A stretch of DNA of 64,000 nt from Tessaracoccus rhinocerotis (GTDB lineage: Bacteria; Actinomycetota; Actinomycetes; Propionibacteriales; Propionibacteriaceae), in NCBI RefSeq assembly GCF_007197885.1, contig NZ_VKKG01000002.1, forward strand, positions 558,001-622,000, in the 5' to 3' direction. A program made the translations under genes and the position numbers. This document shows, piece by piece, positions 1-64,000 of this stretch; within the stretch, counting starts at the first letter, position 1, and every line of letters starts with the position of its first letter. The notes below the pieces were generated by a model. The model was not told where the DNA came from. It worked only from the letters and a program-made list of their open reading frames with translations, and searched no databases.

Positions 1-522
1 CCGATCCCGAGCCTGCGCTGGATCGCCACCGCCTACACGGAACTGGTGCGCAACACCCCGCTCACGCTGGTGTTCTTCTTCATCATCGTGGTGCTGCCGT
101 CGCTGGACATGGGGGTGCACTCGGTCCTGGGCGCCTACATCGCACTGTCGCTCTACCACTCGGCCTTCGTGGCGGAGGCGCTGCGCTCCGGCATCAACGG
201 CGTCCCACTCGGACAGGCCGAGGCGGCCCGATCCGTCGGGCTCAACTTCATGCAGACGGTCACGCTCGTGGTGTTCCCGCAGGCAATGCGGATGGTGGTG
301 CCGCCACTGATCAACGTGTTCATCGCCCTGACCAAGAACACCTCGGTGGCCGGTGGCTTCCTCGTGGTTGATCTGTTCGCCATCTCCAAGACCCTCACCA
401 ACGCGCACGGCAACGCAGTCATCGCGATCCTGCTGGGCGTCGCGTTCTGCTACCTCATCATCACCATCCCGCTCGGCCAGGTGGCCGGGCGGATCGAGAA
501 GAAGGTGGCGGTCCTGCGATGA
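1..522 (+). CDS. Amino-acid ABC transporter permease, 5'-truncated (GluC-like)
   Basis: Inner-membrane permease of a polar amino-acid (probably glutamate/glutamine-type) ABC importer. The frame is open from the first base of the window, so the N-terminus lies outside; 173 residues remain. Visible are the ELVRNTPLTLVFFF segment typical of HisM/GluC-type permeases, several hydrophobic helices, and an EAA loop around EALRSGINGVPLGQAEAARSVG that contacts the ATPase. It overlaps the next permease by 4 bases (ATGA), so the two form a heteromeric pair in one operon. The binding protein and ATPase must lie upstream of the window. The exact amino acid transported cannot be read from the sequence. Confidence 0.9.
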   Translation, partial: PIPSLRWIATAYTELVRNTPLTLVFFFIIVVLPSLDMGVHSVLGAYIALSLYHSAFVAEALRSGINGVPLGQAEAARSVGLNFMQTVTLVVFPQAMRMVVPPLINVFIALTKNTSVAGGFLVVDLFAISKTLTNAHGNAVIAILLGVAFCYLIITIPLGQVAGRIEKKVAVLR

Positions 523-1421
523 GTAACACCGCCCCCGTCCTGTACGAGGAGCCCGGGCCCAGGGGTCGCGCCGTGTCTCGGACGGTTTCCGTGGTCACCG
601 GCCTGGTGATCGCCGGCACGCTGGCCTGGCTCGTCTACCGACTCGGCCAGCCCCGCACCACGGTCAACGGTGCCGTGCTGCCCGGGCTCTGGGCCCCGGA
701 GCGCTGGGACATCTTCGCCGAGGGCACCGAGGTCTGGCAGGCGCTGCTCTGGCGCGGGCTGGTGCAGGGCACGCTCAGCGCGGCCGGCCTGGCCGCGGTC
801 CTCGCGATCGGTTTCGGCATCTTCCTGTGCTTCGCCCGCACGGCGCCCCAGAAGTGGATCCGGGTGCCGGCCGCGATCCTGCTGGAGTTCTTCCGCGGCA
901 TGCCGGTGCTGCTGATGATGCTGTTCATCCTGCTGGCGCTGGCCACCACCGGGTACTGGGCGGTGGTGGGTGCGCTCGCCGTCTACAACGGGGCCATCAT
1001 CGGCGAGGCACTGCGGGCCGGGCTGCAGGCCCTGCCGCGCGGCCAGCGGGAGGCAGGCCTCTCCGTCGGGTTGACGCCCTTCAGCAGTCGAATCCTGATC
1101 GAGTTCCCGCAGGCCTTCCGGCAGATGCTGCCCATCATCGTCGCGCAGCTCGTGGTGCTGCTGAAGGACACCTCACTGGCCTACGTCGTGGCCTACCCCG
1201 AGATCCTGCGCATCAGCCAGCAGCTGAAGGACTACTACGGCTCCACCACCTACTCCTTCTCGATCTTCCTGGTCTCGCTCGCCATCTACCTGGTGGTGAA
1301 CCTTGCCCTGTCCGCGCTGGCGCGGTGGATCTCGCGACGCTCCGGGCCCAAGGCCGGCGTCGCCACCGACGAGGGCGGCATGAGCCTCGCCGCGATCGGA
1401 GTGTCGGCCAAGCCGCAGTAG
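519..1421 (+). CDS. Amino-acid ABC transporter permease (GluD-like)
   Basis: Second permease subunit of the same importer, 300 residues. An N-terminal cytoplasmic stretch and one helix (about residues 25-45) precede the HisM-type permease domain. The EAA loop is visible as EALRAGLQALPRGQREAG near residue 165, followed by the usual LIEFPQAFRQMLP segment and terminal helices. The start ATG overlaps the stop of the preceding permease, so translation is coupled. Length and the extra N-terminal segment match GluD-type rather than GluC-type subunits. Its stop codon (TAG) forms the first bases of a candidate -10 box for ylxR, which marks the end of this operon. Confidence 0.9.
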   Translation: MSNTAPVLYEEPGPRGRAVSRTVSVVTGLVIAGTLAWLVYRLGQPRTTVNGAVLPGLWAPERWDIFAEGTEVWQALLWRGLVQGTLSAAGLAAVLAIGFGIFLCFARTAPQKWIRVPAAILLEFFRGMPVLLMMLFILLALATTGYWAVVGALAVYNGAIIGEALRAGLQALPRGQREAGLSVGLTPFSSRILIEFPQAFRQMLPIIVAQLVVLLKDTSLAYVVAYPEILRISQQLKDYYGSTTYSFSIFLVSLAIYLVVNLALSALARWISRRSGPKAGVATDEGGMSLAAIGVSAKPQ

Positions 1422-1424
1422 GGT
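1419..1424 (+). promoter_or_regulatory. -10 box of ylxR, leaderless arrangement
   Basis: TAGGGT lies 7 bases before the GTG start of ylxR. No -35 box is obvious. The spacing predicts transcription starting at or next to the start codon. The box uses the stop codon of the upstream permease gene, so ylxR probably has its own promoter and is not simply a read-through product. Confidence 0.5.
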
Positions 1425-1431
1425 TGGGGCC

Positions 1432-1710
1432 GTGATCCCGCAACGCACCTGCCTCGGCTGCCGCCGGAGCGACGACCAGGACGCCCTGATCAGACTCGTG
1501 CGCGTCGGTGACGAGGTGGTCGAGGGCACCTCTCCCCGGCTGCCCGGCCGCGGTGCGTACCTGCACCCCGACGCCGGCTGCGCCGAGACCGCGCGCAGGC
1601 GAAACGCCCTCCGGAGGGCCTTCGGCGCGGGTGCGCGTCCGGCCGAGTCATTGCTGCGACGACTCGGCGAGATCGCTCCCGGCTGGATTCAGACCGCCTC
1701 GGGGGAGTAG
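1432..1710 (+). CDS. ylxR: YlxR-family RNA-binding protein (DUF448, RnpM-like)
   Basis: Small basic protein of 92 residues from the YlxR/DUF448 family, which binds RNA and has been reported to modulate RNase P in Bacillus. The family signature is visible: N-terminal RTCLGCRR, then LIRLVR and the PGRGAYLHP segment, ending in a basic helix. It normally sits between nusA and infB. Here infB follows after 176 bases, but an amino-acid permease replaces nusA upstream. The GTG start at 1432 is chosen because the family motif begins within five residues of it. A -10-like hexamer 7 bases upstream suggests a leaderless mRNA. Confidence 0.9.
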   Translation: MIPQRTCLGCRRSDDQDALIRLVRVGDEVVEGTSPRLPGRGAYLHPDAGCAETARRRNALRRAFGAGARPAESLLRRLGEIAPGWIQTASGE

Positions 1711-1886
1711 ACTGGCCGACGGCCCGGCGTCAATTCGCCGTGGCCGCATCGCTGAATGCCGACGATCCGCGTCGGCACGAACCAGAAAGTGGGCTAACGC
1801 TCATGACCACTCGATGAGAACCCAACGATGAGCAAGTCAACAAACTAACTGGTCCGGACCTGGGGTCTGGGCCGTGAAGGAGAGTA

Positions 1887-4772
1887 GTGGCCAAGCCTCG
1901 CGTCCACGAGATCGCCAAAGAGATCGGGATCACAAGCAAGGAGCTTCTGAAGAAGCTCAACGAGATGGGCGAATACGTTCGCGGCCCATCCTCCACGTTG
2001 GAGGCGCCCGTTGTGCGCCGCCTGCGGGAGTCGCTCAGCGGACCAACCGAAGCACCGAAGACCGAGGCGCCCAAGAAGGCGGCCCCGGCCAGCAGCAAGC
2101 CCGCAGCGGAGAAGAAGGCCGAGCCGGCCCCGCCCGCCGGTCCCCGCGCCACGCCCGGTGCACCCGTCAGTTCCGACGAGGGTGCCGTGACGTCGTCGGC
2201 ACCCAAGCCCGCTGCCACACCCAGGCCCGGAGCCCGTCCGGGACCGAAGGCTCCCGCACCGGCCCCGAAGCCGGCCGCGAAGCAGCCCGAGGTGGAGCGT
2301 CCGTCCGCGGAGCGTCCCTCTGCTGATCGCCCGGCGCCGTCCTCGTCCGCACCCGCGCCCCGTCCCGGTGGTGGCGGTACCCGGCCGGCCCCCCGCCCCG
2401 GTGGCCCCACCCCCGGCAACGTCGGCCGCAAGCCCAGCGGGCCGCGCCCCGGCAACAACCCGTTCGCTCCCGCCCAGGGCATGGGGACCCAGCGTCCCAG
2501 CCGTCGCCCCGAGGGTGGCAGCCGTCCCGAGGGTCGCGAGCAGCGTCCCGGCGCACGCCCGGGTGGCCCCGGTGGTGCAGCCGGTACCGGCATGCCCCGT
2601 CCCGGTGGCACCGGCGGGATGCCCCGCCCGAACCCGGCCATGATGCCGAAGCAGCAGTCGAACCAGCTGGGATCCAGCGCACCGACCCGTGGCCGCGGTG
2701 GTCCCGGAGGTCCCGGTGGTGGTCGCGGTCGCCCCGGTGGCGGCGGCGGAGCCCCGGGCCGTCCCGGTGGCGGTGGCCCCGGTGGTGGCGGTGGCTTCGG
2801 CGGTCCCCCGATGGGTGGCGGCGGTCGCGGTCGTGGCCGCAGCGGCGGCACCCAGGGTGCCTTCGGTCGCGGCGGTGCCGGCGGCAGGCGTGGACGCAAG
2901 TCCAAGAAGCAGCGCAGGCAAGAGTTCGACCAGATGGAGGCCCCGTCGATCGGCGGCGTGCGCGTCCGCAAGGGTGACGGCCAGACGGTGCGACTGCGCC
3001 GCGGTGCGTCCCTGACGGACCTCGCCGAGAAGATTGGCGTCGACGCGGCATCGCTCGTGCAGGTGCTGTTCCACCTGGGCGAGATGGTGACTGCGACGCA
3101 GTCCGTGGCCGACGACACCCTCGAGGTGCTCGGCGCCGAGCTCGACTACAACATCGAGGTCGTCTCCCCCGAGGACGAGGACCGTGAGCTGCTGGAGTCC
3201 TTCGACCTGGAGTTCGGCGAGGACCTCGGCGACGAGGACGACCTCGAGTCCCGTCCCCCGGTCGTCACCGTCATGGGCCACGTCGACCACGGCAAGACCC
3301 GTCTGCTCGACACCCTGCGCAAGTCCAACGTGGCTGGCAAGGAGGCCGGGGGCATCACCCAGGCCATCGGCGCCTACCAGGTGGAGACCGAGGTCGACTC
3401 CAACGAGCGCGCCATCACCTTCATCGACACCCCCGGTCACGAGGCGTTCACCGCCATGCGTGCCCGTGGTGCGAAGTCCACGGACATCGCGGTGCTCGTC
3501 GTGGCCGCTGATGACGGCGTGATGCCGCAGACCATCGAGGCGCTCAACCACGCCAAGGCGGCCGACGTGCCCGTCGTGGTCGCGGTCAACAAGATCGACA
3601 AGGAGTCGGCCGACCCCACCCGGGTCCGCGGCCAGCTCTCCGAGTTCGGCCTGGTGCCGGAGGAGTACGGCGGCGACACACAGTTCATCGACGTCTCGGC
3701 CGCCACCGGCCAGGGTCTCGACGAGCTGCTCGAGGCGATCGTCCTGACCGCCGACGCCGCACTGGACCTGCGTGCCAACCCGGACATGCCCGCCCAGGGC
3801 GTGGCCATCGAGGCACACCTCGACAAGGGACGTGGCCCCGTGGCCACCGTCCTGGTCCACCGCGGCACGCTGCGCATCGGTGACTCGATCGTCGCGGGCT
3901 CGGCCCACGGCCGTGTCCGTGCGCTGATCTCGGACACCGGCGAGACCCTGGAGCAGGCGGAGCCTTCGCGTCCCGTGCAGGTGCTCGGCCTGACGTCCGT
4001 GCCCGGTGCCGGTGACAACGTCCTGGTCGTGGACGACGACCGCATGGCCCGCCAGATCGCCGACAAGCGTGCTGCCCGCATGCGCGCCGCGCAGCAGGCT
4101 GCCGGTTCCCGTCGCAAGACCCTCGACCAGCTGTTCGAGCAGCTCGAGAAGGGCGAGACGCAGGAGCTGCTGCTCATCCTCAAGGGTGACGGTGCCGGTT
4201 CTGTCGAGGCACTCGAGGACGCACTGTCCAAGATCGACGTCGGCGAAGAGGTCTCGCTGCGCGTCATCGACCGCGGCGTGGGTGCCATCACGGAGACCAA
4301 CGTCTCCCTGGCGGCGGCCTCCAAGGCCGTCATCATCGGCTTCAACGTCCGTCCGACGCAGCACGCTGCCCGGATGGCCGACGCCGAGAACGTGGACATC
4401 CGGTTCTACTCGGTCATCTACTCCGCCATCGACGAGATCGAAGCAGCCCTCAAGGGCATGCTCAAGCCGATCTTCGCCGAGGAGGTTCGTGGCCAGGCAG
4501 AGATCCGCGAGATCTTCCGCAGCTCCAAGTTCGGAAACATCGCGGGTTGCATGGTCACCGACGGCACCATCAAGCGGAACCAGAAGGCGCGCCTCCTGCG
4601 CGAGGGCGTCGTGATCGCGGACACCTCGATCTCGTCGCTGCGTCGCGAGAAGGACGACGCGACGGAGGTCCGCGAGGGCTTCGAGTGTGGTCTGACCCTC
4701 AACAACTACAACGACGTCAAGATCGGCGACGTCGTCGAGACCTACGAGATGGTGGAGCGCGAGCGGTCCTGA
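1887..4772 (+). CDS. infB: Translation initiation factor IF-2
   Basis: GTPase that places initiator fMet-tRNA on the 30S subunit and promotes 70S joining. It has 961 residues, a long IF-2 as is common in actinobacteria. An IF2_N helical domain at residues 1-45 ([12 protein letters not shown]...) is followed by an Ala/Pro/Lys-rich stretch and a Gly/Arg/Pro-rich stretch up to about residue 340. A second IF2_N-like domain comes next, then the G domain from about residue 455: GHVDHGKT near 463, DTPGHE near 513, NKID near 567. Domains II-IV follow and end in the fMet-tRNA-binding C2 domain. The GTG start has a strong Shine-Dalgarno, AAGGAGA. It starts the rbfA-truB-ribF run. Confidence 0.98.
2686..2910 (+). 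repeat. Gly/Arg-rich low-complexity tract inside infB
   Basis: This part of infB encodes an imperfect run of [13 protein letters not shown] and GRGGAGG units, about 75 residues that are almost all glycine, arginine and proline. It resembles an RGG box and is likely disordered and RNA-binding. The DNA is a run of GGTGGC/CCCGGT repeats, prone to slippage and to length variation between strains. Confidence 0.75.
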
Positions 4773-4802
4773 CCGTCCGGCCCCACCAGCGAAGGAGTAG
4801 CC

Positions 4803-5240
4803 ATGCCCAACCCGAGGAATGCGAAGCTCGCCGACCAGATCCAGGTGATCCTCGCCTCCACGATCGAGCGCCGCGTGAAGGACCCCCGTCTCGGGTTCGT
4901 CACGATCACGGAGGTGCGGCTGACCGGTGACAACCGGGAGGCCACCGCCTTCTACACGGTGCTCGGGGACGAGGATGAGCGTGCCGGGACCGCGGCGGCC
5001 CTCGAGTCCGCCAAGGGCATGCTCCGCTCGACGGTCGGCCAGCAGTTGGGCATGAAGTTCACGCCCACGCTGGAGTTCGTCCTCGACGCCACCTCCGAGG
5101 TGGCGAAGAACATCGAGGACCTGCTTGCGAAGGCCCAGGCCAGCGACGCCGAGGCTGCGGCCCGGGCGCAGGGCGCGGCCTACGCGGGCGAGTCCAACCC
5201 GTACCGGGAGCCGCGTGAGACCTCCGGCGAGCAGGAGTGA
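4803..5240 (+). CDS. rbfA: 30S ribosome-binding factor RbfA
   Basis: Cold-shock assembly factor that binds the 30S subunit near helix 1 of 16S rRNA during late maturation. It has 145 residues. The KH-like fold is indicated by the N-terminal [34 protein letters not shown], and by [14 protein letters not shown] in the last strand, both typical of RbfA. A charged, alanine-rich tail of about 30 residues follows. It begins 30 bases after infB with Shine-Dalgarno GAAGGAG, and its stop overlaps the truB start by 4 bases, so the three are co-expressed. Confidence 0.96.
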
Positions 5241-6100
5241 CCCAGTCCTCCGGACTCGTCGTGGTCGACAAGCAGGCGGGCGCCACCTCTCACCAGGTGG
5301 TGTCCCGCCTGCGGCGGCTCCTGGGCACGCGCAAGATCGGGCATGCGGGGACACTGGACCCGATGGCCACCGGCGTGCTGATCCTCGGCGTCAACCGGGC
5401 CACCCGACTGCTCGGCCACCTCGCGCTGCACGACAAGCGCTACCTGGCCACCGTCCGGCTGGGGGAGTCCTCCAGCACTGATGACGCCGACGGCGAGGTC
5501 ACCCCGGTGGCGCCCGCCGACGGCGTCGACGCGGAGCAGTTGGAGCACGCCCTCGCCCCCCTGCGGGGCAGGATCAGCCAGGTCCCCAGCGCGGTCTCGG
5601 CCATCAAGGTGAACGGCCAGCGCGCCTACAAGCTCGCCCGCGAGGGCAAGGAGGTGGAGCTCGCCGCGCGAGCGGTCGAGGTCTCCCGCCTGGACGTCCT
5701 CGACGTCCGCCCCGGCGCCGGAGTGTTGGACGTCGACCTCGACGTCGAGTGCTCGAGTGGCACCTACATCCGCGCGATCGCCCGCGACCTCGGCAACGCG
5801 CTCGGCGTGGGCGGCCACCTCACCAGTCTGCGCCGCACCCGCATCGGTGGCTACGACGTCGCCGAGGCGGTGACCCTCGGCAACGAGCCGCCGAGGCTGA
5901 TGTCAATGGCCGAGGGTGCCCGTCGCAGCTTCCCCTGCATCAACGTCGACGCCTCGGCAGAGACCGACATCCGTTTCGGGCGTGCGCTCACCATGCCCGT
6001 GCCGGCGGAGGTGACGGGGATGCTCTCCCCGACGGGTGAGTTGCTGGCCCTGTATCGTCCGGACGGTGACGGCTCCCGTCCTGTCGCCGTACTCGTCTGA
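5237..6100 (+). CDS. truB: tRNA pseudouridine(55) synthase TruB
   Basis: Makes pseudouridine 55 in the T-loop of tRNAs. It has 287 residues. The N-terminus [17 protein letters not shown], the [16 protein letters not shown] motif with the catalytic Asp (residue ~41) and [15 protein letters not shown] are all diagnostic. A short PUA-like C-terminal domain ends in LLALYRPDG. The GTG start shares GTGA with the rbfA stop. It is followed by ribF, the standard actinobacterial order. Confidence 0.97.
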
Positions 6101-6123
6101 AACCCATGCCCACCGGAGGAACC

Positions 6124-7008
6124 GTGAACCAGAGCGTCGTGGCCATCGGCAATTTCGACGGAGTGCACCGAGGGCACCGCAAGGTGCTGACCGAGGCCGT
6201 CGGCGACGGCTCCCTGCCGTTGGTCGTGATCACGTTCTGGCCGCATCCCGTCAGCGTGCTCCGCCCGGAAATGGCGCCCAGGATGCTGACCGACCTCCCG
6301 CACCGGATCGAGTTGCTGAAGCAGGCCGGCGCCCACGAGGTGCGCGTCATCAACTTCACCCCCGCCGTCTCGGCACTCAGCCCCGCCGAGTTCGTCGAGA
6401 CCTACCTGTTGCCGCTCTCGCCCGCGCGCGTCGTCGTCGGGGACAACTTCCGCTTCGGAAGGGGAGCCAGGGGCGACGTGGGCACCCTCGAGGAGCTGGG
6501 CCGGGAACACGGCTTCGAGGTGGTCCCGCTGTCGCTCGAGTCCGTCGGGGAGTCGGTCACCTGCTCAAGCCTGATCCGCACCTCGCTCGAGGAGGGCGAC
6601 GTCACCGAGGCGCTCGTCCATCTCGGGAGGCCGTTCACCTTCCGCGGCGTGGTGGTGATGGGAGACCAGCGGGGACGTGAACTCGGGTTCCCCACGGCCA
6701 ACCTGAGCGTCGGCGATGACATGGCGGTGCCGGCCGACGGCGTCTACGCGGGCTGGTTGACCGCGGAGGACGGCCTGCGGAGGGCTGCGGCGATCTCCGT
6801 CGGCTCGAACCCCACCTTCGACGGCGTGGACCGGCGGGTTGAGAGCTACGTCATCGACGAGACGGACCTGGAGCTGTACGGGGTGGAGGTCGTCGTCGAG
6901 TTCGTGGCCCGACTGCGCGGCCAGGTGAAGTACACCGGAGTGGAGGCGCTGGTGGAGCAGATGAAGCTGGACGTCCAGCGGGCCCGGGAGATCCTCGGCC
7001 TGTCCTGA
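6124..7008 (+). CDS. ribF: Bifunctional riboflavin kinase / FAD synthetase
   Basis: Converts riboflavin to FMN and FMN to FAD. The N-terminal nucleotidyltransferase domain (residues 1-~165) has GNFDGVHRGHRKVL, FWPHPVSVL and GDNFRFG. The C-terminal kinase domain has GRELGFPTANL, YAGW and SVGSNPTF. The GTG at 6124 is preferred (294 residues) because GGAGGA lies immediately upstream; an ATG at 6106 in the same frame would add six residues but has no good ribosome-binding site. It sits 23 bases after truB. It ends 7 bases before the convergent GNAT gene. Confidence 0.95.
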   Translation: MNQSVVAIGNFDGVHRGHRKVLTEAVGDGSLPLVVITFWPHPVSVLRPEMAPRMLTDLPHRIELLKQAGAHEVRVINFTPAVSALSPAEFVETYLLPLSPARVVVGDNFRFGRGARGDVGTLEELGREHGFEVVPLSLESVGESVTCSSLIRTSLEEGDVTEALVHLGRPFTFRGVVVMGDQRGRELGFPTANLSVGDDMAVPADGVYAGWLTAEDGLRRAAAISVGSNPTFDGVDRRVESYVIDETDLELYGVEVVVEFVARLRGQVKYTGVEALVEQMKLDVQRAREILGLS

Positions 7009-7015
7009 GGGTGCC

Positions 7016-7492
7016 TCAGCGCGCCGTCAGGGACTTCTTGTAGATGGCGTAGTACTGGCTGGCCTCCGACTCGTCGGAGACCTGCGGCACGTCCGGCGCC
7101 TCGACGAACTGGTGCTCGCCCGTGGGGTGGTACTCCAGCGACACGTAGAGGGGGACTGCCTTCTCGTTGTTTGGGTCCACCGCCAGGTAGACGGCGGTGT
7201 GGCCGGCATCACGAGCCCTGTCCTCGATCCAGCGCGAGAGCGCACGGCCCGCACCCTTGCGGCGGGCGCCGGGCACGACGTACATGTTGCGCAGCTCGGG
7301 TGCCATCTCCGAGTCCAGGTCCAGCAGCGCCGAACCGATCGGCTCGTCCCCGTCGAAGGCCACCGCGAACAGGAGGTGCCCGGCAGCCTGCGCCTGGAAG
7401 TGCTTGTCGACGAGGTTGAGGTCGGGCCTGGCCTGGATCTCACGGAGGGCGGGCAGGTCGGCTTCCTCGGCACGACGGACGACGATGGCCAT
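7016..7492 (-). CDS. GNAT family N-acetyltransferase
   Basis: A 158-residue acyltransferase of the GNAT superfamily (acetyl-CoA donor, substrate unknown). The acetyl-CoA-binding core is visible as [26 protein letters not shown], preceded by the strand [12 protein letters not shown] and followed by [20 protein letters not shown]. The ATG at 7492 is chosen because AGGAG lies 5 bases before it and the GNAT fold starts at once ([16 protein letters not shown]); the frame stays open further upstream but without homology. It lies alone and antisense between ribF and rpsO, which are normally neighbours. Confidence 0.85.
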
Positions 7493-7535
7493 TGCTGCTC
7501 CTGAGTTCTCCGGGTACGGATCGGTGGTGAAGTCC

Positions 7536-7541
7536 ACACTA
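7536..7541 (-). promoter_or_regulatory. -10 box for the GNAT gene
   Basis: On the minus strand TAGTGT lies about 43 bases before the ATG at 7492, followed by a leader with an AGGAG ribosome-binding site. No convincing -35 box. This is the only good hexamer in the stretch. Confidence 0.35.
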
Positions 7542-7578
7542 GCGCCAAGGAGCCCGGTCACGCCGCCCCGGCCGCCGG

Positions 7579-7606
7579 TTGGGGCAGCGGGCGTCGAGGT
7601 GATAGT
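7579..7606 (+). promoter_or_regulatory. Candidate rpsO promoter
   Basis: TTGGGG and GATAGT are separated by 16 bases, roughly 95 bases before the rpsO start. The resulting leader of about 87 nucleotides could carry the autoregulatory site that S15 often uses; no specific S15-binding fold was identified. Confidence 0.4.
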
Positions 7607-7700
7607 GTTGTCAGGTTGCCGTTTGATCGGCCACGGCCCAGTAAGAGCTCCGACAGCACCCGCGACCGGAGCGCCGTGCAGCGACCGAGAGGATCCCGAG

Positions 7701-7964
7701 ATGGATGCCGAGCTGAAGAAGAAGATCATCGAAGAGTACGCGACCACCCCGGGTGACACCGGATCGCCGGACGTGCAGATCGCCCTGCTGACCTCCAGGA
7801 TCGCTCACCTCACCGAGCACCTGAAGGAGCACAAGGGGGACCACCACAGCCGTCGCGGCCTGATGCTGATGGTCGGCCAGCGCCGCCGCCTGCTCAACTA
7901 CGTCGCCAAGGCCGACGTTGAGCACTACCGCGAGCTGATCGCCCGTCTGGGTCTGCGTCGCTGA
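7701..7964 (+). CDS. rpsO: 30S ribosomal protein S15
   Basis: Primary 16S rRNA-binding protein of the platform of the 30S subunit. It has 87 residues, standard length. The family core is complete: [29 protein letters not shown], then [29 protein letters not shown] and the terminal [12 protein letters not shown]. The ATG at 7701 is used; the frame is open far upstream but without homology. It is followed by pnp, the usual pair in bacteria. Confidence 0.98.
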
Positions 7965-7994
7965 TCGCAATCCACAAACCCAAGAATCCCGGCA

Positions 7995-8023
7995 GGCCAG
8001 TTCCCGAAGATCGGGGACTGGCC
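7995..8023 (+). terminator. Stem-loop after rpsO
   Basis: An 11-bp stem (GGCCAGTTCCC against GGGGACTGGCC, one G.T pair) closes a 7-base loop 30 bases after the rpsO stop. There is no T-run. It may terminate, or act as the RNase III/PNPase processing hairpin typical of rpsO-pnp junctions. Confidence 0.5.
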
Positions 8024-8239
8024 TCCGGCGCGCTCACGCTAGGCTGAGAGCGCACGACCACAACTGAATACCGAACCGTACCCAGTGCTGTCCGCCGCGC
8101 GGTCCCATCTGGTCCTCGGTAGTGGTCTTCGGGTGCGATTCGATCGCCCCCGCGGGCCTCGATCGAAGGCCGGTGGACGTGACGGTCCCCACCCTGCGCG
8201 GGTGGGCGGCAGCGCACACCACCCGAAAGGAGCCTGTCC

Positions 8240-10450
8240 ATGGAAGGACCGGGTCTCGAATTCTCTGAAGCCGTCATCGACAACGGCGCACACGGCAAGC
8301 ACACCATCCGCTTCGAGGCGGGGCTGCTCGCCCAGCAGGCCGACGGCTCTGCCGCCGTCTACCTCGACGGCGACACCATGCTGCTCGCCGCCACCACCGC
8401 CGCGAAGACCCCTCGCGACGCCATCGACTTCTTCCCCCTGACGGTCGACGTCGAGGAGCGCATGTACGCCGCGGGCCGGATCCCCGGCTCGTTCTTCCGT
8501 CGTGAGGGACGCCCCGGCGAGGCCGCGATCCTGACCGCCAGGCTGATCGACCGTCCGCTGCGCCCGGCCTTCGTCAAGGGCCTGCGCAACGAGGTCCAGG
8601 TCGTCGTCAACGTCCTGTCGCTCAACCCCAACGTCCTCTACGACGTCGTCGCCATCAACGCGGCCTCCATGTCCACCCAGATCGCCGGACTCCCGTTCTC
8701 GGGTCCGATCGGCGGCGTGCGCGTGGCCCTCATCGACGACCAGTGGGTCGCCTTCCCCTCCGTCGAGCAGACCGCCGAAGCAACCTTCCAGATGGTCGTT
8801 GCGGGCCGCGTGCTCGCCGACGGCGACGTGGCCATCATGATGGTAGAGGCCGGCGGCACCGACGCGACGTGGGAGAACGTCCGTGGCGGCAGCGCCGCCC
8901 CGACCGAGGAGATCGTCGGCCAGGGCCTGGAGGCGGCCAAGCCGTTCATCAAGATCCTGTGTGACGCCCAGTCCGAGCTGGCCGCCAAGCTGCCGCGCGA
9001 GACCTTCGACTTCCCCGTCTTCCGCGACTACGAGGACGACGTCTTCGCAGCCGTCGAGGAGCTCGCCTCCGCCCGCGTGGCCGAGGCCATGACGATCGTG
9101 GGCAAGCAGGAGCGCGACGAGGCAACCCATGGCATCCGTCAGGACGTCACCGAGCAGCTCACCGACAAGTTCCCCGAGCGCCTCAACGAGGTTTCCGCGG
9201 CGCTGAAGGCGCTGACCAAGAAGATCGTGCGCCACCGCACCCTCACCGAGGGCGTCCGCATCGACGGCCGTGGTCCCCGCGACATCCGGACGCTGTCCGC
9301 CGAGGTCGCAGTGATCCCGCGCGTGCACGGCTCCGCACTGTTCCAGCGTGGCGAGACCCAGATCCTGGGTGTCTCGACGCTGAACATGCTTGACATGGAG
9401 CAGCGGATCGACTCCCTCGGTCCGGAGAGCACCAAGCGCTACATGCACAACTACAACTTCCCGCCGTACTCGACCGGCGAGACCGGCCGCGTCGGCTCCC
9501 CGAAGCGTCGCGAGATCGGGCACGGCGCACTCGCCGAGCGCGCCCTCACCCCGGTGCTGCCCCGCCGCGAGGAGTTCCCCTACGCCATCCGTCAGGTCTC
9601 CGAGGCGCTCGGCTCCAACGGCTCCACCTCCATGGGATCGGTCTGCGCCTCGACGCTGTCCCTGCTCAACGCAGGTGTGCCGCTGAAGGCCGCAGTGGCC
9701 GGCATCGCGATGGGCCTCATGAGCGAGGACGTCGACGGGGGGACCAAGTACGTCGCCCTCACCGACATCCTGGGAGCCGAGGACGCCCTCGGCGACATGG
9801 ACTTCAAGGTCGCCGGTACCAAGGACTTCATCACGGCCCTCCAGTTGGACACCAAGCTCGACGGCATCCCGTCCTCCGAGCTCTCCAAGGCCCTGCTGCA
9901 GGCCCGCGAGGCACGCCACACCCTGCTCGAGGTGATGGGGGAGGCCATCGACGTCCCCGACGAGATGAGCCCCTACGCGCCGCGAATCATCTCGGTGCGC
10001 ATCCCGGTTGACAAGATCGGCGAGGTGATTGGTCCCAAGGGCAAGGTCATCAACCAGATCCAGGACGACACCGGCGCCAACATCTCCATCGAGGACGACG
10101 GCACCATCTACGTGGGTGCCACCACCGGCGAGTCCGCCGATGCTGCCATGGCCATGATCAACGCGATCGCCAACCCGACCATGCCTGAGAAGGGCGAGCG
10201 GTACCTCGGTACCGTTGTGAAGATCACCACCTTCGGTGCCTTCATCTCGCTGTTGCCCGGCAAGGATGGCCTGCTGCACATCTCCAAGCTTCGCGACCTC
10301 GCCGGTGGCAGGCGCGTGGAGAACGTGGAGGACGTCGTCAGCGTCGGCCAGAAGCTCCAGGTGGAGATCTCCGAGATCGACGACCGCGGCAAGCTCTCCC
10401 TCATCCCCGTCGTCGAGGGCGGCGACGAGGAGTCCCCCGAGGACGAGTGA
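8240..10450 (+). CDS. pnp: Polyribonucleotide nucleotidyltransferase (PNPase)
   Basis: Phosphorolytic 3'-5' exoribonuclease of the RNA degradation machinery; it forms a trimer. It has 736 residues. The first RNase PH domain (about residues 10-145) and second RNase PH domain (about 325-530; [22 protein letters not shown]) flank a helical linker. A KH domain (about 580-640; [19 protein letters not shown]) and an S1 domain (about 655-720; [18 protein letters not shown]) follow. The ATG has a good AAAGGAG. The 275 bases upstream hold the post-rpsO hairpin and a weak TAGGCT (8040-8045) that may start a long leader suited to autoregulation by RNase III. Confidence 0.98.
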
Positions 10451-10471
10451 CCTGAACCGCTGAACCACGAC

Positions 10472-10505
10472 GAGGCGGGCCATCCCAACAGGGGTGGCCC
10501 GCCTC
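10472..10505 (+). terminator. Terminator after pnp
   Basis: GAGGCGGGCCA... pairs with ...TGGCCCGCCTC around a short loop, a very GC-rich stem of about 14 bp beginning 21 bases after the pnp stop. TCGTT follows, with no true T-run. Confidence 0.7.
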
Positions 10506-10538
10506 TCGTTGCGCCCGGGACGTGACAAGGTGGTCACC

Positions 10539-10958
10539 ATGAGCCAGTACGCGACCAGCCCGAGGCCGGACGACCACCATCCCCTGGGCGGCCACGGCGG
10601 ACCGCAGCCCGGTCCGGGCATGTACCAGGTGCAGCCTCCCTCCGCCGGCCACGGGGACAACCCCGCTGGTCGGGCGGCGCTGGCGATGGCCGCAGTCACC
10701 GTTGTGGTCCAGGTGATCGGCCAGGTCGTGTTCCACTCGTTCCTGGGAACCGGACAGCTGTCCGTGGGGGGAGTTGTCAGCAGCTGGTTCGGCATCGGCG
10801 CGACGGTCTTCGCGCTCCTGGCCCTGGTCCTCGGGATCATCGGCCTGCGGAAGCCCGGTGCGGCCAGGGGAGCAGCCGGCGTCGGTCTCGGCGTGGGAGC
10901 CTACGTCTTGGTGACGGGCGTCGTGGGGCTCGTCGCGAACCTACTGCACTACCTCTGA
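10539..10958 (+). CDS. DUF4190-like small membrane protein
   Basis: A 139-residue protein of unknown function. A Pro/Gly/His-rich cytoplasmic N-terminus (residues 1-~42) is followed by hydrophobic helices, near 45-65, 80-100 and 110-130. The small-residue pattern ALLALVLGIIGLRKPGAARGAAGVGLGVGAYVL is characteristic of actinobacterial DUF4190 proteins. The ATG at 10539 is preferred over upstream frame extension because the region before it overlaps the pnp terminator. Its end overlaps the convergent dehydrogenase gene by 10 bases. Confidence 0.65.
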   Translation: MSQYATSPRPDDHHPLGGHGGPQPGPGMYQVQPPSAGHGDNPAGRAALAMAAVTVVVQVIGQVVFHSFLGTGQLSVGGVVSSWFGIGATVFALLALVLGIIGLRKPGAARGAAGVGLGVGAYVLVTGVVGLVANLLHYL

Positions 10959-12109
10959 GACGTCCCCCGGGGCGACCCGCCGCGCAGCTCGACCAGAGCG
11001 GCTGCGAGTCCGGGGGAGATGCTCTCGACGTCGGCAAGCACCGCTGCCACGGCCGCGGAGCCGCCGCCCTGCGCAGCCTGTTGTTCCAGTCCGAGTGCGA
11101 TTCCCGGCAGCAGCGGACGCGGATCGTCCCACTGGTTGCACAGCCGCAGCGCACCGAGGAAGCGTTCGCCGGGCTGGAGCTTGCGCTCGGGGTCGCGTCC
11201 CACCCTTTCCACCGTGTCGTGGAGGGCGGTGTTCGCGAATCTCGCCAGAAGGTCCTCCGCGTGGGCGATCAGTTCCTCCTGGGGCTGGCCGTACTTGCGG
11301 GCCAGTGCGCGCGCGGGGGCGTGCATCGCGGCCCGGACCTGCTCCAGGATGTCGGGGTCTGAGATCGCCGGAGCGATCTCGCAATGGCCCGCGCGGGCAC
11401 CGAGGTACGCGGTGGCGCAGTGGCCCTGGTTGTGGACGTAGAGCTTCCGTTCGGTGAAGAACGCGAAGTCGAGCTCCGGGTTCCCGAGCAGTTCCGGGAC
11501 GTCGGGCACGGGCGCGCGGCAGGCGGCGACGTCGAACGGGAGCTTGCGGTAGGGCTCGACGGCCACCAGGGCAGGGTGCTCCCGGCGCTGCGACTCGGTG
11601 GGCACCGGGATCATGCGGCCGATGGAGCACTCCACCACGCCCACGTTGGCCAGCACGGTTGCCGCCTCTGCTCCCAGGGTACCGAGCTCCGTGGAGAGCA
11701 GGCCACGCACGAGCTTGGCGCCCTCGTGCAGGTTCTCCGCGAGGTAGACGTCCATGGGTCCGCCGTCGACGGCGGCGCGGTCCGCGAGGCCCGCCGCGAG
11801 CGCCGGGGCCACCCTGGGCAGGTTCCGTGCCCCGACGCTGGTGAACACGGCGTCGGCCTCGGAGACGGCGCGTCGCACCGCCGCCTGGTCCTGGGCGGGG
11901 ACTGCCGTGCAGCCGGTCACGTACTTGCGCACGGTGCCCGCGCTGGCGACGGTGTCGTGGGGGTAGGAGCCGGACCTCAGGACGGCCACGAGCTCGGGGT
12001 CGGCGTCGACGAACGTGACTCGCCACCCGGCGTCGGAGAACAGCTCGCCGATGAAGCCCCGGCCCACGGCGCCGGCGCCGAAGACGACGACGTTGTTCCC
12101 GCGGCTCAT
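10949..12109 (-). CDS. mtlD: Mannitol-1-phosphate 5-dehydrogenase family protein
   Basis: NAD-dependent polyol-phosphate dehydrogenase, expected to interconvert mannitol-1-phosphate and fructose-6-phosphate. It has 386 residues, the normal MtlD length. An N-terminal Rossmann motif, GAGAVGRGFIGELF (residues ~9-22), is followed by the ENLHEGAKL segment. The catalytic-lysine region KLYVHNQGHCATAYLG heads the C-terminal helical domain. The start ATG overlaps the stop of manA (ATGA), so it is the last gene of the pfkB-lacI-manA-mtlD unit. Both enzymes act around fructose-6-phosphate, which supports the assignment. A related phosphorylated polyol substrate cannot be excluded. Confidence 0.82.
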   Translation of the reverse strand: MSRGNNVVVFGAGAVGRGFIGELFSDAGWRVTFVDADPELVAVLRSGSYPHDTVASAGTVRKYVTGCTAVPAQDQAAVRRAVSEADAVFTSVGARNLPRVAPALAAGLADRAAVDGGPMDVYLAENLHEGAKLVRGLLSTELGTLGAEAATVLANVGVVECSIGRMIPVPTESQRREHPALVAVEPYRKLPFDVAACRAPVPDVPELLGNPELDFAFFTERKLYVHNQGHCATAYLGARAGHCEIAPAISDPDILEQVRAAMHAPARALARKYGQPQEELIAHAEDLLARFANTALHDTVERVGRDPERKLQPGERFLGALRLCNQWDDPRPLLPGIALGLEQQAAQGGGSAAVAAVLADVESISPGLAAALVELRGGSPRGTSQR

Positions 12110-13104
12110 GCCGCGTCCGGGGCGGAGGGTGCGGGGGGCCGGCACCAAGCTGCCCGCAGGTCCCCGGTGAGGGTGGCTGGGGTGGCGTGCGGGACGACCA
12201 GCGTGTCCCCGCGACCCACCTCGATGGAGCCGGTTGCCCAGTCCAGCGTCCCGCCGCCCTCCAGCACCACCACGACGGCGAAGCCCTGCTCGAGGGCCCC
12301 GGCGCTGACCCAGTGCGCCCGGAAGTACGGTGCGGCAGCCTCCGGCATCGCCGAGCCGGCGCCACCCCGCACGACGAGGTCCTCGATCTCCTCGGTCGTG
12401 CGGACCCGCAGGTCGGTGGCCTGCAGCGCCAGGTCGAAGCCCAGACCCAGCTCCTTCGGAGCCTCCGGGTCCAGGGCGAAGCCCTCCCACTCGAGCAGGA
12501 TCGACAGGTCCTCCGGCTCCTGCACCTCGACGAGCAGGATGCCCTCGCCGATGGCGTGGGGGAAGCCGGACGGGACGAACACGGCGTCACCGGCCTCCAC
12601 GGCGACGGGGTGCAGGGCGTCGAGCAGGGTCTCGGTGTCCTGCTCCGCGACCAGCCGGGCCAGTTCCTCGGGGGACACCTCCCTGCGGAGCCCGAGGTGG
12701 ACCGTTCCCGGGCGCAGCACCAGCCAGGCCTCGGTCTTGCCGTGGGCGCGGCCGAGATGCCGGCCTGCGAACGCGCCGTCGGGGTGGATGTGGACGGGCA
12801 GGCGCTGCCCCGCGTCGAGCAGCTTGGTGAGAAGCTTCGTGTCGGAGCCCCACCTTTGGGCGTGCTCGGCCCCGAGCCAGCCGACGGGGTCCGTCGCGAC
12901 GGCGTCGCGGAGGTACTGGCCGGATCCGAGGCGCGTCAGCCCCAGGCTCTGTTCACCGAACAGGCACGTGGTGGAGGCGACCCAGTCCTCCGGGGTGTTG
13001 CCGCCGTCATGGGACTCGCCCCGGAACTCTGCGATGCGTGCCCCACCCGTGTAGAAGCGGTCGGCCGGCTGGTTGGCGGGCAGGATGATGGGTTCCAGCG
13101 TCAT
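12106..13104 (-). CDS. manA: Class I mannose-6-phosphate isomerase
   Basis: Interconverts mannose-6-phosphate and fructose-6-phosphate. It has 332 residues, the shorter type-I form. The zinc-binding cupin signature is visible as LPVHIHPDGAF (first His ligands) followed by GKTEAWLVL (Glu ligand) and VPSGFPHAIGEGILLVEVQEPEDLS. The ATG has GAGGAG 4 bases upstream and starts 8 bases after the LacI stop; its stop overlaps mtlD. Together with the PfkB kinase and MtlD it channels mannose, fructose or mannitol into glycolysis. Confidence 0.9.
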   Translation of the reverse strand: MTLEPIILPANQPADRFYTGGARIAEFRGESHDGGNTPEDWVASTTCLFGEQSLGLTRLGSGQYLRDAVATDPVGWLGAEHAQRWGSDTKLLTKLLDAGQRLPVHIHPDGAFAGRHLGRAHGKTEAWLVLRPGTVHLGLRREVSPEELARLVAEQDTETLLDALHPVAVEAGDAVFVPSGFPHAIGEGILLVEVQEPEDLSILLEWEGFALDPEAPKELGLGFDLALQATDLRVRTTEEIEDLVVRGGAGSAMPEAAAPYFRAHWVSAGALEQGFAVVVVLEGGGTLDWATGSIEVGRGDTLVVPHATPATLTGDLRAAWCRPPAPSAPDAA

Positions 13105-13112
13105 GGTTCTCC

Positions 13113-14099
13113 TCAGTGAGTTCTCAGGGTGGTCGGGATGACCACGTTCTCCACGGGGCGGCTCGGTTCGGCCACCCGCCTGAACAGGAGGCGGGCCGCG
13201 GCGCGGCCCATCTCGCGGTCGTCATGGTCGATGGCCACGACGGGGAAGGGGAGGGTGCGGCTCAGCGGGAACTCGTCGAACACGACGATCGCCACGTCCA
13301 GCCCGCGTTGGTGGATCTCGGCGGCGGCCCCGATCGCCGAGACGTTGTTGGCGCAGAAGATGGCGTCGGGTGGCTCCGCGACCGAGAGGAGCTGTGCCGC
13401 GGCGGCGCGGGCCTCGGGTTCGGTGTGGATGCCCGTCAGGACGTGGCCCTGCCCGAAGGCCAGCCCGCCCTCGGTCAGCGCCTCGGTGGCACCGGCCACT
13501 CGCAGTGGCATCGTGGCGAGGGCGTCGGAGTCGCTGAGGGCGGCGAAGCGGCGCCGCCCCATGCGGATCGCGGCGGCGACGGCCCCCCTCGCGGCCCGGT
13601 GGTTGTCGAAGGAGACGGTGTCCACGGTGAGTCCGTCGAGCCTCTCGTCGACGGCGACCACGGGGGTGCCCATCGCTACCTCGGCCGCGATGGTGGCGTC
13701 GGTGCCCCGGGTGGGGGTGATGAGCAGGCCGCCGGGACGCTGCGCGAACACGGCCTCGGCCAGTTCCGCCTGCCGCTGGGGTGAGCCCTCGGAACTGCAG
13801 GTGATGAGCAGGCAGTGGTGCTCCTCGGCCTCGTCGGCGGCACCGGCGGCCACCGTCGAGTAGAACGGGTTGGTCATGTCGCGGATGATCATGCCCACCA
13901 TGGAGGAGCGACCCGAGCGCATCGTCGCGGCGCCGCGGTGCGGACGGTAGCCGAGGCGTTTCGCAGCCGCGAGCACGTCCTCGCGCATCCTCGCATCCAC
14001 GGTCGGGACCCCGTTCATCACCCGCGACACGGTCTTCAGGCTCACGCCCGCGTCGCGTGCGACGTCGGTGATGGTGGCTCGTTTGGGCGGCGTCCTCAT
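13113..14099 (-). CDS. LacI-family transcriptional regulator
   Basis: A 328-residue sugar-responsive repressor. The N-terminal helix-turn-helix is classic (ITDVARDAGVSLKTVSRVMNG, residues ~9-29) with the hinge-helix region up to ~60. A periplasmic-binding-protein-like effector domain follows (MVGMIIRDMTNPFYSTVAAGA; DAIFCANNVSAIGAAAEIHQRG; VVFDEFP). Its start overlaps the kinase stop by 4 bases (ATGA). It most likely represses both divergent units through the palindrome at 15143-15154. The effector is probably the transported sugar or its phosphate. Confidence 0.93.
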   Translation of the reverse strand: MRTPPKRATITDVARDAGVSLKTVSRVMNGVPTVDARMREDVLAAAKRLGYRPHRGAATMRSGRSSMVGMIIRDMTNPFYSTVAAGAADEAEEHHCLLITCSSEGSPQRQAELAEAVFAQRPGGLLITPTRGTDATIAAEVAMGTPVVAVDERLDGLTVDTVSFDNHRAARGAVAAAIRMGRRRFAALSDSDALATMPLRVAGATEALTEGGLAFGQGHVLTGIHTEPEARAAAAQLLSVAEPPDAIFCANNVSAIGAAAEIHQRGLDVAIVVFDEFPLSRTLPFPVVAIDHDDREMGRAAARLLFRRVAEPSRPVENVVIPTTLRTH

Positions 14100-15076
14100 G
14101 CGAGCGGGACCTGCCTGAGGTGCCGTCCGACGGTGGTGCGTGCGAACGTGCCTGCCTCCTGCGGTGCCAGCCCGCGGGTGAGTGCGTGCAGCAGCCCCCC
14201 TGTGAGGGCGTCGCCGGCGCCGACGGTGGTGGCGGGGTTGGGCACGTGCTCGGCGGGGAACCAGAGCCGCTGGTCCGCCCACTGGCGCGCCAGTGGGGCC
14301 AGGACGCGGCCCCCCGCGGCCAGCCGCTCCTCGGAGGCCGTGCGCAGCACGAAGCCGAGGCTGCCCGCCGAGAGGCTCACCACTGCAGCACCCCACCCGA
14401 GCAACCTGTCGGCGGTGTCCTCGAGTGCCTCCCGGCTGGCTTTTCGGTGCACTCCCAATGCGCTGCAGACGTCGTCCCAGCTGGGGGAGCAGACGTCCAC
14501 GTGGGGCAGCGTCCGCTCGAACCACGCCTGCCAGTCCACCCGGGAGGCGACGGACCCGTCGCTGACGTGGGCCAGGTCGAGGGAGGTCGTGATGCCCCGG
14601 CCGCGGGCGCCGGTGAAGGCGGCGGCCATCACAGTCGGGTCGGTGCAGGTCAGCGGTAGCAATGAGGGGTAACCGAGATGGAGCAGGTCGGGTGCGATGC
14701 CGTCGAGGTCGAGTTCGCGCGGGTCGAAGCTGGCGTTGGAGCCCTCGTGCTGCCAGAAGGTCCGGTCGTGGGAGCCGTGCTCGACCACGATGCTGTAGGA
14801 CGACGCGAACGGGGAGGTGGTCCAGTGCAGCACCGCGCCCCGATCGTCGAGCTGCTGCCGGCAGATGTGGCCCAACTCGTCGTCGCCCATCGTCACGGCC
14901 ACCTCGACGTCGGCGCCGAGGGCCTGCAGGGTGCCTGAGCTGTTGGGGGCGGAGCCACCCACCTTGAACTTGAGCGGGCCCACAGAGTAGAGGATCCCGG
15001 GCTCCATGCCGGGGGAGGTTCCCGGCAGTTCGGGTGTGATGTCGATGCAGCAGTGACCCGCGACCAGAACCTTCAT
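14096..15076 (-). CDS. PfkB-family carbohydrate kinase
   Basis: ATP-dependent sugar kinase of the ribokinase/PfkB family, 326 residues. The N-terminal GG motif region is KVGGSAPNSSGTLQALGADVEV (Gly pair, residues ~39-40) and the C-terminal signature with the catalytic base is TTVGAGDALTGGLL (Asp in GAGD, residue ~295). The ATG has AAGGAG about 7 bases before it. It is first in the minus-strand operon with lacI, manA and mtlD; that context favours a fructokinase role (fructose to fructose-6-phosphate), but the sequence alone does not fix the substrate. Confidence 0.85.
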   Translation of the reverse strand: MKVLVAGHCCIDITPELPGTSPGMEPGILYSVGPLKFKVGGSAPNSSGTLQALGADVEVAVTMGDDELGHICRQQLDDRGAVLHWTTSPFASSYSIVVEHGSHDRTFWQHEGSNASFDPRELDLDGIAPDLLHLGYPSLLPLTCTDPTVMAAAFTGARGRGITTSLDLAHVSDGSVASRVDWQAWFERTLPHVDVCSPSWDDVCSALGVHRKASREALEDTADRLLGWGAAVVSLSAGSLGFVLRTASEERLAAGGRVLAPLARQWADQRLWFPAEHVPNPATTVGAGDALTGGLLHALTRGLAPQEAGTFARTTVGRHLRQVPLA

Positions 15077-15117
15077 CGTGACGCTCCTTCGTTGCCTCTT
15101 CGCAGCCGTGTAACGGA

Positions 15118-15147
15118 ATCATCTCATCAATACCCAATTCTAGACAA
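15118..15147 (-). promoter_or_regulatory. Promoter of the pfkB-lacI-manA-mtlD unit
   Basis: On the minus strand TTGTCT (15147-15142) and GATGAT (15123-15118) are 18 bases apart, about 40 bases before the kinase start. The -35 box lies inside the palindromic operator. Confidence 0.5.
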
Positions 15148-15169
15148 CGTTGTCCCGATGTCTTACTGT
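15141..15169 (+). promoter_or_regulatory. Promoter of the sugar ABC operon
   Basis: TAGACA (15141-15146) and TACTGT (15164-15169) are exactly 17 bases apart, about 80 bases before the substrate-binding protein gene. The -35 box overlaps the palindromic operator. Confidence 0.55.
15143..15154. promoter_or_regulatory. LacI-type operator palindrome
   Basis: GACAACGTTGTC is a perfect 12-base palindrome with a central CG, the form typical of LacI/PurR-family operators. It sits in the divergent intergenic region, over the -35 boxes of both flanking transcription units, next to a LacI gene in the same cluster. Repression of both directions by one dimer is the simplest reading. Confidence 0.75.
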
Positions 15170-15250
15170 TGAGCCCTGCTCAACGAGGAGAACGCGTGCC
15201 GGCGCTCGTGGAGCAAACCCCCATCCGGCATCACAACACGGAGGAACAAC

Positions 15251-16213
15251 ATGAAGTTCACCGCACGGAAGGCCCTCGTGGCCGCCGCAGCCGCCGTCAC
15301 CCTCCTCGCCTCGGCGTGCACCACGGGTGACGAGAACAACACCACCCCCGGTGAGGGAGGCGACGGTACGGTCGAGAAGGTCGGCCTGATGTTGCAGGAC
15401 ATCTCGAACCCCTTCTTCGCAGCCATGCAGACCTCGATGACCGAGCTCGCCGAGTCCGAGGGCTTCGAGATCAACGTCCAGGACGGACGCCAGGACCTCG
15501 CCGCACAGAACGACCAGATCGACGCCTTCATCCAGCAGGGGATGGACCTCATCCTGCTGAACGCGGTCGACAGCGAGGGCATCGCCTCCGCGGTGGCCCG
15601 CGCCCAGGCCGCCGGCATCGTCGTCGTGGCAGTGGACGTGGACGCCGCCGGCGCTGACGCCGCGGTCACCACCGACAACGTCGAGGCCGGCCGCCAGTCG
15701 TGCCAGGCCCTGATCGACCAGATCGGCGGCGCGGGCAACATCCTGATCGTGGAGGGCACGCCCACCACCGCACCGCAGGAGCGCGTCGAGGGCTGCCACG
15801 AGGTCCTCGAGGAGAACCCGGACGTCACAGTGCTGGCCAGCCAGGCCGGCAACAACGACCGTGCCTCCGGCCTGGAGCTCACCACCGACATGCTGACCGC
15901 CAACGCGGACGTCGACGGCATCTTCGCCATCAACGACCCCCAGGCCCTCGGTGCCGACCTCGCGGTCCAGCAGGCCGGCCGTGACGGCATCGTCATCACC
16001 GGCGTCGACGGATCCCCCGAGGCCGTGACCGCGCTGAACGACGAGAACTCCAACTTCTGGGCCACCCCTGCCCAGGACCCCGCCGGCATGGCTGAGAAGG
16101 CCTACGAGGTCGGTGTCGAGATCATCGGCGGCAACGCCCCCGAGGAGCGCGTCACCCTGCTGAACCCGACGCTCATCGACCGCGACAACGTCGGCGAGTA
16201 CGCCGGCTGGTGA
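15251..16213 (+). CDS. Sugar ABC transporter substrate-binding lipoprotein (RbsB/FrcB type)
   Basis: Extracytoplasmic sugar receptor of a CUT2-type importer, 320 residues. The N-terminus is a lipoprotein signal (MKFTARKALVAAAAAVTLL) with lipobox LASAC, so Cys23 or so is lipidated. The mature part has the type-I periplasmic-binding fold: VGLMLQDISNPFFAAMQTSM, the QNDQIDAFIQQGMDLILLNAVDS segment and GIFAINDPQALGADLAVQQAG. Shine-Dalgarno GGAGGA precedes the ATG. ATPase and permease genes follow directly. The neighbouring fructokinase-like, ManA and MtlD genes suggest fructose, mannose or a polyol; xylulokinase downstream leaves a pentose or pentitol open. Confidence 0.9.
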   Translation: MKFTARKALVAAAAAVTLLASACTTGDENNTTPGEGGDGTVEKVGLMLQDISNPFFAAMQTSMTELAESEGFEINVQDGRQDLAAQNDQIDAFIQQGMDLILLNAVDSEGIASAVARAQAAGIVVVAVDVDAAGADAAVTTDNVEAGRQSCQALIDQIGGAGNILIVEGTPTTAPQERVEGCHEVLEENPDVTVLASQAGNNDRASGLELTTDMLTANADVDGIFAINDPQALGADLAVQQAGRDGIVITGVDGSPEAVTALNDENSNFWATPAQDPAGMAEKAYEVGVEIIGGNAPEERVTLLNPTLIDRDNVGEYAGW

Positions 16214-16246
16214 TCCGGTAAGTCCCGACGGAAGGAAGGATCTCTC

Positions 16247-17794
16247 ATGAGTGAAGTCGCCACGCAGGCGCCCCTGTTGGAAGTGAGGGGTGTCAGCAAA
16301 CGGTTCGGGGCCACCCAGGCCCTCAACGACGTGAGCTTCGACCTGAGACCAGGTGAAGTACACGCCCTGATGGGTGAGAACGGTGCCGGCAAGTCGACAC
16401 TCATGAAGATCATCTCCGGCAACTACGCCCCGGACACGGGCTCCATCCACATGTTGGGGGAGCAGGTGGTCATGGCGTCGCCGCGCGACGCCATGACCGC
16501 CGGTGTCGGGATCATCCACCAGGAGCTCAACACGTTCCCGGAGATGACCGTCGCCGAGAACCTCGCCGTGGGCAACGAACCCAACCGGGCCGGCGTGCTC
16601 AACCGCCGGCAGATGCTGGTGGACGCCCGCGACAAGCTCGACCACGTCGGCGCCACCGGCATCAACCCGAAGACGCCGATCGGCCGGTTGAGCGTCGGCA
16701 TGCAACAGATGGTGGAGATCGCGCGGGCCATGGCGGAGGACGTCAAGGTCCTGGTCCTGGACGAGCCCACCGCGGCGCTCTCGACGAGCGAGTCCAACCA
16801 GCTCTTCGAGTTGATCCGCGAGATGCGCGAGCGCGGGATGGGACTCATCTACATCTCCCACCGCATGGAGGAGGTCTGGCACCTGGCCGACAGGGTGACC
16901 GTCTTCCGGGACGGCAACCTCGTCGGTACCCGAGACATGCGCGCGACCGGACCCGACGCCGTCCGGCCCAACGACATCGTGAAGATGATGGTGGGCCGCG
17001 ACGTCGACGACCTCTACGGCCACGAGCGCCACGAGCTCGGCGACGTCCGCCTCGAGGTCGAGGAGCTCACCGACGGTGCAGACATCGGGCCGGTCTCCTT
17101 CAGCGTGCGCGGCGGTGAGATCGTCTCGATGGTGGGCCTGATCGGCGCAGGGCGCACCGAGGTGGGGCGACTCCTGTACGGGGCGGACCGGGCGGCCTCC
17201 GGCACCGTGAAGCTCGACGGCGAGGTCCTGCGGGTCCGTGGCCCCAAGGAGGCCATCGCCAAGGGCATCGGCATGCTGCCCGAGAGCCGCAAGGACCAGG
17301 CGCTCTTCCTCGAGATGTCGGTCCGGGACAACACCGCGATGTCCACCCTCTCGGACTACTCGTCCGGCGGGGTGCTGAAATTCCGCAAGATGCGCTCGAA
17401 GGTCGCGGCGATCTTCGACTCCCTGGCGGTCAAGACCGCCTCCCAGGCCACGGAGTCGCGCAGCCTCTCCGGAGGCAACCAGCAGAAGCTCGTGCTCGGC
17501 CGCCTGATGCTCGAGCGGCCCTCGCTCATGATCCTCGACGAACCCACGCGAGGCGTGGACATCGGCGCCAAGAGCGAGATCTACCGGATCATCAAGGAGA
17601 TCGCACAGGCCGGCACCGCCGTGCTCGTGATCTCCTCGGACCTGCCCGAAGCACTCGGAATCAGCGACCGCCTCCTCGTCATGCGCGAGGGTCGCCTGGT
17701 CGCCGAGCTCGACGCCTCCTCCGCGACGGAGGAGGGCGTCATGGAACACGCAACCGGCGTCTACGCCGACGACACCACAAGGAACGACGCATGA
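16247..17794 (+). CDS. Sugar ABC transporter ATPase, double-domain (RbsA/FrcA type)
   Basis: A 515-residue energy subunit with two fused nucleotide-binding domains, the hallmark of CUT2 sugar importers. Domain 1: Walker A GENGAGKST (residue ~44), signature LSVGMQQM and Walker B VLVLDEPTAAL. Domain 2: degenerate Walker A GLIGAGRTE (near 300), intact signature LSGGNQQK (near 407) and Walker B LMILDEPTRGVD. Only one site is therefore likely to be catalytic, as usual in this family. Its stop overlaps the permease start by 4 bases. Confidence 0.93.
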   Translation: MSEVATQAPLLEVRGVSKRFGATQALNDVSFDLRPGEVHALMGENGAGKSTLMKIISGNYAPDTGSIHMLGEQVVMASPRDAMTAGVGIIHQELNTFPEMTVAENLAVGNEPNRAGVLNRRQMLVDARDKLDHVGATGINPKTPIGRLSVGMQQMVEIARAMAEDVKVLVLDEPTAALSTSESNQLFELIREMRERGMGLIYISHRMEEVWHLADRVTVFRDGNLVGTRDMRATGPDAVRPNDIVKMMVGRDVDDLYGHERHELGDVRLEVEELTDGADIGPVSFSVRGGEIVSMVGLIGAGRTEVGRLLYGADRAASGTVKLDGEVLRVRGPKEAIAKGIGMLPESRKDQALFLEMSVRDNTAMSTLSDYSSGGVLKFRKMRSKVAAIFDSLAVKTASQATESRSLSGGNQQKLVLGRLMLERPSLMILDEPTRGVDIGAKSEIYRIIKEIAQAGTAVLVISSDLPEALGISDRLLVMREGRLVAELDASSATEEGVMEHATGVYADDTTRNDA

Positions 17795-18789
17795 CCACCA
17801 ACACCGCTGCAGCAACCAACGTGTCCCCGAAGGCGCGCAACGCAATGGCAAACCTGGGCTACTGGTGGGACAAGGTCGGGATCTTCGCCGTCCTGATCCT
17901 GCTCTGCGCCTTCATGGCCGTCATGGCCCCGAGCTTCCTCAGCATCGACAACGGGCTCAACGTCGCCCGCTCGGTCTCCATCAACGCCATCCTGGCCGCC
18001 GGCATGACCATGATCATCATCACTGCCGGCATCGACCTCTCCGTGGGGTCGATCCTCGCGGTCTCCGGCGTGGCCGGCGTGCTGCTGTTCGTCTCGGGCA
18101 CCCCGTCGATCCTGGCCGTCCTGGGCGGCATCCTCGTCGGGGCATTCGCGGGCTTCATCAACGGCGCTTTCGTCGCGTGGCTCGCGCTGCCGGCCTTCAT
18201 CGTGACCCTGGGTTCGATGACGTACCTGCGAGGCATCGCCTACTCCCTGCTCGAGGGCCAGCCCCTGATCGCCTCCGACCTGGGCTACCGCGGCATCGGA
18301 AACGGCGCGGTCGCCGGCATCCCGACACCGGTGGTGGTGATGGTCGTGGTCTACGTCGTGTTCTGGTTCATCCTCGAGCGCACCACCTTCGGGCGCCACG
18401 TCTACGCCGTCGGCGGCAACATCGAGGCCGCCCGTCTGGCGGGCATCAACGTCAAGCGTGTCCTGGCCTGGGTCTACACCATCGCCGGCGCCGCTGCCGG
18501 ACTGGCGGGCATCATCTTCTCGGCTCGCGTGCTCTCGGCACAGCCCACCGCGGGTGAGAGCTACGAGCTCGACGCGATCGCGGCCGTGGTGCTGGGCGGC
18601 ACGTCGCTGATGGGTGGCCGCGGCCGCATCCTGGGCACGCTCGTCGGCGCGCTCATCATCGGTGTCCTCTCCAACGGCCTGGTGCTGATGAACGTGCCGT
18701 TCTTCTACCAGCTCATCGTCAAGGGCCTGGTCATCGTGCTCGCTGTCGCGATCGACAGCCTCCGTCGTCTCAGCAAGTCCGGCACCTGA
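17791..18789 (+). CDS. Sugar ABC transporter permease (RbsC/FrcC type)
   Basis: A 332-residue polytopic membrane subunit of the CUT2 importer. It has eight to ten hydrophobic segments. Family signatures are visible: TAGIDLSVGSILAVSGV, ALPAFIVTLGSMTYLRGIAY, GRHVYAVGGNIEAARLAGINV and YELDAIAAVVLGGTSLMGGRG. The ATGA overlap with the ATPase gene couples their translation. A single permease gene implies a homodimer. Confidence 0.93.
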   Translation: MTTNTAAATNVSPKARNAMANLGYWWDKVGIFAVLILLCAFMAVMAPSFLSIDNGLNVARSVSINAILAAGMTMIIITAGIDLSVGSILAVSGVAGVLLFVSGTPSILAVLGGILVGAFAGFINGAFVAWLALPAFIVTLGSMTYLRGIAYSLLEGQPLIASDLGYRGIGNGAVAGIPTPVVVMVVVYVVFWFILERTTFGRHVYAVGGNIEAARLAGINVKRVLAWVYTIAGAAAGLAGIIFSARVLSAQPTAGESYELDAIAAVVLGGTSLMGGRGRILGTLVGALIIGVLSNGLVLMNVPFFYQLIVKGLVIVLAVAIDSLRRLSKSGT

Positions 18790-18813
18790 GTCGGATTTGT
18801 TTCTGACATCCCC

Positions 18814-18819
18814 TAATCT
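18814..18819 (+). promoter_or_regulatory. -10 box of xylB, leaderless arrangement
   Basis: TAATCT ends 6 bases before the xylB ATG, and no ribosome-binding site is present between them. xylB could therefore be transcribed from its own leaderless promoter as well as from the upstream ABC operon, which ends 36 bases earlier. Confidence 0.5.
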
Positions 18820-18825
18820 GGTGCC

Positions 18826-20244
18826 ATGACTCTCGTAGCTGGAATCGACTCCTCAACCCAGTCGTCCAAGGTCCTCGTGTGCGACGCCGCGACCGGCGCC
18901 GTCGTGCGCGAGGGCCGGGCGAAGCACCCGGACGGCACAGAGGTGGCGCCCGCAGCCTGGTGGACCGCGCTGCAGCAGGCCATCGCAGAGGCCGGCGGCC
19001 TCGACGACGTGGAGGCGGTGAGCGTCTCCGGCCAGCAGCACGGCATGGTCTGCCTCGACTCAGCCGGGGACGTGGTCCGGGACGCCCTGCTGTGGAACGA
19101 CACCCGTTCCGGCCGCGCCGCAGGCGAGCTCGTCGTCGAGCTGGGCGACGGCGACGTCGTCGCGGGACGCAGGGCGTGGGCGGAGCGGATCGGAAGCGTG
19201 CCCGTCGCCTCCCTCACCGTGACCAAGCTGCGCTGGCTCGCCGATGCCGAACCGGAGAACCTCGACAGGGTGGCGGCCGTGTGCCTGCCGCACGACTGGA
19301 TCACCTGGAAGCTCTCGGGCTCCACCGACCTGGCGGACCTGGCCACCGACCGCTCCGACGCCTCCGGCACGGGCTACTTCGACTCGGCCGCCAACTCCTA
19401 CCTGCCCGAACTGCTGGAGCTCGCGCTGCGACGCGACCCCTCGGCGATCCGCCTGCCGCGGGTCGCCGCCCCCAACGAGGTCGTGGGACGCCTCGGCGGC
19501 TCCGGCGCGGCACTCGGTCCCGGCTGCGGGGACAACGCGGGCGCCGCCCTCGGCCTCGGGCTGGCGCCGGGCATGACCTCCGTCTCCCTCGGGACCTCCG
19601 GCGTGGTCGGGGTGGTCAGCGACACCCCGGTGAAGGATGCCAGCGGTCTGGTTGCGGGCTTCGCCGACGCCACCGGGCGGTACCTGCCGCTCGCGGTGAC
19701 CCTCAACGGCGCCCAGATCCTCGACGCCGCCGCCCGGGTCCTGGGCGTCGACCACGACGAACTCGCGCGGCTCGCGCTGGCGGCGGTCCCCGACGCGGGG
19801 GGAGCGGTGCTCGTGCCCTACTTCGGTGGCGAGCGCACCCCGAACCTGCCGGACGCGAACGCCGCCCTGCACGGCCTGACCTACGCGAACTTCTCGCGCG
19901 AGAACCTGGCCCGGGCGGCCTTCAACGGCCTGCTCACGTTGCTGGCCGAGGGCATGGAAGCGATCCGTGTCCACGGGGTGGACATCAACGAGGTGGTCCT
20001 CACCGGCGGAGCCGCCCGCTCCGCAGCCGTGCAGGCGCTCGCTCCCGTCATCTTCGGCACTGACGTGGTCGTGCCCACCCCCGGCGAGTACGTGGCCCGT
20101 GGCGCAGCGCGCCAGGCAGCCTGGGTCCTTGCCGGTGGGGACACGCCGCCGCACTGGGAGGCAGAGGGTGCCCAGCGCCTGGTCGCGGAGCACGACCCGT
20201 CGATCCTGGCGCGGTACCGTGAGTTCCGGCAGTGGTCCGAGTAG
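18826..20244 (+). CDS. xylB: Xylulokinase (FGGY carbohydrate kinase)
   Basis: Phosphorylates D-xylulose to D-xylulose-5-phosphate for the pentose phosphate pathway. It has 472 residues, the size of actinobacterial XylB. The FGGY fold is shown by the N-terminal [13 protein letters not shown] phosphate loop, [21 protein letters not shown] (substrate contact), [11 protein letters not shown], and ELV-type [16 protein letters not shown] near the ATP site. Sub-family assignment from SGQQHG is good, though related ketose kinases exist. It follows the sugar ABC transporter, so the cluster may also handle D-arabitol or xylitol arriving as D-xylulose. Confidence 0.85.
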
Positions 20245-20274
20245 GACAGCAGGCGAAGCGAGAGGCGACAAATC

Positions 20275-21015
20275 ATGGGTGACATCCCGGTCGGGGTCCT
20301 TGGAATCGGCGGCAAGATGGGCAGCGAGGTGGGCCGCGCGGTCGAGGAGGCCGACGGGATGGTGCTCGTCGGTGGCGTGGATGTCGACGGCAACAGGGCG
20401 GACCTGGCCAAGGCGAGGGTCGTTGTCGACTTCACCCACCCCGACGCCGTCATGGACAACATCGAGTGGGCATTCGCCAACGGCATCCACCTCGTCGTCG
20501 GAACCACCGGGTTCGACGCTGAACGCCTCGCCCGCGTGCGTGCCCTCTGCGCCGAACACCCGCAGGTCGGCATCCTGATCGCGTCCAACTTCTCCATCGG
20601 CGCTGTCCTGATGATGAAGTTCGCGGCCCTGGCGGCGCCCTTCTACCCGAGCGTCGAGATCGTCGAACTGCACCACCCGGGCAAGGCGGAGGCGCCCTCT
20701 GGCACCGCCACCACCACGGCACAGAAACTCGCCGCGGCCCGGGCGGCCGCGGACATGGGTCCCGTGCCCGATGCCACGGTCCACGACGGTGGCGCCCGCG
20801 GTGCCGTGGTGGATGGCATCCACGTGCACGGGGTCCGGCTGCAGGGCCTCGTGGCGCACCAGGAGGTCCTGCTGGGCGCGGCGGGGGAGACGCTCACCAT
20901 CCGTCATGACAGCTTCGACCGGGCGAGCTTCATGCCCGGCGTGGTGGCTGGTATCCGTCACGTCGACTCGGACCCCGGCCTGACGGAGGGCATCGAGGGC
21001 GTGCTGGGGATCTGA
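20275..21015 (+). CDS. dapB: 4-hydroxy-tetrahydrodipicolinate reductase
   Basis: NAD(P)H-dependent reductase of the diaminopimelate/lysine pathway, which supplies peptidoglycan cross-links. It has 246 residues. The Rossmann motif GVLGIGGKMGSEVG, the VVGTTGF segment and the catalytic EIVELHHPGKAEAPSGTA motif (His pair and Lys) are all visible. It begins 30 bases after xylB with a GAGAGG ribosome-binding site. dapB is normally found near pnp and rnj in actinobacteria; here about 10 kb of sugar genes separate it from pnp. Confidence 0.96.
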   Translation: MGDIPVGVLGIGGKMGSEVGRAVEEADGMVLVGGVDVDGNRADLAKARVVVDFTHPDAVMDNIEWAFANGIHLVVGTTGFDAERLARVRALCAEHPQVGILIASNFSIGAVLMMKFAALAAPFYPSVEIVELHHPGKAEAPSGTATTTAQKLAAARAAADMGPVPDATVHDGGARGAVVDGIHVHGVRLQGLVAHQEVLLGAAGETLTIRHDSFDRASFMPGVVAGIRHVDSDPGLTEGIEGVLGI

Positions 21016-21022
21016 CCCGAGG

Positions 21023-21559
21023 TCAGTCCTTCTTGATGTCGGTGTGCATCCGCAGCAGCTTCAGCGCGCCGGCGTCGTCGCCCTCCTCCGGCCCCACTTC
21101 GCGGTGGGCGCCGTCGGTGGCCCAGCCGCACTCGACGAGGAACTGGCGCTTCTCGTCGGCGTCGCTGGGCAGCCAGATCGTGGCCACCTCGTAGCCGTCG
21201 GCCCGCAGGGTGTCCACGGCGGCGTTGATCAGGCGCGAGCTGTGCCCCGCCTCGACCGAGTCCTCGTCCACCACGAACTCCGCGATCAGGCCGTCGGTGG
21301 GCGCGGCATCCGGGTCGTTGCTCGGGCCGGTGACCGCGAAGCCGACGATCATGCCAGAGGCCTGTGCGACCAGGACACGCAGGTGGGCCAGCGGGGGTTT
21401 CGTGATCGCCTCGTGCCAGGCGCGGACCGTCTCGTCGGCGCTGATCTCGCCGAGCGCGCGGGCCATGACCGGGTTCGCACCCCAGGCCCTGCGCTGGAGT
21501 CGGGCGACGTCCACGGCCTCTGCGGGCATGGCGAGACGGACGGAATCTGGAACTGGCAT
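21023..21559 (-). CDS. GNAT family N-acetyltransferase
   Basis: A 178-residue GNAT-fold protein with unknown substrate. It shows the acetyl-CoA loop region IAEFVVDEDSVEAGHSSRLINAAVDTL, the strand MIVGFAVTGPSND before it, and FLVECGWATDG after it. The usual Q/RxxGxG/A loop is degenerate (EAGHSS), so catalytic activity is less certain. It ends 8 bases from the convergent dapB. It starts divergently from rnj, with only 37 bases between the two start codons. Confidence 0.75.
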   Translation of the reverse strand: MPVPDSVRLAMPAEAVDVARLQRRAWGANPVMARALGEISADETVRAWHEAITKPPLAHLRVLVAQASGMIVGFAVTGPSNDPDAAPTDGLIAEFVVDEDSVEAGHSSRLINAAVDTLRADGYEVATIWLPSDADEKRQFLVECGWATDGAHREVGPEEGDDAGALKLLRMHTDIKKD

Positions 21560-21566
21560 GGGGGCC

Positions 21567-21572
21567 AGTGTA
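21567..21572 (-). promoter_or_regulatory. -10 box of the GNAT gene, leaderless arrangement
   Basis: TACACT on the minus strand lies 7 bases before the ATG at 21559. Together with the rnj -10 box it fits two divergent promoters into 37 bases. Confidence 0.45.
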
Positions 21573-21584
21573 TGCCCTGTGGAC

Positions 21585-21590
21585 TAGGCT
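21585..21590 (+). promoter_or_regulatory. -10 box of rnj, leaderless arrangement
   Basis: TAGGCT lies 6 bases before the GTG start of rnj, and no Shine-Dalgarno is present. Its -35 region would fall inside the -10 region of the divergent GNAT gene. Confidence 0.5.
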
Positions 21591-21596
21591 GACCCA

Positions 21597-23273
21597 GTGA
21601 CTGATTCGAAGACTCTTCCCAAGCTGAAGCCCGGAACCCTGCGTGTGATCCCGCTGGGAGGCCTCGGCGACGTGGGCCGCAACATGGCGGCCTTCGAGAT
21701 CGACGGCCAGATCGCGCTCGTGGACTGCGGCGTGCTGTTCCCCGAGGACCAGCACCCCGGCGTGGACCTGATCCTCCCGGCGCTGAACTACCTCGACGAC
21801 CGCCTCGACGACATCGTCGCCCTCGTGCTGACGCACGGCCACGAGGACCACATCGGTGCGGTGCCCTACCTGCTGCGCAAGCGTTCCGACATCCCCGTCT
21901 ACGGTTCCAAGCTGACGCTGGCGCTGGTGCGCAACAAGCTCAAGGAGCACCGCATCCGCAACACGGTGCTCAACCAGGTCAAGGAGGGGGAGCGCCTCAC
22001 GCAGGGTGCCTTCGACTTCGAGTTCATCGCAGTGAACCACTCCATCCCCGACGCCCTGGCCGTCGCCATCCGCACCGCCGCCGGCACGGTCCTGCACACG
22101 GGTGACTTCAAGATGGACCAGCTCCCCCTCGACGGTCGCATCACGGACCTGCGTGCCTTCGCCCGCCTGGCGGAGGAGGGGATCGACCTGTTCATGAGCG
22201 ACTCCACCAACTCCGAGGTGCCCGGCTTCACCACCCCTGAGAAGGACGTCGAGCCCGCCATCGCCCGCGTCTTCGACCAGGCGCGCCAGAAGCTGATCGT
22301 CGCCTGCTTTGCCTCGCACGTGCACCGAGTCCAGCAGGTGCTGAACATGGCCGTGAAGCACGGCCGCAAGGTCGTCTACGTGGGCCGCTCCATGGTTCGA
22401 AACATGGCCACCGCCCGCGAGCTCGGCTACCTGAAGGTGCCCGCGGACACCCTGATCGAGCTGAAGGACATCGACAAGTACCCCGAGGACAGGGTGGTGA
22501 TCGTCTCGACCGGCTCCCAGGGCGAGCCCCTCGCCGCGCTCAGCCGCATCGCCAACAAGGAGCACCCCGTCATCGAGGTGGCCCCCGGCGACGTCGTGCT
22601 GCTGGCCTCCTCCCTCATCCCCGGCAACGAGAACTCGGTCTACCGGGTGATCAACGGCCTCTCGAAGCTCGGGGCCCAGGTGGTCCACAAGGGCAACGCC
22701 CTCGTGCACGTCTCCGGTCACGCCTCGGCGGGCGAGTTGCTGTACTGCTACAACATCCTCACCCCGAAGAACGTGATGCCGGTGCACGGCGAGATCAGGC
22801 ACCTGATCGCCAACGCCAAGCTGGCCATCTCCACGGGCGTGCCGGCGGACCGCGTGATCGTCGCGGAGGACGGCGACGCAGTCGACCTCGCCAACGGCCG
22901 CGCCCGCAAGGTGGGACGGATCGACGCTTCCTACATCTTCGTGGACGGCTCCACCGTGGGTGACATCTCCGAGTCGTTGACTGACCGCATGATCCTCGGA
23001 GAGGAGGGCTTCATCTCCGTGGTCTCGGTCGTGAGCCTCCACAACAAGGAACTCCTCAGCGGGCCCGAGATCAATGCCCGCGGCTTCGCGGAGGACCCGT
23101 CGGTATTCGACGACGTCCGCCGCCAGGTGGCCGACGCGCTGGTCAAGGCGCTCAAGGAGGGAGTCGACGACACCTACCGGCTGCAGCAGGTGACGCGCCG
23201 GGTCATGGGTGCCTGGGTCTCGAAGCGACTGCGCCGCCGCCCGATGATCGTGCCTGTGGTGGTCACCACCTGA
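21597..23273 (+). CDS. rnj: Ribonuclease J
   Basis: Metallo-beta-lactamase/beta-CASP ribonuclease with 5'-exo and endo activity, central to mRNA decay and rRNA maturation in actinobacteria. It has 558 residues. The zinc motif LTHGHEDHIGAVPYLL (residues ~78-93) and GTVLHTGDFKMDQ are visible in the MBL domain. The beta-CASP part has SDSTNSEVPG, FASHVHRVQQVLN and VVIVSTGSQGEP. The motif VHVSGHASAGEL and the C-terminal domain after ~residue 450 complete it. The GTG start is supported by the family N-terminus LRVIPLGGLGDVGRNM a few residues later. Confidence 0.96.
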   Translation: MTDSKTLPKLKPGTLRVIPLGGLGDVGRNMAAFEIDGQIALVDCGVLFPEDQHPGVDLILPALNYLDDRLDDIVALVLTHGHEDHIGAVPYLLRKRSDIPVYGSKLTLALVRNKLKEHRIRNTVLNQVKEGERLTQGAFDFEFIAVNHSIPDALAVAIRTAAGTVLHTGDFKMDQLPLDGRITDLRAFARLAEEGIDLFMSDSTNSEVPGFTTPEKDVEPAIARVFDQARQKLIVACFASHVHRVQQVLNMAVKHGRKVVYVGRSMVRNMATARELGYLKVPADTLIELKDIDKYPEDRVVIVSTGSQGEPLAALSRIANKEHPVIEVAPGDVVLLASSLIPGNENSVYRVINGLSKLGAQVVHKGNALVHVSGHASAGELLYCYNILTPKNVMPVHGEIRHLIANAKLAISTGVPADRVIVAEDGDAVDLANGRARKVGRIDASYIFVDGSTVGDISESLTDRMILGEEGFISVVSVVSLHNKELLSGPEINARGFAEDPSVFDDVRRQVADALVKALKEGVDDTYRLQQVTRRVMGAWVSKRLRRRPMIVPVVVTT

Positions 23274-23295
23274 GCAGGCCTGCCAGTGCGTGGGA

Positions 23296-23335
23296 CACAG
23301 CACCGCCCGAGCCCAACGGCTCGGGCGGTGCTGTG
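23296..23335 (+). terminator. Strong stem-loop terminator after rnj
   Basis: A perfect 18-bp inverted repeat (23296-23313 against 23318-23335) with a CAAC tetraloop starts 22 bases after the rnj stop. No T-run follows, but the stem is the longest perfect one noticed in the window. Confidence 0.8.
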
Positions 23336-23349
23336 GCCTGGGGGCGTCG

Positions 23350-23355
23350 TAGGAT
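23350..23355 (+). promoter_or_regulatory. -10 box for the alpha/beta hydrolase gene
   Basis: TAGGAT lies 52 bases before the chosen ATG, giving a leader of about 45 nucleotides with a GAGGAG ribosome-binding site. It lies directly behind the rnj terminator. Confidence 0.4.
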
Positions 23356-23407
23356 CGATCGAGGGCATGATCGGTTGGTTTCGACGTCGAGGACCGAGGA
23401 GCGCAGC

Positions 23408-24268
23408 ATGAACACACCGGAGACGGACCTGCACCGTGAGGTGCACGGCGACCTGCGCGCACCGGGTCCGGAGCCCGTGCTGCTGTTGGCCGGGTTCCCC
23501 ATGGGTGGCGGAGGCTTCCGCGGGCTCGCAGAGCGCATGAGTGCCGACCGGGTGGTGGTCACCTACGACCCACGGGGAGTGGGGCGCAGCGTGCGCGCCG
23601 AGGGCGACGACCGGCTCCTGGGCGCGCGGGACCATGCGGCGGACCTGGCCTTGCTGATCGACTCCCTCGATGTGGGGGCCGTGGACGTTTTCGCATCCAG
23701 CGGCGGAGCCGTCAACGCACTCGCACTCATGGAGCTGGCGCCGGAGAAGGTGCACCTCCTGGTGGCCCACGAGCCGCCGCTGACACAGTTCCTGCCGGAC
23801 CGCGAGTTCGTGGAGCGCGCCAACGAGGACATCGCCGCCACCTACGAACGGGACGGCTTCGGCCCGGCGATGGCGAAGTTCATCACGCTCGTGATGCACG
23901 ACGGCGAGCTGGACGAGGCCTACCTCCAGCGGCCCGCACCCGCCCCCGCGCAGTTCGGTCTCCCCGCCACCGACGACGGCTCGCGGGACGACCCGTTGCT
24001 GGCGGGGAGCATCCGCAACGGCCCCAGCCACCAGCCGGACCAGACGGCGATTGCTGCCGCTGCAGACCGGATCCTGGTGGCCATCGGAGCTGATTCCGGG
24101 GGTGGGCTGGCTGCGCGCGGTGCCCGGAGCGCCGCGGAGGCGCTCGGGCTGCGGGTGGTCGCTTTTCCCGACGGGCACGCAGGATTTGCGGACGGGGAAC
24201 ACGGCCAGACGGGCAGTCCGGACGAGTTCGCGGACCGCCTGCGCGAGGTCCTGGGCCCAACTTTGTGA
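23408..24268 (+). CDS. Alpha/beta hydrolase
   Basis: A 286-residue alpha/beta-hydrolase-fold enzyme of unknown substrate. The oxyanion region is VLLLAGFPMGGGGF, then VVTYDPRGVGRSVRAEG. The nucleophile elbow is FASSGGAVNAL (Ser near residue 97) and the likely catalytic His is in FPDGHAGFAD near the C-terminus. The ATG at 23408 is chosen for its GAGGAG ribosome-binding site; the frame extends upstream into the rnj terminator. Its stop codon lies within the -35 box of the rpmB promoter. Confidence 0.8.
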   Translation: MNTPETDLHREVHGDLRAPGPEPVLLLAGFPMGGGGFRGLAERMSADRVVVTYDPRGVGRSVRAEGDDRLLGARDHAADLALLIDSLDVGAVDVFASSGGAVNALALMELAPEKVHLLVAHEPPLTQFLPDREFVERANEDIAATYERDGFGPAMAKFITLVMHDGELDEAYLQRPAPAPAQFGLPATDDGSRDDPLLAGSIRNGPSHQPDQTAIAAAADRILVAIGADSGGGLAARGARSAAEALGLRVVAFPDGHAGFADGEHGQTGSPDEFADRLREVLGPTL

Positions 24269-24291
24269 ATCAGTGCGGGCTCGGTTATGAT
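24263..24291 (+). promoter_or_regulatory. Promoter of rpmB
   Basis: TTGTGA (24263-24268) and TATGAT (24286-24291) are 17 bases apart, one of the best sigma70-type promoters in the window. The -35 box overlaps the stop codon of the hydrolase gene. A leader of about 80 bases follows. Confidence 0.75.
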
Positions 24292-24379
24292 CTACAGGTT
24301 GCCTACGGCCGTCGCCGTCGGGCAGTTGACGATCGACCGGCCGCAACCCTGCGTCCGGCAAGCAACAAGGGAGATTCCA

Positions 24380-24565
24380 GTGGCCGCCGTATGTGATGTT
24401 TGCGCCAAGGGACCCGGCTTCGGTCACAACGTGCCTTGGTCCAAGAAGAAGACCAATCGTCGCTGGAACCCGAACATCCAGCGCGTTCGTGCCACCGTCG
24501 ACGGCGCCCCCAAGCGTCTCAATGTCTGCACCTCCTGCCTGAAGGCCGGAAAGGTCACACGCTGA
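24380..24565 (+). CDS. rpmB: 50S ribosomal protein L28 (zinc-binding C+ form)
   Basis: Ribosomal protein of 61 residues. The family core NVPWSKKKTNRRWNPNIQRVR is complete. Two CxxC pairs (CDVC near residues 5-8 and CTSC near 52-55) indicate the zinc-binding form, the counterpart of the zinc-free paralogues used under zinc starvation. The GTG at 24380 is chosen because it follows AAGGGAG and directly precedes the first CxxC. Ends in front of a strong terminator, so it is monocistronic. Confidence 0.96.
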   Translation: MAAVCDVCAKGPGFGHNVPWSKKKTNRRWNPNIQRVRATVDGAPKRLNVCTSCLKAGKVTR

Positions 24566-24589
24566 CCTGGAGCAGGTGAAAGAACTCGA

Positions 24590-24629
24590 CCGATGACTCG
24601 TGGCTGCGGCCACGGGTCATCGGTTTTTT
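24590..24629 (+). terminator. Intrinsic terminator after rpmB
   Basis: A 15-bp stem (one G.T pair) with a TGC loop is followed by six T residues. It is the only textbook rho-independent terminator with a T-run noticed in the window. Confidence 0.92.
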
Positions 24630-24724
24630 CGTGCCCGGCACCGGGCCTGCGTCGACGCATCGCCGCGCGACGGACCGGGCGCAGGCACGGCCGGTCCGGG
24701 ACAGGGTGTGTCCGCCGCTGCTTG

Positions 24725-24730
24725 TAGGCT
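24725..24730 (+). promoter_or_regulatory. -10 box of recG, leaderless arrangement
   Basis: TAGGCT lies 7 bases before the recG ATG, with no ribosome-binding site between them. Confidence 0.5.
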
Positions 24731-24737
24731 TCCCCGC

Positions 24738-26942
24738 ATGGTCAAGTGGCGCACCGGGATCCAGCGGGAACTGCATCGCGGGCTGCGTGACGTCGTCGGC
24801 GGCAAGACCGCCGAACACTTCGCGAAGCTCGGCATCGCAACGGTGGGGGACCTCGTGCGACACACCCCCCGTCGGTACCTGCCCGGCACGGAGATGAGCG
24901 ACCTGGGGGACCTACGGGTGGGTGAGGACGTCGCGCTGGTCGCAGAGGTCCACCGCACCGAGGTCAAGTACGGGGCGCGCACGCGGGTGGAGTCCATCCT
25001 GACCGACGGCGACAACTTCCTCCGGATCACACTGTTCGCCCCCAAGCCGCACCTGGCCACCTGGTGGTCCGGACTGTTGGTCAAGGGCAGCCGCGGCATC
25101 TTCATCGGCAAGGTCGGAGTCTTCAACAACGAGTTCCAACTCACCCACCCCGACTTCGTCATCCTGGACTCCGCCGGCCAGGTGACCGCCAAGAAGTCGG
25201 AGGTGCAGAAGCACATGGAGCGCGCGGTCCAGCGCAGCACGATGGTCGGCCTCTACCCGGCCACGGCGAAACTGCCCACCTGGACCATCGCCGAGTCGAT
25301 CCGGTTGGTGCTGCCCACCGTGACACCGCTCGGGGACACACTGCCCGACTGGGTCGTCCAGGAGGCCGGTGTCCTGCCCCTGGACAAGGCCCTGACCGAG
25401 GTGCACGAACCGGTGGACAAGGCAGATGCCGCCAAGGGCATCGAGAGGCTTCGGTTCGACGAGGCCTTCGGGATGCAACTGGCCATGGCGTACCGCCGGG
25501 CGGAGCTCGAGGGCCAGGCCGCCACGCCCAGGCCCCGCCGCGACGACGGCCTGCTCGCGGCCTTCGACCAGCGGTTGCCGTTCACCCTGACCGACGGGCA
25601 GCAGCAGGTGGGGGAGCAGGTCTTCGAGGACCTGGCGCGGGAGCACCCGATGCACCGGCTCCTGCAGGGCGAGGTCGGCTCCGGCAAGACCATCGTGGCG
25701 CTGCGGGCGATGCTCGCCGTGGTGGACATGGGCGGCCAGGCGGTCCTCCTCGCCCCGACGGAGGTGCTCGCCAAGCAGCACCACGCCACGATCACGAAGC
25801 TGCTCGGGGACCTGGGGGCGGGCCAGCAGCTGGGGGCCCACCCCGACGCCACGACGGTCTCGCTGCTCACGGGCGCCCTCTCGGCGTCAGCCAGGCGTGA
25901 CGTCCTCTTGAACATCGAGCGCGGCGAGGCCGGCATCGTCGTGGGCACGCATGCGCTGCTCAGCGACCCGGTCAGGTTCCACGACCTTGGGCTGGTCGTC
26001 ATCGACGAACAGCATCGCTTCGGCGTCGAGCAGCGGGCCGCGCTGGCGGCGAAGGCCCAGCGCCAGCCCCACACGCTGGTGATGACGGCCACTCCCATCC
26101 CGCGCTCCATCGCGATGACCGTCTTCGGAGACCTCGCGGTCTCCGAGCTGCGTGAGCTCCCCGCCGGGCGGTCCCCGGTGCAGACCGTCCATGTAGACAC
26201 GCGCACCCAGCCCACCTGGGTGCAGCGGGCCTGGGAGCGCATCCGTGAGGAGGTGGCCGGCGGCCGGCAGGCCTTCATCGTGTGCCCCGCCATCACGGGC
26301 AAGCAGACCGACGCGGACCTGGAGGAGGGGGAGGGTCTCACCGCCGTCACCGAGCTGCTGCCCGAGCTCCAGGCGGGCCCCCTCAGCGGGCTGCGGCTTG
26401 GCATGGTGCACGGCAAGCAGCCGGTGGCCGAGCGGGATGCTGCGATGGCGGACTTCGCCGCCGGCCGGACCGACGTGCTGGTCGCCACCACCGTGATCGA
26501 GGTGGGCGTGGACGTCCCGAACGCCACCGTCATGGTCGTGATGGACGCCGATCGTTTCGGCATCTCGCAGCTCCACCAGCTGCGCGGCCGCATCGGCCGC
26601 GGCCAGCACCCCGGGTTGTGCCTGCTGCTGGCCGCACCGGCCGACGACAACTTCACCGCCGTCGAACGGCTGGACGCCCTGGTCGCGAGCACCGACGGAT
26701 TCGCGCTCGCGGAGCGGGACCTGCAACTCCGAAGGGAGGGCGACGTGCTCGGGGCCGCGCAGTCGGGGCAGTCGTCGCTGAAGCTGTTGCGGGTCCTCAC
26801 GGACGCCGCGATGATCCAGCAGGCCAAGCTGCTGGCAGAGCGGGTGATCGCCGACGAGCGTGCCGGGGACGACCCGCGGCTCGCCGACCTCGTGACCGCG
26901 GCCGAACTGGTGGCGGCGGGCGACTGGCTGGAGAAGAGCTGA
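24738..26942 (+). CDS. recG: ATP-dependent DNA helicase RecG
   Basis: Branch-migrating helicase that reverses stalled forks and resolves recombination intermediates. It has 734 residues. An N-terminal wedge/OB domain (about residues 1-230) has the RHTPRRYLPGTEMSDLGDL signature. The helicase core has Walker A GEVGSGKTIVALRAM (near residue 312), a DEQH box (VVIDEQHRFGVEQRA near 418), MTATPIPRSIAMT and the motif VI region QLRGRIGRGQHPGLCLLL. The ATG at 24738 is chosen at the start of homology. Its stop shares one base (TGATG) with rsmD. Confidence 0.97.
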   Translation: MVKWRTGIQRELHRGLRDVVGGKTAEHFAKLGIATVGDLVRHTPRRYLPGTEMSDLGDLRVGEDVALVAEVHRTEVKYGARTRVESILTDGDNFLRITLFAPKPHLATWWSGLLVKGSRGIFIGKVGVFNNEFQLTHPDFVILDSAGQVTAKKSEVQKHMERAVQRSTMVGLYPATAKLPTWTIAESIRLVLPTVTPLGDTLPDWVVQEAGVLPLDKALTEVHEPVDKADAAKGIERLRFDEAFGMQLAMAYRRAELEGQAATPRPRRDDGLLAAFDQRLPFTLTDGQQQVGEQVFEDLAREHPMHRLLQGEVGSGKTIVALRAMLAVVDMGGQAVLLAPTEVLAKQHHATITKLLGDLGAGQQLGAHPDATTVSLLTGALSASARRDVLLNIERGEAGIVVGTHALLSDPVRFHDLGLVVIDEQHRFGVEQRAALAAKAQRQPHTLVMTATPIPRSIAMTVFGDLAVSELRELPAGRSPVQTVHVDTRTQPTWVQRAWERIREEVAGGRQAFIVCPAITGKQTDADLEEGEGLTAVTELLPELQAGPLSGLRLGMVHGKQPVAERDAAMADFAAGRTDVLVATTVIEVGVDVPNATVMVVMDADRFGISQLHQLRGRIGRGQHPGLCLLLAAPADDNFTAVERLDALVASTDGFALAERDLQLRREGDVLGAAQSGQSSLKLLRVLTDAAMIQQAKLLAERVIADERAGDDPRLADLVTAAELVAAGDWLEKS

Positions 26943-27526
26943 TGGCAAGGATCATCTCGGGCCGCGCCAAGGGCAGGCGGTTGGCCACACCAAAGGGCGA
27001 CAACACCCGACCGACGACCGACCGGGTGAAGGAGGCGCTGTTCTCCTCCTTGGCGACCTGGTTCGGGACCGTCGACTCCGACTCCGCTGAGCAACTCCTG
27101 GACGTCACCGTGCTGGACCTGTTCGCGGGCAGCGGCGGGCTCGGCCTCGAGGCCGCCAGCCGCGGCGCGGCGAGGGTGGTGTGCGTGGACAACAGGACCG
27201 CGGGCCTGATCAGGGAGAACGCCGCCGCGGCGGGCCTGCGCGTGGAGGTCAACTCCGGCACCGTCGAGTCCGCCGTGAAGTCCTCGCCCGGCCGGTTCGA
27301 CCTCGTGTTCATCGACCCTCCCTACGACGTCCCCGCCGCCACCGTGGATCGCATCCTGGCGTCACTGGTCTCGGGCGGCGCGCTCGTGGAGCAGGCGCTC
27401 GTCGTGGTCGAACGGTCCAGCAGGACTGGTGCGCCGAGTTGGCCCGAAGCCTTCGGCGACCTGTGGGAACGCCGGTACGGTGAGACCACGCTCCACTTCG
27501 GGGCGCTGCGCGAGGAACAGGAATGA
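26942..27526 (+). CDS. rsmD: 16S rRNA (guanine(966)-N2)-methyltransferase
   Basis: SAM-dependent enzyme modifying G966 of 16S rRNA. It has 194 residues. The N-terminus MARIISGRAKGRRLATPKG and RPTTDRVKEALFSSL are family hallmarks. The SAM-binding motif is VLDLFAGSGGLGLEAASRGA (near residue 58) and the catalytic motif is FIDPPYDVP. Overlaps recG by one base and coaD by four, the usual rsmD-coaD pairing. Confidence 0.96.
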   Translation: MARIISGRAKGRRLATPKGDNTRPTTDRVKEALFSSLATWFGTVDSDSAEQLLDVTVLDLFAGSGGLGLEAASRGAARVVCVDNRTAGLIRENAAAAGLRVEVNSGTVESAVKSSPGRFDLVFIDPPYDVPAATVDRILASLVSGGALVEQALVVVERSSRTGAPSWPEAFGDLWERRYGETTLHFGALREEQE

Positions 27527-28005
27527 CGATGAAACCAACCGTGCTCTGCCCGGGATCCTTCGACCCGATCACCCTGGGGCACGTCGACATCATCACGCGG
27601 GCCCGTGACCTGTTCGGGTCGGTGCTGGTCGGGGTGGGACGCAACGACCAGAAGAAGTACCTGTTCGGGGACGAGCGCATCGACCTCGTCCGGGGTGCCG
27701 TGGCCGACCTGGACGGGGTGGAGGTGGCAGAGATTGACGGACTGCTGGCTGACTTCTGCGCCCAGCGGGGGATCACCGCCGTCGTCAAGGGGCTCAGGTT
27801 CGGGGCGGACTTCGACTTCGAACTCCAGATGGCCCACATGAACCACGGCCTGACCGGGTTGGAGACCGTGCTGCTGCCCGCGGCGGAGCAACACGTCACC
27901 CTCTCCAGCACCATCCTGCGCACCGTGATGAAGCTGCACGGCGACGTCACCCGCTACGTTCCGGACAACGTCGCCAGGGCAATCGCGCAGCGAACCTGGG
28001 ACTGA
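27523..28005 (+). CDS. coaD: Phosphopantetheine adenylyltransferase
   Basis: Fourth step of coenzyme A synthesis: 4'-phosphopantetheine plus ATP to dephospho-CoA. It has 160 residues, standard length. Nucleotidyltransferase motif CPGSFDPITLGHVDII with the T/HxGH-type site (residues ~9-24), VKGLRFGADFDFELQMAHMN, and the ISS-type substrate motif as HVTLSSTILRTV. The ATG overlaps the rsmD stop; a second ATG six bases on is equally possible. Confidence 0.97.
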   Translation: MTMKPTVLCPGSFDPITLGHVDIITRARDLFGSVLVGVGRNDQKKYLFGDERIDLVRGAVADLDGVEVAEIDGLLADFCAQRGITAVVKGLRFGADFDFELQMAHMNHGLTGLETVLLPAAEQHVTLSSTILRTVMKLHGDVTRYVPDNVARAIAQRTWD

Positions 28006-28028
28006 TCCGGATCTGGGGTGGGAGGATT

Positions 28029-28056
28029 TTGGCCACGCCTCCTGCTCAGGTATCGT
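28029..28056 (+). promoter_or_regulatory. Candidate promoter of yceD-rpmF
   Basis: TTGGCC and TATCGT are 16 bases apart, about 54 bases before the yceD start, which has an AAGGG ribosome-binding site. Confidence 0.45.
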
Positions 28057-28109
28057 AAGCAGTCGGTCATGTTTCGAGAACATGGTCGACGTACGAAGGG
28101 ATTGTTCGC

Positions 28110-28658
28110 ATGACGTCCGTACATCGCAGAGCTGACCGTCGTTCACCGCTGGTACTTGAGGTACTGGAGCTGGGCCACGGCGCGGGGTCGATGCGCGAGG
28201 TCAGCAGGACCGTACCTGCGCCCGCCGACCTTGGTCTCGAAGTGATCGGAGTGCCCGAGGGCTCCGACATCGACCTCGACCTCCGTCTGGAGGCCGTGGT
28301 GGAGGGAGTCCTGGTCTCGGGAACGGCCGCCGTGCAACTGCACGGCGCCTGTGCCCGGTGCCTGAGAGACATCGAGGGTGCCGAGACGTTCCGCCTGCAG
28401 GAACTCTTCTTCTACCCCGGACACGAGGTGGAGGAGGACGAGCGGCAGATCGTCGAGGACACGATCGATCTCGACGGGGTGCTACGCGACGCCGTGGTGC
28501 TTGAACTGCCGTTCACGCCCCTGTGCCGTGAGGATTGTCTGGGTCTGTGCCCCGAGTGCGGGTTCAACCTCAACGATGATCCGACGCACGAGCACGAAGC
28601 CGTCATCGACGCCCGTTGGGCGACGCTGGCGGACCTGGACGTCAAGCCGAACAACTGA
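28110..28658 (+). CDS. YceD-family (DUF177) protein
   Basis: A 182-residue protein of the YceD/DUF177 family, usually encoded beside rpmF and reported to affect 23S rRNA accumulation; biochemical role not settled. It has two cysteine pairs, CARC near residue 77 and CREDCLGLCPECG near 147-159. The latter forms the conserved C-terminal metal-binding-like cluster. It is followed 30 bases on by rpmF, the conserved pair. Confidence 0.88.
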   Translation: MTSVHRRADRRSPLVLEVLELGHGAGSMREVSRTVPAPADLGLEVIGVPEGSDIDLDLRLEAVVEGVLVSGTAAVQLHGACARCLRDIEGAETFRLQELFFYPGHEVEEDERQIVEDTIDLDGVLRDAVVLELPFTPLCREDCLGLCPECGFNLNDDPTHEHEAVIDARWATLADLDVKPNN

Positions 28659-28688
28659 ACTTTCAAACCTGAGTAGTAGGAGAAGATC

Positions 28689-28880
28689 GTGGCCGTTCCG
28701 AAGCGGAAGATGTCGCGCAGCAACACCCGGTCCCGCCGTGCGCAGTGGAAGACGTCCGTCGTCCCCACCGTCGAGTGCGTGAACCCGGCCTGCCGCGAGC
28801 GTCACCTGTCCCACACCGCCTGCCCCTCTTGCGGCCAGTACGGTCCCAAGGGAGCACGCCGGCAGGTCGTCCAGGCCTGA
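28689..28880 (+). CDS. rpmF: 50S ribosomal protein L32 (zinc-binding form)
   Basis: Ribosomal protein of 63 residues. The core [21 protein letters not shown] is invariant in the family. CVNPAC near residue 30 and CPSCGQYG near 45 form the zinc ribbon. GTG start with TAGGAG upstream. The rnc start lies 23 bases after its stop. Confidence 0.97.
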
Positions 28881-28903
28881 CGCGAGCCTCCACCCCGACG
28901 AGG

Positions 28904-29590
28904 GTGAGCAGACTCACACAACAGCTTGACGAGCTGGGTGTCCGCGTGGACACCCAGCTCTTCGAGTTGGCCTGCACCCACCGCAGCTACGCCTACGAGA
29001 ACGGCGGCATCCCGAGCAACGAACGGCTCGAGTTCCTGGGCGACGCGGTGCTGCAGATCGTGGTGACCGAACACATCTTCCACACCTACCCGGACCTGGC
29101 GGAAGGGGAGCTGGCGAAGCTGCGGGCCTCCGTCGTCAGCACCTACGCCCTCGCACGGGTGGCCCGCGAGCTCGAACTCGGCGGCCACGTCCTGCTAGGC
29201 AAGGGCGAGGTGGCCACCGGCGGCAACGACAAGTCCTCCATCCTGGCCGACACCACCGAGGCCATCATCGGCGCCGTCCACCTCTCGGGAGGCAGCGAGG
29301 CGTCGTCCCGGTTCATCCACGCCCTCCTGGACGAGCGCATCGCCCAGTCCCAGGCCGAGGGCGAGTACGCCGACTTCAAGACCTCGCTGCAGGAGCTCGC
29401 AGCCCGCAACGGCTGGGGCCTGCCCGTCTACGAGGTGGCCGGGACCGGCCCGGACCACCAGCGCGAGTTCACCGCCACCGTCGTCGTCGACGGGGAGCCC
29501 CGCGGTGCCGGCACCGCCCCCAGCAAGAAGCTCGCGGAACAGCGTGCCGCCACCATCGCGTACAGGGCGCTCGGCGGCGCGCATGCCTGA
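28904..29590 (+). CDS. rnc: Ribonuclease III
   Basis: Double-strand-specific endoribonuclease for rRNA processing and mRNA control. It has 228 residues. The catalytic signature [21 protein letters not shown] lies near residues 36-56 and [12 protein letters not shown] near 112, with a C-terminal dsRNA-binding domain ([14 protein letters not shown] to [10 protein letters not shown]). The GTG at 28904 is the most upstream start after rpmF that gives normal length; the frame is open further upstream inside rpmF. It overlaps mutM by 8 bases. Confidence 0.95.
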
Positions 29591-30425
29591 ACTCCCCGAG
29601 GTGGAGTCGGTCCGGCGCGGACTCGCCTCCCACGCAACAGGACGCCGCATCGAGCGGCTGACGGTGCTGCACCCCCGGCCCGTGCGGTCTCACCCCTTCG
29701 GCGCCGAGGGGATGCGTGCTGCCCTGGAGGGGCGCACCATCGACGACGTGCGCCGGCGTGGCAAGTTCATGTGGCTCGCGCTGGGCGACGACGCCCTCGT
29801 GGTGCACCTCGGCATGAGCGGCCAGTTCCGGGTCAACGACGCGCAGGACGAGCTGGTCCGCAACACCCGCGTGCTGTTCGACCTCGACGACGGCCGGCAG
29901 CTCCGCTTCGTGGACCAACGGATGTTCGGGGGACTGACCCTGGCCGAGGGCGGCGCCGCCAACCCAGTGCCCCACATCGCGCTCGACCCGTTCGATCCGG
30001 ATTTCGACGCCGAGGACGTCGGCGAGCGGATGCGAAGCCGCAACACGACGGTGAAGCGGGCGCTGCTGGACCAGCGCCTCGTCTCGGGAATCGGCAACAT
30101 CTACGCCGACGAGTCACTGTGGCGCGCCCGCCTGCACTTCGAGCACCCCACGAACCGACTCACGCGCCGCAGGGCCGTCGAGGTGCTGCAGCACGCCCGC
30201 GACGTCATGACCGATGCCCTGCTGCAGGGCGGGACGTCGTTCGACTCGCTGTACGTGAACGTCAACGGTGAGTCGGGTTACTTCGCGAGGTCACTCGACG
30301 CCTATGGTCGGGAGGGCCTGCCCTGCAACCGGTGCGCCACACCGATGGTCAGGCGGCAGTTCGCCAACCGCAGCAGCTTCCTGTGCACAAAGTGCCAGCG
30401 GTTGCCCCGAGGAGGAGCCCGCTGA
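29583..30425 (+). CDS. mutM: Formamidopyrimidine-DNA glycosylase
   Basis: Base-excision repair glycosylase/AP lyase that removes 8-oxoguanine and FaPy lesions. It has 280 residues. The N-terminal MPELPEVE places the catalytic Pro2 and Glu3 after Met removal, and Lys near 58 ([11 protein letters not shown]) is the conserved beta-elimination contact. The H2TH region is [19 protein letters not shown], and the C-terminal zinc finger has CNRC and CTKCQR. It overlaps rnc by 8 bases and the GtrA gene by 1 (TGATG). Confidence 0.97.
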
Positions 30426-31027
30426 TGGAGTGGTTCAAGACGAAGTACGAGCGCTACGAGACCTCCATCTGGCAGCTGTTCCGCTTCGGCGTGGTCGGCG
30501 GGCTGGGCGTGTTCGTGAACTTCGTCGCGTTCATCTTCGTGGGCAAGCTGCTTCCGCTGGTCTGGCCCAGCGCCGGTTACCTCGCGGGCACCGAGGTGTG
30601 GTGGAACATCCCGTTCACGGAGTTCAACGTCCGCTGGTACCACGTCTTCTCCATGCTGTCGTTCTTCGTCGCCAACCTGTTCAACTTCCAGCTGAACCGG
30701 CGCTGGACGTTCAAGTCCCACCACTCCGCCAACTGGTTCCGCGAGTACTTCCCCTTCCTGACCGTCGGGCTGATCGCCCAGGGCGTCGGCCTGCTGATCC
30801 TGACCGCGCTCATGCACCAGGGCTCCCCGGTGGCACTGCCCACCGACATCTTCGACGACTCCACGGGTTTCCGGACCCGCAAGTACTGGGCACAGCTGAT
30901 AATGATCGTGTGTACGATTCCGATCACGTTCCTCGTCAACAAGTTCTGGACGTTCAAGGCCATCAGGACGCTGGACGAGACGGAAGAGGCCGAGCACCCG
31001 GAGGACATCCAGCAGGAGGGCACCTGA
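30425..31027 (+). CDS. GtrA-like membrane protein
   Basis: A 200-residue membrane protein of the GtrA family, small four-helix proteins thought to help move lipid-linked sugars or act with cell-envelope glycosyltransferases. It has helices near residues 18-45, 72-95, 105-125 and 160-180. Characteristic are FRFGVVGGLGVFVNFVAFI, the FxLNRRWTF motif (NFQLNRRWTFKS) and the second FLVNKFWTFKA. The acidic tail is short. It is inserted between mutM and smc, which are direct neighbours in many actinobacteria, with a 1-base overlap upstream and 1 base before smc. No glycosyltransferase is nearby, so its partner is unknown. Confidence 0.85.
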   Translation: MEWFKTKYERYETSIWQLFRFGVVGGLGVFVNFVAFIFVGKLLPLVWPSAGYLAGTEVWWNIPFTEFNVRWYHVFSMLSFFVANLFNFQLNRRWTFKSHHSANWFREYFPFLTVGLIAQGVGLLILTALMHQGSPVALPTDIFDDSTGFRTRKYWAQLIMIVCTIPITFLVNKFWTFKAIRTLDETEEAEHPEDIQQEGT

Positions 31028-31028
31028 C

Positions 31029-34000
31029 GTGTACCTGAAGCAGTTGACCCTCCGCGGGTTCAAGTCCTTCGCGTCAGCGACGACGCTTGCATTTGAACCG
31101 GGGATCACCTGCGTCGTGGGGCCCAACGGCTCCGGGAAGTCCAACGTCGTGGACGCGCTCAGCTGGGTCATGGGGGAACAGGGAGCCAAGACGCTGCGCG
31201 GCGGCAAGATGGAGGACGTGATCTTCGCGGGCACCGCCAAGCGCGCCCCGCTCGGCCGCGCCGAGGTGGAACTCACGATCGACAACTCCGACGGGGCGCT
31301 GCCCATCGACTACGCAGAGGTCACCATCACCCGCACGATGTTCCGAAGCGGTGGCTCCGAGTACGCCATCAACGGTGCACCTGCCCGGCTGCTGGACGTG
31401 CAGGAACTCCTCAGCGACTCCGGCATCGGGCGCGAGATGCACGTCATCGTCGGACAGGGCCAGCTGGACGCCATCCTGCAGGCCACCCCCGAGAGCCGGC
31501 GCGGCTTCATCGAGGAGGCGGCCGGCGTGCTCAAGCACCGCAAGCGCAAGGAGAAGGCCTTGCGCAAGCTGGACGGCACCAAGGCCAACCTCGAGCGCCT
31601 GACCGATCTCATCGGGGAGCTGCAGCGCCAGCTCAAGCCCCTGGGCCGCCAGGCGGAGGCGGCCCGCAAGGCCGCCGTGATCCAGGCCGAGCTCCGCGAC
31701 GCGAAGGCACGCCTGCTCGCCGACGAACTCGCCGCCGCCCAGCAGGCGCTCGCCGCAGAACTCGCCGACGAGGCGGCCGTGCAGGCGGCCAGGGAACGGG
31801 CCGAGCTGGAGGTCAGGCGCGCCACGGCCGCGGAGGAGGCCGCCGAGCAGGCGCTCCGGGACGCGGGCACCTCCTACGACCGTGCCCAGGAGACGTGGTA
31901 CGCGCTGGCGAGCCTGAGGGAACGGGTCTCGACCACGATCTCGATCTCGGCCGAGCGGATGCGCTCCGGGGAGGCGCAGCCCGCGCTCGACGTCGGGGGC
32001 CGGGATCCCGACGCTCTGGAGCGCGACGCCGCCGAGGTGCGCGAGAAGGAGAACGAACTCGCGAACCGGGTCCAGACCGCCCACGAGGCACTCACCGACG
32101 CCACCCTGCGCCGCAACGCTGCCGAGAAGGAGCACGCCGCCGCGGAGCAGGCCTACGCCACCACCCTGCGCGCCATCGCCGACCGGCGAGAGGGCCTCGC
32201 CCGGCTCAACGGCCAGGTGAACTCCATCAAGTCCCGGCTCGAGGCATCCGAGGAGGAGGTCGAGCGCCTCGCCCGTCGCCGCGACGAAGCCATCGAGCGG
32301 GCGGCCGAGGCCGAGCGCAGCTACCACGGCACCGAGTCGTCCCTCGCGGGTCTCGGCGCCTCCGAGTCCGACCTGGACGCTGAGTACGAGGAGGCGGCGG
32401 AGGCGGTCGCCCGGCACGAGCACACGCTCGCCGAACTGCGCGCCGCCGAGACCGCCGCGGTCCGGGAGAGGGCGGCCCTCGAGGCACGGATCGAGGCGCT
32501 CCGCCTGACCACTGAGCGCAAGGACGGTTCGGCTGACCTGCTCGCCTCCGGACGTGACGGCATCCGCGGCCGGCTCACCGACCTGATCGCGGTGGAGGCC
32601 GGTTGGGAGAACGCCGTCGCGGTGGGGTTGCGCGCTGCCGCCGAGGCGATCGTCACCGAGGGACTGGGACCCGCCGTCGACGCAGTGGAGCACCTCGCCA
32701 CCGCGGATCTCGGCCGCGCGCCCCTCGTTGTCGGCGGCGTCGTGGACGCCCAGCCCGAGCCGCCCGGGGCACTCGCGGGCCGGATCACCGCGCCCGACGA
32801 ACTGCGCGGCACCATCTCCCGCCTGCTGAGGGGCGTGGTCGGAGTCGAGTCCCTCCGCGAGGCGCGCGCCGCGGTCGAGGCCGACGGCGAGCTCATTGCC
32901 GTGACCCGTGACGGTGACCTGGTCTCGTCCTGGCTGGTCGAGGGCGGATCCGCCGCGACGGCGTCGCTGCTCGAGTTGTCCGCCCAGCTGGCCGCCGCGG
33001 AGGAGGCGCTTGCCGAGCAGGGCCACGAGCTGGACCGGATCCGGTTCAGGGTGGCCGAGACGACTCCCGCACTGGAGCAGGCCAAACGTGCCGAGGCTGA
33101 TGCCTTGGCGCAACTGCACGCTTCGGACGCTGAACTCGCCGCCGTCGCCGACCAGCTCGGCCAGTTCCGGCAGACCCAGGCGGCCGCCCTGCGCGAGGCG
33201 GAACGGCTCACGGAGGCGATCGATGCGGCCACCACCGCGCGCGCAACCGACACCGAGAAGCTCGAGGCGCTCGAGGCCAGGCTCGCCGCCGCCGACGACG
33301 AGGAGGTCACGGAACCCGACCCGGCCGATCGTGACGACAAGGCGCTCGAGGCGAGACGCTGCCGGCAGGTGGAGATGGAGGCCCGACTGGCCCTGCGCAC
33401 GGCGGAGGAGCAGGCCAAGGCCCTGGCCGGACGGGCCGAGGGCTTGCTGCGCGCCGCGCAGACGGAGCGTGCCTCCCGCGCGAAGGCAAGGGCTCGCGCC
33501 GAGCAGCTCAGGCGCGAGGCAGAGGTGGCGCGCACCGTCAACGAGGCGGCGGGCCAGCTCGCGGAGCACGTGGAAGTGGCGCGGCAACGGGCCTCGCGGG
33601 AGCGTGACCTCGCCGAACAGGACCGCCGCGACGCCGAGGCCGCCGTGGTGCGGGTCCGGCACGAGTCAAGGGCAGCCTCGGCAAGGCTCGAGGAACTGGT
33701 GCGTGGCGCCCATCGCGACGAGATGGTCCGCATCGAGCACCGCATGAAGATCGAGCAGCTCGTGGACCGCGCGCTCTCCGAGCTGGGGCTGGAGGCCGAG
33801 ACGCTGGTGTCGGAGTACGGTCCCGACGAGCTCGTTCCAGTCATCACCCGACCCGACGGATCGGCACTCACCGACGACGACGAGGTGCCCGAGCCCGTGC
33901 CCTACGTCCGCGAGGAGCAGGCCACGCGGCTGCGCAGGGCGGAGCGCAACCTCGCCGTCCTGGGGCGGGTGAACCCGCTCGCGCTGGAGGAGTTCGACGC

Positions 34001-34553
34001 CATGAAGGCCCGGCACGCGTTCCTGGCCGAGCAGCTCGACGACCTCAAGCAGACCCGCGCGGACCTGATCGACATCATCGAGGAGGTCGACCGACGCGTC
34101 CAGGAGGTCTTCGAGCAGGCCTACCGTGACGTCGAGGCCACGTTCAACGACGTCTTCCCCCGCCTGTTCCCAGGGGGCGAGGGGCGGCTCGTGCTCACGG
34201 AGCCGGGGGACTGGCTGAACACTGGCGTCGACGTCGAGGCACGGCCCGCCGGCAAGCAGGTCAAGCGGCTCTCGCTGCTGTCGGGCGGCGAGAGGTCCCT
34301 CGTGGCGGTGGCCTTCCTGGTCAGCCTCTTCATCGCCCGACCGAGCCCGTTCTACATCCTCGACGAGGTGGAGGCCGCGCTCGACGACGCCAACCTCGGA
34401 CGTCTGCTCGGCATCTACGAGGAGCTCCGGGAGAAGTCGCAGCTGATCGTCATCACGCACCAGAAGCGCACCATGGAGATCGCCGACTCCCTCTACGGCG
34501 TCACCATGCGGGGGGACGGCATCTCGACCGTGGTGAGCCAACGGCTCGCCTGA
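31029..34553 (+). CDS. smc: Chromosome segregation protein SMC
   Basis: Condensin ATPase that organises and segregates the chromosome. It has 1174 residues, typical length. N-terminal head with Walker A GPNGSGKSNVVDAL (residues ~32-45) and WVMGEQGAKTLRGGKM. A long Ala/Glu/Arg-rich coiled coil (about 165-480) leads to the hinge (about 500-640, DLIAVEAGWENAVAVGLRAA). Returning coiled coil (about 650-1000), and C-terminal head with signature LSGGERSLVAVAFL and Walker B FYILDEVEAALDDANL. The start is GTG one base after the GtrA stop. The coiled-coil DNA is strongly GC-biased and throws up long false frames on both strands. Confidence 0.98.
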   Translation: MYLKQLTLRGFKSFASATTLAFEPGITCVVGPNGSGKSNVVDALSWVMGEQGAKTLRGGKMEDVIFAGTAKRAPLGRAEVELTIDNSDGALPIDYAEVTITRTMFRSGGSEYAINGAPARLLDVQELLSDSGIGREMHVIVGQGQLDAILQATPESRRGFIEEAAGVLKHRKRKEKALRKLDGTKANLERLTDLIGELQRQLKPLGRQAEAARKAAVIQAELRDAKARLLADELAAAQQALAAELADEAAVQAARERAELEVRRATAAEEAAEQALRDAGTSYDRAQETWYALASLRERVSTTISISAERMRSGEAQPALDVGGRDPDALERDAAEVREKENELANRVQTAHEALTDATLRRNAAEKEHAAAEQAYATTLRAIADRREGLARLNGQVNSIKSRLEASEEEVERLARRRDEAIERAAEAERSYHGTESSLAGLGASESDLDAEYEEAAEAVARHEHTLAELRAAETAAVRERAALEARIEALRLTTERKDGSADLLASGRDGIRGRLTDLIAVEAGWENAVAVGLRAAAEAIVTEGLGPAVDAVEHLATADLGRAPLVVGGVVDAQPEPPGALAGRITAPDELRGTISRLLRGVVGVESLREARAAVEADGELIAVTRDGDLVSSWLVEGGSAATASLLELSAQLAAAEEALAEQGHELDRIRFRVAETTPALEQAKRAEADALAQLHASDAELAAVADQLGQFRQTQAAALREAERLTEAIDAATTARATDTEKLEALEARLAAADDEEVTEPDPADRDDKALEARRCRQVEMEARLALRTAEEQAKALAGRAEGLLRAAQTERASRAKARARAEQLRREAEVARTVNEAAGQLAEHVEVARQRASRERDLAEQDRRDAEAAVVRVRHESRAASARLEELVRGAHRDEMVRIEHRMKIEQLVDRALSELGLEAETLVSEYGPDELVPVITRPDGSALTDDDEVPEPVPYVREEQATRLRRAERNLAVLGRVNPLALEEFDAMKARHAFLAEQLDDLKQTRADLIDIIEEVDRRVQEVFEQAYRDVEATFNDVFPRLFPGGEGRLVLTEPGDWLNTGVDVEARPAGKQVKRLSLLSGGERSLVAVAFLVSLFIARPSPFYILDEVEAALDDANLGRLLGIYEELREKSQLIVITHQKRTMEIADSLYGVTMRGDGISTVVSQRLA

Positions 34554-34576
34554 CGCGATCCGGGGCCCCGGCGTCG

Positions 34577-34582
34577 TAGGAT
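34577..34582 (+). promoter_or_regulatory. -10 box of the small membrane protein gene, leaderless arrangement
   Basis: TAGGAT lies 6 bases before the ATG at 34589, with no ribosome-binding site between them. Confidence 0.5.
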
Positions 34583-34588
34583 TCGTGC

Positions 34589-34792
34589 ATGCCATGGGTC
34601 TTCGTGTTCGCCGTCGTCGTCACGGTCGTGCTGGCGCTCGGCCTGATGGCCGTGGTCGCGCTGTCCTCGGGCCGACTGGGTGGTAGGCGCGGCGCCAAGT
34701 GGGAGCGGGTGGCCGAGACCACCAGCCGACACCTCAATGGCAAGGGGCAACCCCCGAAGTTCCTCGAACGGTTGGACGAGCGACCCGAATGA
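34589..34792 (+). CDS. Small single-pass membrane protein between smc and ftsY
   Basis: A 67-residue protein of unknown function. One hydrophobic helix (residues ~2-27, VFVFAVVVTVVLALGLMAVVALS) is followed by a basic cytoplasmic segment (GRLGGRRGAKWERVAETTSRHL) and a charged tail. No family is recognised with certainty. Its reality is supported by a -10 box at leaderless spacing, by the ftsY start only 32 bases after its stop, and by the lack of any better frame here. Confidence 0.6.
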   Translation: MPWVFVFAVVVTVVLALGLMAVVALSSGRLGGRRGAKWERVAETTSRHLNGKGQPPKFLERLDERPE

Positions 34793-34812
34793 GGCCTGTC
34801 GCCACGGCTCGC

Positions 34813-34818
34813 TAGGAT
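34813..34818 (+). promoter_or_regulatory. -10 box of ftsY, leaderless arrangement
   Basis: TAGGAT lies 6 bases before the GTG start of ftsY; the same hexamer and spacing as the gene 230 bases upstream. Confidence 0.5.
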
Positions 34819-34824
34819 GACGGC

Positions 34825-35970
34825 GTGGACTGGATCTTCTGGCTAATCGTCGCCCTCATCGGACTCTTCCTGATCGGCGGCGGCATCCTCGCCTACCGCG
34901 GACGACGGGGGATCGAGGCGCCCGTCGAGCCGGAGGCCATAGAGCCGGCCCCCGCTCCGGGCGCTGAGGCAGAGGCCACGACGGTCGAGGCCGACGTCGA
35001 AGTCGTTGGGGTCGAGGAGCCCGCAGCACCTGCCCGCGAGGAGATCGAGGCGCCGCAGTCCCGGTTCGCGCGGCTGCGCCGTCGGCTGTCCGGCAGCCAG
35101 AACGCCCTGGCACGCGCACTCGCGGACCTGCTCAGCGTCGACCGGATCGACTCCGACGTCTGGGACGACTTCGAGGCCACGCTGATCGCGTCCGACCTGG
35201 GCGTGGGACCCACCACCGAGCTCACCGAGGCGTTGCGCAAGCAACTCGCCGTCGAGGGCGTGGCCGACCCCGAGGCCGCGAGGAAGGTGTTGCGCGCCGA
35301 ACTCCTCAAGCTGGTGGACCCCACGCTGGACCGCTCCCTGAACCTCGCCTCCGGCGACGACGACCCCGCTGTCGTCCTCGTGGTCGGCGTGAACGGCACC
35401 GGCAAGACCACCACCGTCGGCAAGCTGGCCCGCGTGCTGGTGGCGGAGGGCAAGTCCGTCGTGCTGGGCGCCGCGGACACGTTCCGCGCCGCCGCCGCCG
35501 AGCAGCTCTCGACCTGGGGCGAGCGCGTGGGCGTCCCGACCGTGCGCGGCCCCGAGGGTGCCGACCCCGCGTCGGTGGCCTTCGACGCGGTCAGCAGGGG
35601 GGCCGGGGAGCGCGCCGACGTCGTCCTGGTCGACACCGCCGGTCGTCTCCACACCAAGGTCGGCCTGATGGACGAGCTCGGCAAGGTCAAGCGGGTGGTC
35701 GAGAAGCGCGCCACCGTCAACGAGGTCCTGCTCGTCCTCGACGCCACCACCGGCCAGAACGGGATGATGCAGGCCCGCATCTTCTCCGAGGTGGTCGACG
35801 TGACCGGAATCGTGCTCACGAAGCTGGACGGCTCCGCCAAGGGCGGCATCGTCGTGCAGGTGCAGCGCGAACTGGGCGTGCCAGTCAAGCTGATCGGACT
35901 CGGCGAGGGCGTCGACGACCTGGCGCCGTTCGATCCGGAGGGCTTCGTCGCCGGCATCCTCGGGGAGTAG
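34825..35970 (+). CDS. ftsY: Signal recognition particle receptor FtsY
   Basis: SRP receptor GTPase that docks ribosome-SRP complexes at the membrane. It has 381 residues. Unlike E. coli FtsY it begins with a true transmembrane helix (residues ~3-24, WIFWLIVALIGLFLIGGGILAY), then a short acidic linker and the NG domain from about residue 80. G1 is GVNGTGKTTTVGKLA (near 190), then DTFRAAAAEQL, DTAGRLHTK and TKLDGSAKGG. The GTG start is fixed by the helix. ffh follows 60 bases on, so receptor and particle genes are adjacent. Confidence 0.96.
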   Translation: MDWIFWLIVALIGLFLIGGGILAYRGRRGIEAPVEPEAIEPAPAPGAEAEATTVEADVEVVGVEEPAAPAREEIEAPQSRFARLRRRLSGSQNALARALADLLSVDRIDSDVWDDFEATLIASDLGVGPTTELTEALRKQLAVEGVADPEAARKVLRAELLKLVDPTLDRSLNLASGDDDPAVVLVVGVNGTGKTTTVGKLARVLVAEGKSVVLGAADTFRAAAAEQLSTWGERVGVPTVRGPEGADPASVAFDAVSRGAGERADVVLVDTAGRLHTKVGLMDELGKVKRVVEKRATVNEVLLVLDATTGQNGMMQARIFSEVVDVTGIVLTKLDGSAKGGIVVQVQRELGVPVKLIGLGEGVDDLAPFDPEGFVAGILGE

Positions 35971-36030
35971 CCTGCTCCACTGCCGGTATGCTTGCCCGAG
36001 TTCAAGTTTTCTTCGAAGGGCAAACTTCCA

Positions 36031-37584
36031 GTGTTCGACACGCTCCAGGACCGGTTGGCGGACGTATTCAAGGGTCTGCGCTCCAAGGGTCGCCTGACAG
36101 CGGCCGACATCGACGCCACGATGCGCGAGATCCGCATCGCGCTGCTCGAGGCCGACGTCAACCTCGGCGTCGTCAAGGAGTTCATCGCAGCCGTCAAGGA
36201 GCGCTCCCTCGGCATCGAGCTCTCCAAGGCGTTGAACCCCTCGCAGCAGATCATCAAGATCGTCAACGAGGAACTCGTCACGATCCTGGGCGGCGAGGCA
36301 CGCACCATCCGCTTCGCCAAGCGTCCGCCGACGGTGATCATGCTCGCCGGTCTGCAGGGTGCGGGCAAGACCACCCTCGCGGGCAAGCTCGCCAAGTGGT
36401 TGCGCGGCGAGAAGCACGCCCCGCTCCTCGTGGCGGCGGACCTCCAGCGCCCCAATGCGGTGAACCAGCTGCAGATCGTCGGTGAGCGCGCAGGGGTCCA
36501 CGTGTTCGCCCCCGAGCCGGGCAACGGCGTGGGTGACCCGGTCAAGGTTGCGCGGGACGCCATCGAGCACGCCCAGCGCCGGCTCTACGACGTCGTCATC
36601 GTCGATACCGCGGGCCGACTCGGCATCGACGAGACCCTGATGCAGCAGGCGGCCGACATCAAGGCCGCCGTCAACCCCGACGAGGTCCTGTTCGTCGTCG
36701 ACGCCATGATCGGCCAGGACGCCGTCAACACGGCCAAGGCGTTCGAGGACGGCATCGGCTTCGACGGCGTCGTCCTCACCAAGCTCGACGGCGACGCCCG
36801 CGGTGGCGCCGCGCTGTCGATCGCGAAGGTGGTCGGCAAGCCGATCATGTTCGCCTCCAACGGCGAGGGGCTGGGGGACTTCGACGTCTTCCACCCGGAC
36901 CGGATGGCCAGCCGCATCCTCGGCATGGGCGACGTCCTCACCCTGATCGAGCAGGCGGAGAAGACCTTCGACGCGGAGCAGTCGCGCGCGGCCGCCGAGA
37001 AGCTGATGGGGGGCAGGGCGAAGTTCAGCCTCCAGGACTTCCTCGGACAGATGCAGCAGCTGCGCAAGATGGGACCGTTGTCCAAGATCTTCGGGATGCT
37101 GCCCGGTGCCGGCCAGTTCAAGGACGCCATCAACGAGATCGACGAGAAGGAGGTCGACCGGATCGAGGCCATCATCCACTCGATGACTCCCGCCGAGCGC
37201 GACGACGTCGCCATCCTCAACGGCTCCCGCCGCGCCCGCATCGCGAAGGGCTCCGGCACCCAGGTCTCGGACGTCAACCAGCTCGTCAACCGCTTCGTCG
37301 AGGCACGCAAGATGATGGAGCGGATGGCCGGCGGTGGAGGCATGCCCGGGATGCCCGGGATGCCGCCGGGCATGCCCGGCGCATCCGGCGGCGGTGGCCG
37401 TGCGGCCAAGCGCCAGAACAAGAAGACGGGCAAGAAGCGCGGGCACAAGGTCTCCGGCAACCCGGCCAGGCGCCGGCAGCAGGAACTCGGACTCGACAAG
37501 CCGACGCCGCAGGAGGCGCCGCAGTCGATGGATGACTTCGAGCTGCCCCCCGAGCTGCAGAAGATGTTCGACCAGAACAAGTGA
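36031..37584 (+). CDS. ffh: Signal recognition particle protein Ffh
   Basis: SRP54 GTPase that binds 4.5S RNA and signal sequences. It has 517 residues from the GTG at 36031, chosen because Ffh proteins begin FDTLQDRL; the frame is open 13 codons further up. N domain 1-~90 with REIRIALLEADVNLGVVKEF; G domain with GLQGAGKTTLAGKLAKWL (near 108), DTAGRLGIDE and TKLDGDARGGAALS. The methionine-rich M domain starts at about 320 and ends in repeats of GMPGMP. A basic tail follows (KRQNKKTGKKRGHKV). Confidence 0.97.
   Translation: MFDTLQDRLADVFKGLRSKGRLTAADIDATMREIRIALLEADVNLGVVKEFIAAVKERSLGIELSKALNPSQQIIKIVNEELVTILGGEARTIRFAKRPPTVIMLAGLQGAGKTTLAGKLAKWLRGEKHAPLLVAADLQRPNAVNQLQIVGERAGVHVFAPEPGNGVGDPVKVARDAIEHAQRRLYDVVIVDTAGRLGIDETLMQQAADIKAAVNPDEVLFVVDAMIGQDAVNTAKAFEDGIGFDGVVLTKLDGDARGGAALSIAKVVGKPIMFASNGEGLGDFDVFHPDRMASRILGMGDVLTLIEQAEKTFDAEQSRAAAEKLMGGRAKFSLQDFLGQMQQLRKMGPLSKIFGMLPGAGQFKDAINEIDEKEVDRIEAIIHSMTPAERDDVAILNGSRRARIAKGSGTQVSDVNQLVNRFVEARKMMERMAGGGGMPGMPGMPPGMPGASGGGGRAAKRQNKKTGKKRGHKVSGNPARRRQQELGLDKPTPQEAPQSMDDFELPPELQKMFDQNK
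37330..37395 (+). repeat. Short GMPGMP-coding tandem repeat in the ffh M domain
   Basis: Three to four imperfect copies of ATGCCCGGG encode Gly-Met-Pro repeats in the M domain tail. Methionine richness suits the signal-sequence groove; the tandem DNA may vary in copy number. Confidence 0.6.
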
Positions 37585-37661
37585 TCACACGGGTGCGTCC
37601 GTCCCCGTGCCCCCCGGAAGCGCGTCGGCACCCCTGAGGATTCCCACGCACTGGGCTGGAC

Positions 37662-37667
37662 TAGGGT
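37662..37667 (+). promoter_or_regulatory. -10 box of the amidohydrolase gene, leaderless arrangement
   Basis: TAGGGT lies 7 bases before the ATG at 37675, with no ribosome-binding site between them. Confidence 0.5.
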
Positions 37668-37674
37668 CTTCCAC

Positions 37675-38751
37675 ATGACCGCAGGTAACTGTTTTCACAT
37701 CCACGGTGTGGTGCTGCCCGGTGACGAACCCACCGACATCTACGTCGTCGACGGGGTCGTCAGCCACGAGCCCGCGCCCGGGGCCACGACGATCGCCCGC
37801 AACGCCTGGATCCTCCCCGGCCTCGTGGACGCCCACTGCCACATCGGGCTCGGCCCCGGCGGCGCCGTCGACGAGGCAACGACGATCGCCCAGGCACGCG
37901 CCGACCTCGCCGCCGGCACCATGCTCGTTCGCGATGCAGGCTCGCCGTCGGACACCCGCTGGGTGCAGGAGCGCAACGAGCTGCCCCGCCTGCTGCGCAG
38001 CGGACGCCACGTCGCCCGACCCATGCGCTACCTGCGCGACGTCGGGGTCGAGGTGGAGCCGGTGGACCTCGTCGAGCAGGTCAGGCACGAAGCCCGCTCC
38101 GGCGACGGCTGGGTCAAGCTCGTCGGCGACTGGATCGACCGCAGCATCGGGGACCTCGCACCCCTGTGGCCCGCCGACGTCGCGGCTGCCGCAATCGCGG
38201 CGGCACACGAGGAGGGCGCCCGGGTGACGGCGCACGTGTTCGGCGAGCAGGCCGTGGCCGAACTCGTCGCCGCCGGCATCGACTGCATCGAGCACGGCAC
38301 GGGCATGTCCGACGACGTCATCGACGAGATGGCCGAACGCGGCACCGTCCTGGTCCCGACGATGATCAACCTGAACCGGTTCCCGGACTACGCCGCACCC
38401 GGCCGGGAGAAGTACCCGAACTTCTCCCGCCACCTGATGCACCTGTACGAGCGCCGGTTCGAGACCATCGGCCGGGCGATCGAGGCCGGCATCGAGATCC
38501 ATGCCGGCACCGACGCGGGAACAGTCGTGCCCCACGGCCAGATCCAGGAGGAGATCGCCGAACTCGCGGGCCTCGGCGGCATCGGGTTCGCGCTCGAGGC
38601 CGCCAGCTGGGGGGCCCGGACCTGGCTCGGGGCCGACAACCTCACGCCCGGGGCGAGTGCCGACCTGATCGTCTGCGCGGCCGACCCGCGGGAACACCTC
38701 GCGACCCTGCGCAACCCGCTGGCGAAGCTGCTCAGGGGCGTTCCCGTCTGA
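37675..38751 (+). CDS. Amidohydrolase family protein
   Basis: A 358-residue metal-dependent hydrolase of the imidazolonepropionase/prolidase-like amidohydrolase group; substrate unknown. The metal motif HxH is in LPGLVDAHCHIGLG (residues ~52-56). Later ligands are GWVKLVGDW (possible carboxylated Lys), TAHVFG (His near 188), IEHGTGM (His near 206) and IHAGTDAGT (Asp near 281). The final strand GASADLIVCAADPREHL is the usual composite-domain return. At 358 residues it is slightly short for the family. It is monocistronic between ffh and the molybdoenzyme. Confidence 0.82.
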   Translation: MTAGNCFHIHGVVLPGDEPTDIYVVDGVVSHEPAPGATTIARNAWILPGLVDAHCHIGLGPGGAVDEATTIAQARADLAAGTMLVRDAGSPSDTRWVQERNELPRLLRSGRHVARPMRYLRDVGVEVEPVDLVEQVRHEARSGDGWVKLVGDWIDRSIGDLAPLWPADVAAAAIAAAHEEGARVTAHVFGEQAVAELVAAGIDCIEHGTGMSDDVIDEMAERGTVLVPTMINLNRFPDYAAPGREKYPNFSRHLMHLYERRFETIGRAIEAGIEIHAGTDAGTVVPHGQIQEEIAELAGLGGIGFALEAASWGARTWLGADNLTPGASADLIVCAADPREHLATLRNPLAKLLRGVPV

Positions 38752-38780
38752 GCCCTTCCGCCCGGTGACATCATGGGGAG

Positions 38781-40307
38781 ATGACACCGCGCACCGTGAC
38801 GGCAGCGATCGGCATCGCAGCCGGCGCCGTGACCCTCGGCGTCTCCGAACTGCTGGCCGCCGCCCTGGCCCGCACCGTCGGAACCGCAGCCACACCCTCG
38901 CCGCTGCTCGCCGTCGGTGCCGCCTTCGTGGACCTGACCCCGCCCTGGCTGAAGGACTGGGCCATCGCGACCTTCGGATCAGCCGACAAGGTCGCCCTCT
39001 TCGTGGGCATGGGGCTGGTCCTGTCGCTGCTCTGCGCGCTGCTGGGCGTACTGGCGGGGCTGAAGCGGCCCGTCGGGACGGTCGGTCTGCTGGCAGGCGG
39101 CGCCCTCGCCGCAGCAGCGGTCATCACCCGCGCGGACGCCACCTGGGTTGACGTCCTGCCCACCGCCGGCGGGGTTACCGCCGGGATCCTCGTGCTGCGC
39201 ACGCTGCTCGAGTCGGCGACGGGCGAGCCGGGCCGCGCCCGGCCGGGGCGGCGCGAACTGCTCGCCCGCACCGGGGGAGCCGCCGCGCTCGGACTGGTCG
39301 GCCTCGCCGTCGGTCGCGGTCTCCAAGTCGCCGTCGACAGCACCCGGCGGGCGCGCGAGGAACTCGAACTCCCAGACGCCGCCGAGCCGGTGGTGGTGCC
39401 GGCGACGGCGCTGGCGACGGTGACCGGGCAGACTGCCTTCCAGACCCCCAACGACGCCTTCTACCGGATCGACACGGCCCTCGTCGTCCCGCAGGTGGAT
39501 CCAGCCACCTGGACGCTCCGGGTCACCGGTCTCGTCGAGAACGAGCTCAAACTGAATCTGGCGGACCTGCTGGCCGAGCGCCACGTCGAGTCGATGGTGA
39601 CCCTCACGTGCGTGTCGAACCCCGTCGGCGGGGGACTCGCGGGGAACGCCGTCTGGACCGGGTGGCCCGTTCGCGAGCTCCTCGAACGCGCAGGCGTGCG
39701 ACCGGATGCCGACATGGTGCTGTCACGCAGCATCGACGGCTGGACGGCCGGCACTCCCATCGAGGCGCTCACCGACGGCCGCGACGCGCTCCTGGCGGTC
39801 GGCATGAACGGCGAGCCGTTGCCGCCCGAGCACGGCTTCCCCGTGAGGCTCGTGGTACCCGGGCTCTACGGCTACGTCTCGGCCACGAAGTGGGTGAACG
39901 AACTCAAGGTGACCCGCTTCGACGCGGACGAGGGCTACTGGACCCCGCGCGGCTGGGCCGAGCGCGGACCCGTCAAGACCGCCTCACGCATCGATGTCCC
40001 CCGCGACGGCGCCCGCCTCCCGGCCGGTGCCACGACCGTCGCCGGGGTCGCCTGGGCCCAGACGCGCGGCGTCGACGCCGTCGAGGTCAGCGCCGACGGC
40101 GGCCCCTGGCTGCCCGCCGAGCTCCGGGACGAGCCGACCATCGACGCCTGGCGACTGTGGTCCCTGACGGTGGAGCTGCCACCCGGCGACCACCAGCTCA
40201 GGGTCAGGGCCACCGACGGCCTCGGCCGGGTACAGACGGAGCGGACGGCCCCGCCGGTGCCGGACGGCTCGTCGGGTTGGCACACAATCTCGGTGACCAC
40301 GGGGTAG
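38781..40307 (+). CDS. Membrane-anchored molybdopterin-dependent oxidoreductase (sulfite oxidase family)
   Basis: A 508-residue enzyme of the sulfite oxidase/MsrP superfamily with its own membrane anchor. Residues 1-~185 carry five hydrophobic segments, the last preceded by an RR pair (GRRELLARTGGAAALGLVGLAVG) that looks like a Tat-type signal. The catalytic domain follows from about 205. The molybdenum-ligating cysteine is visible in TLTCVSNPVGG (Cys277), with NDAFYRIDTAL before it and HGFPVRLVVPGLYGYVSATKWV after it. A C-terminal Ig-like dimerisation domain (about 395-505) completes it. It is probably extracytoplasmic. No cytochrome or MsrQ gene is adjacent. Confidence 0.87.
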   Translation: MTPRTVTAAIGIAAGAVTLGVSELLAAALARTVGTAATPSPLLAVGAAFVDLTPPWLKDWAIATFGSADKVALFVGMGLVLSLLCALLGVLAGLKRPVGTVGLLAGGALAAAAVITRADATWVDVLPTAGGVTAGILVLRTLLESATGEPGRARPGRRELLARTGGAAALGLVGLAVGRGLQVAVDSTRRAREELELPDAAEPVVVPATALATVTGQTAFQTPNDAFYRIDTALVVPQVDPATWTLRVTGLVENELKLNLADLLAERHVESMVTLTCVSNPVGGGLAGNAVWTGWPVRELLERAGVRPDADMVLSRSIDGWTAGTPIEALTDGRDALLAVGMNGEPLPPEHGFPVRLVVPGLYGYVSATKWVNELKVTRFDADEGYWTPRGWAERGPVKTASRIDVPRDGARLPAGATTVAGVAWAQTRGVDAVEVSADGGPWLPAELRDEPTIDAWRLWSLTVELPPGDHQLRVRATDGLGRVQTERTAPPVPDGSSGWHTISVTTG

Positions 40308-40439
40308 CAGTCTCCCCCTGGAGGAGGAGCCGCGGCTCAGCCGCTGGGCTGAACTGTCCACAGCGTCGCCCAACCGCGTCGCAACTGGCCCGCCGGCGCT
40401 GCTTCACTGGAGGTTCAACAGCAACCCAGGAGGCGCCGC

Positions 40440-41645
40440 ATGAGCTCGTCGAACAACCCCACCGACTCCCCAGCAGACATCCCGGTGCAGGCTCCGGGCA
40501 CCGCCGGTTTCCCGCCGCCGGCCCACCGGTACCCACAACCCGCCCCCCAGCCCGAACAACCGGGAGGCTTCAAGCGCGGTTTCGGGAAGGGGATCGGGCT
40601 CGGGCTCGGGCTAACGGTCATGGTCACGGCGCTGGCCCTCGTCGGCGGCATCATGTCCGTCGTCGGGCTCGGCGTGCTGGTCGGATCCACCTCGGGGGAG
40701 GCCCAGGCCACCACCACGGAGACCATCTGGGGCGAGCCGGGCGCCGGCAACGAGTTGCGCGCCATCGACATCTCCGGCGCCATCATGACCTCCGCCGCCG
40801 ACGGTGGCCTGCTGGCCGCGGGCACCTACGGCTACGAGGTGGCCGACATGCTCGACGAGCTGGACGCCGATGACGCGGCCGGTGTCGTCCTGCTCGTGAA
40901 CACCCCCGGTGGGAGCATCACCGGCTCCCGGGCCATCTCAGACGCGATCGTGCGCTACCAGGAGCGCACCGGGCAGCAGGTGATGGTGCACGTCCAGGGG
41001 ATGTCCGCCTCCGGCGGCGTCTACTCCACCGCCCCTGCCGACGTGATCTATGCCGACCACGGCTCCATCATCGGGAGCATCGGCGTCATCTACGGTCCCT
41101 TCGAGCACTACGACGGCGTCGTCGCCACCAGCGGCTCCCTCCTGGAGGCCGGTGTCACCACCACCGGCGGGATCACCCAGGAGTACATCACCCGGGGAAC
41201 CGGCAAGGACGCGGGCCAGCCCTTCCGGGAACTGACCGACGGCGAGCGCCAGATGTTCGCCGACCTCATCCAGCCCGAGTACGAGCGCTTCGTGGATCAC
41301 ATGGCCACCCACCGCGGCATGGACGCGACCCGCATCGTCGAAGAGTACGGCGCCGGTATCTTCGAGTCGGGCAAGGCGGAGGAGCTGGGCTACGTCGACG
41401 GGACATTGGGCCGCGACGAGTTCTACCGTGAGGCGGCCGAGCGTGCGGGCCTCGACCCCGACGACACCGCCGTCGTGCGGCTCGCAGCGCCGAGCGCGTT
41501 CGAGTCGCTGTTCGGGGTGGAGCGCGTCCTTGGCCAGTCGCCGGCCCTGCAGCCAGCTGCCGGACAGGCGTTCGTGAACGCAGGGATCTGCGGTGGGCGT
41601 GCCCCGCTGGTGTTCACCGGAGACCTGGCCGCGGTCTGCGGCTAG
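40440..41645 (+). CDS. S49-family signal peptide peptidase (SppA-like)
   Basis: A 401-residue membrane serine protease of family S49. A Pro-rich cytoplasmic N-terminus (residues 1-~45) precedes one transmembrane helix (about 53-85). The protease domain has VNTPGGSITGSRAI, the nucleophile in GMSASGGVYST (Ser190) and GSIGVIYGP. The general base is a lysine expected near TRGTGKDAGQPFREL. The C-terminus is slightly hydrophobic and contains one Cys pair. ATG with AGGAGG about 8 bases before it. The 132 bases upstream hold nothing convincing beyond short GC hairpins. Confidence 0.85.
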   Translation: MSSSNNPTDSPADIPVQAPGTAGFPPPAHRYPQPAPQPEQPGGFKRGFGKGIGLGLGLTVMVTALALVGGIMSVVGLGVLVGSTSGEAQATTTETIWGEPGAGNELRAIDISGAIMTSAADGGLLAAGTYGYEVADMLDELDADDAAGVVLLVNTPGGSITGSRAISDAIVRYQERTGQQVMVHVQGMSASGGVYSTAPADVIYADHGSIIGSIGVIYGPFEHYDGVVATSGSLLEAGVTTTGGITQEYITRGTGKDAGQPFRELTDGERQMFADLIQPEYERFVDHMATHRGMDATRIVEEYGAGIFESGKAEELGYVDGTLGRDEFYREAAERAGLDPDDTAVVRLAAPSAFESLFGVERVLGQSPALQPAAGQAFVNAGICGGRAPLVFTGDLAAVCG

Positions 41646-41654
41646 GGGAGCGGC

Positions 41655-42002
41655 TCAGCCCCAGCCCAGTGCGTGCAGCCGTTCCTCGTCGATGCCGTGG
41701 TAGTGGCCCAGTTCGTGGAGGAGGGTGATCTCCAGCTCGTCCAGGAGGTCGTCCTCGTCCTCGCACATCCGGGTCAGCGGGCCCCGGAACAGCACCACGC
41801 GGTCCGGGAGCTGGCCCAGGCCGTAGCTGGTGTCGCGCTCGGTCAGGGCGGTGCCCTCGTACCAGCCGAGCGTCTCGGAGCCGTCGTCCGGTTCGTCCTG
41901 GCTCACGATCACGACGTTGTCGAGCCCGTCGAGCAGCTCGGGAGGCAGGTTCCCGAGCGCCTCGTCCACCAGTTCGTCGAACCGTTCCTCGGGCAGATCC
42001 AT
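41655..42002 (-). CDS. Small metallopeptidase family protein (zincin-like)
   Basis: A 115-residue protein with a minimal zincin fold. The zinc motif HELGHYHGIDEERL (HExxHxxG/N plus downstream Asp/Glu) lies near residues 96-109. The N-terminal FDELVDEALGNLPPELLDGLDNVVIVS is characteristic of the PF06262 family. Substrate unknown. It is convergent with the S49 protease and divergent from rpsP. TAGTCT, 7 bases before the ATG, suggests a leaderless message. Confidence 0.85.
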   Translation of the reverse strand: MDLPEERFDELVDEALGNLPPELLDGLDNVVIVSQDEPDDGSETLGWYEGTALTERDTSYGLGQLPDRVVLFRGPLTRMCEDEDDLLDELEITLLHELGHYHGIDEERLHALGWG

Positions 42003-42009
42003 GCCCCAG

Positions 42010-42015
42010 AGACTA
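42010..42015 (-). promoter_or_regulatory. -10 box of the zincin gene, leaderless arrangement
   Basis: TAGTCT on the minus strand lies 7 bases before the ATG at 42002. Confidence 0.45.
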
Positions 42016-42030
42016 GTACCGGGTCAACTT

Positions 42031-42060
42031 TTGGGCGAGAGGGCCTGAATCTGGCAGAAT
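42031..42060 (+). promoter_or_regulatory. Candidate rpsP operon promoter
   Basis: TTGGGC and CAGAAT are 18 bases apart, about 145 bases before rpsP. This leaves a leader of some 137 nucleotides ahead of the operon rpsP-khpA-rimM-trmD. Confidence 0.5.
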
Positions 42061-42204
42061 GTCTGATGCACTTGTGCTCGTTGGCGCCCTCTAACTCCGA
42101 CAGCACGGTCCAACCGGCTTTGCGAGCGGCGTGCCCCACACGCAGCACGCACACCACACGACTCGTCTGGGACCCAGACAAAACACACAGGAGAACCCAC
42201 ACCA

Positions 42205-42690
42205 GTGGCAACCAAGATTCGTCTGAAGCGGTTCGGCAAGATCCGCTCCCCGCACTACCGCATCGTCATCATGGACTCCCGCGCGCACCGCGACGGCCAG
42301 GCCATCGAGGAGATCGGTCTCTACCACCCCAAGAACGACCCGTCGGTCATCAAGGTGGACTCTGAGCGCGCACAGTACTGGCTCTCCGTGGGCGCCCAGC
42401 CCACCGAGGCCGTCGTCGCGATCCTGAAGCGCACGGGTGACTGGCAGAAGTTCACCGGGGACACCTCCCCGTCAGGCATCGACCCGCAGCCCGAGCCCCG
42501 CGACCGCGAGGCCGAGTTCGCGAAGGCCCTCGCCGAGGACGGCGACGCCACCTCGCCCGCCATCTCGAAGGCGAAGGCCAAGGCGGAGGAGAAGGCCGCC
42601 GACGAGGCCAAGGCAGCAGAGGCCGCCAAGGCCGCTGAGGCAGCCCCCGCAGAGGCCGAGGCCACCGAGGCCCCCGCCGACGAGGCCTGA
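42205..42690 (+). CDS. rpsP: 30S ribosomal protein S16 with Ala/Glu-rich extension
   Basis: Assembly protein of the 30S body. The S16 fold occupies residues 1-~85 ([58 protein letters not shown]). The remaining ~75 residues are a low-complexity Ala/Glu/Lys tail ([23 protein letters not shown]), making it 161 residues against about 80-90 in many bacteria; such tails are frequent in actinobacteria. GTG start with CAGGAGA upstream. khpA starts 2 bases after its stop. Confidence 0.97.
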
Positions 42691-42691
42691 G

Positions 42692-42940
42692 ATGCTGGCT
42701 GAGGCGCTGGAGCACCTCGTCGCGGGCATCGTCTCGAACCCCGACGACGTGCACGTCAAGGACAAGGACCTTCGCCGTGGGCGCCTGTTGGAGGTCCGGG
42801 TCCATCCCGACGACGTCGGAAAGGTGATCGGCCGGCAGGGCCGCACCGCGCAGGCGCTGCGCACCGTCGTGGGTGCGCTGGCTGGCAACGAGCAGGTCCG
42901 GGTCGACTTCGTCGACGTCGACCGCCCGCGCCGTCACTGA
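42692..42940 (+). CDS. khpA: KH-domain RNA-binding protein KhpA
   Basis: A single KH domain of 82 residues (YlqC family). The core is LEVRVHPDDVGKVIGRQGRTAQALRTVVGAL with the GxxG loop as GRQG. It binds RNA, usually with KhpB (Jag), and affects cell division and small-RNA control in Gram-positive bacteria. The ATG follows the rpsP stop by one base. It lies in the conserved rpsP-khpA-rimM-trmD unit. Confidence 0.93.
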   Translation: MLAEALEHLVAGIVSNPDDVHVKDKDLRRGRLLEVRVHPDDVGKVIGRQGRTAQALRTVVGALAGNEQVRVDFVDVDRPRRH

Positions 42941-42962
42941 GGGCGTCGAGACAAATACCGCG

Positions 42963-42993
42963 AGTGCCCCGGATCACCACGATCCGGGGCACT
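42963..42993 (+). terminator. Perfect stem-loop between khpA and rimM
   Basis: A perfect 13-bp stem (42963-42975 against 42981-42993) with loop ACCAC lies 22 bases after the khpA stop and 31 bases before rimM. No T-run. It probably acts as a partial terminator or processing site that lowers rimM-trmD expression relative to rpsP. Confidence 0.65.
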
Positions 42994-43024
42994 TCGCATC
43001 CGTAGACATTCAAGGAGGACGTCC

Positions 43025-43543
43025 GTGGGCGACGTGGTCGAAGTCATCGTGGGACGGGTGGGGCGTGCCCACGGCATCAAGGGCGGTGTCTCCGTCGACG
43101 TGCGGACGGACGAACCCGGGCGTCGGTTCGTGCCGGGGGCGAAGCTGCGCCGCGGCGACGGCGGAGAGCTCGAGCTGGGCAGTGTCGCCTGGCAGCGGGG
43201 CAAGCTCGTGGTGACCTTCGTCGGCCACGCGGACCGCACCGCGGTCGAGGCGCTGCGCGGCGTGGAACTGCTCGTCGACGTGCCTGCCGACGAGCAGCCC
43301 AGCGAGTCCGAGGAGTACTTCGACCGCCAGCTCGTGGGGCTGCGGGTGCTCGATGCCGAGGGTGCCGAGGTGGGCACCGTCGCCGACGTGCTGCACCTGC
43401 CCGCCCAGGACGTGCTGCAGCTGGACACGCCCGCGGGGGAGCGGCTCGTGCCGTTCGTGAAGGCGCTGGTGCCGGACGTGGACCTCGGGGCCGGAACCGT
43501 CACCCTCGCCCCCGTGACCGGGCTGCTGGAGGACGTGGAGTGA
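43025..43543 (+). CDS. rimM: Ribosome maturation factor RimM
   Basis: 16S rRNA processing factor that binds S19 during 30S head assembly. It has 172 residues. The N-terminal domain begins [20 protein letters not shown], and the C-terminal PRC-barrel contains [12 protein letters not shown] to [18 protein letters not shown] start with AAGGAGG. Its stop overlaps trmD by 4 bases (GTGA). Confidence 0.95.
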
Positions 43544-44232
43544 GGCTCGACGTCGTAACCATCTTCCCCGACTACCTGGCCCCGCTCTCGCTCTCCCTGG
43601 TGGGCAAGGCCATCTCCTCCGGGATCGTCGACCTGCAGGTCCACGACCTGCGCACCTGGACGCACGACCGCCACCACACCACCGACGACACGCCCTACGG
43701 CGGGGGAGCCGGCATGGTGATGAAGCCCGAGCCGTGGGGCGAGGCTCTCGACGCGCTCGTCGAGGCGGACCCGACGCCGATGACCATCGTCGTCCCCACG
43801 CCTGCCGGTCGACCGTTCTCGCAGCGCCTGGCGCACGAACTGGCCGAGCGGCCCCGGCTGGTGTTCGCATGTGGACGCTACGAGGGCATCGACCAGCGCG
43901 TCCTCGACGAGTTCGCCGAGAACCACGAACTGGTCGAGGTCAGCCTCGGGGACTACGTGCTCAACGGCGGTGAGGTGGCCGTGCTCGCCATCACAGAGGC
44001 CGTGGTCCGGCTCCTGCCCGGCGTGGTGGGCAATCCCGCCTCCCTGGTGGAGGAATCCCACTCGCTCGAACACGAGCTGCTCGAGTACCCGAACTACACA
44101 AAGCCACCGGTGTGGCGCGGACGTGCGGTGCCGGAGGTGCTGCTCAGCGGGAACCACGGGTTGATCGCGCAGTGGCGGAGGGAACAGGCCCTCGAACGCA
44201 CCCGGCAGCGCAGGCCGGACCTGCTCGACTGA
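43540..44232 (+). CDS. trmD: tRNA (guanosine(37)-N1)-methyltransferase
   Basis: SAM-dependent enzyme that makes m1G37 next to the anticodon, preventing +1 frameshifts. It has 230 residues. Start [18 protein letters not shown], then [12 protein letters not shown], the trefoil-knot SAM site [11 protein letters not shown] and [31 protein letters not shown]. The C-terminal helical domain ends in RRPDLL. Translation is coupled to rimM. Confidence 0.97.
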
Positions 44233-44236
44233 TCGT

Positions 44237-44268
44237 CGAAAGTACTTTCGCTAGGCAATTCATGCCTA
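44237..44268 (+). promoter_or_regulatory. Two adjacent palindromes upstream of sdhCAB
   Basis: CGAAAGTACTTTCG (44237-44250) is a perfect 14-base palindrome. Two bases on, TAGGCA and TGCCTA (44252-44257, 44263-44268) form an inverted repeat with a 5-base gap. They lie 66-97 bases before the -10 box of sdhC. They look like operators for one or two dimeric regulators. The TAGG...CCTA ends recall DtxR/IdeR boxes, but the centre does not match. Confidence 0.5.
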
Positions 44269-44333
44269 AATCGGAAATGCGCGACATCGGCAGTTCAAAG
44301 GCCCCGGCGTCAAACAGTCGGGTGCCATGGGGA

Positions 44334-44339
44334 TAGAGT
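44334..44339 (+). promoter_or_regulatory. -10 box of sdhC, leaderless arrangement
   Basis: TAGAGT lies 7 bases before the GTG at 44347, the same spacing as at several other genes of this window, and supports that GTG as the start. Confidence 0.5.
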
Positions 44340-44346
44340 GACACCC

Positions 44347-45047
44347 GTGGCAAACATACTCACAACTCACCAGCGGGCGGTGCGCTCCAGCGTGGTGAAG
44401 AAGGTCATCATGGCGGTGACCGGAATCATCATGATCGGGTTCCTGCTCATGCACATGTACGGCAACCTGAAGATGTTCCAGGGGCCGGAGTCCTTTGACG
44501 GGTACGCGCACTGGCTCAAGGGCGACATCCTCTACCCGATCGTTCCCAAGGGCGTGTTCATCTGGATCTTCCGGTTCGGCCTCACTGCCTCCGTGATCCT
44601 GCACATCTGGGCCGCCGTCAGCCTGAGCCGCAACACGCTCAAGGTCCGCGGCAGCGGGTACCAGAAGTTCCGTCCCCAGGCCCAGACCTACTCCGCGCGC
44701 ACCATGCGCTGGGGCGGCGTCATCGTCGCCGGCTTCATCATCTTCCACCTGCTGCAGTTCACGGTGAAGGTGATCACGCCCGGATTCGACCCGAACGCCG
44801 GGCCCTTCGAGATGTTCCTGCTGACCTTCCAGCAGTGGTGGATGGTGGTCCTGTACGCGGTGCTGATGGTCGTAATCTGCATGCACGTGCGCCACGGATT
44901 CTGGAGCGCCTTCGTGACGCTCGGCGCAAACTCCTCGCCGCGTTCCGGAAAGATCCTCAACTGGCTCGGGATCGGCGTCGCCGTCGCCCTGTTCATCGGC
45001 TTCATGCTTCCGCCGGTGGCCGTACTCTTGGGATGGATCACGAACTG

Positions 45048-45048
<1 letters not shown>
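44347..45048 (+). CDS. sdhC: Succinate dehydrogenase cytochrome b subunit
   Basis: Membrane anchor and quinone site of succinate:menaquinone oxidoreductase. It is a one-piece cytochrome b of 233 residues with five helices, the di-heme type-B form without a separate SdhD. Candidate heme-ligand histidines are in [35 protein letters not shown] and [14 protein letters not shown]. The GTG at 44347 ([12 protein letters not shown]) is preferred over GTG 44338 because a -10 box sits 7 bases upstream. The stop overlaps sdhA by one base (TGATG). Confidence 0.92.
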
Positions 45049-47047
<1,999 letters not shown>

Positions 47048-47051
<4 letters not shown>

Positions 47052-47803
47052 AGCTCAAGCTACGAATCTGGCGTCAGGCCGGGCCGAACGCCACGGGCCG
47101 AATGGTTGACTACGACATCGACGGCGTCTCCGAGGACATGTCGTTCCTCGAGATGCTCGACCTGCTCAACGAGAACCTCACCGAGGCCAACCAGGAACCG
47201 GTCGCCTTCGACCACGACTGCCGTGAGGGCATCTGTGGCATGTGTGGCGTGGTCATCAACGGCGTCGCCCACGGCGCCGACAAGATGCGCACCACCACCT
47301 GCCAGCTCCACATGCGGTCCTTCGAGGACGGCGCCACCATCGAGATCGAGCCCTGGCAGGCCGGGGCCTTCCCGGTGCTGAAGGACCTCGCGGTGGACCG
47401 CACCGCATTCGACCGGATCATCCAGGCCGGCGGCTTCATCTCCTCCAACACTGGCTCTGCGCCTGACGCGCACGCCACCCCCGCCCCCAAGCTCGAGGCG
47501 GACGTGGCCTTCGACAACGCCACGTGCATCGGGTGCGGAGCCTGCGTGGCGGCCTGCCCGAACAGCTCGGCGATGCTGTTCACGTCGGCGAAGATCCAGC
47601 ACCTCGCGCTGCTGCCGCAGGGCCAGCCCGAGCGGTACTCGCGCGTCAAGTCCATGGTGGCCCAGCACGACGCCGAGGGCTTCGGCAACTGCACCAACAT
47701 CGGTGAGTGCGCCGCCGTTTGCCCGAAGGGCATCCCGCTGGAGTCCATCTCCCAGCTGAACAAGGACCTCGTGAAGTCCCTGTTCATGAAGGACGGCAAG
47801 TAG
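47048..47803 (+). CDS. sdhB: Succinate dehydrogenase iron-sulfur subunit
   Basis: Electron-transfer subunit, 251 residues. The N-terminal ferredoxin domain holds the [2Fe-2S] ligands in [18 protein letters not shown] (residues ~58-72) with the fourth Cys in TTTCQLHM. The C-terminal domain has [17 protein letters not shown] and [22 protein letters not shown] for the [4Fe-4S] and [3Fe-4S] clusters. GTG overlaps the sdhA stop. It is the last gene of sdhCAB and is followed by a terminator. Confidence 0.96.
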
Positions 47804-47816
47804 TCCCACGAACCAT

Positions 47817-47852
47817 TCGGGCGGGCCGGGGCACACGCTTTGGCCCGCCCGA
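47817..47852 (+). terminator. Terminator after sdhB
   Basis: An 11-bp GC-rich stem (TCGGGCGGGCC with GGCCCGCCCGA) encloses a 14-base loop, 14 bases after the sdhB stop. Its 3' arm overlaps the -35 box proposed for rplS. Confidence 0.65.
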
Positions 47853-47869
47853 GTGCGTTGTGGCATAAT
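47840..47869 (+). promoter_or_regulatory. Candidate rplS promoter
   Basis: TTGGCC (47840-47845) and CATAAT (47864-47869) are 18 bases apart, about 120 bases before rplS. The -10 box is among the best in the window. Confidence 0.6.
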
Positions 47870-47883
47870 TCGTAGCTGTTGCC

Positions 47884-47988
47884 AGTGGGCAACCCACTCA
47901 GTCCCAGCTCCTGCCACGGGGGGATCGTCTGGGGTGGGTGAGAATCCGAACCAACCGCGGTGACCTGTGGCACTGACGAGGACACATC
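47884..47988 (+). promoter_or_regulatory. Structured leader of rplS
   Basis: The 5' untranslated region holds a perfect hairpin (47884-47898, AGTGGG-CAA-CCCACT) and further pairing arms (CCAC...GTGG; GGTGGGT with ACCAACC, one mismatch). It ends in GAGGACACATC before the ATG. A ribosomal-protein autoregulatory leader is plausible; no known family was matched with certainty. Confidence 0.4.
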
Positions 47989-48336
47989 ATGACCAATCTG
48001 CTGATCCAGGAGCTCGACAAGGCTTCCCTGCGCGACGACCTCCCGGCCTTTCGCGCCGGTGACTCCGTGAAGGTGCACGTCAAGGTCGTCGAGGGCACCC
48101 GCTCCCGCGTCCAGGTGTTCGCCGGGGTCGTCATCGCCCGTAATGCCGGTGGCATCCAGGAAGCCTTCACCGTTCGCAAGGTGAGCTTCGGCGTCGGCGT
48201 GGAGCGCACGTTCCCGCTGCACAGCCCCATCATCGACAAGATTGAGGTAGAGCGTCGCGGCGACGTCCGCCGCGCGAAGCTGTACTACCTGCGCGGCCTG
48301 CGCGGCAAGGCAGCCAAGATCCGCGAGAAGCGCTGA
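47989..48336 (+). CDS. rplS: 50S ribosomal protein L19
   Basis: Ribosomal protein at the 30S-50S interface, 115 residues. The family core is present: [81 protein letters not shown] with GAGGACACATC. It is separated from trmD by the inserted sdhCAB operon and is followed by lepB. Confidence 0.98.
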
Positions 48337-48351
48337 TCCCAGTCTCTTCAA

Positions 48352-48380
48352 GGAGCCGTCGGTCGTTGACCGGCGGCTCC
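48352..48380 (+). terminator. Stem-loop after rplS
   Basis: A 12-bp stem (GGAGCCGTCGGT with ACCGGCGGCTCC, one G.T pair) around a CGTTG loop begins 16 bases after the rplS stop. No T-run. Confidence 0.65.
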
Positions 48381-48429
48381 GTCGCATTCCCGGGCGGAGT
48401 ACCCTGCGAGGCGACCGTCCGGGCGGCGC

Positions 48430-48435
48430 TATGAT
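48430..48435 (+). promoter_or_regulatory. -10 box of lepB
   Basis: TATGAT lies 47 bases before the GTG start of lepB. No good -35 box. A short leader with GAAGGGG follows. Confidence 0.45.
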
Positions 48436-48482
48436 CCAGTGGAGCGGTGCGGCCGCTCGTCGCAACTGAAGGGGCTCTACCT

Positions 48483-49298
48483 GTGCAAGCTGAACACCAC
48501 CCGGGTGTCGAGGAACCGGCGGGGCCCCCAACCCCGAAGCGGGCGGCCGCGGACGGGAAGAAGCCCTTTGGGCGCCGCGCCCTGGGGTGGCTTGGAGAGG
48601 GCGCGATCATCGTCGTCGGGGCGCTGGTCATCTCCACCCTGCTGCGCGGCTTCGTGGCCCAGATGTTCATCATCCCCAGCGGCAGCATGGAGAACACCCT
48701 CCAGATCAACGACAGGGTCGTCGTGGCGAAGTTCGGTGGGTTCCAGCGCGGCGACGTCGTCGTGTTCGAGGACCCGCACAACTGGCTGCCCCCGGCACAG
48801 CCCAGCGACAACGGCTTCAAGCAGGCGCTGGAGTTCATCGGGGTGCTGCCCAACTCCAGCATCGAGCACCTGATCAAGCGGGTGATCGGGATGCCCGGTG
48901 ACCACGTGCAGTGTTGCGACGCGGACGGCAGGATCACCGTCAACGGTATCGCCCTGGAGGAATCCGCATACCTCTACTCCGAGGCAGGGGTGCAGGTCGC
49001 GCCCGCGAACATCCCCTTCGACATCATCGTGCCCGCGGACCACGTCTTCGTGCTGGGCGACCACCGAAACCAGTCCGCGGACTCGCGCTGCCGCCTCACG
49101 GTCCAGTCCCAGGGCCAGCCCCCGGGAATGGCGGCGTTCGTCCCCACCGACAAGGTCGTCGGCGCGGCGGTGGCCATCGTCGCGCCCCTGGACAGGCTCT
49201 CCACCTTCTCCGTACCGGAGACCTTCGCCGGGGTACCGGACCCCGAGCAGCCCGCTCCGGAGAAGCCGGAGATCATCGAAGCGAACCCGGGGTGCTGA
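48483..49298 (+). CDS. lepB: Signal peptidase I
   Basis: Membrane serine protease that removes signal peptides after Sec/Tat export. It has 271 residues. A cytoplasmic tail and one transmembrane helix (about residues 40-60, GAIIVVGALVISTLLRGFV) precede the catalytic domain. The nucleophile is in MFIIPSGSMENTL and the general-base lysine in IKRVIGMPGD. The GDHRNQSADSR box is present. A Pro/Glu-rich tail closes it. GTG 48483 is chosen for GAAGGGG upstream. rnhB starts immediately after its stop. Confidence 0.95.
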   Translation: MQAEHHPGVEEPAGPPTPKRAAADGKKPFGRRALGWLGEGAIIVVGALVISTLLRGFVAQMFIIPSGSMENTLQINDRVVVAKFGGFQRGDVVVFEDPHNWLPPAQPSDNGFKQALEFIGVLPNSSIEHLIKRVIGMPGDHVQCCDADGRITVNGIALEESAYLYSEAGVQVAPANIPFDIIVPADHVFVLGDHRNQSADSRCRLTVQSQGQPPGMAAFVPTDKVVGAAVAIVAPLDRLSTFSVPETFAGVPDPEQPAPEKPEIIEANPGC

Positions 49299-49931
49299 GT
49301 GTTGCGGCCGGGAAGAGGACCCTACGGGTACGAGAGGGCACTGGACAGGGCGGGGCTCTCGCCGGTGGCGGGGGCGGACGAGGCTGGTAGGGGCGCCTGC
49401 GCCGGGCCGCTGGTGGCTGCTGCGGTCATCCTCGACCCCAAGCGCCCGATCAAGGGCCTCGACGACTCCAAGGTGCTGACCGCGACGGCCCGGGAACGAC
49501 TCGACGCCGAGATCCGCAGGCGCGCCGTCGCCGTGGAAGTGGCGGTGGTGACCCACACCGAGTGCGACGAACTGGGCATGCACCAGGCCGACCTCGCGGG
49601 CCTGCGGCGCGCCGTCGCGCGGCTGGCGGTGCGTCCCGCGTTCGTGCTCACCGACGGCTTTCCCGTCGACGGTATCGGCGCCCCCGGCCTGGCCATCTGG
49701 AAGGGCGACAAGGTGGCGGCCTGCGTGTCGGCCGCCTCGATCGTCGCGAAGGTTGCCAGGGACCGGATCATGACCCAGTACCACGACGAGTACCCCGACT
49801 ACGGGTTCGCCGTCCACAAGGGCTACTGCACCGCGGCACACCAGCGGATGCTCGACGCCCTCGGCCCCTCGCCGATCCACAGGTGGCGATTCGAGAACGT
49901 GGCGAGGACGGCTAGAGTGGATTCACTATGA
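49299..49931 (+). CDS. rnhB: Ribonuclease HII
   Basis: Removes RNA from RNA-DNA hybrids and ribonucleotides from DNA. It has 210 residues. The catalytic acids are visible in VAGADEAGRGACAGPLVAAAV (Asp, Glu), GLDDSKVLTA, and VLTDGFPVDG. The C-terminal YHDEYPDYGFAVHKGYCTAAHQ is characteristic of type 2 enzymes. GTG directly follows the lepB stop, and its own stop overlaps the DUF2469 gene by 4 bases. Confidence 0.95.
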   Translation: MLRPGRGPYGYERALDRAGLSPVAGADEAGRGACAGPLVAAAVILDPKRPIKGLDDSKVLTATARERLDAEIRRRAVAVEVAVVTHTECDELGMHQADLAGLRRAVARLAVRPAFVLTDGFPVDGIGAPGLAIWKGDKVAACVSAASIVAKVARDRIMTQYHDEYPDYGFAVHKGYCTAAHQRMLDALGPSPIHRWRFENVARTARVDSL

Positions 49932-50239
49932 GTGCCGAGGACCTGGAGCAGTACGAGAGCAAGCTCGAGCTCGACCTGTACCGCGAGTACAAGGACGTGG
50001 TGAGCATCTTCACCTATGCCGTGGAGACCGAGCGCCGCTTCTACCTGTGCAATGCCGTCGACCTGAAGGTCCGCACCGAGGGCGGCGACGTCTACTACGA
50101 GGTCTCCATGGGGGATGCCTGGGTGTGGGACATGTACCGCCCGGCCCGCTTCGTGAAGTCCGCCAAGGTCCTGACCTTCCGCGACGTCTCCATCGAGGAG
50201 ATCGCGCACTCCGACTTCCAGGTCCCCGACGACAAGTAG
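49928..50239 (+). CDS. DUF2469 protein
   Basis: A 103-residue acidic protein of a family found almost only in actinobacteria, function unknown. The sequence MSAEDLEQYESKLELDLYREYKDVV and FTYAVETERRFYLCNAVDLKVR is typical and highly conserved. It sits between rnhB and yraN, its constant location in the phylum, with an ATGA overlap to rnhB. Confidence 0.93.
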   Translation: MSAEDLEQYESKLELDLYREYKDVVSIFTYAVETERRFYLCNAVDLKVRTEGGDVYYEVSMGDAWVWDMYRPARFVKSAKVLTFRDVSIEEIAHSDFQVPDDK

Positions 50240-50313
50240 CCTCGCCCGCCCCCTGTGGACAAACACGCACGGCCACCCGCAACTCCCAGAGTGTGGTGTG
50301 GAGGTGGTCGCGA

Positions 50314-50691
50314 ATGTCGATCAATACAAGGGCCAGAGAGCTGGCCCGAAGAGGTGAGGACCGCGCCGCGGCCTACGTCGAGGAACTCGGCTGGCGGGTC
50401 GTGGAACGCAACTGGCGGTGCCGCGAGGGCGAGCTCGACCTGGTCTCGCACGACGCCGCAACGGACACGCTGGTGTTCGTCGAGGTCAAGACGCGTTCGG
50501 GCACCGGCTACGGACACCCGCTCGAGACCATCACCTACGCCAAGGCAGCCCGGTTGCGAGGGCTGGCGATGGCGTGGCTGCGCGCGCGCGGGGCCCGGGC
50601 CCGCAACATCAGGGTGGACGCCATCGGACTGGTGCTGCCGCCGGACGGCAGCGAGGACCTGACCCACCTGCGCGGGATCGGCGAGCAGTGA
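50314..50691 (+). CDS. YraN family protein (UPF0102)
   Basis: A 125-residue protein with a restriction-endonuclease-like fold. The nuclease-type core GELDLVSHDAATDTLVFVEVKTRSG (residues ~40-64) retains the Asp and ExK residues. N-terminal GEDRAAAYVEELGWRVVERNWRC. Suggested to act on branched or recombining DNA because it is linked to comM and dprA; not proven. ATG at 50314 with GGAGG upstream. GTGA overlap with comM. Confidence 0.88.
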   Translation: MSINTRARELARRGEDRAAAYVEELGWRVVERNWRCREGELDLVSHDAATDTLVFVEVKTRSGTGYGHPLETITYAKAARLRGLAMAWLRARGARARNIRVDAIGLVLPPDGSEDLTHLRGIGEQ

Positions 50692-52211
50692 CCGCCTCCT
50701 CGTGGTCGGTCGCGCTCTCCGGCATCGAGGGCGCCATGGTGGAGGTCGAGGCCGCGCTCGGGGGTGGTCTGCCCCGCGTGAAGGTGGTGGGTCTGCCCGA
50801 CGCCTCGCTGAACGAGGCCAAGGAACGTGTGAAGGCCGCCGTGGTCGCCTCGGGGTACGACTTCCCGCAGGTCCTGCTGACCATCAACCTGTCCCCGGCA
50901 GGGCTGCCCAAGCACGGCACCCACTTCGACCTTGCCATCGCCGCCGCCACCCTGGCCTGCACGGCCAAGCTCCCCGCGGAGCGGGTGCGTCGCTTCGTCT
51001 ACCTCGGGGAGCTCTCGTTGAACGGGAAGGTGAGGCGGGTGCGCGGCATCCTGCCCGCGCTGCTCGCCGCATCCCGTGCCGGCTTCGAGAAGGCCGTGGT
51101 CCCCGCCGGTCAGGTGGGGGAGGCCCACCTGGTCCCGGGCCTGGAGATCTGGCCCGTCTCCCACCTGGGGGACCTGCAGGACGTCGTGGCGGGCCGGCCA
51201 CCGAGGACGGACCTGGCGGAGGAGGCCGCGGACGGCCGCCCCCAGGACCGCGGACTCGACCTGTCCGACGTCCACGGGCACGCGGACGGCCGCTGGGTGA
51301 TGGAGGTGGCCGCAGCGGGGCGCCACCACGTCTACCTGCACGGCTCGCCCGGGGTGGGCAAGACGATGCTCGCGGAGCGGCTGCCCGGCATCCTGCCGGA
51401 ACTGTCGCCGCAGGAGGCGGTGGAGGTCTCCGCGATCCACTCGCTGGCGGGCGTGGACATCGGATCGCGGCTGCTCACCCGCGCGCCCTACGCGGACCCG
51501 CACCACAACTGCACCATGGCCAGCCTCATCGGCGGCGGCAGGGAGATCCGGCCTGGATCCATCTCCCTCGCCCACCGGGGCGTGCTCTTCCTGGACGAGG
51601 CCCCGGAGTTCGGGGCCAAGCTCCTGGACTCTCTCCGCACCCCGCTGGAGGGTGGAGAGGTGACCATCGCGCGGGCAAACCAGCAGGTCCGCTATCCGGC
51701 CCGGTTCCAGTTGGTTCTGGCCGCGAACCCGTGCTCGTGCGGCAACGCGGGCGTCGTGGGCCGGGAGTGCACCTGCCTGCCGATGCAGGTCCGGCGCTAC
51801 CAGGAGCGGCTCTCGGGGCCCATCCTGGACCGGATCGACATCCGGCACCAGATGCTCCCCCTCAAACGGGCGTTCCTCGGTGAGGCGGTGGAGACCCCCG
51901 AGTCCAGTTCCGCAGTGCTGCAGCGGGTGCTGGAGGCCCGGGCAAGGCAGCAGGCACGCCTGAGGGAGACGCCCTGGAGCACCAACGGTGAGGTTCCCGG
52001 TGCCCACCTGCGCAAGCACCTGCCCTTGCCCTCGGACCTCGGCCCGCTCGAGCGTGCCCTGGCCCGCGGGTCCCTCAGCCATCGCGGGCTGGACAAGGTC
52101 CTCCGGTTGGCATGGACCGTCGCCGACCTGACGGGCAGGGAAACGATCTCCCCGGCAAACCTGCGGGTGGCGATGCAGATGCGGCAGGGCGAAGCGCTGG
52201 AGGCGGCGTGA
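50688..52211 (+). CDS. comM: ComM/YifB-type Mg chelatase-like AAA+ ATPase
   Basis: A 507-residue AAA+ protein; ComM is a hexameric helicase promoting branch migration during natural transformation in other bacteria. The N-terminal Lon-protease-like domain (VEVEAALGGGLPRVKVVGLPDASLNEAKERVKAA to INLSPAGLPKHG) is followed by the AAA+ core with Walker A GSPGVGKTMLAERLP (near residue 219) and Walker B GVLFLDEAPEF (near 300). A Cys-rich insertion (NPCSCGNAGVVGRECTCLP) and a C-terminal Mg-chelatase helical domain close it. Overlaps yraN and dprA by 4 bases each, so yraN-comM-dprA is one unit. Confidence 0.94.
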   Translation: MTASSWSVALSGIEGAMVEVEAALGGGLPRVKVVGLPDASLNEAKERVKAAVVASGYDFPQVLLTINLSPAGLPKHGTHFDLAIAAATLACTAKLPAERVRRFVYLGELSLNGKVRRVRGILPALLAASRAGFEKAVVPAGQVGEAHLVPGLEIWPVSHLGDLQDVVAGRPPRTDLAEEAADGRPQDRGLDLSDVHGHADGRWVMEVAAAGRHHVYLHGSPGVGKTMLAERLPGILPELSPQEAVEVSAIHSLAGVDIGSRLLTRAPYADPHHNCTMASLIGGGREIRPGSISLAHRGVLFLDEAPEFGAKLLDSLRTPLEGGEVTIARANQQVRYPARFQLVLAANPCSCGNAGVVGRECTCLPMQVRRYQERLSGPILDRIDIRHQMLPLKRAFLGEAVETPESSSAVLQRVLEARARQQARLRETPWSTNGEVPGAHLRKHLPLPSDLGPLERALARGSLSHRGLDKVLRLAWTVADLTGRETISPANLRVAMQMRQGEALEAA

Positions 52212-53323
52212 GGCTCGACGAGCGAACCGCCCGGATGGCGCTGTGCGCGCTGCAGCCGATGGGAAACGTGGAGTTGTCGCGCCTCGTGGCCGACGAGGGC
52301 GCGGTCGCGCTCTGGCATGCCGTGCGCCGTATGGGGGAGGAGTCCCGGTGGGGCCGCAAGGCCGCCTCGATCGTCCCCGAGGAACTGGCTGCCTGCACCC
52401 GGGCCTGCGGTGCCCGGTTCCTCGTGCCCGGCGACGACGAGTGGCCGGCGGGGCTGGCGGACCTCGGCGTGGCCACGGCCACCGGCGATGGCGGTGGCCC
52501 GCTCGGGCTGTGGGTGCGGGGCACCCTGGACCTGGGCGAGGCGGGGTCCGGCGTCTCCCTGGTGGGTGCGAGGGCCGCCACGGGCTACGGACTGCACGTC
52601 GCGACGGAGTGGGCCGCCGACCTGGCGCTCGCAGACCGCCTCGTCATCTCGGGTCTGGCCTTCGGGGTCGACGCGGCGGCACATCGGGGAGCGCTGCAGG
52701 CTCGCCGTCCCACGCTGGCCGTCATGGCCAGCGGGGTGGACGTGCCCTATCCGGTGGCCAACACCACGCTCATGAACGCAATCGTGGACAAGGGGGCGGT
52801 GGTGTCCGAGGTGCCGCCCGGCACGCATCCCGTCAAGGCCAGTTTCCTGGCTCGCAACCGGCTGATCGCTGCGCTGGGTGCTGGGGTGGTGATCGTGGAG
52901 GCGGCGGCCCGCTCCGGTGCCAAGAACACCGTCTCGTGGGCCAACGACCTGGGCCGCGTGGTGATGGCGGTTCCCGGTCCGGTGACCTCGTCGATGTCCG
53001 CCACCCCGAACAGGCTGATCAGGGACACCGCGGCAGTGCTGGTGTCGTCGCCGGCAGAGGTACTCGCGCTGCTCGGCCCGCTGTCCCCACAGGACGAACT
53101 GCCCCTGCAGGGTGAGGACTCGCGCTTCGACAGGCTCGCGCCCGACCTGCGGCAACTCAGGGAGGCATTCAGGCCCCGGGAGGAGGTGGGCGTGGCCGAA
53201 CTCTCCTCCCGGACCGGCCTCGGGGTCGTCGACTGCCTGGCAGGGGCCGACGAACTGGCAGAGGCCGGCTGGTTGGAGGCCACCGGACACCAGACCTGGC
53301 GGTTGCCCGTCAGGCCTGGGTGA
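52208..53323 (+). CDS. dprA: DNA-processing protein DprA
   Basis: Loads RecA on incoming single-stranded DNA during natural transformation. It has 371 residues. N-terminal helical region, then the Rossmann-like DprA fold (about residues 110-310): SLVGARAATGYG, LVISGLAFGVDAAAHRGAL, VVSEVPPGTHPVKASFLARNRLIAALG and SGAKNTVSWA. A C-terminal winged-helix-like domain follows (VAELSSRTGLGVVDCLAGADEL). Its 3' end overlaps the convergent toroid-protein gene by 14 bases. Downstream genes usual in actinobacteria (xerC, rpsB, tsf) are replaced here by the cobalamin locus. Confidence 0.94.
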   Translation: MRLDERTARMALCALQPMGNVELSRLVADEGAVALWHAVRRMGEESRWGRKAASIVPEELAACTRACGARFLVPGDDEWPAGLADLGVATATGDGGGPLGLWVRGTLDLGEAGSGVSLVGARAATGYGLHVATEWAADLALADRLVISGLAFGVDAAAHRGALQARRPTLAVMASGVDVPYPVANTTLMNAIVDKGAVVSEVPPGTHPVKASFLARNRLIAALGAGVVIVEAAARSGAKNTVSWANDLGRVVMAVPGPVTSSMSATPNRLIRDTAAVLVSSPAEVLALLGPLSPQDELPLQGEDSRFDRLAPDLRQLREAFRPREEVGVAELSSRTGLGVVDCLAGADELAEAGWLEATGHQTWRLPVRPG

Positions 53324-54533
53324 ACCGCACCGTGTTGTTGAAGACCCAGCCCTCCTCCATGGCGTAGGTCCAAGTGCCGCCTGCGGTCTGGGTGCTGGAC
53401 ACGAACCGGGCGCGGATGTAGCTGCGGCACGAGCCGCCACCGGAGGAGACCGTCTCGCAATCCGTGCGCCACCGGCGGCCGTTGTACTCATGGGTGCCCT
53501 CAACGCTGTAGACGTCCCAGTGCACCAGGGCCCAGAGGGCCTGCGTGGTGGCCCGCAACCACTGGGTGCGGTTCTGGGCAGGTCCATCGTGCAAGGCCTC
53601 GGCCGTGTAGGCGACCGCGCCGTCGTCGGCGCCACCGTCGACCTGCAGGGACCGTACGTAGCCGGCCGCCCGCGAGACCGACATCGGCCGCATCCCCGCC
53701 AGGGCCCGCGCCGCCAAACCGGTGGTGTTGGTGTTGGCGACGTCCGTGGACGGGCTGCCGATCCAGCTGCCGTCGGCGGCCTGGTCCTTCGCGAGCCAGG
53801 AGATCGCCTTGTCGAGCTCAGAGGTGACGTCGATGCCCTCGACCCGGTCCGCCGCGCGCAGGGCATGGATCGCCATGGCCGTGACGTCCCGGTCCGCACT
53901 GGCCGCCGGGGAATCGCACACGGTGGTGGACACGCCCAACCGGAAGTCACCGGCCGGGCACTGCTGCTGGAGCAGCGCCCGGACTGCGGGGCGGGGGTCC
54001 GTCCGGGTTCGCAGCAGGCCGAGGACGACGTACGCCTGGCCGAACGTGTTGGACGGCACCGTGGCGGCAGGTGACCGTCGCCTGCCCAGCATCCCGTCGA
54101 CCAACTCGTCGCGGACCGCGGTCTCGAGGTCGACCCCGCCGAAGTCCCTCGTATCGGTGCCCGTCGCCTGTGCGATGACGAGCAGCTTCGCGAGGGCACC
54201 GCCGTCGGTGACCGTCACCTCACCGGCCCCCAGATGGCCGTACTCCCGCGCCGCGACGGCTGCCTCGAGCCGCTTGACGAACGGCGCCAACTGCTGCTTC
54301 GTGGCGCCGGCGGTCGCCAGCCCCAGCACCGCGTCGGAGGTGAGAGCCCAGTCCACGGTTCCGTCGAACTTGGGGAGCGCGCCGTTGTCGGCCTGCTCCA
54401 TCAACCAGCCCGCCGCCCTGTCGACCGGCGTGACGGGGCTGCTGTCCGCCTCAGCCGCTGCCGGCAACAGCCCCAGCAGCAGGGCGGAGACTGACACCAT
54501 GGCCAGGGCGATGCGGGATGGTCGACGTCGCAC
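53310..54533 (-). CDS. Secreted alpha/alpha-toroid protein, intrinsic-factor-like alpha domain
   Basis: A 407-residue exported protein. Signal peptide 1-29 (MRRRPSRIALAMVSVSALLLGLLPAAAEA). Residues ~36-345 are repeated helical pairs with recurrent motifs (TSDAVLGLATAG, GQAYVVLGLL, ADRDVTAMAIHALRAA, NTTGLAARALAG, TQALWALVHW), as in prenyltransferase-like alpha/alpha barrels, the fold of the alpha domain of mammalian intrinsic factor. One Cys pair lies around QQQCPAGDFRLG. Residues ~350-407 form a Cys-containing module (GRRWRTDCE...GSCRSYIRA...WVFNNTVRF) shared with the neighbour. Second gene behind the cobalamin riboswitch at 56558-56639; no DUF4430 domain. Probable role: binding B12 at the surface, inferred from fold and regulation. 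Confidence 0.75.
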   Translation of the reverse strand: MRRRPSRIALAMVSVSALLLGLLPAAAEADSSPVTPVDRAAGWLMEQADNGALPKFDGTVDWALTSDAVLGLATAGATKQQLAPFVKRLEAAVAAREYGHLGAGEVTVTDGGALAKLLVIAQATGTDTRDFGGVDLETAVRDELVDGMLGRRRSPAATVPSNTFGQAYVVLGLLRTRTDPRPAVRALLQQQCPAGDFRLGVSTTVCDSPAASADRDVTAMAIHALRAADRVEGIDVTSELDKAISWLAKDQAADGSWIGSPSTDVANTNTTGLAARALAGMRPMSVSRAAGYVRSLQVDGGADDGAVAYTAEALHDGPAQNRTQWLRATTQALWALVHWDVYSVEGTHEYNGRRWRTDCETVSSGGGSCRSYIRARFVSSTQTAGGTWTYAMEEGWVFNNTVRFTQA

Positions 54534-54566
54534 GGGGTTCCTCTCGGTGGTGGCTCGGCCAGGTCC

Positions 54567-56483
54567 TCAGCGACTGAAGCGGACCATGTTGTTGAAGACC
54601 TCAAGGGTCTCGTAGTGGTATGCGTCACCGGTTCGCTGGACGACCCGTGCTTGCACGTAGCTGCGGCACCCGTTCTTGCCGGTCACAGCAGTATCGCACT
54701 CCGTGCGCCACTGCCGACCGTCCTCGGCCGTCCAACGGCCGCTGTGGCCCAGGGGGTTGTCCGCCCAGGAGGATCGGGGGGAGGCGACGTAGGTGAGGTT
54801 GTTGAACTGCCAGCCGTTGACCGGCACGAACACCCCGGACGCCTCGTGCACCGTCGTGCCCCAGATGTAGGTCCAGCACCGGGTGGTGAGCGAGTAGGGC
54901 TCGCACACCGTCATCCAGTTGCGCCCGCCCGAGGTGTGGAAACCCGGGGTCTCGTACAGGTCGCGGCCCCCGGTGGCGGGAGCGGTGCTCGTGACGGTTG
55001 CAGTTGCAGTTGCCGTCGCGGTGGCCGTGACGGTCACTGTCGGTGCAGGAGACGGTGTTTCGCTCTGGTCGGGTTCGGGTGCCTGCTGCGGGGCGAGAGC
55101 GAACAGCGCTTGGGAGGTCGCCCGCTGCCACTGGGAGCGGGAGCCGGTGATGGCGCCGTCCCCGAAGGCGGCCGCGTCGTAGGCGACCGCGCCGTCGTCG
55201 GCTCCGCCGGAGACCTGCAGGGACGCGGTCCACGCCGCGGCCTTCCTGACCGAGTCGGTCGCGAGCCCGGACAAGGCGTGGGCGACGAGTCCGGTGCTGT
55301 TCGTGTTGGGGCTGGCGGTCCAGCGGCTGCCGATCCAGGACCCGTCCGCTTTCTGGTCGGAGACCAGCCACTCGACTCCGGAGTCCAGCGCCGCGGCCAC
55401 CTCAAGCCCGCTCGCGGCCGCAGCGCGCAGCCCGAGCACGGCCAGCGCGCTCGCGTCCCGGTCGGCGTTGCCCGCGTCGGTGGTGCAGGGCGTGGCAGCC
55501 GGGAACAGCCGGAAGTCCCCGCTCGGGCACTGCTGGGCCACCAGGAAGTCAGCGGCCTCCGTCACGGGCCGGTCGAGCCCGGCGAGGGCCATGACCGCGT
55601 AGGCCTGCCCGAAGGTGTTGGCACCCTTCAACTGACCGTCGACCAGTTCCGACTCGAGTGCGGAGACGAGGTCGCGACCGCCGTAGGAGCTGGGATCGGC
55701 TCCCGTGAGGGAGGCGATCAGGGTGAGCTTGGCGACGCCACCAGCGTCGACGTAGGTGTTCTCGCCGTCCACCAGGAAGCCGTAGCTGCCGTCCCTGACG
55801 GCGCCCTGCACAGCCTCGAGCACGGGCGCCAACTGCTCCTCGCCTGCGCCAGCGGCCACCAGGCCGAGGACTGCGTCGGTGGTCAGGCCCCAGTCGGGGT
55901 TGCCGAGGAAGTTGGGCAGGGCACCATCGGTGGTCTCGCCCAGCAGCCAGGCCGTGGCCCGCTCGGCAGGGGTGGCCGGGTCCGCGCCAGGGCCGATCGG
56001 CCCGGGGCCGGTGGCTGCCAGCGGATCCAGCGCCGGAGGCACCGCGTCCTCGGCGTAGCTCTCCTGGAACACCCAGGCCTCGACGGAACCCGCCTGCGGC
56101 CTGCTGTCAGCCATGCCGAACTCGGAGAAGGCCCATTCCCCGGGGGAACCGTCCTGCGGTGCGAGCGTCCAGTAGGACCACCAGTACATCGAACCGGCGG
56201 CGTCGGAGGCGTCGGGCCTGCCGGCCAGGTGGGTGATGAAGCCGGCGTTGTCGGTGATCTCCACGCCGGCCGAGACGAGGGCCTCCTCGCCGGTGCCGAA
56301 GTCGACGGCGCAGCCGGAGTCCGCGACCTCGCCGCGGATCTCGACGTGAACCCACACCAGGCCGAGGTCGATGCACTCAGTGGCGGTGTTCGGCGTGGCG
56401 GCGCGGGCGCCCACGGGCGCCAGGGCCAACAGGAGGAGGAGTGAGAGGAATGGAATGAGGCGGTGCCTCAGCAGGGTTGCCAA
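54567..56483 (-). CDS. Secreted DUF4430 plus alpha/alpha-toroid protein, transcobalamin-like
   Basis: A 638-residue exported protein built from the two folds of mammalian B12 carriers. Signal peptide 1-28; DUF4430 (transcobalamin C-terminal-like) domain at ~36-145, with WWSYWTLAPQDG at 101-112. Toroid domain at ~172-465 with the same repeats as its neighbour (TTDAVLGLVAAG, FGQAYAVMALAG, DRDASALAVLGLRAA, NTNSTGLVAHALSG). A Thr/Val/Ala linker (~483-504) leads to two copies of a Cys-containing module (518-565 and 588-638). In intrinsic factor the toroid comes first; here the order is reversed. TTG start with AAGGA 7 bases upstream and a cobalamin riboswitch ahead. Probable surface B12-binding protein. 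Confidence 0.78.
   Translation of the reverse strand: MATLLRHRLIPFLSLLLLLALAPVGARAATPNTATECIDLGLVWVHVEIRGEVADSGCAVDFGTGEEALVSAGVEITDNAGFITHLAGRPDASDAAGSMYWWSYWTLAPQDGSPGEWAFSEFGMADSRPQAGSVEAWVFQESYAEDAVPPALDPLAATGPGPIGPGADPATPAERATAWLLGETTDGALPNFLGNPDWGLTTDAVLGLVAAGAGEEQLAPVLEAVQGAVRDGSYGFLVDGENTYVDAGGVAKLTLIASLTGADPSSYGGRDLVSALESELVDGQLKGANTFGQAYAVMALAGLDRPVTEAADFLVAQQCPSGDFRLFPAATPCTTDAGNADRDASALAVLGLRAAAASGLEVAAALDSGVEWLVSDQKADGSWIGSRWTASPNTNSTGLVAHALSGLATDSVRKAAAWTASLQVSGGADDGAVAYDAAAFGDGAITGSRSQWQRATSQALFALAPQQAPEPDQSETPSPAPTVTVTATATATATATVTSTAPATGGRDLYETPGFHTSGGRNWMTVCEPYSLTTRCWTYIWGTTVHEASGVFVPVNGWQFNNLTYVASPRSSWADNPLGHSGRWTAEDGRQWRTECDTAVTGKNGCRSYVQARVVQRTGDAYHYETLEVFNNMVRFSR
54975..55045 (-). 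repeat. Thr-Ala/Val-coding linker repeat
   Basis: Repeated ACNGCN/ACNGTN codons encode alternating Thr-Ala and Thr-Val over about 22 residues, a flexible linker between the toroid and the C-terminal modules. The DNA is a near-tandem hexanucleotide repeat. Confidence 0.6.
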
Positions 56484-56557
56484 CGAACGGTCCTTCCGCG
56501 TTTGGCTCGCGTCGCCGTTCAGGCGGGGTTCCGCAGATCGCGACGGAGCATCCAGTC

Positions 56558-56639
56558 GCAGGCTTTGGTCCGACTCCCCGTCCTGGGACGAGTTACGGTT
56601 GCGCGTCAGTTCCGGGATCTCACCGGATTCTCTGCCTGC
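56558..56639 (-). ncRNA. Cobalamin riboswitch, copy 1
   Basis: Read on the minus strand the RNA has GAATCCGGTGAGATCC, then GGAACTGACGCGCAACCGTAA, a hairpin CGTCCCAGGACGGG and the B12-box-like AGTCGGACC (56575-56567). The ends pair as GCAGGC (56639-56634) with GCCTGC (56563-56558). These are the conserved blocks of the cobalamin aptamer, in a compact form. It lies 74 bases before the TTG start of the 638-residue toroid protein. It should lower expression of the two toroid genes when B12 is plentiful. Confidence 0.88.
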
Positions 56640-56647
56640 TGCGGATC

Positions 56648-56653
56648 AACCTA
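56648..56653 (-). promoter_or_regulatory. -10 box ahead of riboswitch copy 1
   Basis: TAGGTT on the minus strand would start transcription about 7 bases downstream, at the edge of the aptamer. It implies the toroid genes form their own unit separate from the ECF genes. Confidence 0.45.
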
Positions 56654-56675
56654 GCACCACCGCAACCAAAGGCCC

Positions 56676-57545
56676 TCAGCAGGGGTCGGCAATGACACGC
56701 GCCATTCCCGAAGCGCGCCTCAGGACGCCCAGGACGGGCCTGCCGAGCAGCAGGAGGGCAACGGTCGTGGTGATGGCCCGGCCGGTGTCCCAGCCGGCGG
56801 TGGAGGTGACCAGGGTGAACCATCCGAAACGCACCAGGTTGTCGCCCGGGGGTGCCCCGGGGACGTAGTCCAGGCTCCCGGACCCGCCCGGGTACCCGTC
56901 GATGCTGATCCCACTGATGAACGGCCAGAACCACAGGTTCATCAGGGCCCCGAACAGGTACGCGGCCACGATGCCGTACCCGATCAGCACCAGGAGCTCG
57001 GCCCGGCCGCCGAGCTTGCGGGGGAGGAGCCCGGCACCCAGGCCGACCCAGGCCGCGCACAGCATCTGGGACGGCAGCCAGGGGCCGACGCCGGCGGTCA
57101 GGAGGGCGGAGGCGAACATGGAGGTGAATCCCAGCAGGTACCCGAACCCCGGCCCGAATGCGCGTCCGGCCAGCACCAGCAGGAAGAAGATCGACTCAAC
57201 GCCCGCTGTCCCGGCGCCCAGGACCGGTCTGATGGCGGCGTTGATGGCGGAAAGCACCCCGAGCAGCGCCAGCGCCTTCGCGTCCAGACCGCCGTCGCTG
57301 ATCTGCGCGATCACCAGCATCAGCACCACGGGCAGCAGGAACGCGAACACGTAGGGCGCGTCGTCGGCGTGCTGCGGGGCGACGTCCACCGCAGGCATCA
57401 GCAGCGGCCACGCGATCGTGAACAGCCCGATCACCGAACTGACGATGATGATGCTCCACGAGCGCCAGCCCAGCTGGACGCCGACGACCGGTGCCGCAAC
57501 GTCCACCAAGGGGGAGGTGCGGTCGGTGTGCTCAGTGGAGGGCAT
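56676..57545 (-). CDS. ECF transporter S component, cobalamin-type by context
   Basis: Substrate-binding membrane subunit of an energy-coupling factor importer, 289 residues. It has six to seven hydrophobic helices (near 32-52, 65-85, 90-108, 115-150, 158-205 and 240-275), including AGRAFGPGFGYLLGFTSMFASALLTAGVGPWLPSQML. This is longer than many S components (about 200). Specificity cannot be read from sequence alone; the cobalamin riboswitch and DUF4430 partners indicate B12 (CbrT-like role). The ATG overlaps the end of the ATPase gene by 14 bases, so it belongs to that operon. Confidence 0.82.
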   Translation of the reverse strand: MPSTEHTDRTSPLVDVAAPVVGVQLGWRSWSIIIVSSVIGLFTIAWPLLMPAVDVAPQHADDAPYVFAFLLPVVLMLVIAQISDGGLDAKALALLGVLSAINAAIRPVLGAGTAGVESIFFLLVLAGRAFGPGFGYLLGFTSMFASALLTAGVGPWLPSQMLCAAWVGLGAGLLPRKLGGRAELLVLIGYGIVAAYLFGALMNLWFWPFISGISIDGYPGGSGSLDYVPGAPPGDNLVRFGWFTLVTSTAGWDTGRAITTTVALLLLGRPVLGVLRRASGMARVIADPC

Positions 57546-59100
57546 CGAGGAACTCCTCGACGGTGAGCAGGGGCACCGGGTTGGTGACCTTCGCCACCTG
57601 GGTGGCGAGCAGGGCGGATCCCGGCAGGACGTCGCGGGTCGGGCCGTCGGAGACCACCTCGCCCTCGGCCATGACCACCACCCGGTGACACGTGGTGGCC
57701 ACCAGCTCCACGTCGTGCGTGGCGACGACGATGCTGTGGCCCTGTTCGGCCAACTGGGTGAGGATCCCGTTCAGGGCCTGCTTGGCCGAGTAGTCCAGGC
57801 CGCGCGTCGGCTCGTCCAGCAGGATCACGCCCGGGCGCCGCGACAGCTCCGCAGCCAGCACGACTGCCAGCTTCTGGCCCTCCGAGAGGTCGCGCGGATG
57901 TGACTGGGGGTCGATCCCGGGGACCAGCTGCTGCAGCACCTCCAGCGTGCTGCCGGGGGCCAGCTCGGCCTCGGCGTCGGCATTCGCGCACTCCGCCGCG
58001 ACGGAGGCCAGGTACAGCAGGTCCGAGGCGGTCTGGGGCACCAACGCAACCTGTCCCGCCTCCGCGCCCCTGACGGTGCCCGCATCTCGTCGGCCGGCGC
58101 CGTGCAGGGCCCACAGCAGGGTCGACTTGCCCGAGCCGTTGCGGCCCATCAGGGCGGTCACCTCGCCGCGGCGGAGGGTCACGTCGACGCCGGCCACGGC
58201 CACCACCTGCGGGTAGCGCACCACGATGCGCTCGGCCGCGAGCGTTACGGGACCGGCCCCGGGCGGTGCCGGCAGCGTGGGTGGCTGCTCCACCCAACCA
58301 CGGCGCGCCTCGGCGGCGTGGCGCCTTCCCTCCCGGATCGTCAGGGGCAGCGGGTCCCATCGCTGTCGGACGCCGAGCTCGACCAGTGGGGGGCGGATCG
58401 GGGAGCCCGCCAGAACCTCGCGCGTGGGCCCGTGGGTGACACTCCCACCGGCGTCCACCCGCAGCACGCTGTCGGCGAACTCGATCACCCGCTCCATCCG
58501 GTGCTCGGCGATCACCACGGTGGTGCCGAGGTCGCGTACGAGTCGGGAGACGAGCGCCAGGACGTCCTCGGCCGCCACCGGGTCGAGTGCCGACGAGGGC
58601 TCGTCGAGGACGAGGATCCGGGGCGAGGAGGCCAGCACGCTCCCGATGGCCACGCGCTGCTGCTGCCCGCCCGAGAGGTTCCGCAGCGGGCGCCCGCGCA
58701 GGTCGGCTATGCCCAACAGGTCCAGCGTCTCCTCCACTCGGCGCCGCATCTCGGAGGGCGAGAAGCCCAGCTGCTCCATCGAATAGGCCAGCTCCTCCTC
58801 GACCACGTCGGTGACGAACCCGGCCAGCGGGTCCTGCCCGACGTAGCCCACCGTGGTGGCGAGCTCGCGCGGGAGGAGACTCGTGGTGTCGATCCCGTCC
58901 AGCAGGACCCGGCCGCTGCGCACCCCGCCGGTGAACTGTGGCACGAGGTTGTTGATGCACCCGAGGAGGGTCGACTTGCCGCTGCCGGTGGGTCCGATCA
59001 CCAGCGCCAGCTCCCCCTCGGGGATCTCGAGGTTGACGTCGCGCAGCCGCAGGGCGTCGCTGTTCGCGTACCGGAACGAGACCTGCTCAAGGCGAATCAT
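57532..59100 (-). CDS. ECF transporter ATPase, two fused ABC domains
   Basis: Energy-coupling subunit with both EcfA halves in one chain of 522 residues. Domain 1: Walker A GPTGSGKST (36-44), signature LSGGQQQRV (142-150), Walker B ILVLDEPSSALD. Domain 2: GRNGSGKST (319-327), signature LSEGQK (405-410), VILLDEPTRGLD. Both sites look intact, although the second signature has LSEGQ for LSGGQ. The start overlaps the EcfT stop by 4 bases (ATGA). Confidence 0.92.
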   Translation of the reverse strand: MIRLEQVSFRYANSDALRLRDVNLEIPEGELALVIGPTGSGKSTLLGCINNLVPQFTGGVRSGRVLLDGIDTTSLLPRELATTVGYVGQDPLAGFVTDVVEEELAYSMEQLGFSPSEMRRRVEETLDLLGIADLRGRPLRNLSGGQQQRVAIGSVLASSPRILVLDEPSSALDPVAAEDVLALVSRLVRDLGTTVVIAEHRMERVIEFADSVLRVDAGGSVTHGPTREVLAGSPIRPPLVELGVRQRWDPLPLTIREGRRHAAEARRGWVEQPPTLPAPPGAGPVTLAAERIVVRYPQVVAVAGVDVTLRRGEVTALMGRNGSGKSTLLWALHGAGRRDAGTVRGAEAGQVALVPQTASDLLYLASVAAECANADAEAELAPGSTLEVLQQLVPGIDPQSHPRDLSEGQKLAVVLAAELSRRPGVILLDEPTRGLDYSAKQALNGILTQLAEQGHSIVVATHDVELVATTCHRVVVMAEGEVVSDGPTRDVLPGSALLATQVAKVTNPVPLLTVEEFLDALH

Positions 59101-60251
59101 GAAAGTCCTTCCGCCGTGTTCAGGACACGGACGTCGGCGAGGCTGGGCGCCGGGGTCAGGAACGCGGGCAGCGCGGCGGCCAGGAGCCCCAGCAGCAGCC
59201 CGGTGGTGAGCTCCGGCCACGTGGGCGGGCTGATCGCCGGCACCAGGACGGCCGCCTCGGCGGAGCGCTGGGTGATGGTGACGGCCGCGACCATGGCCGA
59301 GCCGCAGAGGACGACGAGCCACTCGGCTCCCTGCCAGCGGATCGGACGGTAGGTGGACTTGTTCACGGTGCGGCCCGCGCGGCGCATGGCCAGCGCCACC
59401 AGCAGGCCACCGGCAAACAGCAGGCCCAGCGAGACCACGTTGAACCCGAGCAACGTCGGGCCCGGAGCGGTCCGGGAGAGGTGCAGGTACGCGCCGACGG
59501 ACACCACGACGAGTCCGGCCAGGCCGATCGAGGTGGTCCAGCGGCGCTCGTTTGTTGAAGCCGTCCCGTGCCGGCCGTACCCCCGCACGTCCATCGAGGC
59601 AGCCAGCCGAAGCGACCGTTCGAGGGCGTCGGACAGGACGGGGATGAGGATGGTCTCCACCACCTTGTGTCGCCGCCGACGGCCCCGGCCGGCGGGCGAG
59701 CGCCGCAGCTTCCGGGCCCTGTGCACGCGCAGGACCGACTCGCCCAGCTGCGGGAAGACACCGATGGCCACGACGAGGATGGTTCCCAGCTCGTACAGGG
59801 CTCCCGGCAGGGAGGCGAGCAGGCGCTTGGGGTTGGCCAGGGAGTTGGCCGCGCCCAGGCAGATGATCATGGTCGCGAGCCGGAGGCCGTCGTAGAGGCC
59901 CGCCAGCACGGCTTCCAGGGAGATCGGGCCCAGCAGGCGGATGCCCTGCACCCACCAGGGCAGCGGCACCTCGGGCAGTTCCAGCAGGACGGTGGGGCCG
60001 TCACCACCACCGAAGAGGACGCGGAAGGCCACCCGCACCACGACGATCGCTGCGCCGAGCACCAGGTAGACCATGAAGCCGCGGGCCCAGGGGTTGTCGC
60101 CCCGCCGTGCGAAGGTCACCAACGACGCCACTGCCACGATCGCCGCGAGTAGCAGCGGATTCGTGGTGCCGTTGGCCGCCACCGCCAGGGCGATCGCCCA
60201 CACCCACCACGCGAACGGGTGGATGGGACGTGGCAGGAAGTAGCGCCCCAT
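59097..60251 (-). CDS. ECF transporter transmembrane component EcfT
   Basis: Scaffold subunit linking ATPases to the S component, 384 residues, longer than the ~265 usual. Helices near 10-40, 50-75, 95-125 and, after the coupling region, four more in the C-terminal half. The coupling motif is LAASMDVRGYGR (ARG-type) near residue 230. The extra C-terminal ~120 residues contain further helices (VVLCGSAMVAAVTIT, LLLGLLAAALPAFL). Start ATG 60251 shares one base with the preceding stop (TGATG), better than the GTG at 60278. Confidence 0.9.
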   Translation of the reverse strand: MGRYFLPRPIHPFAWWVWAIALAVAANGTTNPLLLAAIVAVASLVTFARRGDNPWARGFMVYLVLGAAIVVVRVAFRVLFGGGDGPTVLLELPEVPLPWWVQGIRLLGPISLEAVLAGLYDGLRLATMIICLGAANSLANPKRLLASLPGALYELGTILVVAIGVFPQLGESVLRVHRARKLRRSPAGRGRRRRHKVVETILIPVLSDALERSLRLAASMDVRGYGRHGTASTNERRWTTSIGLAGLVVVSVGAYLHLSRTAPGPTLLGFNVVSLGLLFAGGLLVALAMRRAGRTVNKSTYRPIRWQGAEWLVVLCGSAMVAAVTITQRSAEAAVLVPAISPPTWPELTTGLLLGLLAAALPAFLTPAPSLADVRVLNTAEGLS

Positions 60252-61276
60252 CACACGAGGTTGCGGCGGCGCCACCACACGACGCCCCCAGCCGCGGCGA
60301 TGCCTGCCACGGCGCTGAGGCCGACGAACGTGCCCATCCCGGGGCCACCGCCGGAGGTCGTCGCGGCCACGGTGGGGGCTGACTCCGTCGCGCTGGGCTC
60401 CGGCGTCGTGGACTCCCGCACCTGATCACCCACGGTCTCGGGTGAGGGACTGACGGTTACTGAGGGGGTGGGCCCGGCCGAGGTGCTCGTGGAGCCGGCG
60501 GCTGTGGGCGTCGGCGCAGGCTTGGATGTGGGGGTGGGCGATGGCGTCCGGCGCGAGGTGGTGCCGCTCGCCGTCGGCTCGGGCTTCGTGGAGGCGCTGC
60601 TCGACGAGGCCGGCGGTGCGGGATTGGCCGTGGTCGGGGCGGGTGGGGCAACCGTGCTCGGGGCCGGAGCGGTCGTGGTCCCGGGCGGTGCGGGGGGAGC
60701 CGGGCTGGTCGGGCGCTGTGACGGTTCCGACTCGGGGATGGCAGCTGGCTTGACGCCCGGGGGCGGGTTGGAGCCCTCCGTGCGTCCGAGGGAGAACGAC
60801 CAGCCCTCGTACCCGCCGGGCTGCACGGACCGCGCCGCGCCGAGTTGGGAGAAGGTCCACTGGCCGCCCGGCTTGGCGTGCCAGTAGCTCCAGAACGCGC
60901 CGTCCGGCGGGGTGGCGATGCAGTTCTCCCGGTAGGCCTGCCCGCCGACGGTCAGGTCCTCGTCGGCGGCCGGCCTGTTGTTGATGCGGCACACGAAGGA
61001 GGCTCCGTCCTTGACGGTGCCGGCCGGGATGAACCCGGCTAGCTGCAGGGCTTGCAGCCCCGTGCCGCCGGTTGGGGGGAAGTCCTGGGCGCATCGCACC
61101 ACGACGCCGCCGCCGAGCTCCTGGTGGTCCACCACGACGGTGACGCCGGAGGCGTCGGTGCAGGGGCCGTCGTGGTGGGCGGCCTCGGCCGTCGGGGCGC
61201 CCAGCCAGGCACCGAGCATCGGCAACATGACCACCAGCAGCCCCGCCGACCAGCGACGTACGCCTTGAGCTCCCAT
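60251..61276 (-). CDS. Membrane-anchored DUF4430 surface protein
   Basis: A 341-residue protein: signal peptide 1-32, DUF4430-like domain ~43-165, then a Pro/Ser/Thr/Ala-rich stalk (~170-310) and one C-terminal transmembrane helix (314-335) with a basic end (RRRNLV). The domain has FWSYWHAKPGGQWTFSQLGA (128-147) and GGYEGWSFSLG, matching the other two DUF4430 proteins of the locus, plus two Cys pairs. It looks like a tethered B12 receptor on a stalk reaching through the wall, next to the ECF genes. Start ATG 61276, 8 bases after the preceding gene. Confidence 0.78.
   Translation of the reverse strand: MGAQGVRRWSAGLLVVMLPMLGAWLGAPTAEAAHHDGPCTDASGVTVVVDHQELGGGVVVRCAQDFPPTGGTGLQALQLAGFIPAGTVKDGASFVCRINNRPAADEDLTVGGQAYRENCIATPPDGAFWSYWHAKPGGQWTFSQLGAARSVQPGGYEGWSFSLGRTEGSNPPPGVKPAAIPESEPSQRPTSPAPPAPPGTTTAPAPSTVAPPAPTTANPAPPASSSSASTKPEPTASGTTSRRTPSPTPTSKPAPTPTAAGSTSTSAGPTPSVTVSPSPETVGDQVRESTTPEPSATESAPTVAATTSGGGPGMGTFVGLSAVAGIAAAGGVVWWRRRNLV
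60440..60765 (-). repeat. Pro/Ser/Thr-rich stalk-coding tract
   Basis: Low-complexity coding DNA for the wall-spanning stalk of the anchored DUF4430 protein; irregular PTPTSK, PAPT and STSA units rather than exact tandem repeats. Confidence 0.65.
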
Positions 61277-61284
61277 CCGTTGCC

Positions 61285-61818
61285 TCACACCCCAGTGCTG
61301 GGGAGCCCTGGAACCGAGGCGGTGGCACTCGGCGCGGGAGTCGGCGAGGCGGCGGGGAGTCCGACCGCCGGCAGGCTGGGCGCGGGTGCGTCCCCGCTGA
61401 AGCTGTGCGCGAGCCGCCAGCCCTCGACGGTGCCCCCGACGGGGCGGGAGTCCGCGGCGCCCACCATGTAGGACTCCCAGGTCAGGGCTCCGTCGTCGCC
61501 CGGGGTGGCGCTCCAGTAGCTCCACCAGTCCTCGGGGCCTGGGGTCGCGGGCTCGCCGCCGATGGTGCTGATGAATCCACCCGGGGCCTCGAACGAGACG
61601 CCGGCGCTGGTCAGGGCGTCGAACCCGGTGGCGAACTCGGTCGCGCAACCCCCGAACTCCCCGGAGTCGTCCTGCACCACCACCCAGACGTTGCCTGCCG
61701 CGAGGCAGTCACCGGCCTCGTCCGCGGCGGCGAAACCTGCCGGGACGGTGGCGGCGAGCAGTGCAATCGCTGCGGCGGCGATGCCGGTTCGGGAGCTGCG
61801 CTGGCGCAGTGAGGTCAT
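61285..61818 (-). CDS. Secreted DUF4430 protein ending in LPSTG
   Basis: A 177-residue exported protein: signal peptide 1-32, DUF4430 domain ~40-145 with WWSYWSATPGDDG at 98-110 and VEGWRLAHSF, then a short Pro/Ala/Ser tail that stops after GLPSTGV. The tail matches a sortase LPxTG motif but lacks the hydrophobic helix and basic residues that normally follow, so wall anchoring is doubtful. First gene after the riboswitch at 61900-61977; ATG with AAAGGG 6 bases before it. It may be a diffusible B12-binding partner of the tethered protein encoded next. Confidence 0.75.
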   Translation of the reverse strand: MTSLRQRSSRTGIAAAAIALLAATVPAGFAAADEAGDCLAAGNVWVVVQDDSGEFGGCATEFATGFDALTSAGVSFEAPGGFISTIGGEPATPGPEDWWSYWSATPGDDGALTWESYMVGAADSRPVGGTVEGWRLAHSFSGDAPAPSLPAVGLPAASPTPAPSATASVPGLPSTGV

Positions 61819-61899
61819 GTCCAACCCTTTCGAGACGAGCAGTCGTCGCCCGTTGGGCCGGATTGTCCGCTGACGCGACGGAACTGCAGTAGCTGGCGC

Positions 61900-61977
61900 C
61901 GAGCTTCGGTCCGACTTCCCGTTCAGGACGGGTCACGGTTGCGCGACAGCGCCGGATTCCCACCGGCTTCATGCTCG
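61900..61977 (-). ncRNA. Cobalamin riboswitch, copy 2
   Basis: On the minus strand: GAAGCCGGTGGGAATCCGG, then CGCTGTCGCGCAACCGTGA, hairpin CCCGTCCTGAACGGG and AGTCGGACC (61916-61908), closed by CGAGC (61977-61973) with GCTCG (61904-61900). Block order and the AGTCGGACC box are identical to copy 1, and GGTGGGAATCC is a very good match to the cobalamin aptamer core. It lies 82 bases before the first DUF4430 gene and should control the DUF4430-ECF operon in response to B12. Confidence 0.92.
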
Positions 61978-61985
61978 ACGCGGCC

Positions 61986-61991
61986 ACTCTA
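61986..61991 (-). promoter_or_regulatory. -10 box ahead of riboswitch copy 2
   Basis: TAGAGT on the minus strand places the transcription start within a few bases of the aptamer. TTGTCC occurs 19 bases further upstream as a possible -35 box. Confidence 0.5.
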
Positions 61992-62051
61992 CTCCCACGC
62001 AACTTGTTTGGGACAATGGGGTCCGACCATCCCTGAACACCGGAGGAAAAC

Positions 62052-62702
62052 ATGCAGCCAGCCGCCATCATCTTCGACCTCGACGGCACCCTGATTGACA
62101 CGGAGGCCGAGTGGGACGAGGTGCGGCGGGGACTCGCTGCCGACGCCGGCCTGCCCTGGCCCGACGGCAGCACGCAGGCGATGATGGGGATGTCCACCCC
62201 GGAGTGGGCGCTGCACCTGGTGGAGGTGGTGGGCCTGCCGATGACGCCGGAGGACGCCGCCCGCCTCACGATCGAGCACATGGCGCGTCGGCACGAGACC
62301 GACCTGAAGGTGCTGCCGGGCGCGGTGGCCGCCGTCCGCCTGCTCGCGCAGGAGTACCCCATGGCGGTGGCGAGCTCGTCCCCGCGGCTCCTGATCGAGT
62401 CCGCGGTGCATGCGCTCGGCCTCGACGACGCCTTCCCCGTGCGGGTCTCGACGGAGGAGGTGGCCGCGGGCAAGCCGGCCCCCGACGGCTTCCTGCGGGC
62501 GGCCGAACTCCTCGGCGTCGACCCCACGAGGTGCGTCGCGTTCGAGGACTCGACCAACGGCATCAAGTCGGCGCTGAACGCGGGCATGAAGGTGATCGTG
62601 GTGCCGCCCCACTTCCACCGGCCGGCGGACGAGCTGCTCGCTCAGACCCGGGTGCTGGACTCGCTGGAGGACCTGACGCTGGACGTCATCGCCGAACTCT
62701 GA
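62052..62702 (+). CDS. HAD-superfamily hydrolase
   Basis: A 216-residue phosphatase of the beta-phosphoglucomutase-like/CbbY group, substrate unknown. Motif I IIFDLDGTLIDTEAEW (nucleophile Asp near residue 10), motif II SSSPRLLIESA, Lys in VAAGKPAPDGFLRAAELLG and motif IV CVAFEDSTNGIKSALNAGMKVI. The helical cap lies at about 18-80. ATG with GGAGGAAAAC. It is divergent from the cobalamin operon. Its last 61 bases overlap the convergent membrane-protein gene. Confidence 0.9.
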   Translation: MQPAAIIFDLDGTLIDTEAEWDEVRRGLAADAGLPWPDGSTQAMMGMSTPEWALHLVEVVGLPMTPEDAARLTIEHMARRHETDLKVLPGAVAAVRLLAQEYPMAVASSSPRLLIESAVHALGLDDAFPVRVSTEEVAAGKPAPDGFLRAAELLGVDPTRCVAFEDSTNGIKSALNAGMKVIVVPPHFHRPADELLAQTRVLDSLEDLTLDVIAEL

Positions 62703-64000
62703 GGAGTCTCGTCGCGCCGCGGGTCCACCGCGGCCACGAACAGCGCAACCAGCACCGCCGTGAAGTACAGCGGGTAGGCGAACACGTCGTCGCCCAGTTC
62801 CTCCCACGGCGAGATGTCGAAGAACCCGGTGGCGTCCCGGGTCAGTGCCGAGAACATCACCACGGTGGTCACGAACAAGATGTTGGCCAGGTACAGCAGG
62901 ACGCGCGTGCCCTGCGGGAAGCTCCTGGAGTCGCCATGGGTGAACTCCCCGTCGGTGAGCACCCGCCACGTGACACCGAACAGGATCGCGGCCAGGGCCG
63001 AGAACCCGATCACCGCTGCCAGGGGGTTCTCCAGGACGTGTCGGAAGTCGTGGAGGGTCAGGATGGCCGCGGCCGCCAGCAGGGCGGCGAGACGGCGCTG
63101 GTTCGCGCCCCGGGCCGCGACGACGGCCACGGTCGCCAGCAGCGCCAGCTGCAGCCACAGCCCGAGTGCTTCGCCGGAGAACCCGAGCGGCGCCTCGGGA
63201 CTCAGTGTCGTGAGCAGGAAGACGACCTGCGGTCCCATGAAGCTGGCCACCAGAACCGCGCCCAACCACTTGCCCCGCCCTGCCAGGCGCCATGCCGGGA
63301 GCAGGCAGAGTGCCCCGGCCACGAGGCGGCTGACGCTGGGAGCAAGGGCCTGGTTCGGGATTTCGGCCAGGTCCCAAAGCCAGTGCGGGCCCTCCACCTC
63401 GAGCTTCAGCAACAGGGCCTGGACACCGAGGAGGGACTGCGGCAGGACCATCCAGAGGGTGGCCAGGGCCGCCAACAGGTAGGAGACGCCACCGAAGCTG
63501 TCCGCGAGGGCACCGGTCTCGGCGCGCTCACGGTCCGGGACCTTGCGGGCCCGCACCACGAACGGCGCCGCAAGTGCCGCTGCGAGGGCCAGTGCCAGCA
63601 GTGTCCCGAACAGGTCCGGCAGCCACAGGTCGGTCGTGGTGCCGGCGAAGTCCATGACGCTCACCCAGCACCGCCACAGCACCAGGACGCCGATGAGGGC
63701 CTGCATCCCCAGCGGCCCGAGTCGTCGGGAGGCGACGGTGCCGACCGCCTCGCCGCTGGTCACCGCCACCTGGGTCAGCGCGGTACCGGCGGCCAGCAGC
63801 GCCGGGACCGCGAGCATCCAGACGAACTGCATCTGGGTGGTCAGGACCATCCCTCGCGTCTCGAAGCCGAGCCGCAGCGCCTCGTCGGCGTCGACCATGC
63901 CCAGCTGGGTGCAGCAGAACACGAGGACCGCCACCACCAGGACCTCGACGGTGCTGAAGCGGCGCCCGATCCGCACCAGGTGGAACACGACCAGGGCGAG
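62642..64000 (-). CDS. Polytopic membrane protein, 5'-truncated
   Basis: A large integral membrane protein with at least 11 hydrophobic helices in the 452 residues visible. The frame stays open through the last base of the window (…LALVVFHLVRIGRRF), so the true start lies outside. No catalytic motif or family was recognised. Helices alternate with short charged loops (RARKVPDRERAE, GANQRRLAA), and the C-terminus is Ser-rich and cytoplasmic-looking. It could be a transporter or sensor-like protein. The last 61 bases are shared with the HAD gene on the other strand. Confidence 0.6.
   Translation of the reverse strand, partial: LALVVFHLVRIGRRFSTVEVLVVAVLVFCCTQLGMVDADEALRLGFETRGMVLTTQMQFVWMLAVPALLAAGTALTQVAVTSGEAVGTVASRRLGPLGMQALIGVLVLWRCWVSVMDFAGTTTDLWLPDLFGTLLALALAAALAAPFVVRARKVPDRERAETGALADSFGGVSYLLAALATLWMVLPQSLLGVQALLLKLEVEGPHWLWDLAEIPNQALAPSVSRLVAGALCLLPAWRLAGRGKWLGAVLVASFMGPQVVFLLTTLSPEAPLGFSGEALGLWLQLALLATVAVVAARGANQRRLAALLAAAAILTLHDFRHVLENPLAAVIGFSALAAILFGVTWRVLTDGEFTHGDSRSFPQGTRVLLYLANILFVTTVVMFSALTRDATGFFDISPWEELGDDVFAYPLYFTAVLVALFVAAVDPRRDETPQSSAMTSSVRSSSESSTRV

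Follow-up and report, generated by a model that had tools for sequence, protein, structure and literature searches.

The minus strand of the analysed DNA, a 64,000-nt stretch of a Tessaracoccus genome (the window), carries two units preceded by cobalamin-riboswitch-type leaders. The first consists of leader 1 followed by genes for two DUF4430-like proteins (referred to as beta proteins in the rest of the text), EcfT, a double EcfA and an S component, and the second of leader 2 followed by genes for a beta+toroid protein and a toroid protein. Every part of the cobalamin locus that an initial annotation had placed at 53310..61991 was recovered at the coordinates given there.

Leader 1 (61896..61981, minus strand) matches the AdoCbl/cobalamin aptamer model RF01482 at 51.5 bits (gathering score 50), while leader 2 (56551..56685, minus strand), which overlaps the end of the S gene, reaches 26.4 bits against RF00174 (E = 0.0013; gathering score 31.5). 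The Rfam search thus supports the first of the two annotated cobalamin-type aptamers by score and leaves the second below the cut-off. We consider leader 2 riboswitch-like on account of its canonical cobalamin-riboswitch core, its E-value and its counterparts in L114 and L117, two of the three sister species that carry a toroid gene at this place, where they lie between the S gene and the toroid gene. In the third, L116, only the first leader was matched, and no match was found at the site of leader 2. As annotated, each aptamer lies just downstream of a probable −10 box, TAGAGT (61986..61991, minus strand) adjoining riboswitch 1 and TAGGTT (56648..56653, minus strand) adjoining riboswitch 2. 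Both boxes were recognised by eye; the first recurs identically in an L114 leader and the second in the second L114 leader, and the L117 leaders have similar boxes. The Rfam alignment of leader 2 begins upstream of its box, so that the transcribed part, if the box is real, would run from about position 56643 down. Folding was not more stable than that of shuffled sequences for either leader (z = 0.28 and −0.02). Both leaders are predicted to act as AdoCbl-responsive regulators.

Pfam analyses identified all components of a complete ECF importer, as had been proposed. EcfT (P0005, 59097..60251, minus strand; taking the ATG at 60251, chosen by eye, as its start) matches PF02361 (CbiQ) with 39.4 bits (cut-off 25), the double EcfA (P0004, 57532..59100, minus strand) contains two ABC ATPase halves matched by ABC_tran in two stretches (164.5 bits), and the S component (P0003, 56676..57545, minus strand) matches PF12822 (ECF_trnsprt) with 39.6 bits (cut-off 30.7). 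This composition is that of ECF-CbrT from Lactobacillus delbrueckii, a B12 importer made of EcfT, EcfA, EcfA' and an S component (PMC5997447). In contrast to ECF-CbrT, the S component of the window has no sequence match to any PDB chain: neither P0003 nor its profile A3 found a solved structure, CbrT included, at E up to 10, a search that a distant relation could escape, and kinship with CbrT is therefore not supported. With no solved S component among its matches, the profile gives no clue to the substrate.

The two beta proteins of the first unit are encoded by adjacent genes on the minus strand. P0007 (61285..61824) looks secreted, ends in LPSTGV and matches our beta HMM at E = 7e-18 (a seed of the model) and SCO2322_fam at 19 bits (cut-off 85). 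P0006 (60251..61288), whose GTG start overlaps the P0007 stop, carries a Pro/Thr-rich stalk and a C-terminal hydrophobic anchor (E = 3e-28, also a seed; start and anchor assigned by eye). Their annotation as DUF4430 held at the level of profile kinship and failed at the Pfam gathering score. No beta domain of the window reached the PF14478 cut-off (best E = 0.14, 13.1 against 23.8 bits), and a PF14478 search of the whole Tessaracoccus genome returned 0 matches. The beta and DUF4430 profiles are nonetheless colinear over the whole domain (hhalign, 97 columns, score 43.3, compared to at most 18.4 for 60 column shuffles), and the beta HMM recovers 5 of 25 PF14478 loci at E<1e-3. The profile comparison supports the assignment of these domains to the transcobalamin-C/SLBB-like kind; elsewhere, the C-terminal domain found in TCN proteins is given as DUF4430 (PMC4350170). 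Searched against the PDB for an animal B12 carrier, the beta profile returned only two antibody chains, which we took as chance; the DUF4430 profile found transcobalamin-1 at E = 1.5, too weak to count alone.

Both proteins of the second unit contain an alpha/alpha toroid. P0002 (54567..56483, minus strand) combines a beta domain (residues 35–141, E = 7e-21), a toroid (residues 170–464, E = 6e-79) and a lineage C-terminal domain (about residues 475–637), parts of it being seeds of both the beta and the toroid HMM. P0001 (53310..54533, minus strand) looks secreted and contains a toroid (residues 35–336, E = 1e-80, also a seed) that shares 51% identity with the P0002 toroid, followed by a C-terminal stretch that resembles the P0002 domain by eye. 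Of the named models, SCO2321_fam and SCO2322_fam (NCBIfam, from Streptomyces coelicolor by name) come closest to the toroid and the beta proteins, respectively; window proteins score 62–63 bits against the former (cut-off 300; 63 bits for P0001) and 15–21 bits against the latter (cut-off 85).

The names of these models state no function, yet relatives of the S component occur in 82 of 148 sampled genomes of the class, Streptomyces, Nocardioides, Amycolatopsis and Micromonospora are among the named carriers, and most of the loci examined are riboswitch-led. A riboswitch-model match, counted if on the same strand and 71–550 nt upstream of a toroid, beta or T domain, lies just upstream of the operon in 52 of 60 class-survey loci, three of these matches being weak (19–21 bits). 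Seventeen leaders went into the model, among them both leaders of the window, and seven of the 17 come from the 60 surveyed loci and match by construction. Independently of this model, an Rfam search of 8 of the 20 regions with genuine PF14478 domains gave RF00174 at 68–116 bits in 7 of the 8. Among the eight loci without a match, four end at contig ends (L067, L074, L082 and L083), one is fragmentary (L078) and three (L103, L105 and L111) are a fused-ECF variant. The toroid is present in 43 and the beta domain in 55 of the 60 loci. Six single-chain beta-toroid and two toroid-beta fusions were found among 80 named loci, and one chain, in L248, joins the S component to a toroid.

The Tessaracoccus genome contains CobS and two B12-binding domains over the cut-off and lacks CbiC; the bacterium probably makes no B12 de novo. 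Across the class, CbiC is missing from 60 of 82 S-positive compared to 23 of 66 S-negative genomes (P = 5e-6, Fisher's test, too optimistic a value since the genomes are related), and is present in the other 22 S-positive genomes.

The locus most likely encodes an importer of B12/corrinoids together with secreted proteins for their capture. That it serves uptake of cobalamin or another corrinoid by a bacterium probably incapable of de novo B12 synthesis appears quite probable from the domain and operon evidence. The annotated scavenging system thus survived in its central parts, namely control by B12, an ECF importer with all its components and surface proteins of the transcobalamin-C and toroid kinds, and gained strength from the relatives and the missing CbiC; neither kinship with CbrT nor the supposed lack of precedent (see below) was borne out. 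In the proposed mechanism, low intracellular B12 would lead both riboswitches to permit expression of the two units. The toroid and beta proteins would be exported and retained on the cell surface through a membrane anchor, a stalk or the lineage-specific C-terminal domain, and would jointly enclose the corrinoid as in transcobalamin. The enclosed corrinoid may then be handed to the S component, whose transport across the membrane would be driven by the EcfT-EcfA-EcfA module.

The imported compound could instead be a B12 precursor or fragment, such as cobinamide, cobyrinate diamide, dimethylbenzimidazole or its riboside, a possibility we regard as rather unlikely. The presence of CobS implies that late assembly or salvage may run in this genome, known B12 importers accept cobinamide as well (PMC6593275, PMC5997447), and cbrUVT is listed with "cobyrinate diamide uptake" and cblTS with uptake of DMB (PMC8123684). 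While a corrinoid would be a likelier ligand than a small base for a large two-domain carrier of the transcobalamin kind, the present data do not separate cobalamin from cobinamide or cobyrinate.

Less probable still, and in our opinion doubtful, is that the surface proteins play some other role (adhesion, cell wall, cobalt or another ligand) and are under B12 control because they are needed at B12 shortage. Capture domains are indeed not universal: 14 of 140 loci have neither domain and 22 of 140 have beta without toroid, contig ends truncating some of these loci. L080 and L100 are riboswitch-led operons with T, A and S components and neither toroid nor beta domain. Furthermore, the C-terminal domain of the toroid proteins has copies in many other proteins of the Tessaracoccus genome, and a reviewer of PMC1796856 warned of possibly diverse ligands in the clade described there. 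Against this reading, capture domains widely co-occur with the S component under cobalamin riboswitches, and one toroid is fused to the S component itself.

The toroids are nearest in sequence to squalene-hopene cyclase (PDB match at E = 8e-31), and Pfam SQHop_cyclase_C matches 18 of 24 toroid rows (alignment A1) at E≤1, the toroids of the window scoring below the cut-offs of the Pfam squalene-hopene-cyclase models. The DxDD motif, which we take to be the catalytic motif of class II terpene cyclases, is broken: the column of the third Asp holds another residue in 24 of 24 rows, while 22 rows retain the middle Asp and 14 the first. A terpene-cyclase enzyme was rejected on this broken motif, and it is very improbable that the toroids are cyclase-like or prenyltransferase-like enzymes that merely neighbour a B12 importer, given that P0001 and P0002 look secreted by eye and that toroids are fused to beta domains and once to the S component.

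The annotated likeness of these capture proteins to intrinsic factor applies to the kinds of domain. The toroid resembles the animal family weakly: at E≤1, PF01122 matches 16 of 90 rows of alignment A5, in which 73 rows have a toroid (best E = 0.0056), and 3 of 24 in A1; other toroid families match more rows. A direct sequence search with P0002 for intrinsic factor returned no match at all, and the best 60 of 77 PDB matches of the toroid profile comprise squalene cyclases, complement and macroglobulin domains, prenyltransferases and others, with no animal B12 carrier among them. Domain order also differs, animal carriers having toroid then beta in one chain and the window beta then toroid (P0002) or separate chains.

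B12-regulated ECF systems have been listed as cbrTUV in comparative genomics, and no ECF system is known to us that uses binding proteins outside the cell. In 2007, Burroughs, Balaji, Iyer and Aravind predicted B12 scavenging by transcobalamin-like SLBB/toroid proteins encoded beside CbiO/CbiQ (PMC1796856), thereby implying extracellular binding proteins for such operons and providing a precedent of which the annotation had not known. According to the same paper, these proteins occur mainly in low-GC Gram-positives, also in planctomycetes and some euryarchaea, in hosts usually lacking B12 synthesis, and animal transcobalamin, haptocorrin and intrinsic factor share both kinds of domain. The window resembles this clade in its secreted transcobalamin-C-type beta-grasp domains in operons with CbiO and CbiQ; in the clade, the beta-grasp domain is fused before or after the toroid. 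It differs in being actinobacterial, riboswitch-led and below the PF14478 cut-off, in having an S component of its own and in the circularly permuted forms among its relatives. The main text of PMC1796856 contains none of the words "riboswitch", "Streptomyces", "ECF" or "permut", and no description of the actinobacterial operon was found among the literature matches listed (titles, abstract starts and passages). The general idea is already known as that prediction; new are the divergent actinobacterial branch below the Pfam threshold, the riboswitch linkage, the S-toroid fusion and the joint circular permutation of both domains. BtuG and BtuH of Bacteroides also bind B12 and feed an importer, BtuG being surface-exposed (PMC6143338, PMC8941943); unlike the window proteins, BtuG works with BtuB rather than an ECF importer, and both the proteins and the envelope are different.

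More specifically, we propose that the ECF importer is served by capture proteins of its own outside the cell, toroid and beta chains that would close on the corrinoid as the two parts of intrinsic factor do and would dock to the S component, both chains being circularly permuted, jointly, in part of the actinobacteria; we consider this composite proposal evenly poised between right and wrong. On the S tree, the permuted label needs seven changes, five of them forced by supported branches, and a single permutation event is therefore not supported. Their joint permutation would then mean that toroid and beta chains evolve as one composite binding unit. If the importer reading is correct, actinobacteria would gain a route for B12 capture and import and would join the groups covered by the 2007 prediction. 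Laboratory strains could then serve to test the proposal that animal intrinsic factor and transcobalamin came from bacteria. In L131, a single chain reads signal-toroid-beta-stalk-anchor, the order of the animal carriers and unlike that of P0002, and would, if the reading is true, be a living bacterial counterpart of these carriers.

The B12 locus is encoded on the minus strand of contig C12 in the 3.5-Mb genome of T. rhinocerotis. It begins with a riboswitch at 61981-61896 (RF01482, 51.5 bits for a cut-off of 50), followed by the genes of two proteins with signal-like N-termini and a DUF4430-like (beta) domain, P0007 and P0006, the latter ending by eye in a Pro/Thr-rich stalk and a hydrophobic anchor. 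EcfT (T), a double EcfA (A) and the S component P0003 follow in that order, confirming the complete ECF importer proposed in the initial annotation; the closest named relative of P0003 among the matches listed is from Tessaracoccus sp. OS52 (84% identical). A second leader, also on the minus strand (56685-56551), overlaps the end of the S gene and precedes P0002, which combines a beta domain, a toroid (alpha/alpha barrel) and a C-terminal domain, and P0001, the last in reading order, which carries a toroid and a C-terminal stretch similar to that of P0002. Both leaders had been proposed to be cobalamin aptamers. While the first exceeded its Rfam cut-off, the second remained below it (RF00174, 26.4 bits for a cut-off of 31.5, E 0.0013), and we accept it because of its core, its E-value and its counterparts in the sister-species loci L114 and L117, not because of its score. 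In these two loci, both leaders have counterparts at the same places, as judged by a regular expression and a covariance model containing these sequences. In the sister-species locus L116, only the first leader was found, despite a toroid gene after S. P0001 and a convergent frame (52112-53323), DprA-like by eye, share their last 14 bases (53310-53323). Elsewhere in the window, an Actino-pnp RNA was detected at 8108-8174 (60.8 bits).

No beta domain in the window reached the cut-off of PF14478 (Pfam DUF4430), which matched 4 of the 90 toroid/beta rows of our alignment at E≤1 (best 8e-4). The DUF4430 label given initially thus fails at the family cut-off but holds as profile-level kinship: window-type beta and genuine PF14478 were colinear over 97 columns with a profile-profile score of 43.3, 60 column shuffles never scoring above 18.4, and a beta HMM detected 5/25 PF14478 loci at E<1e-3. 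A passage of PMC4350170 gives the name DUF4430 to the C-terminal domain of animal TCN proteins. At E≤1, squalene-cyclase models matched 60 of the 90 rows, 17 of which are beta only, prenyltransferase models 49, macroglobulin models 48 and PF01122, the animal cobalamin-binding family, 16. The toroid is the same kind of domain as that of intrinsic factor, as initially proposed, but without special sequence closeness to it, since PF01122 matched fewer rows than the other toroid models. DxDD, the motif of class II cyclases, was broken in 24/24 toroid rows, arguing against a cyclase-like enzyme with an intact active site.

Simple hydropathy on unrefined frames revealed a hydrophobic C-terminal segment in 51/135 toroid-bearing and 123/159 beta-bearing frames, with an LPxTG motif after the domain in 15/135 and 4/159, respectively. 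P0007 and its counterparts in L114, L116 and L117 end with LP[SK]TG and one residue before the stop (61285-61305 in P0007), a sortase-like motif without a hydrophobic tail. The C-terminal domain of P0002 (54570-55061, ~160 aa) had no match in Pfam or NCBIfam. It recurs at at least 18 further places in the host genome outside the locus (20 of 75 candidates scored) and in many copies in genomes of the same genus, for example G003, G025, G026 and G032, and may be a surface-retention domain specific to the genus.

Of 148 genomes sampled from the class, host included, 82 encode a relative of the S component. From 58 of the remaining 81 S-positive genomes, we examined 60 loci. This sample is non-random: it combines the best matches with others spread across families, and some short contigs were omitted. 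The common gene order was toroid, beta, T, A, S, with toroid in 43/60 and beta in 55/60 (profile E≤0.01). A covariance model made from 17 leaders picked by regular expression, to which 7 of the 60 loci contributed sequences, matched 71-550 nt upstream of toroid, beta or T on the same strand in 52/60 loci, weakly (19-21 bits) in L079, L095 and L099. Of the eight loci lacking a match, four are truncated at contig edges (L067, L074, L082 and L083), one is fragmentary (L078), and three belong to a variant with fused ECF parts (L103, L105 and L111). This variant has ~1000-aa frames that join the S component to ECF parts; it includes a beta protein but neither toroid nor upstream riboswitch-model match. 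A long frame with a B12-binding domain, MetH-like by eye, lies close by in both L105 and L103. Among the best 80 of 553 loci from named genomes, 70 had a match at any position (E<1e-3). Among 140 loci, 14 had neither beta nor toroid and 22 had beta without toroid, contig ends accounting for some. Since L080 and L100 contain a riboswitch, T, A and S but neither capture domain, the importer can exist without capture proteins.

Independent support beyond the class came from PF14478, found in 51/296 genomes of the phylum. We read 20 regions surrounding these matches. Complete sets of PF14478, T, double A, S and toroid were called in L242 and L243. T was missing among the calls for L244, L247 and L248, S for L251 and both for L246 and L252; the remaining regions had no toroid call. 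Using Rfam's own models at gathering score, 7 of 8 regions tested contained RF00174 (68-116 bits), directly before the DUF4430 frame in L246, L247, L248 and L251 and ~3 kb upstream in L242-L244; L241 had none. The covariance model built here matched 17/20 regions at E<1e-3. In L234-L238, DUF4430 domains occur in frames of 847-1919 aa that adjoin smaller DUF4430 proteins; L234-L237 also contain EcfA-like frames. In L060, a genuine PF14478 domain (11436-12137) lies just downstream of the riboswitch-led beta-ECF-toroid locus.

CbiC, a marker of B12 synthesis, was not found in the host genome, and CobS, a late assembly/salvage gene, was present. Two B12-binding domains scored above the cut-off, and a third fell just below; the frames carrying the first two (759 and 1214 aa) have sizes that suggest a mutase and MetH. 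A third cobalamin riboswitch (G000:C12:135-361, L051, 94 bits) precedes frames that by eye are NrdI- and NrdE-like. In the class, CbiC was missing in 60/82 S-positive compared to 23/66 S-negative genomes (Fisher P = 5e-6, too small given relatedness), and 145/148 genomes encode a B12-binding domain (E≤0.001).

The locus is best read as riboswitch-controlled corrinoid uptake, in which paired toroid and beta domains would capture corrinoid at the surface and transfer it to the S component. Both steps are suggested by animal proteins, operon conservation and the fusions described below. According to passages of PMC1796856, animal carriers sandwich B12 between the toroid and a beta-grasp domain, and Burroughs and others (2007) reported there transcobalamin-like domains, often toroid-fused, in CbiO/CbiQ operons, predicting that such Gram-positive domains scavenge B12 and that animals gained them laterally. 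The initial claim of an undescribed composition was too strong because this prediction already existed. The words riboswitch, Streptomyces, ECF and permut are absent from the main text of that paper, and among the matches listed in the open-access literature we found no account of this branch in actinobacteria, of its S component or of its link to riboswitches, nor of the S-toroid fusion or the circular permutations.

In many loci, beta and toroid are both circularly permuted relative to the window order, which for beta is also the DUF4430 order. Permuted beta domains match window-type columns 82-122 (E 1e-12) ahead of 16-76 (E 8e-10) and lack internal repeats able to mimic this; in permuted toroids, columns 112-316 (E 6.5e-35) precede 1-110 (E 2e-19), the best off-register match between internal repeats reaching only 5e-14. 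Both domains were unpermuted in 70 of 140 loci, both permuted in 17 and mixed in 1, a 17-to-1 count weakened by the relatedness of the genomes; the remaining loci are partial, miss one domain or carry doubled domains. One genome (G144) holds a locus of each type, L060 and L075. The permutation is not a single event, since an 88-row tree of the S component requires 7 changes of the permuted label. Tandem toroids, present in L119-L124, L127, L128 and L130, are possible intermediates, and our guess is that the neighbouring genes were permuted together through joint selection on a shared interface.

Among the best 80 of 553 loci from named genomes, beta-toroid chains occur in 6 and toroid-beta chains in 2. 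In the metagenome-assembled L131, a chain downstream of a riboswitch-model match runs from signal peptide through toroid, beta and Pro/Thr stalk to anchor, the domain order of animal B12 carriers; L178, also from a metagenome assembly, seemingly joins two genes and has an anchor and a signal segment in its interior. Finally, one case among the 20 PF14478 regions, L248, has a single 567-aa frame holding S component and toroid. Its toroid models exceed Pfam cut-offs, and its S part scores 26.1 vs 26.7 bits for PF07155, 22.1 vs 30.7 for PF12822 and E 6e-7 with the window-type S HMM.
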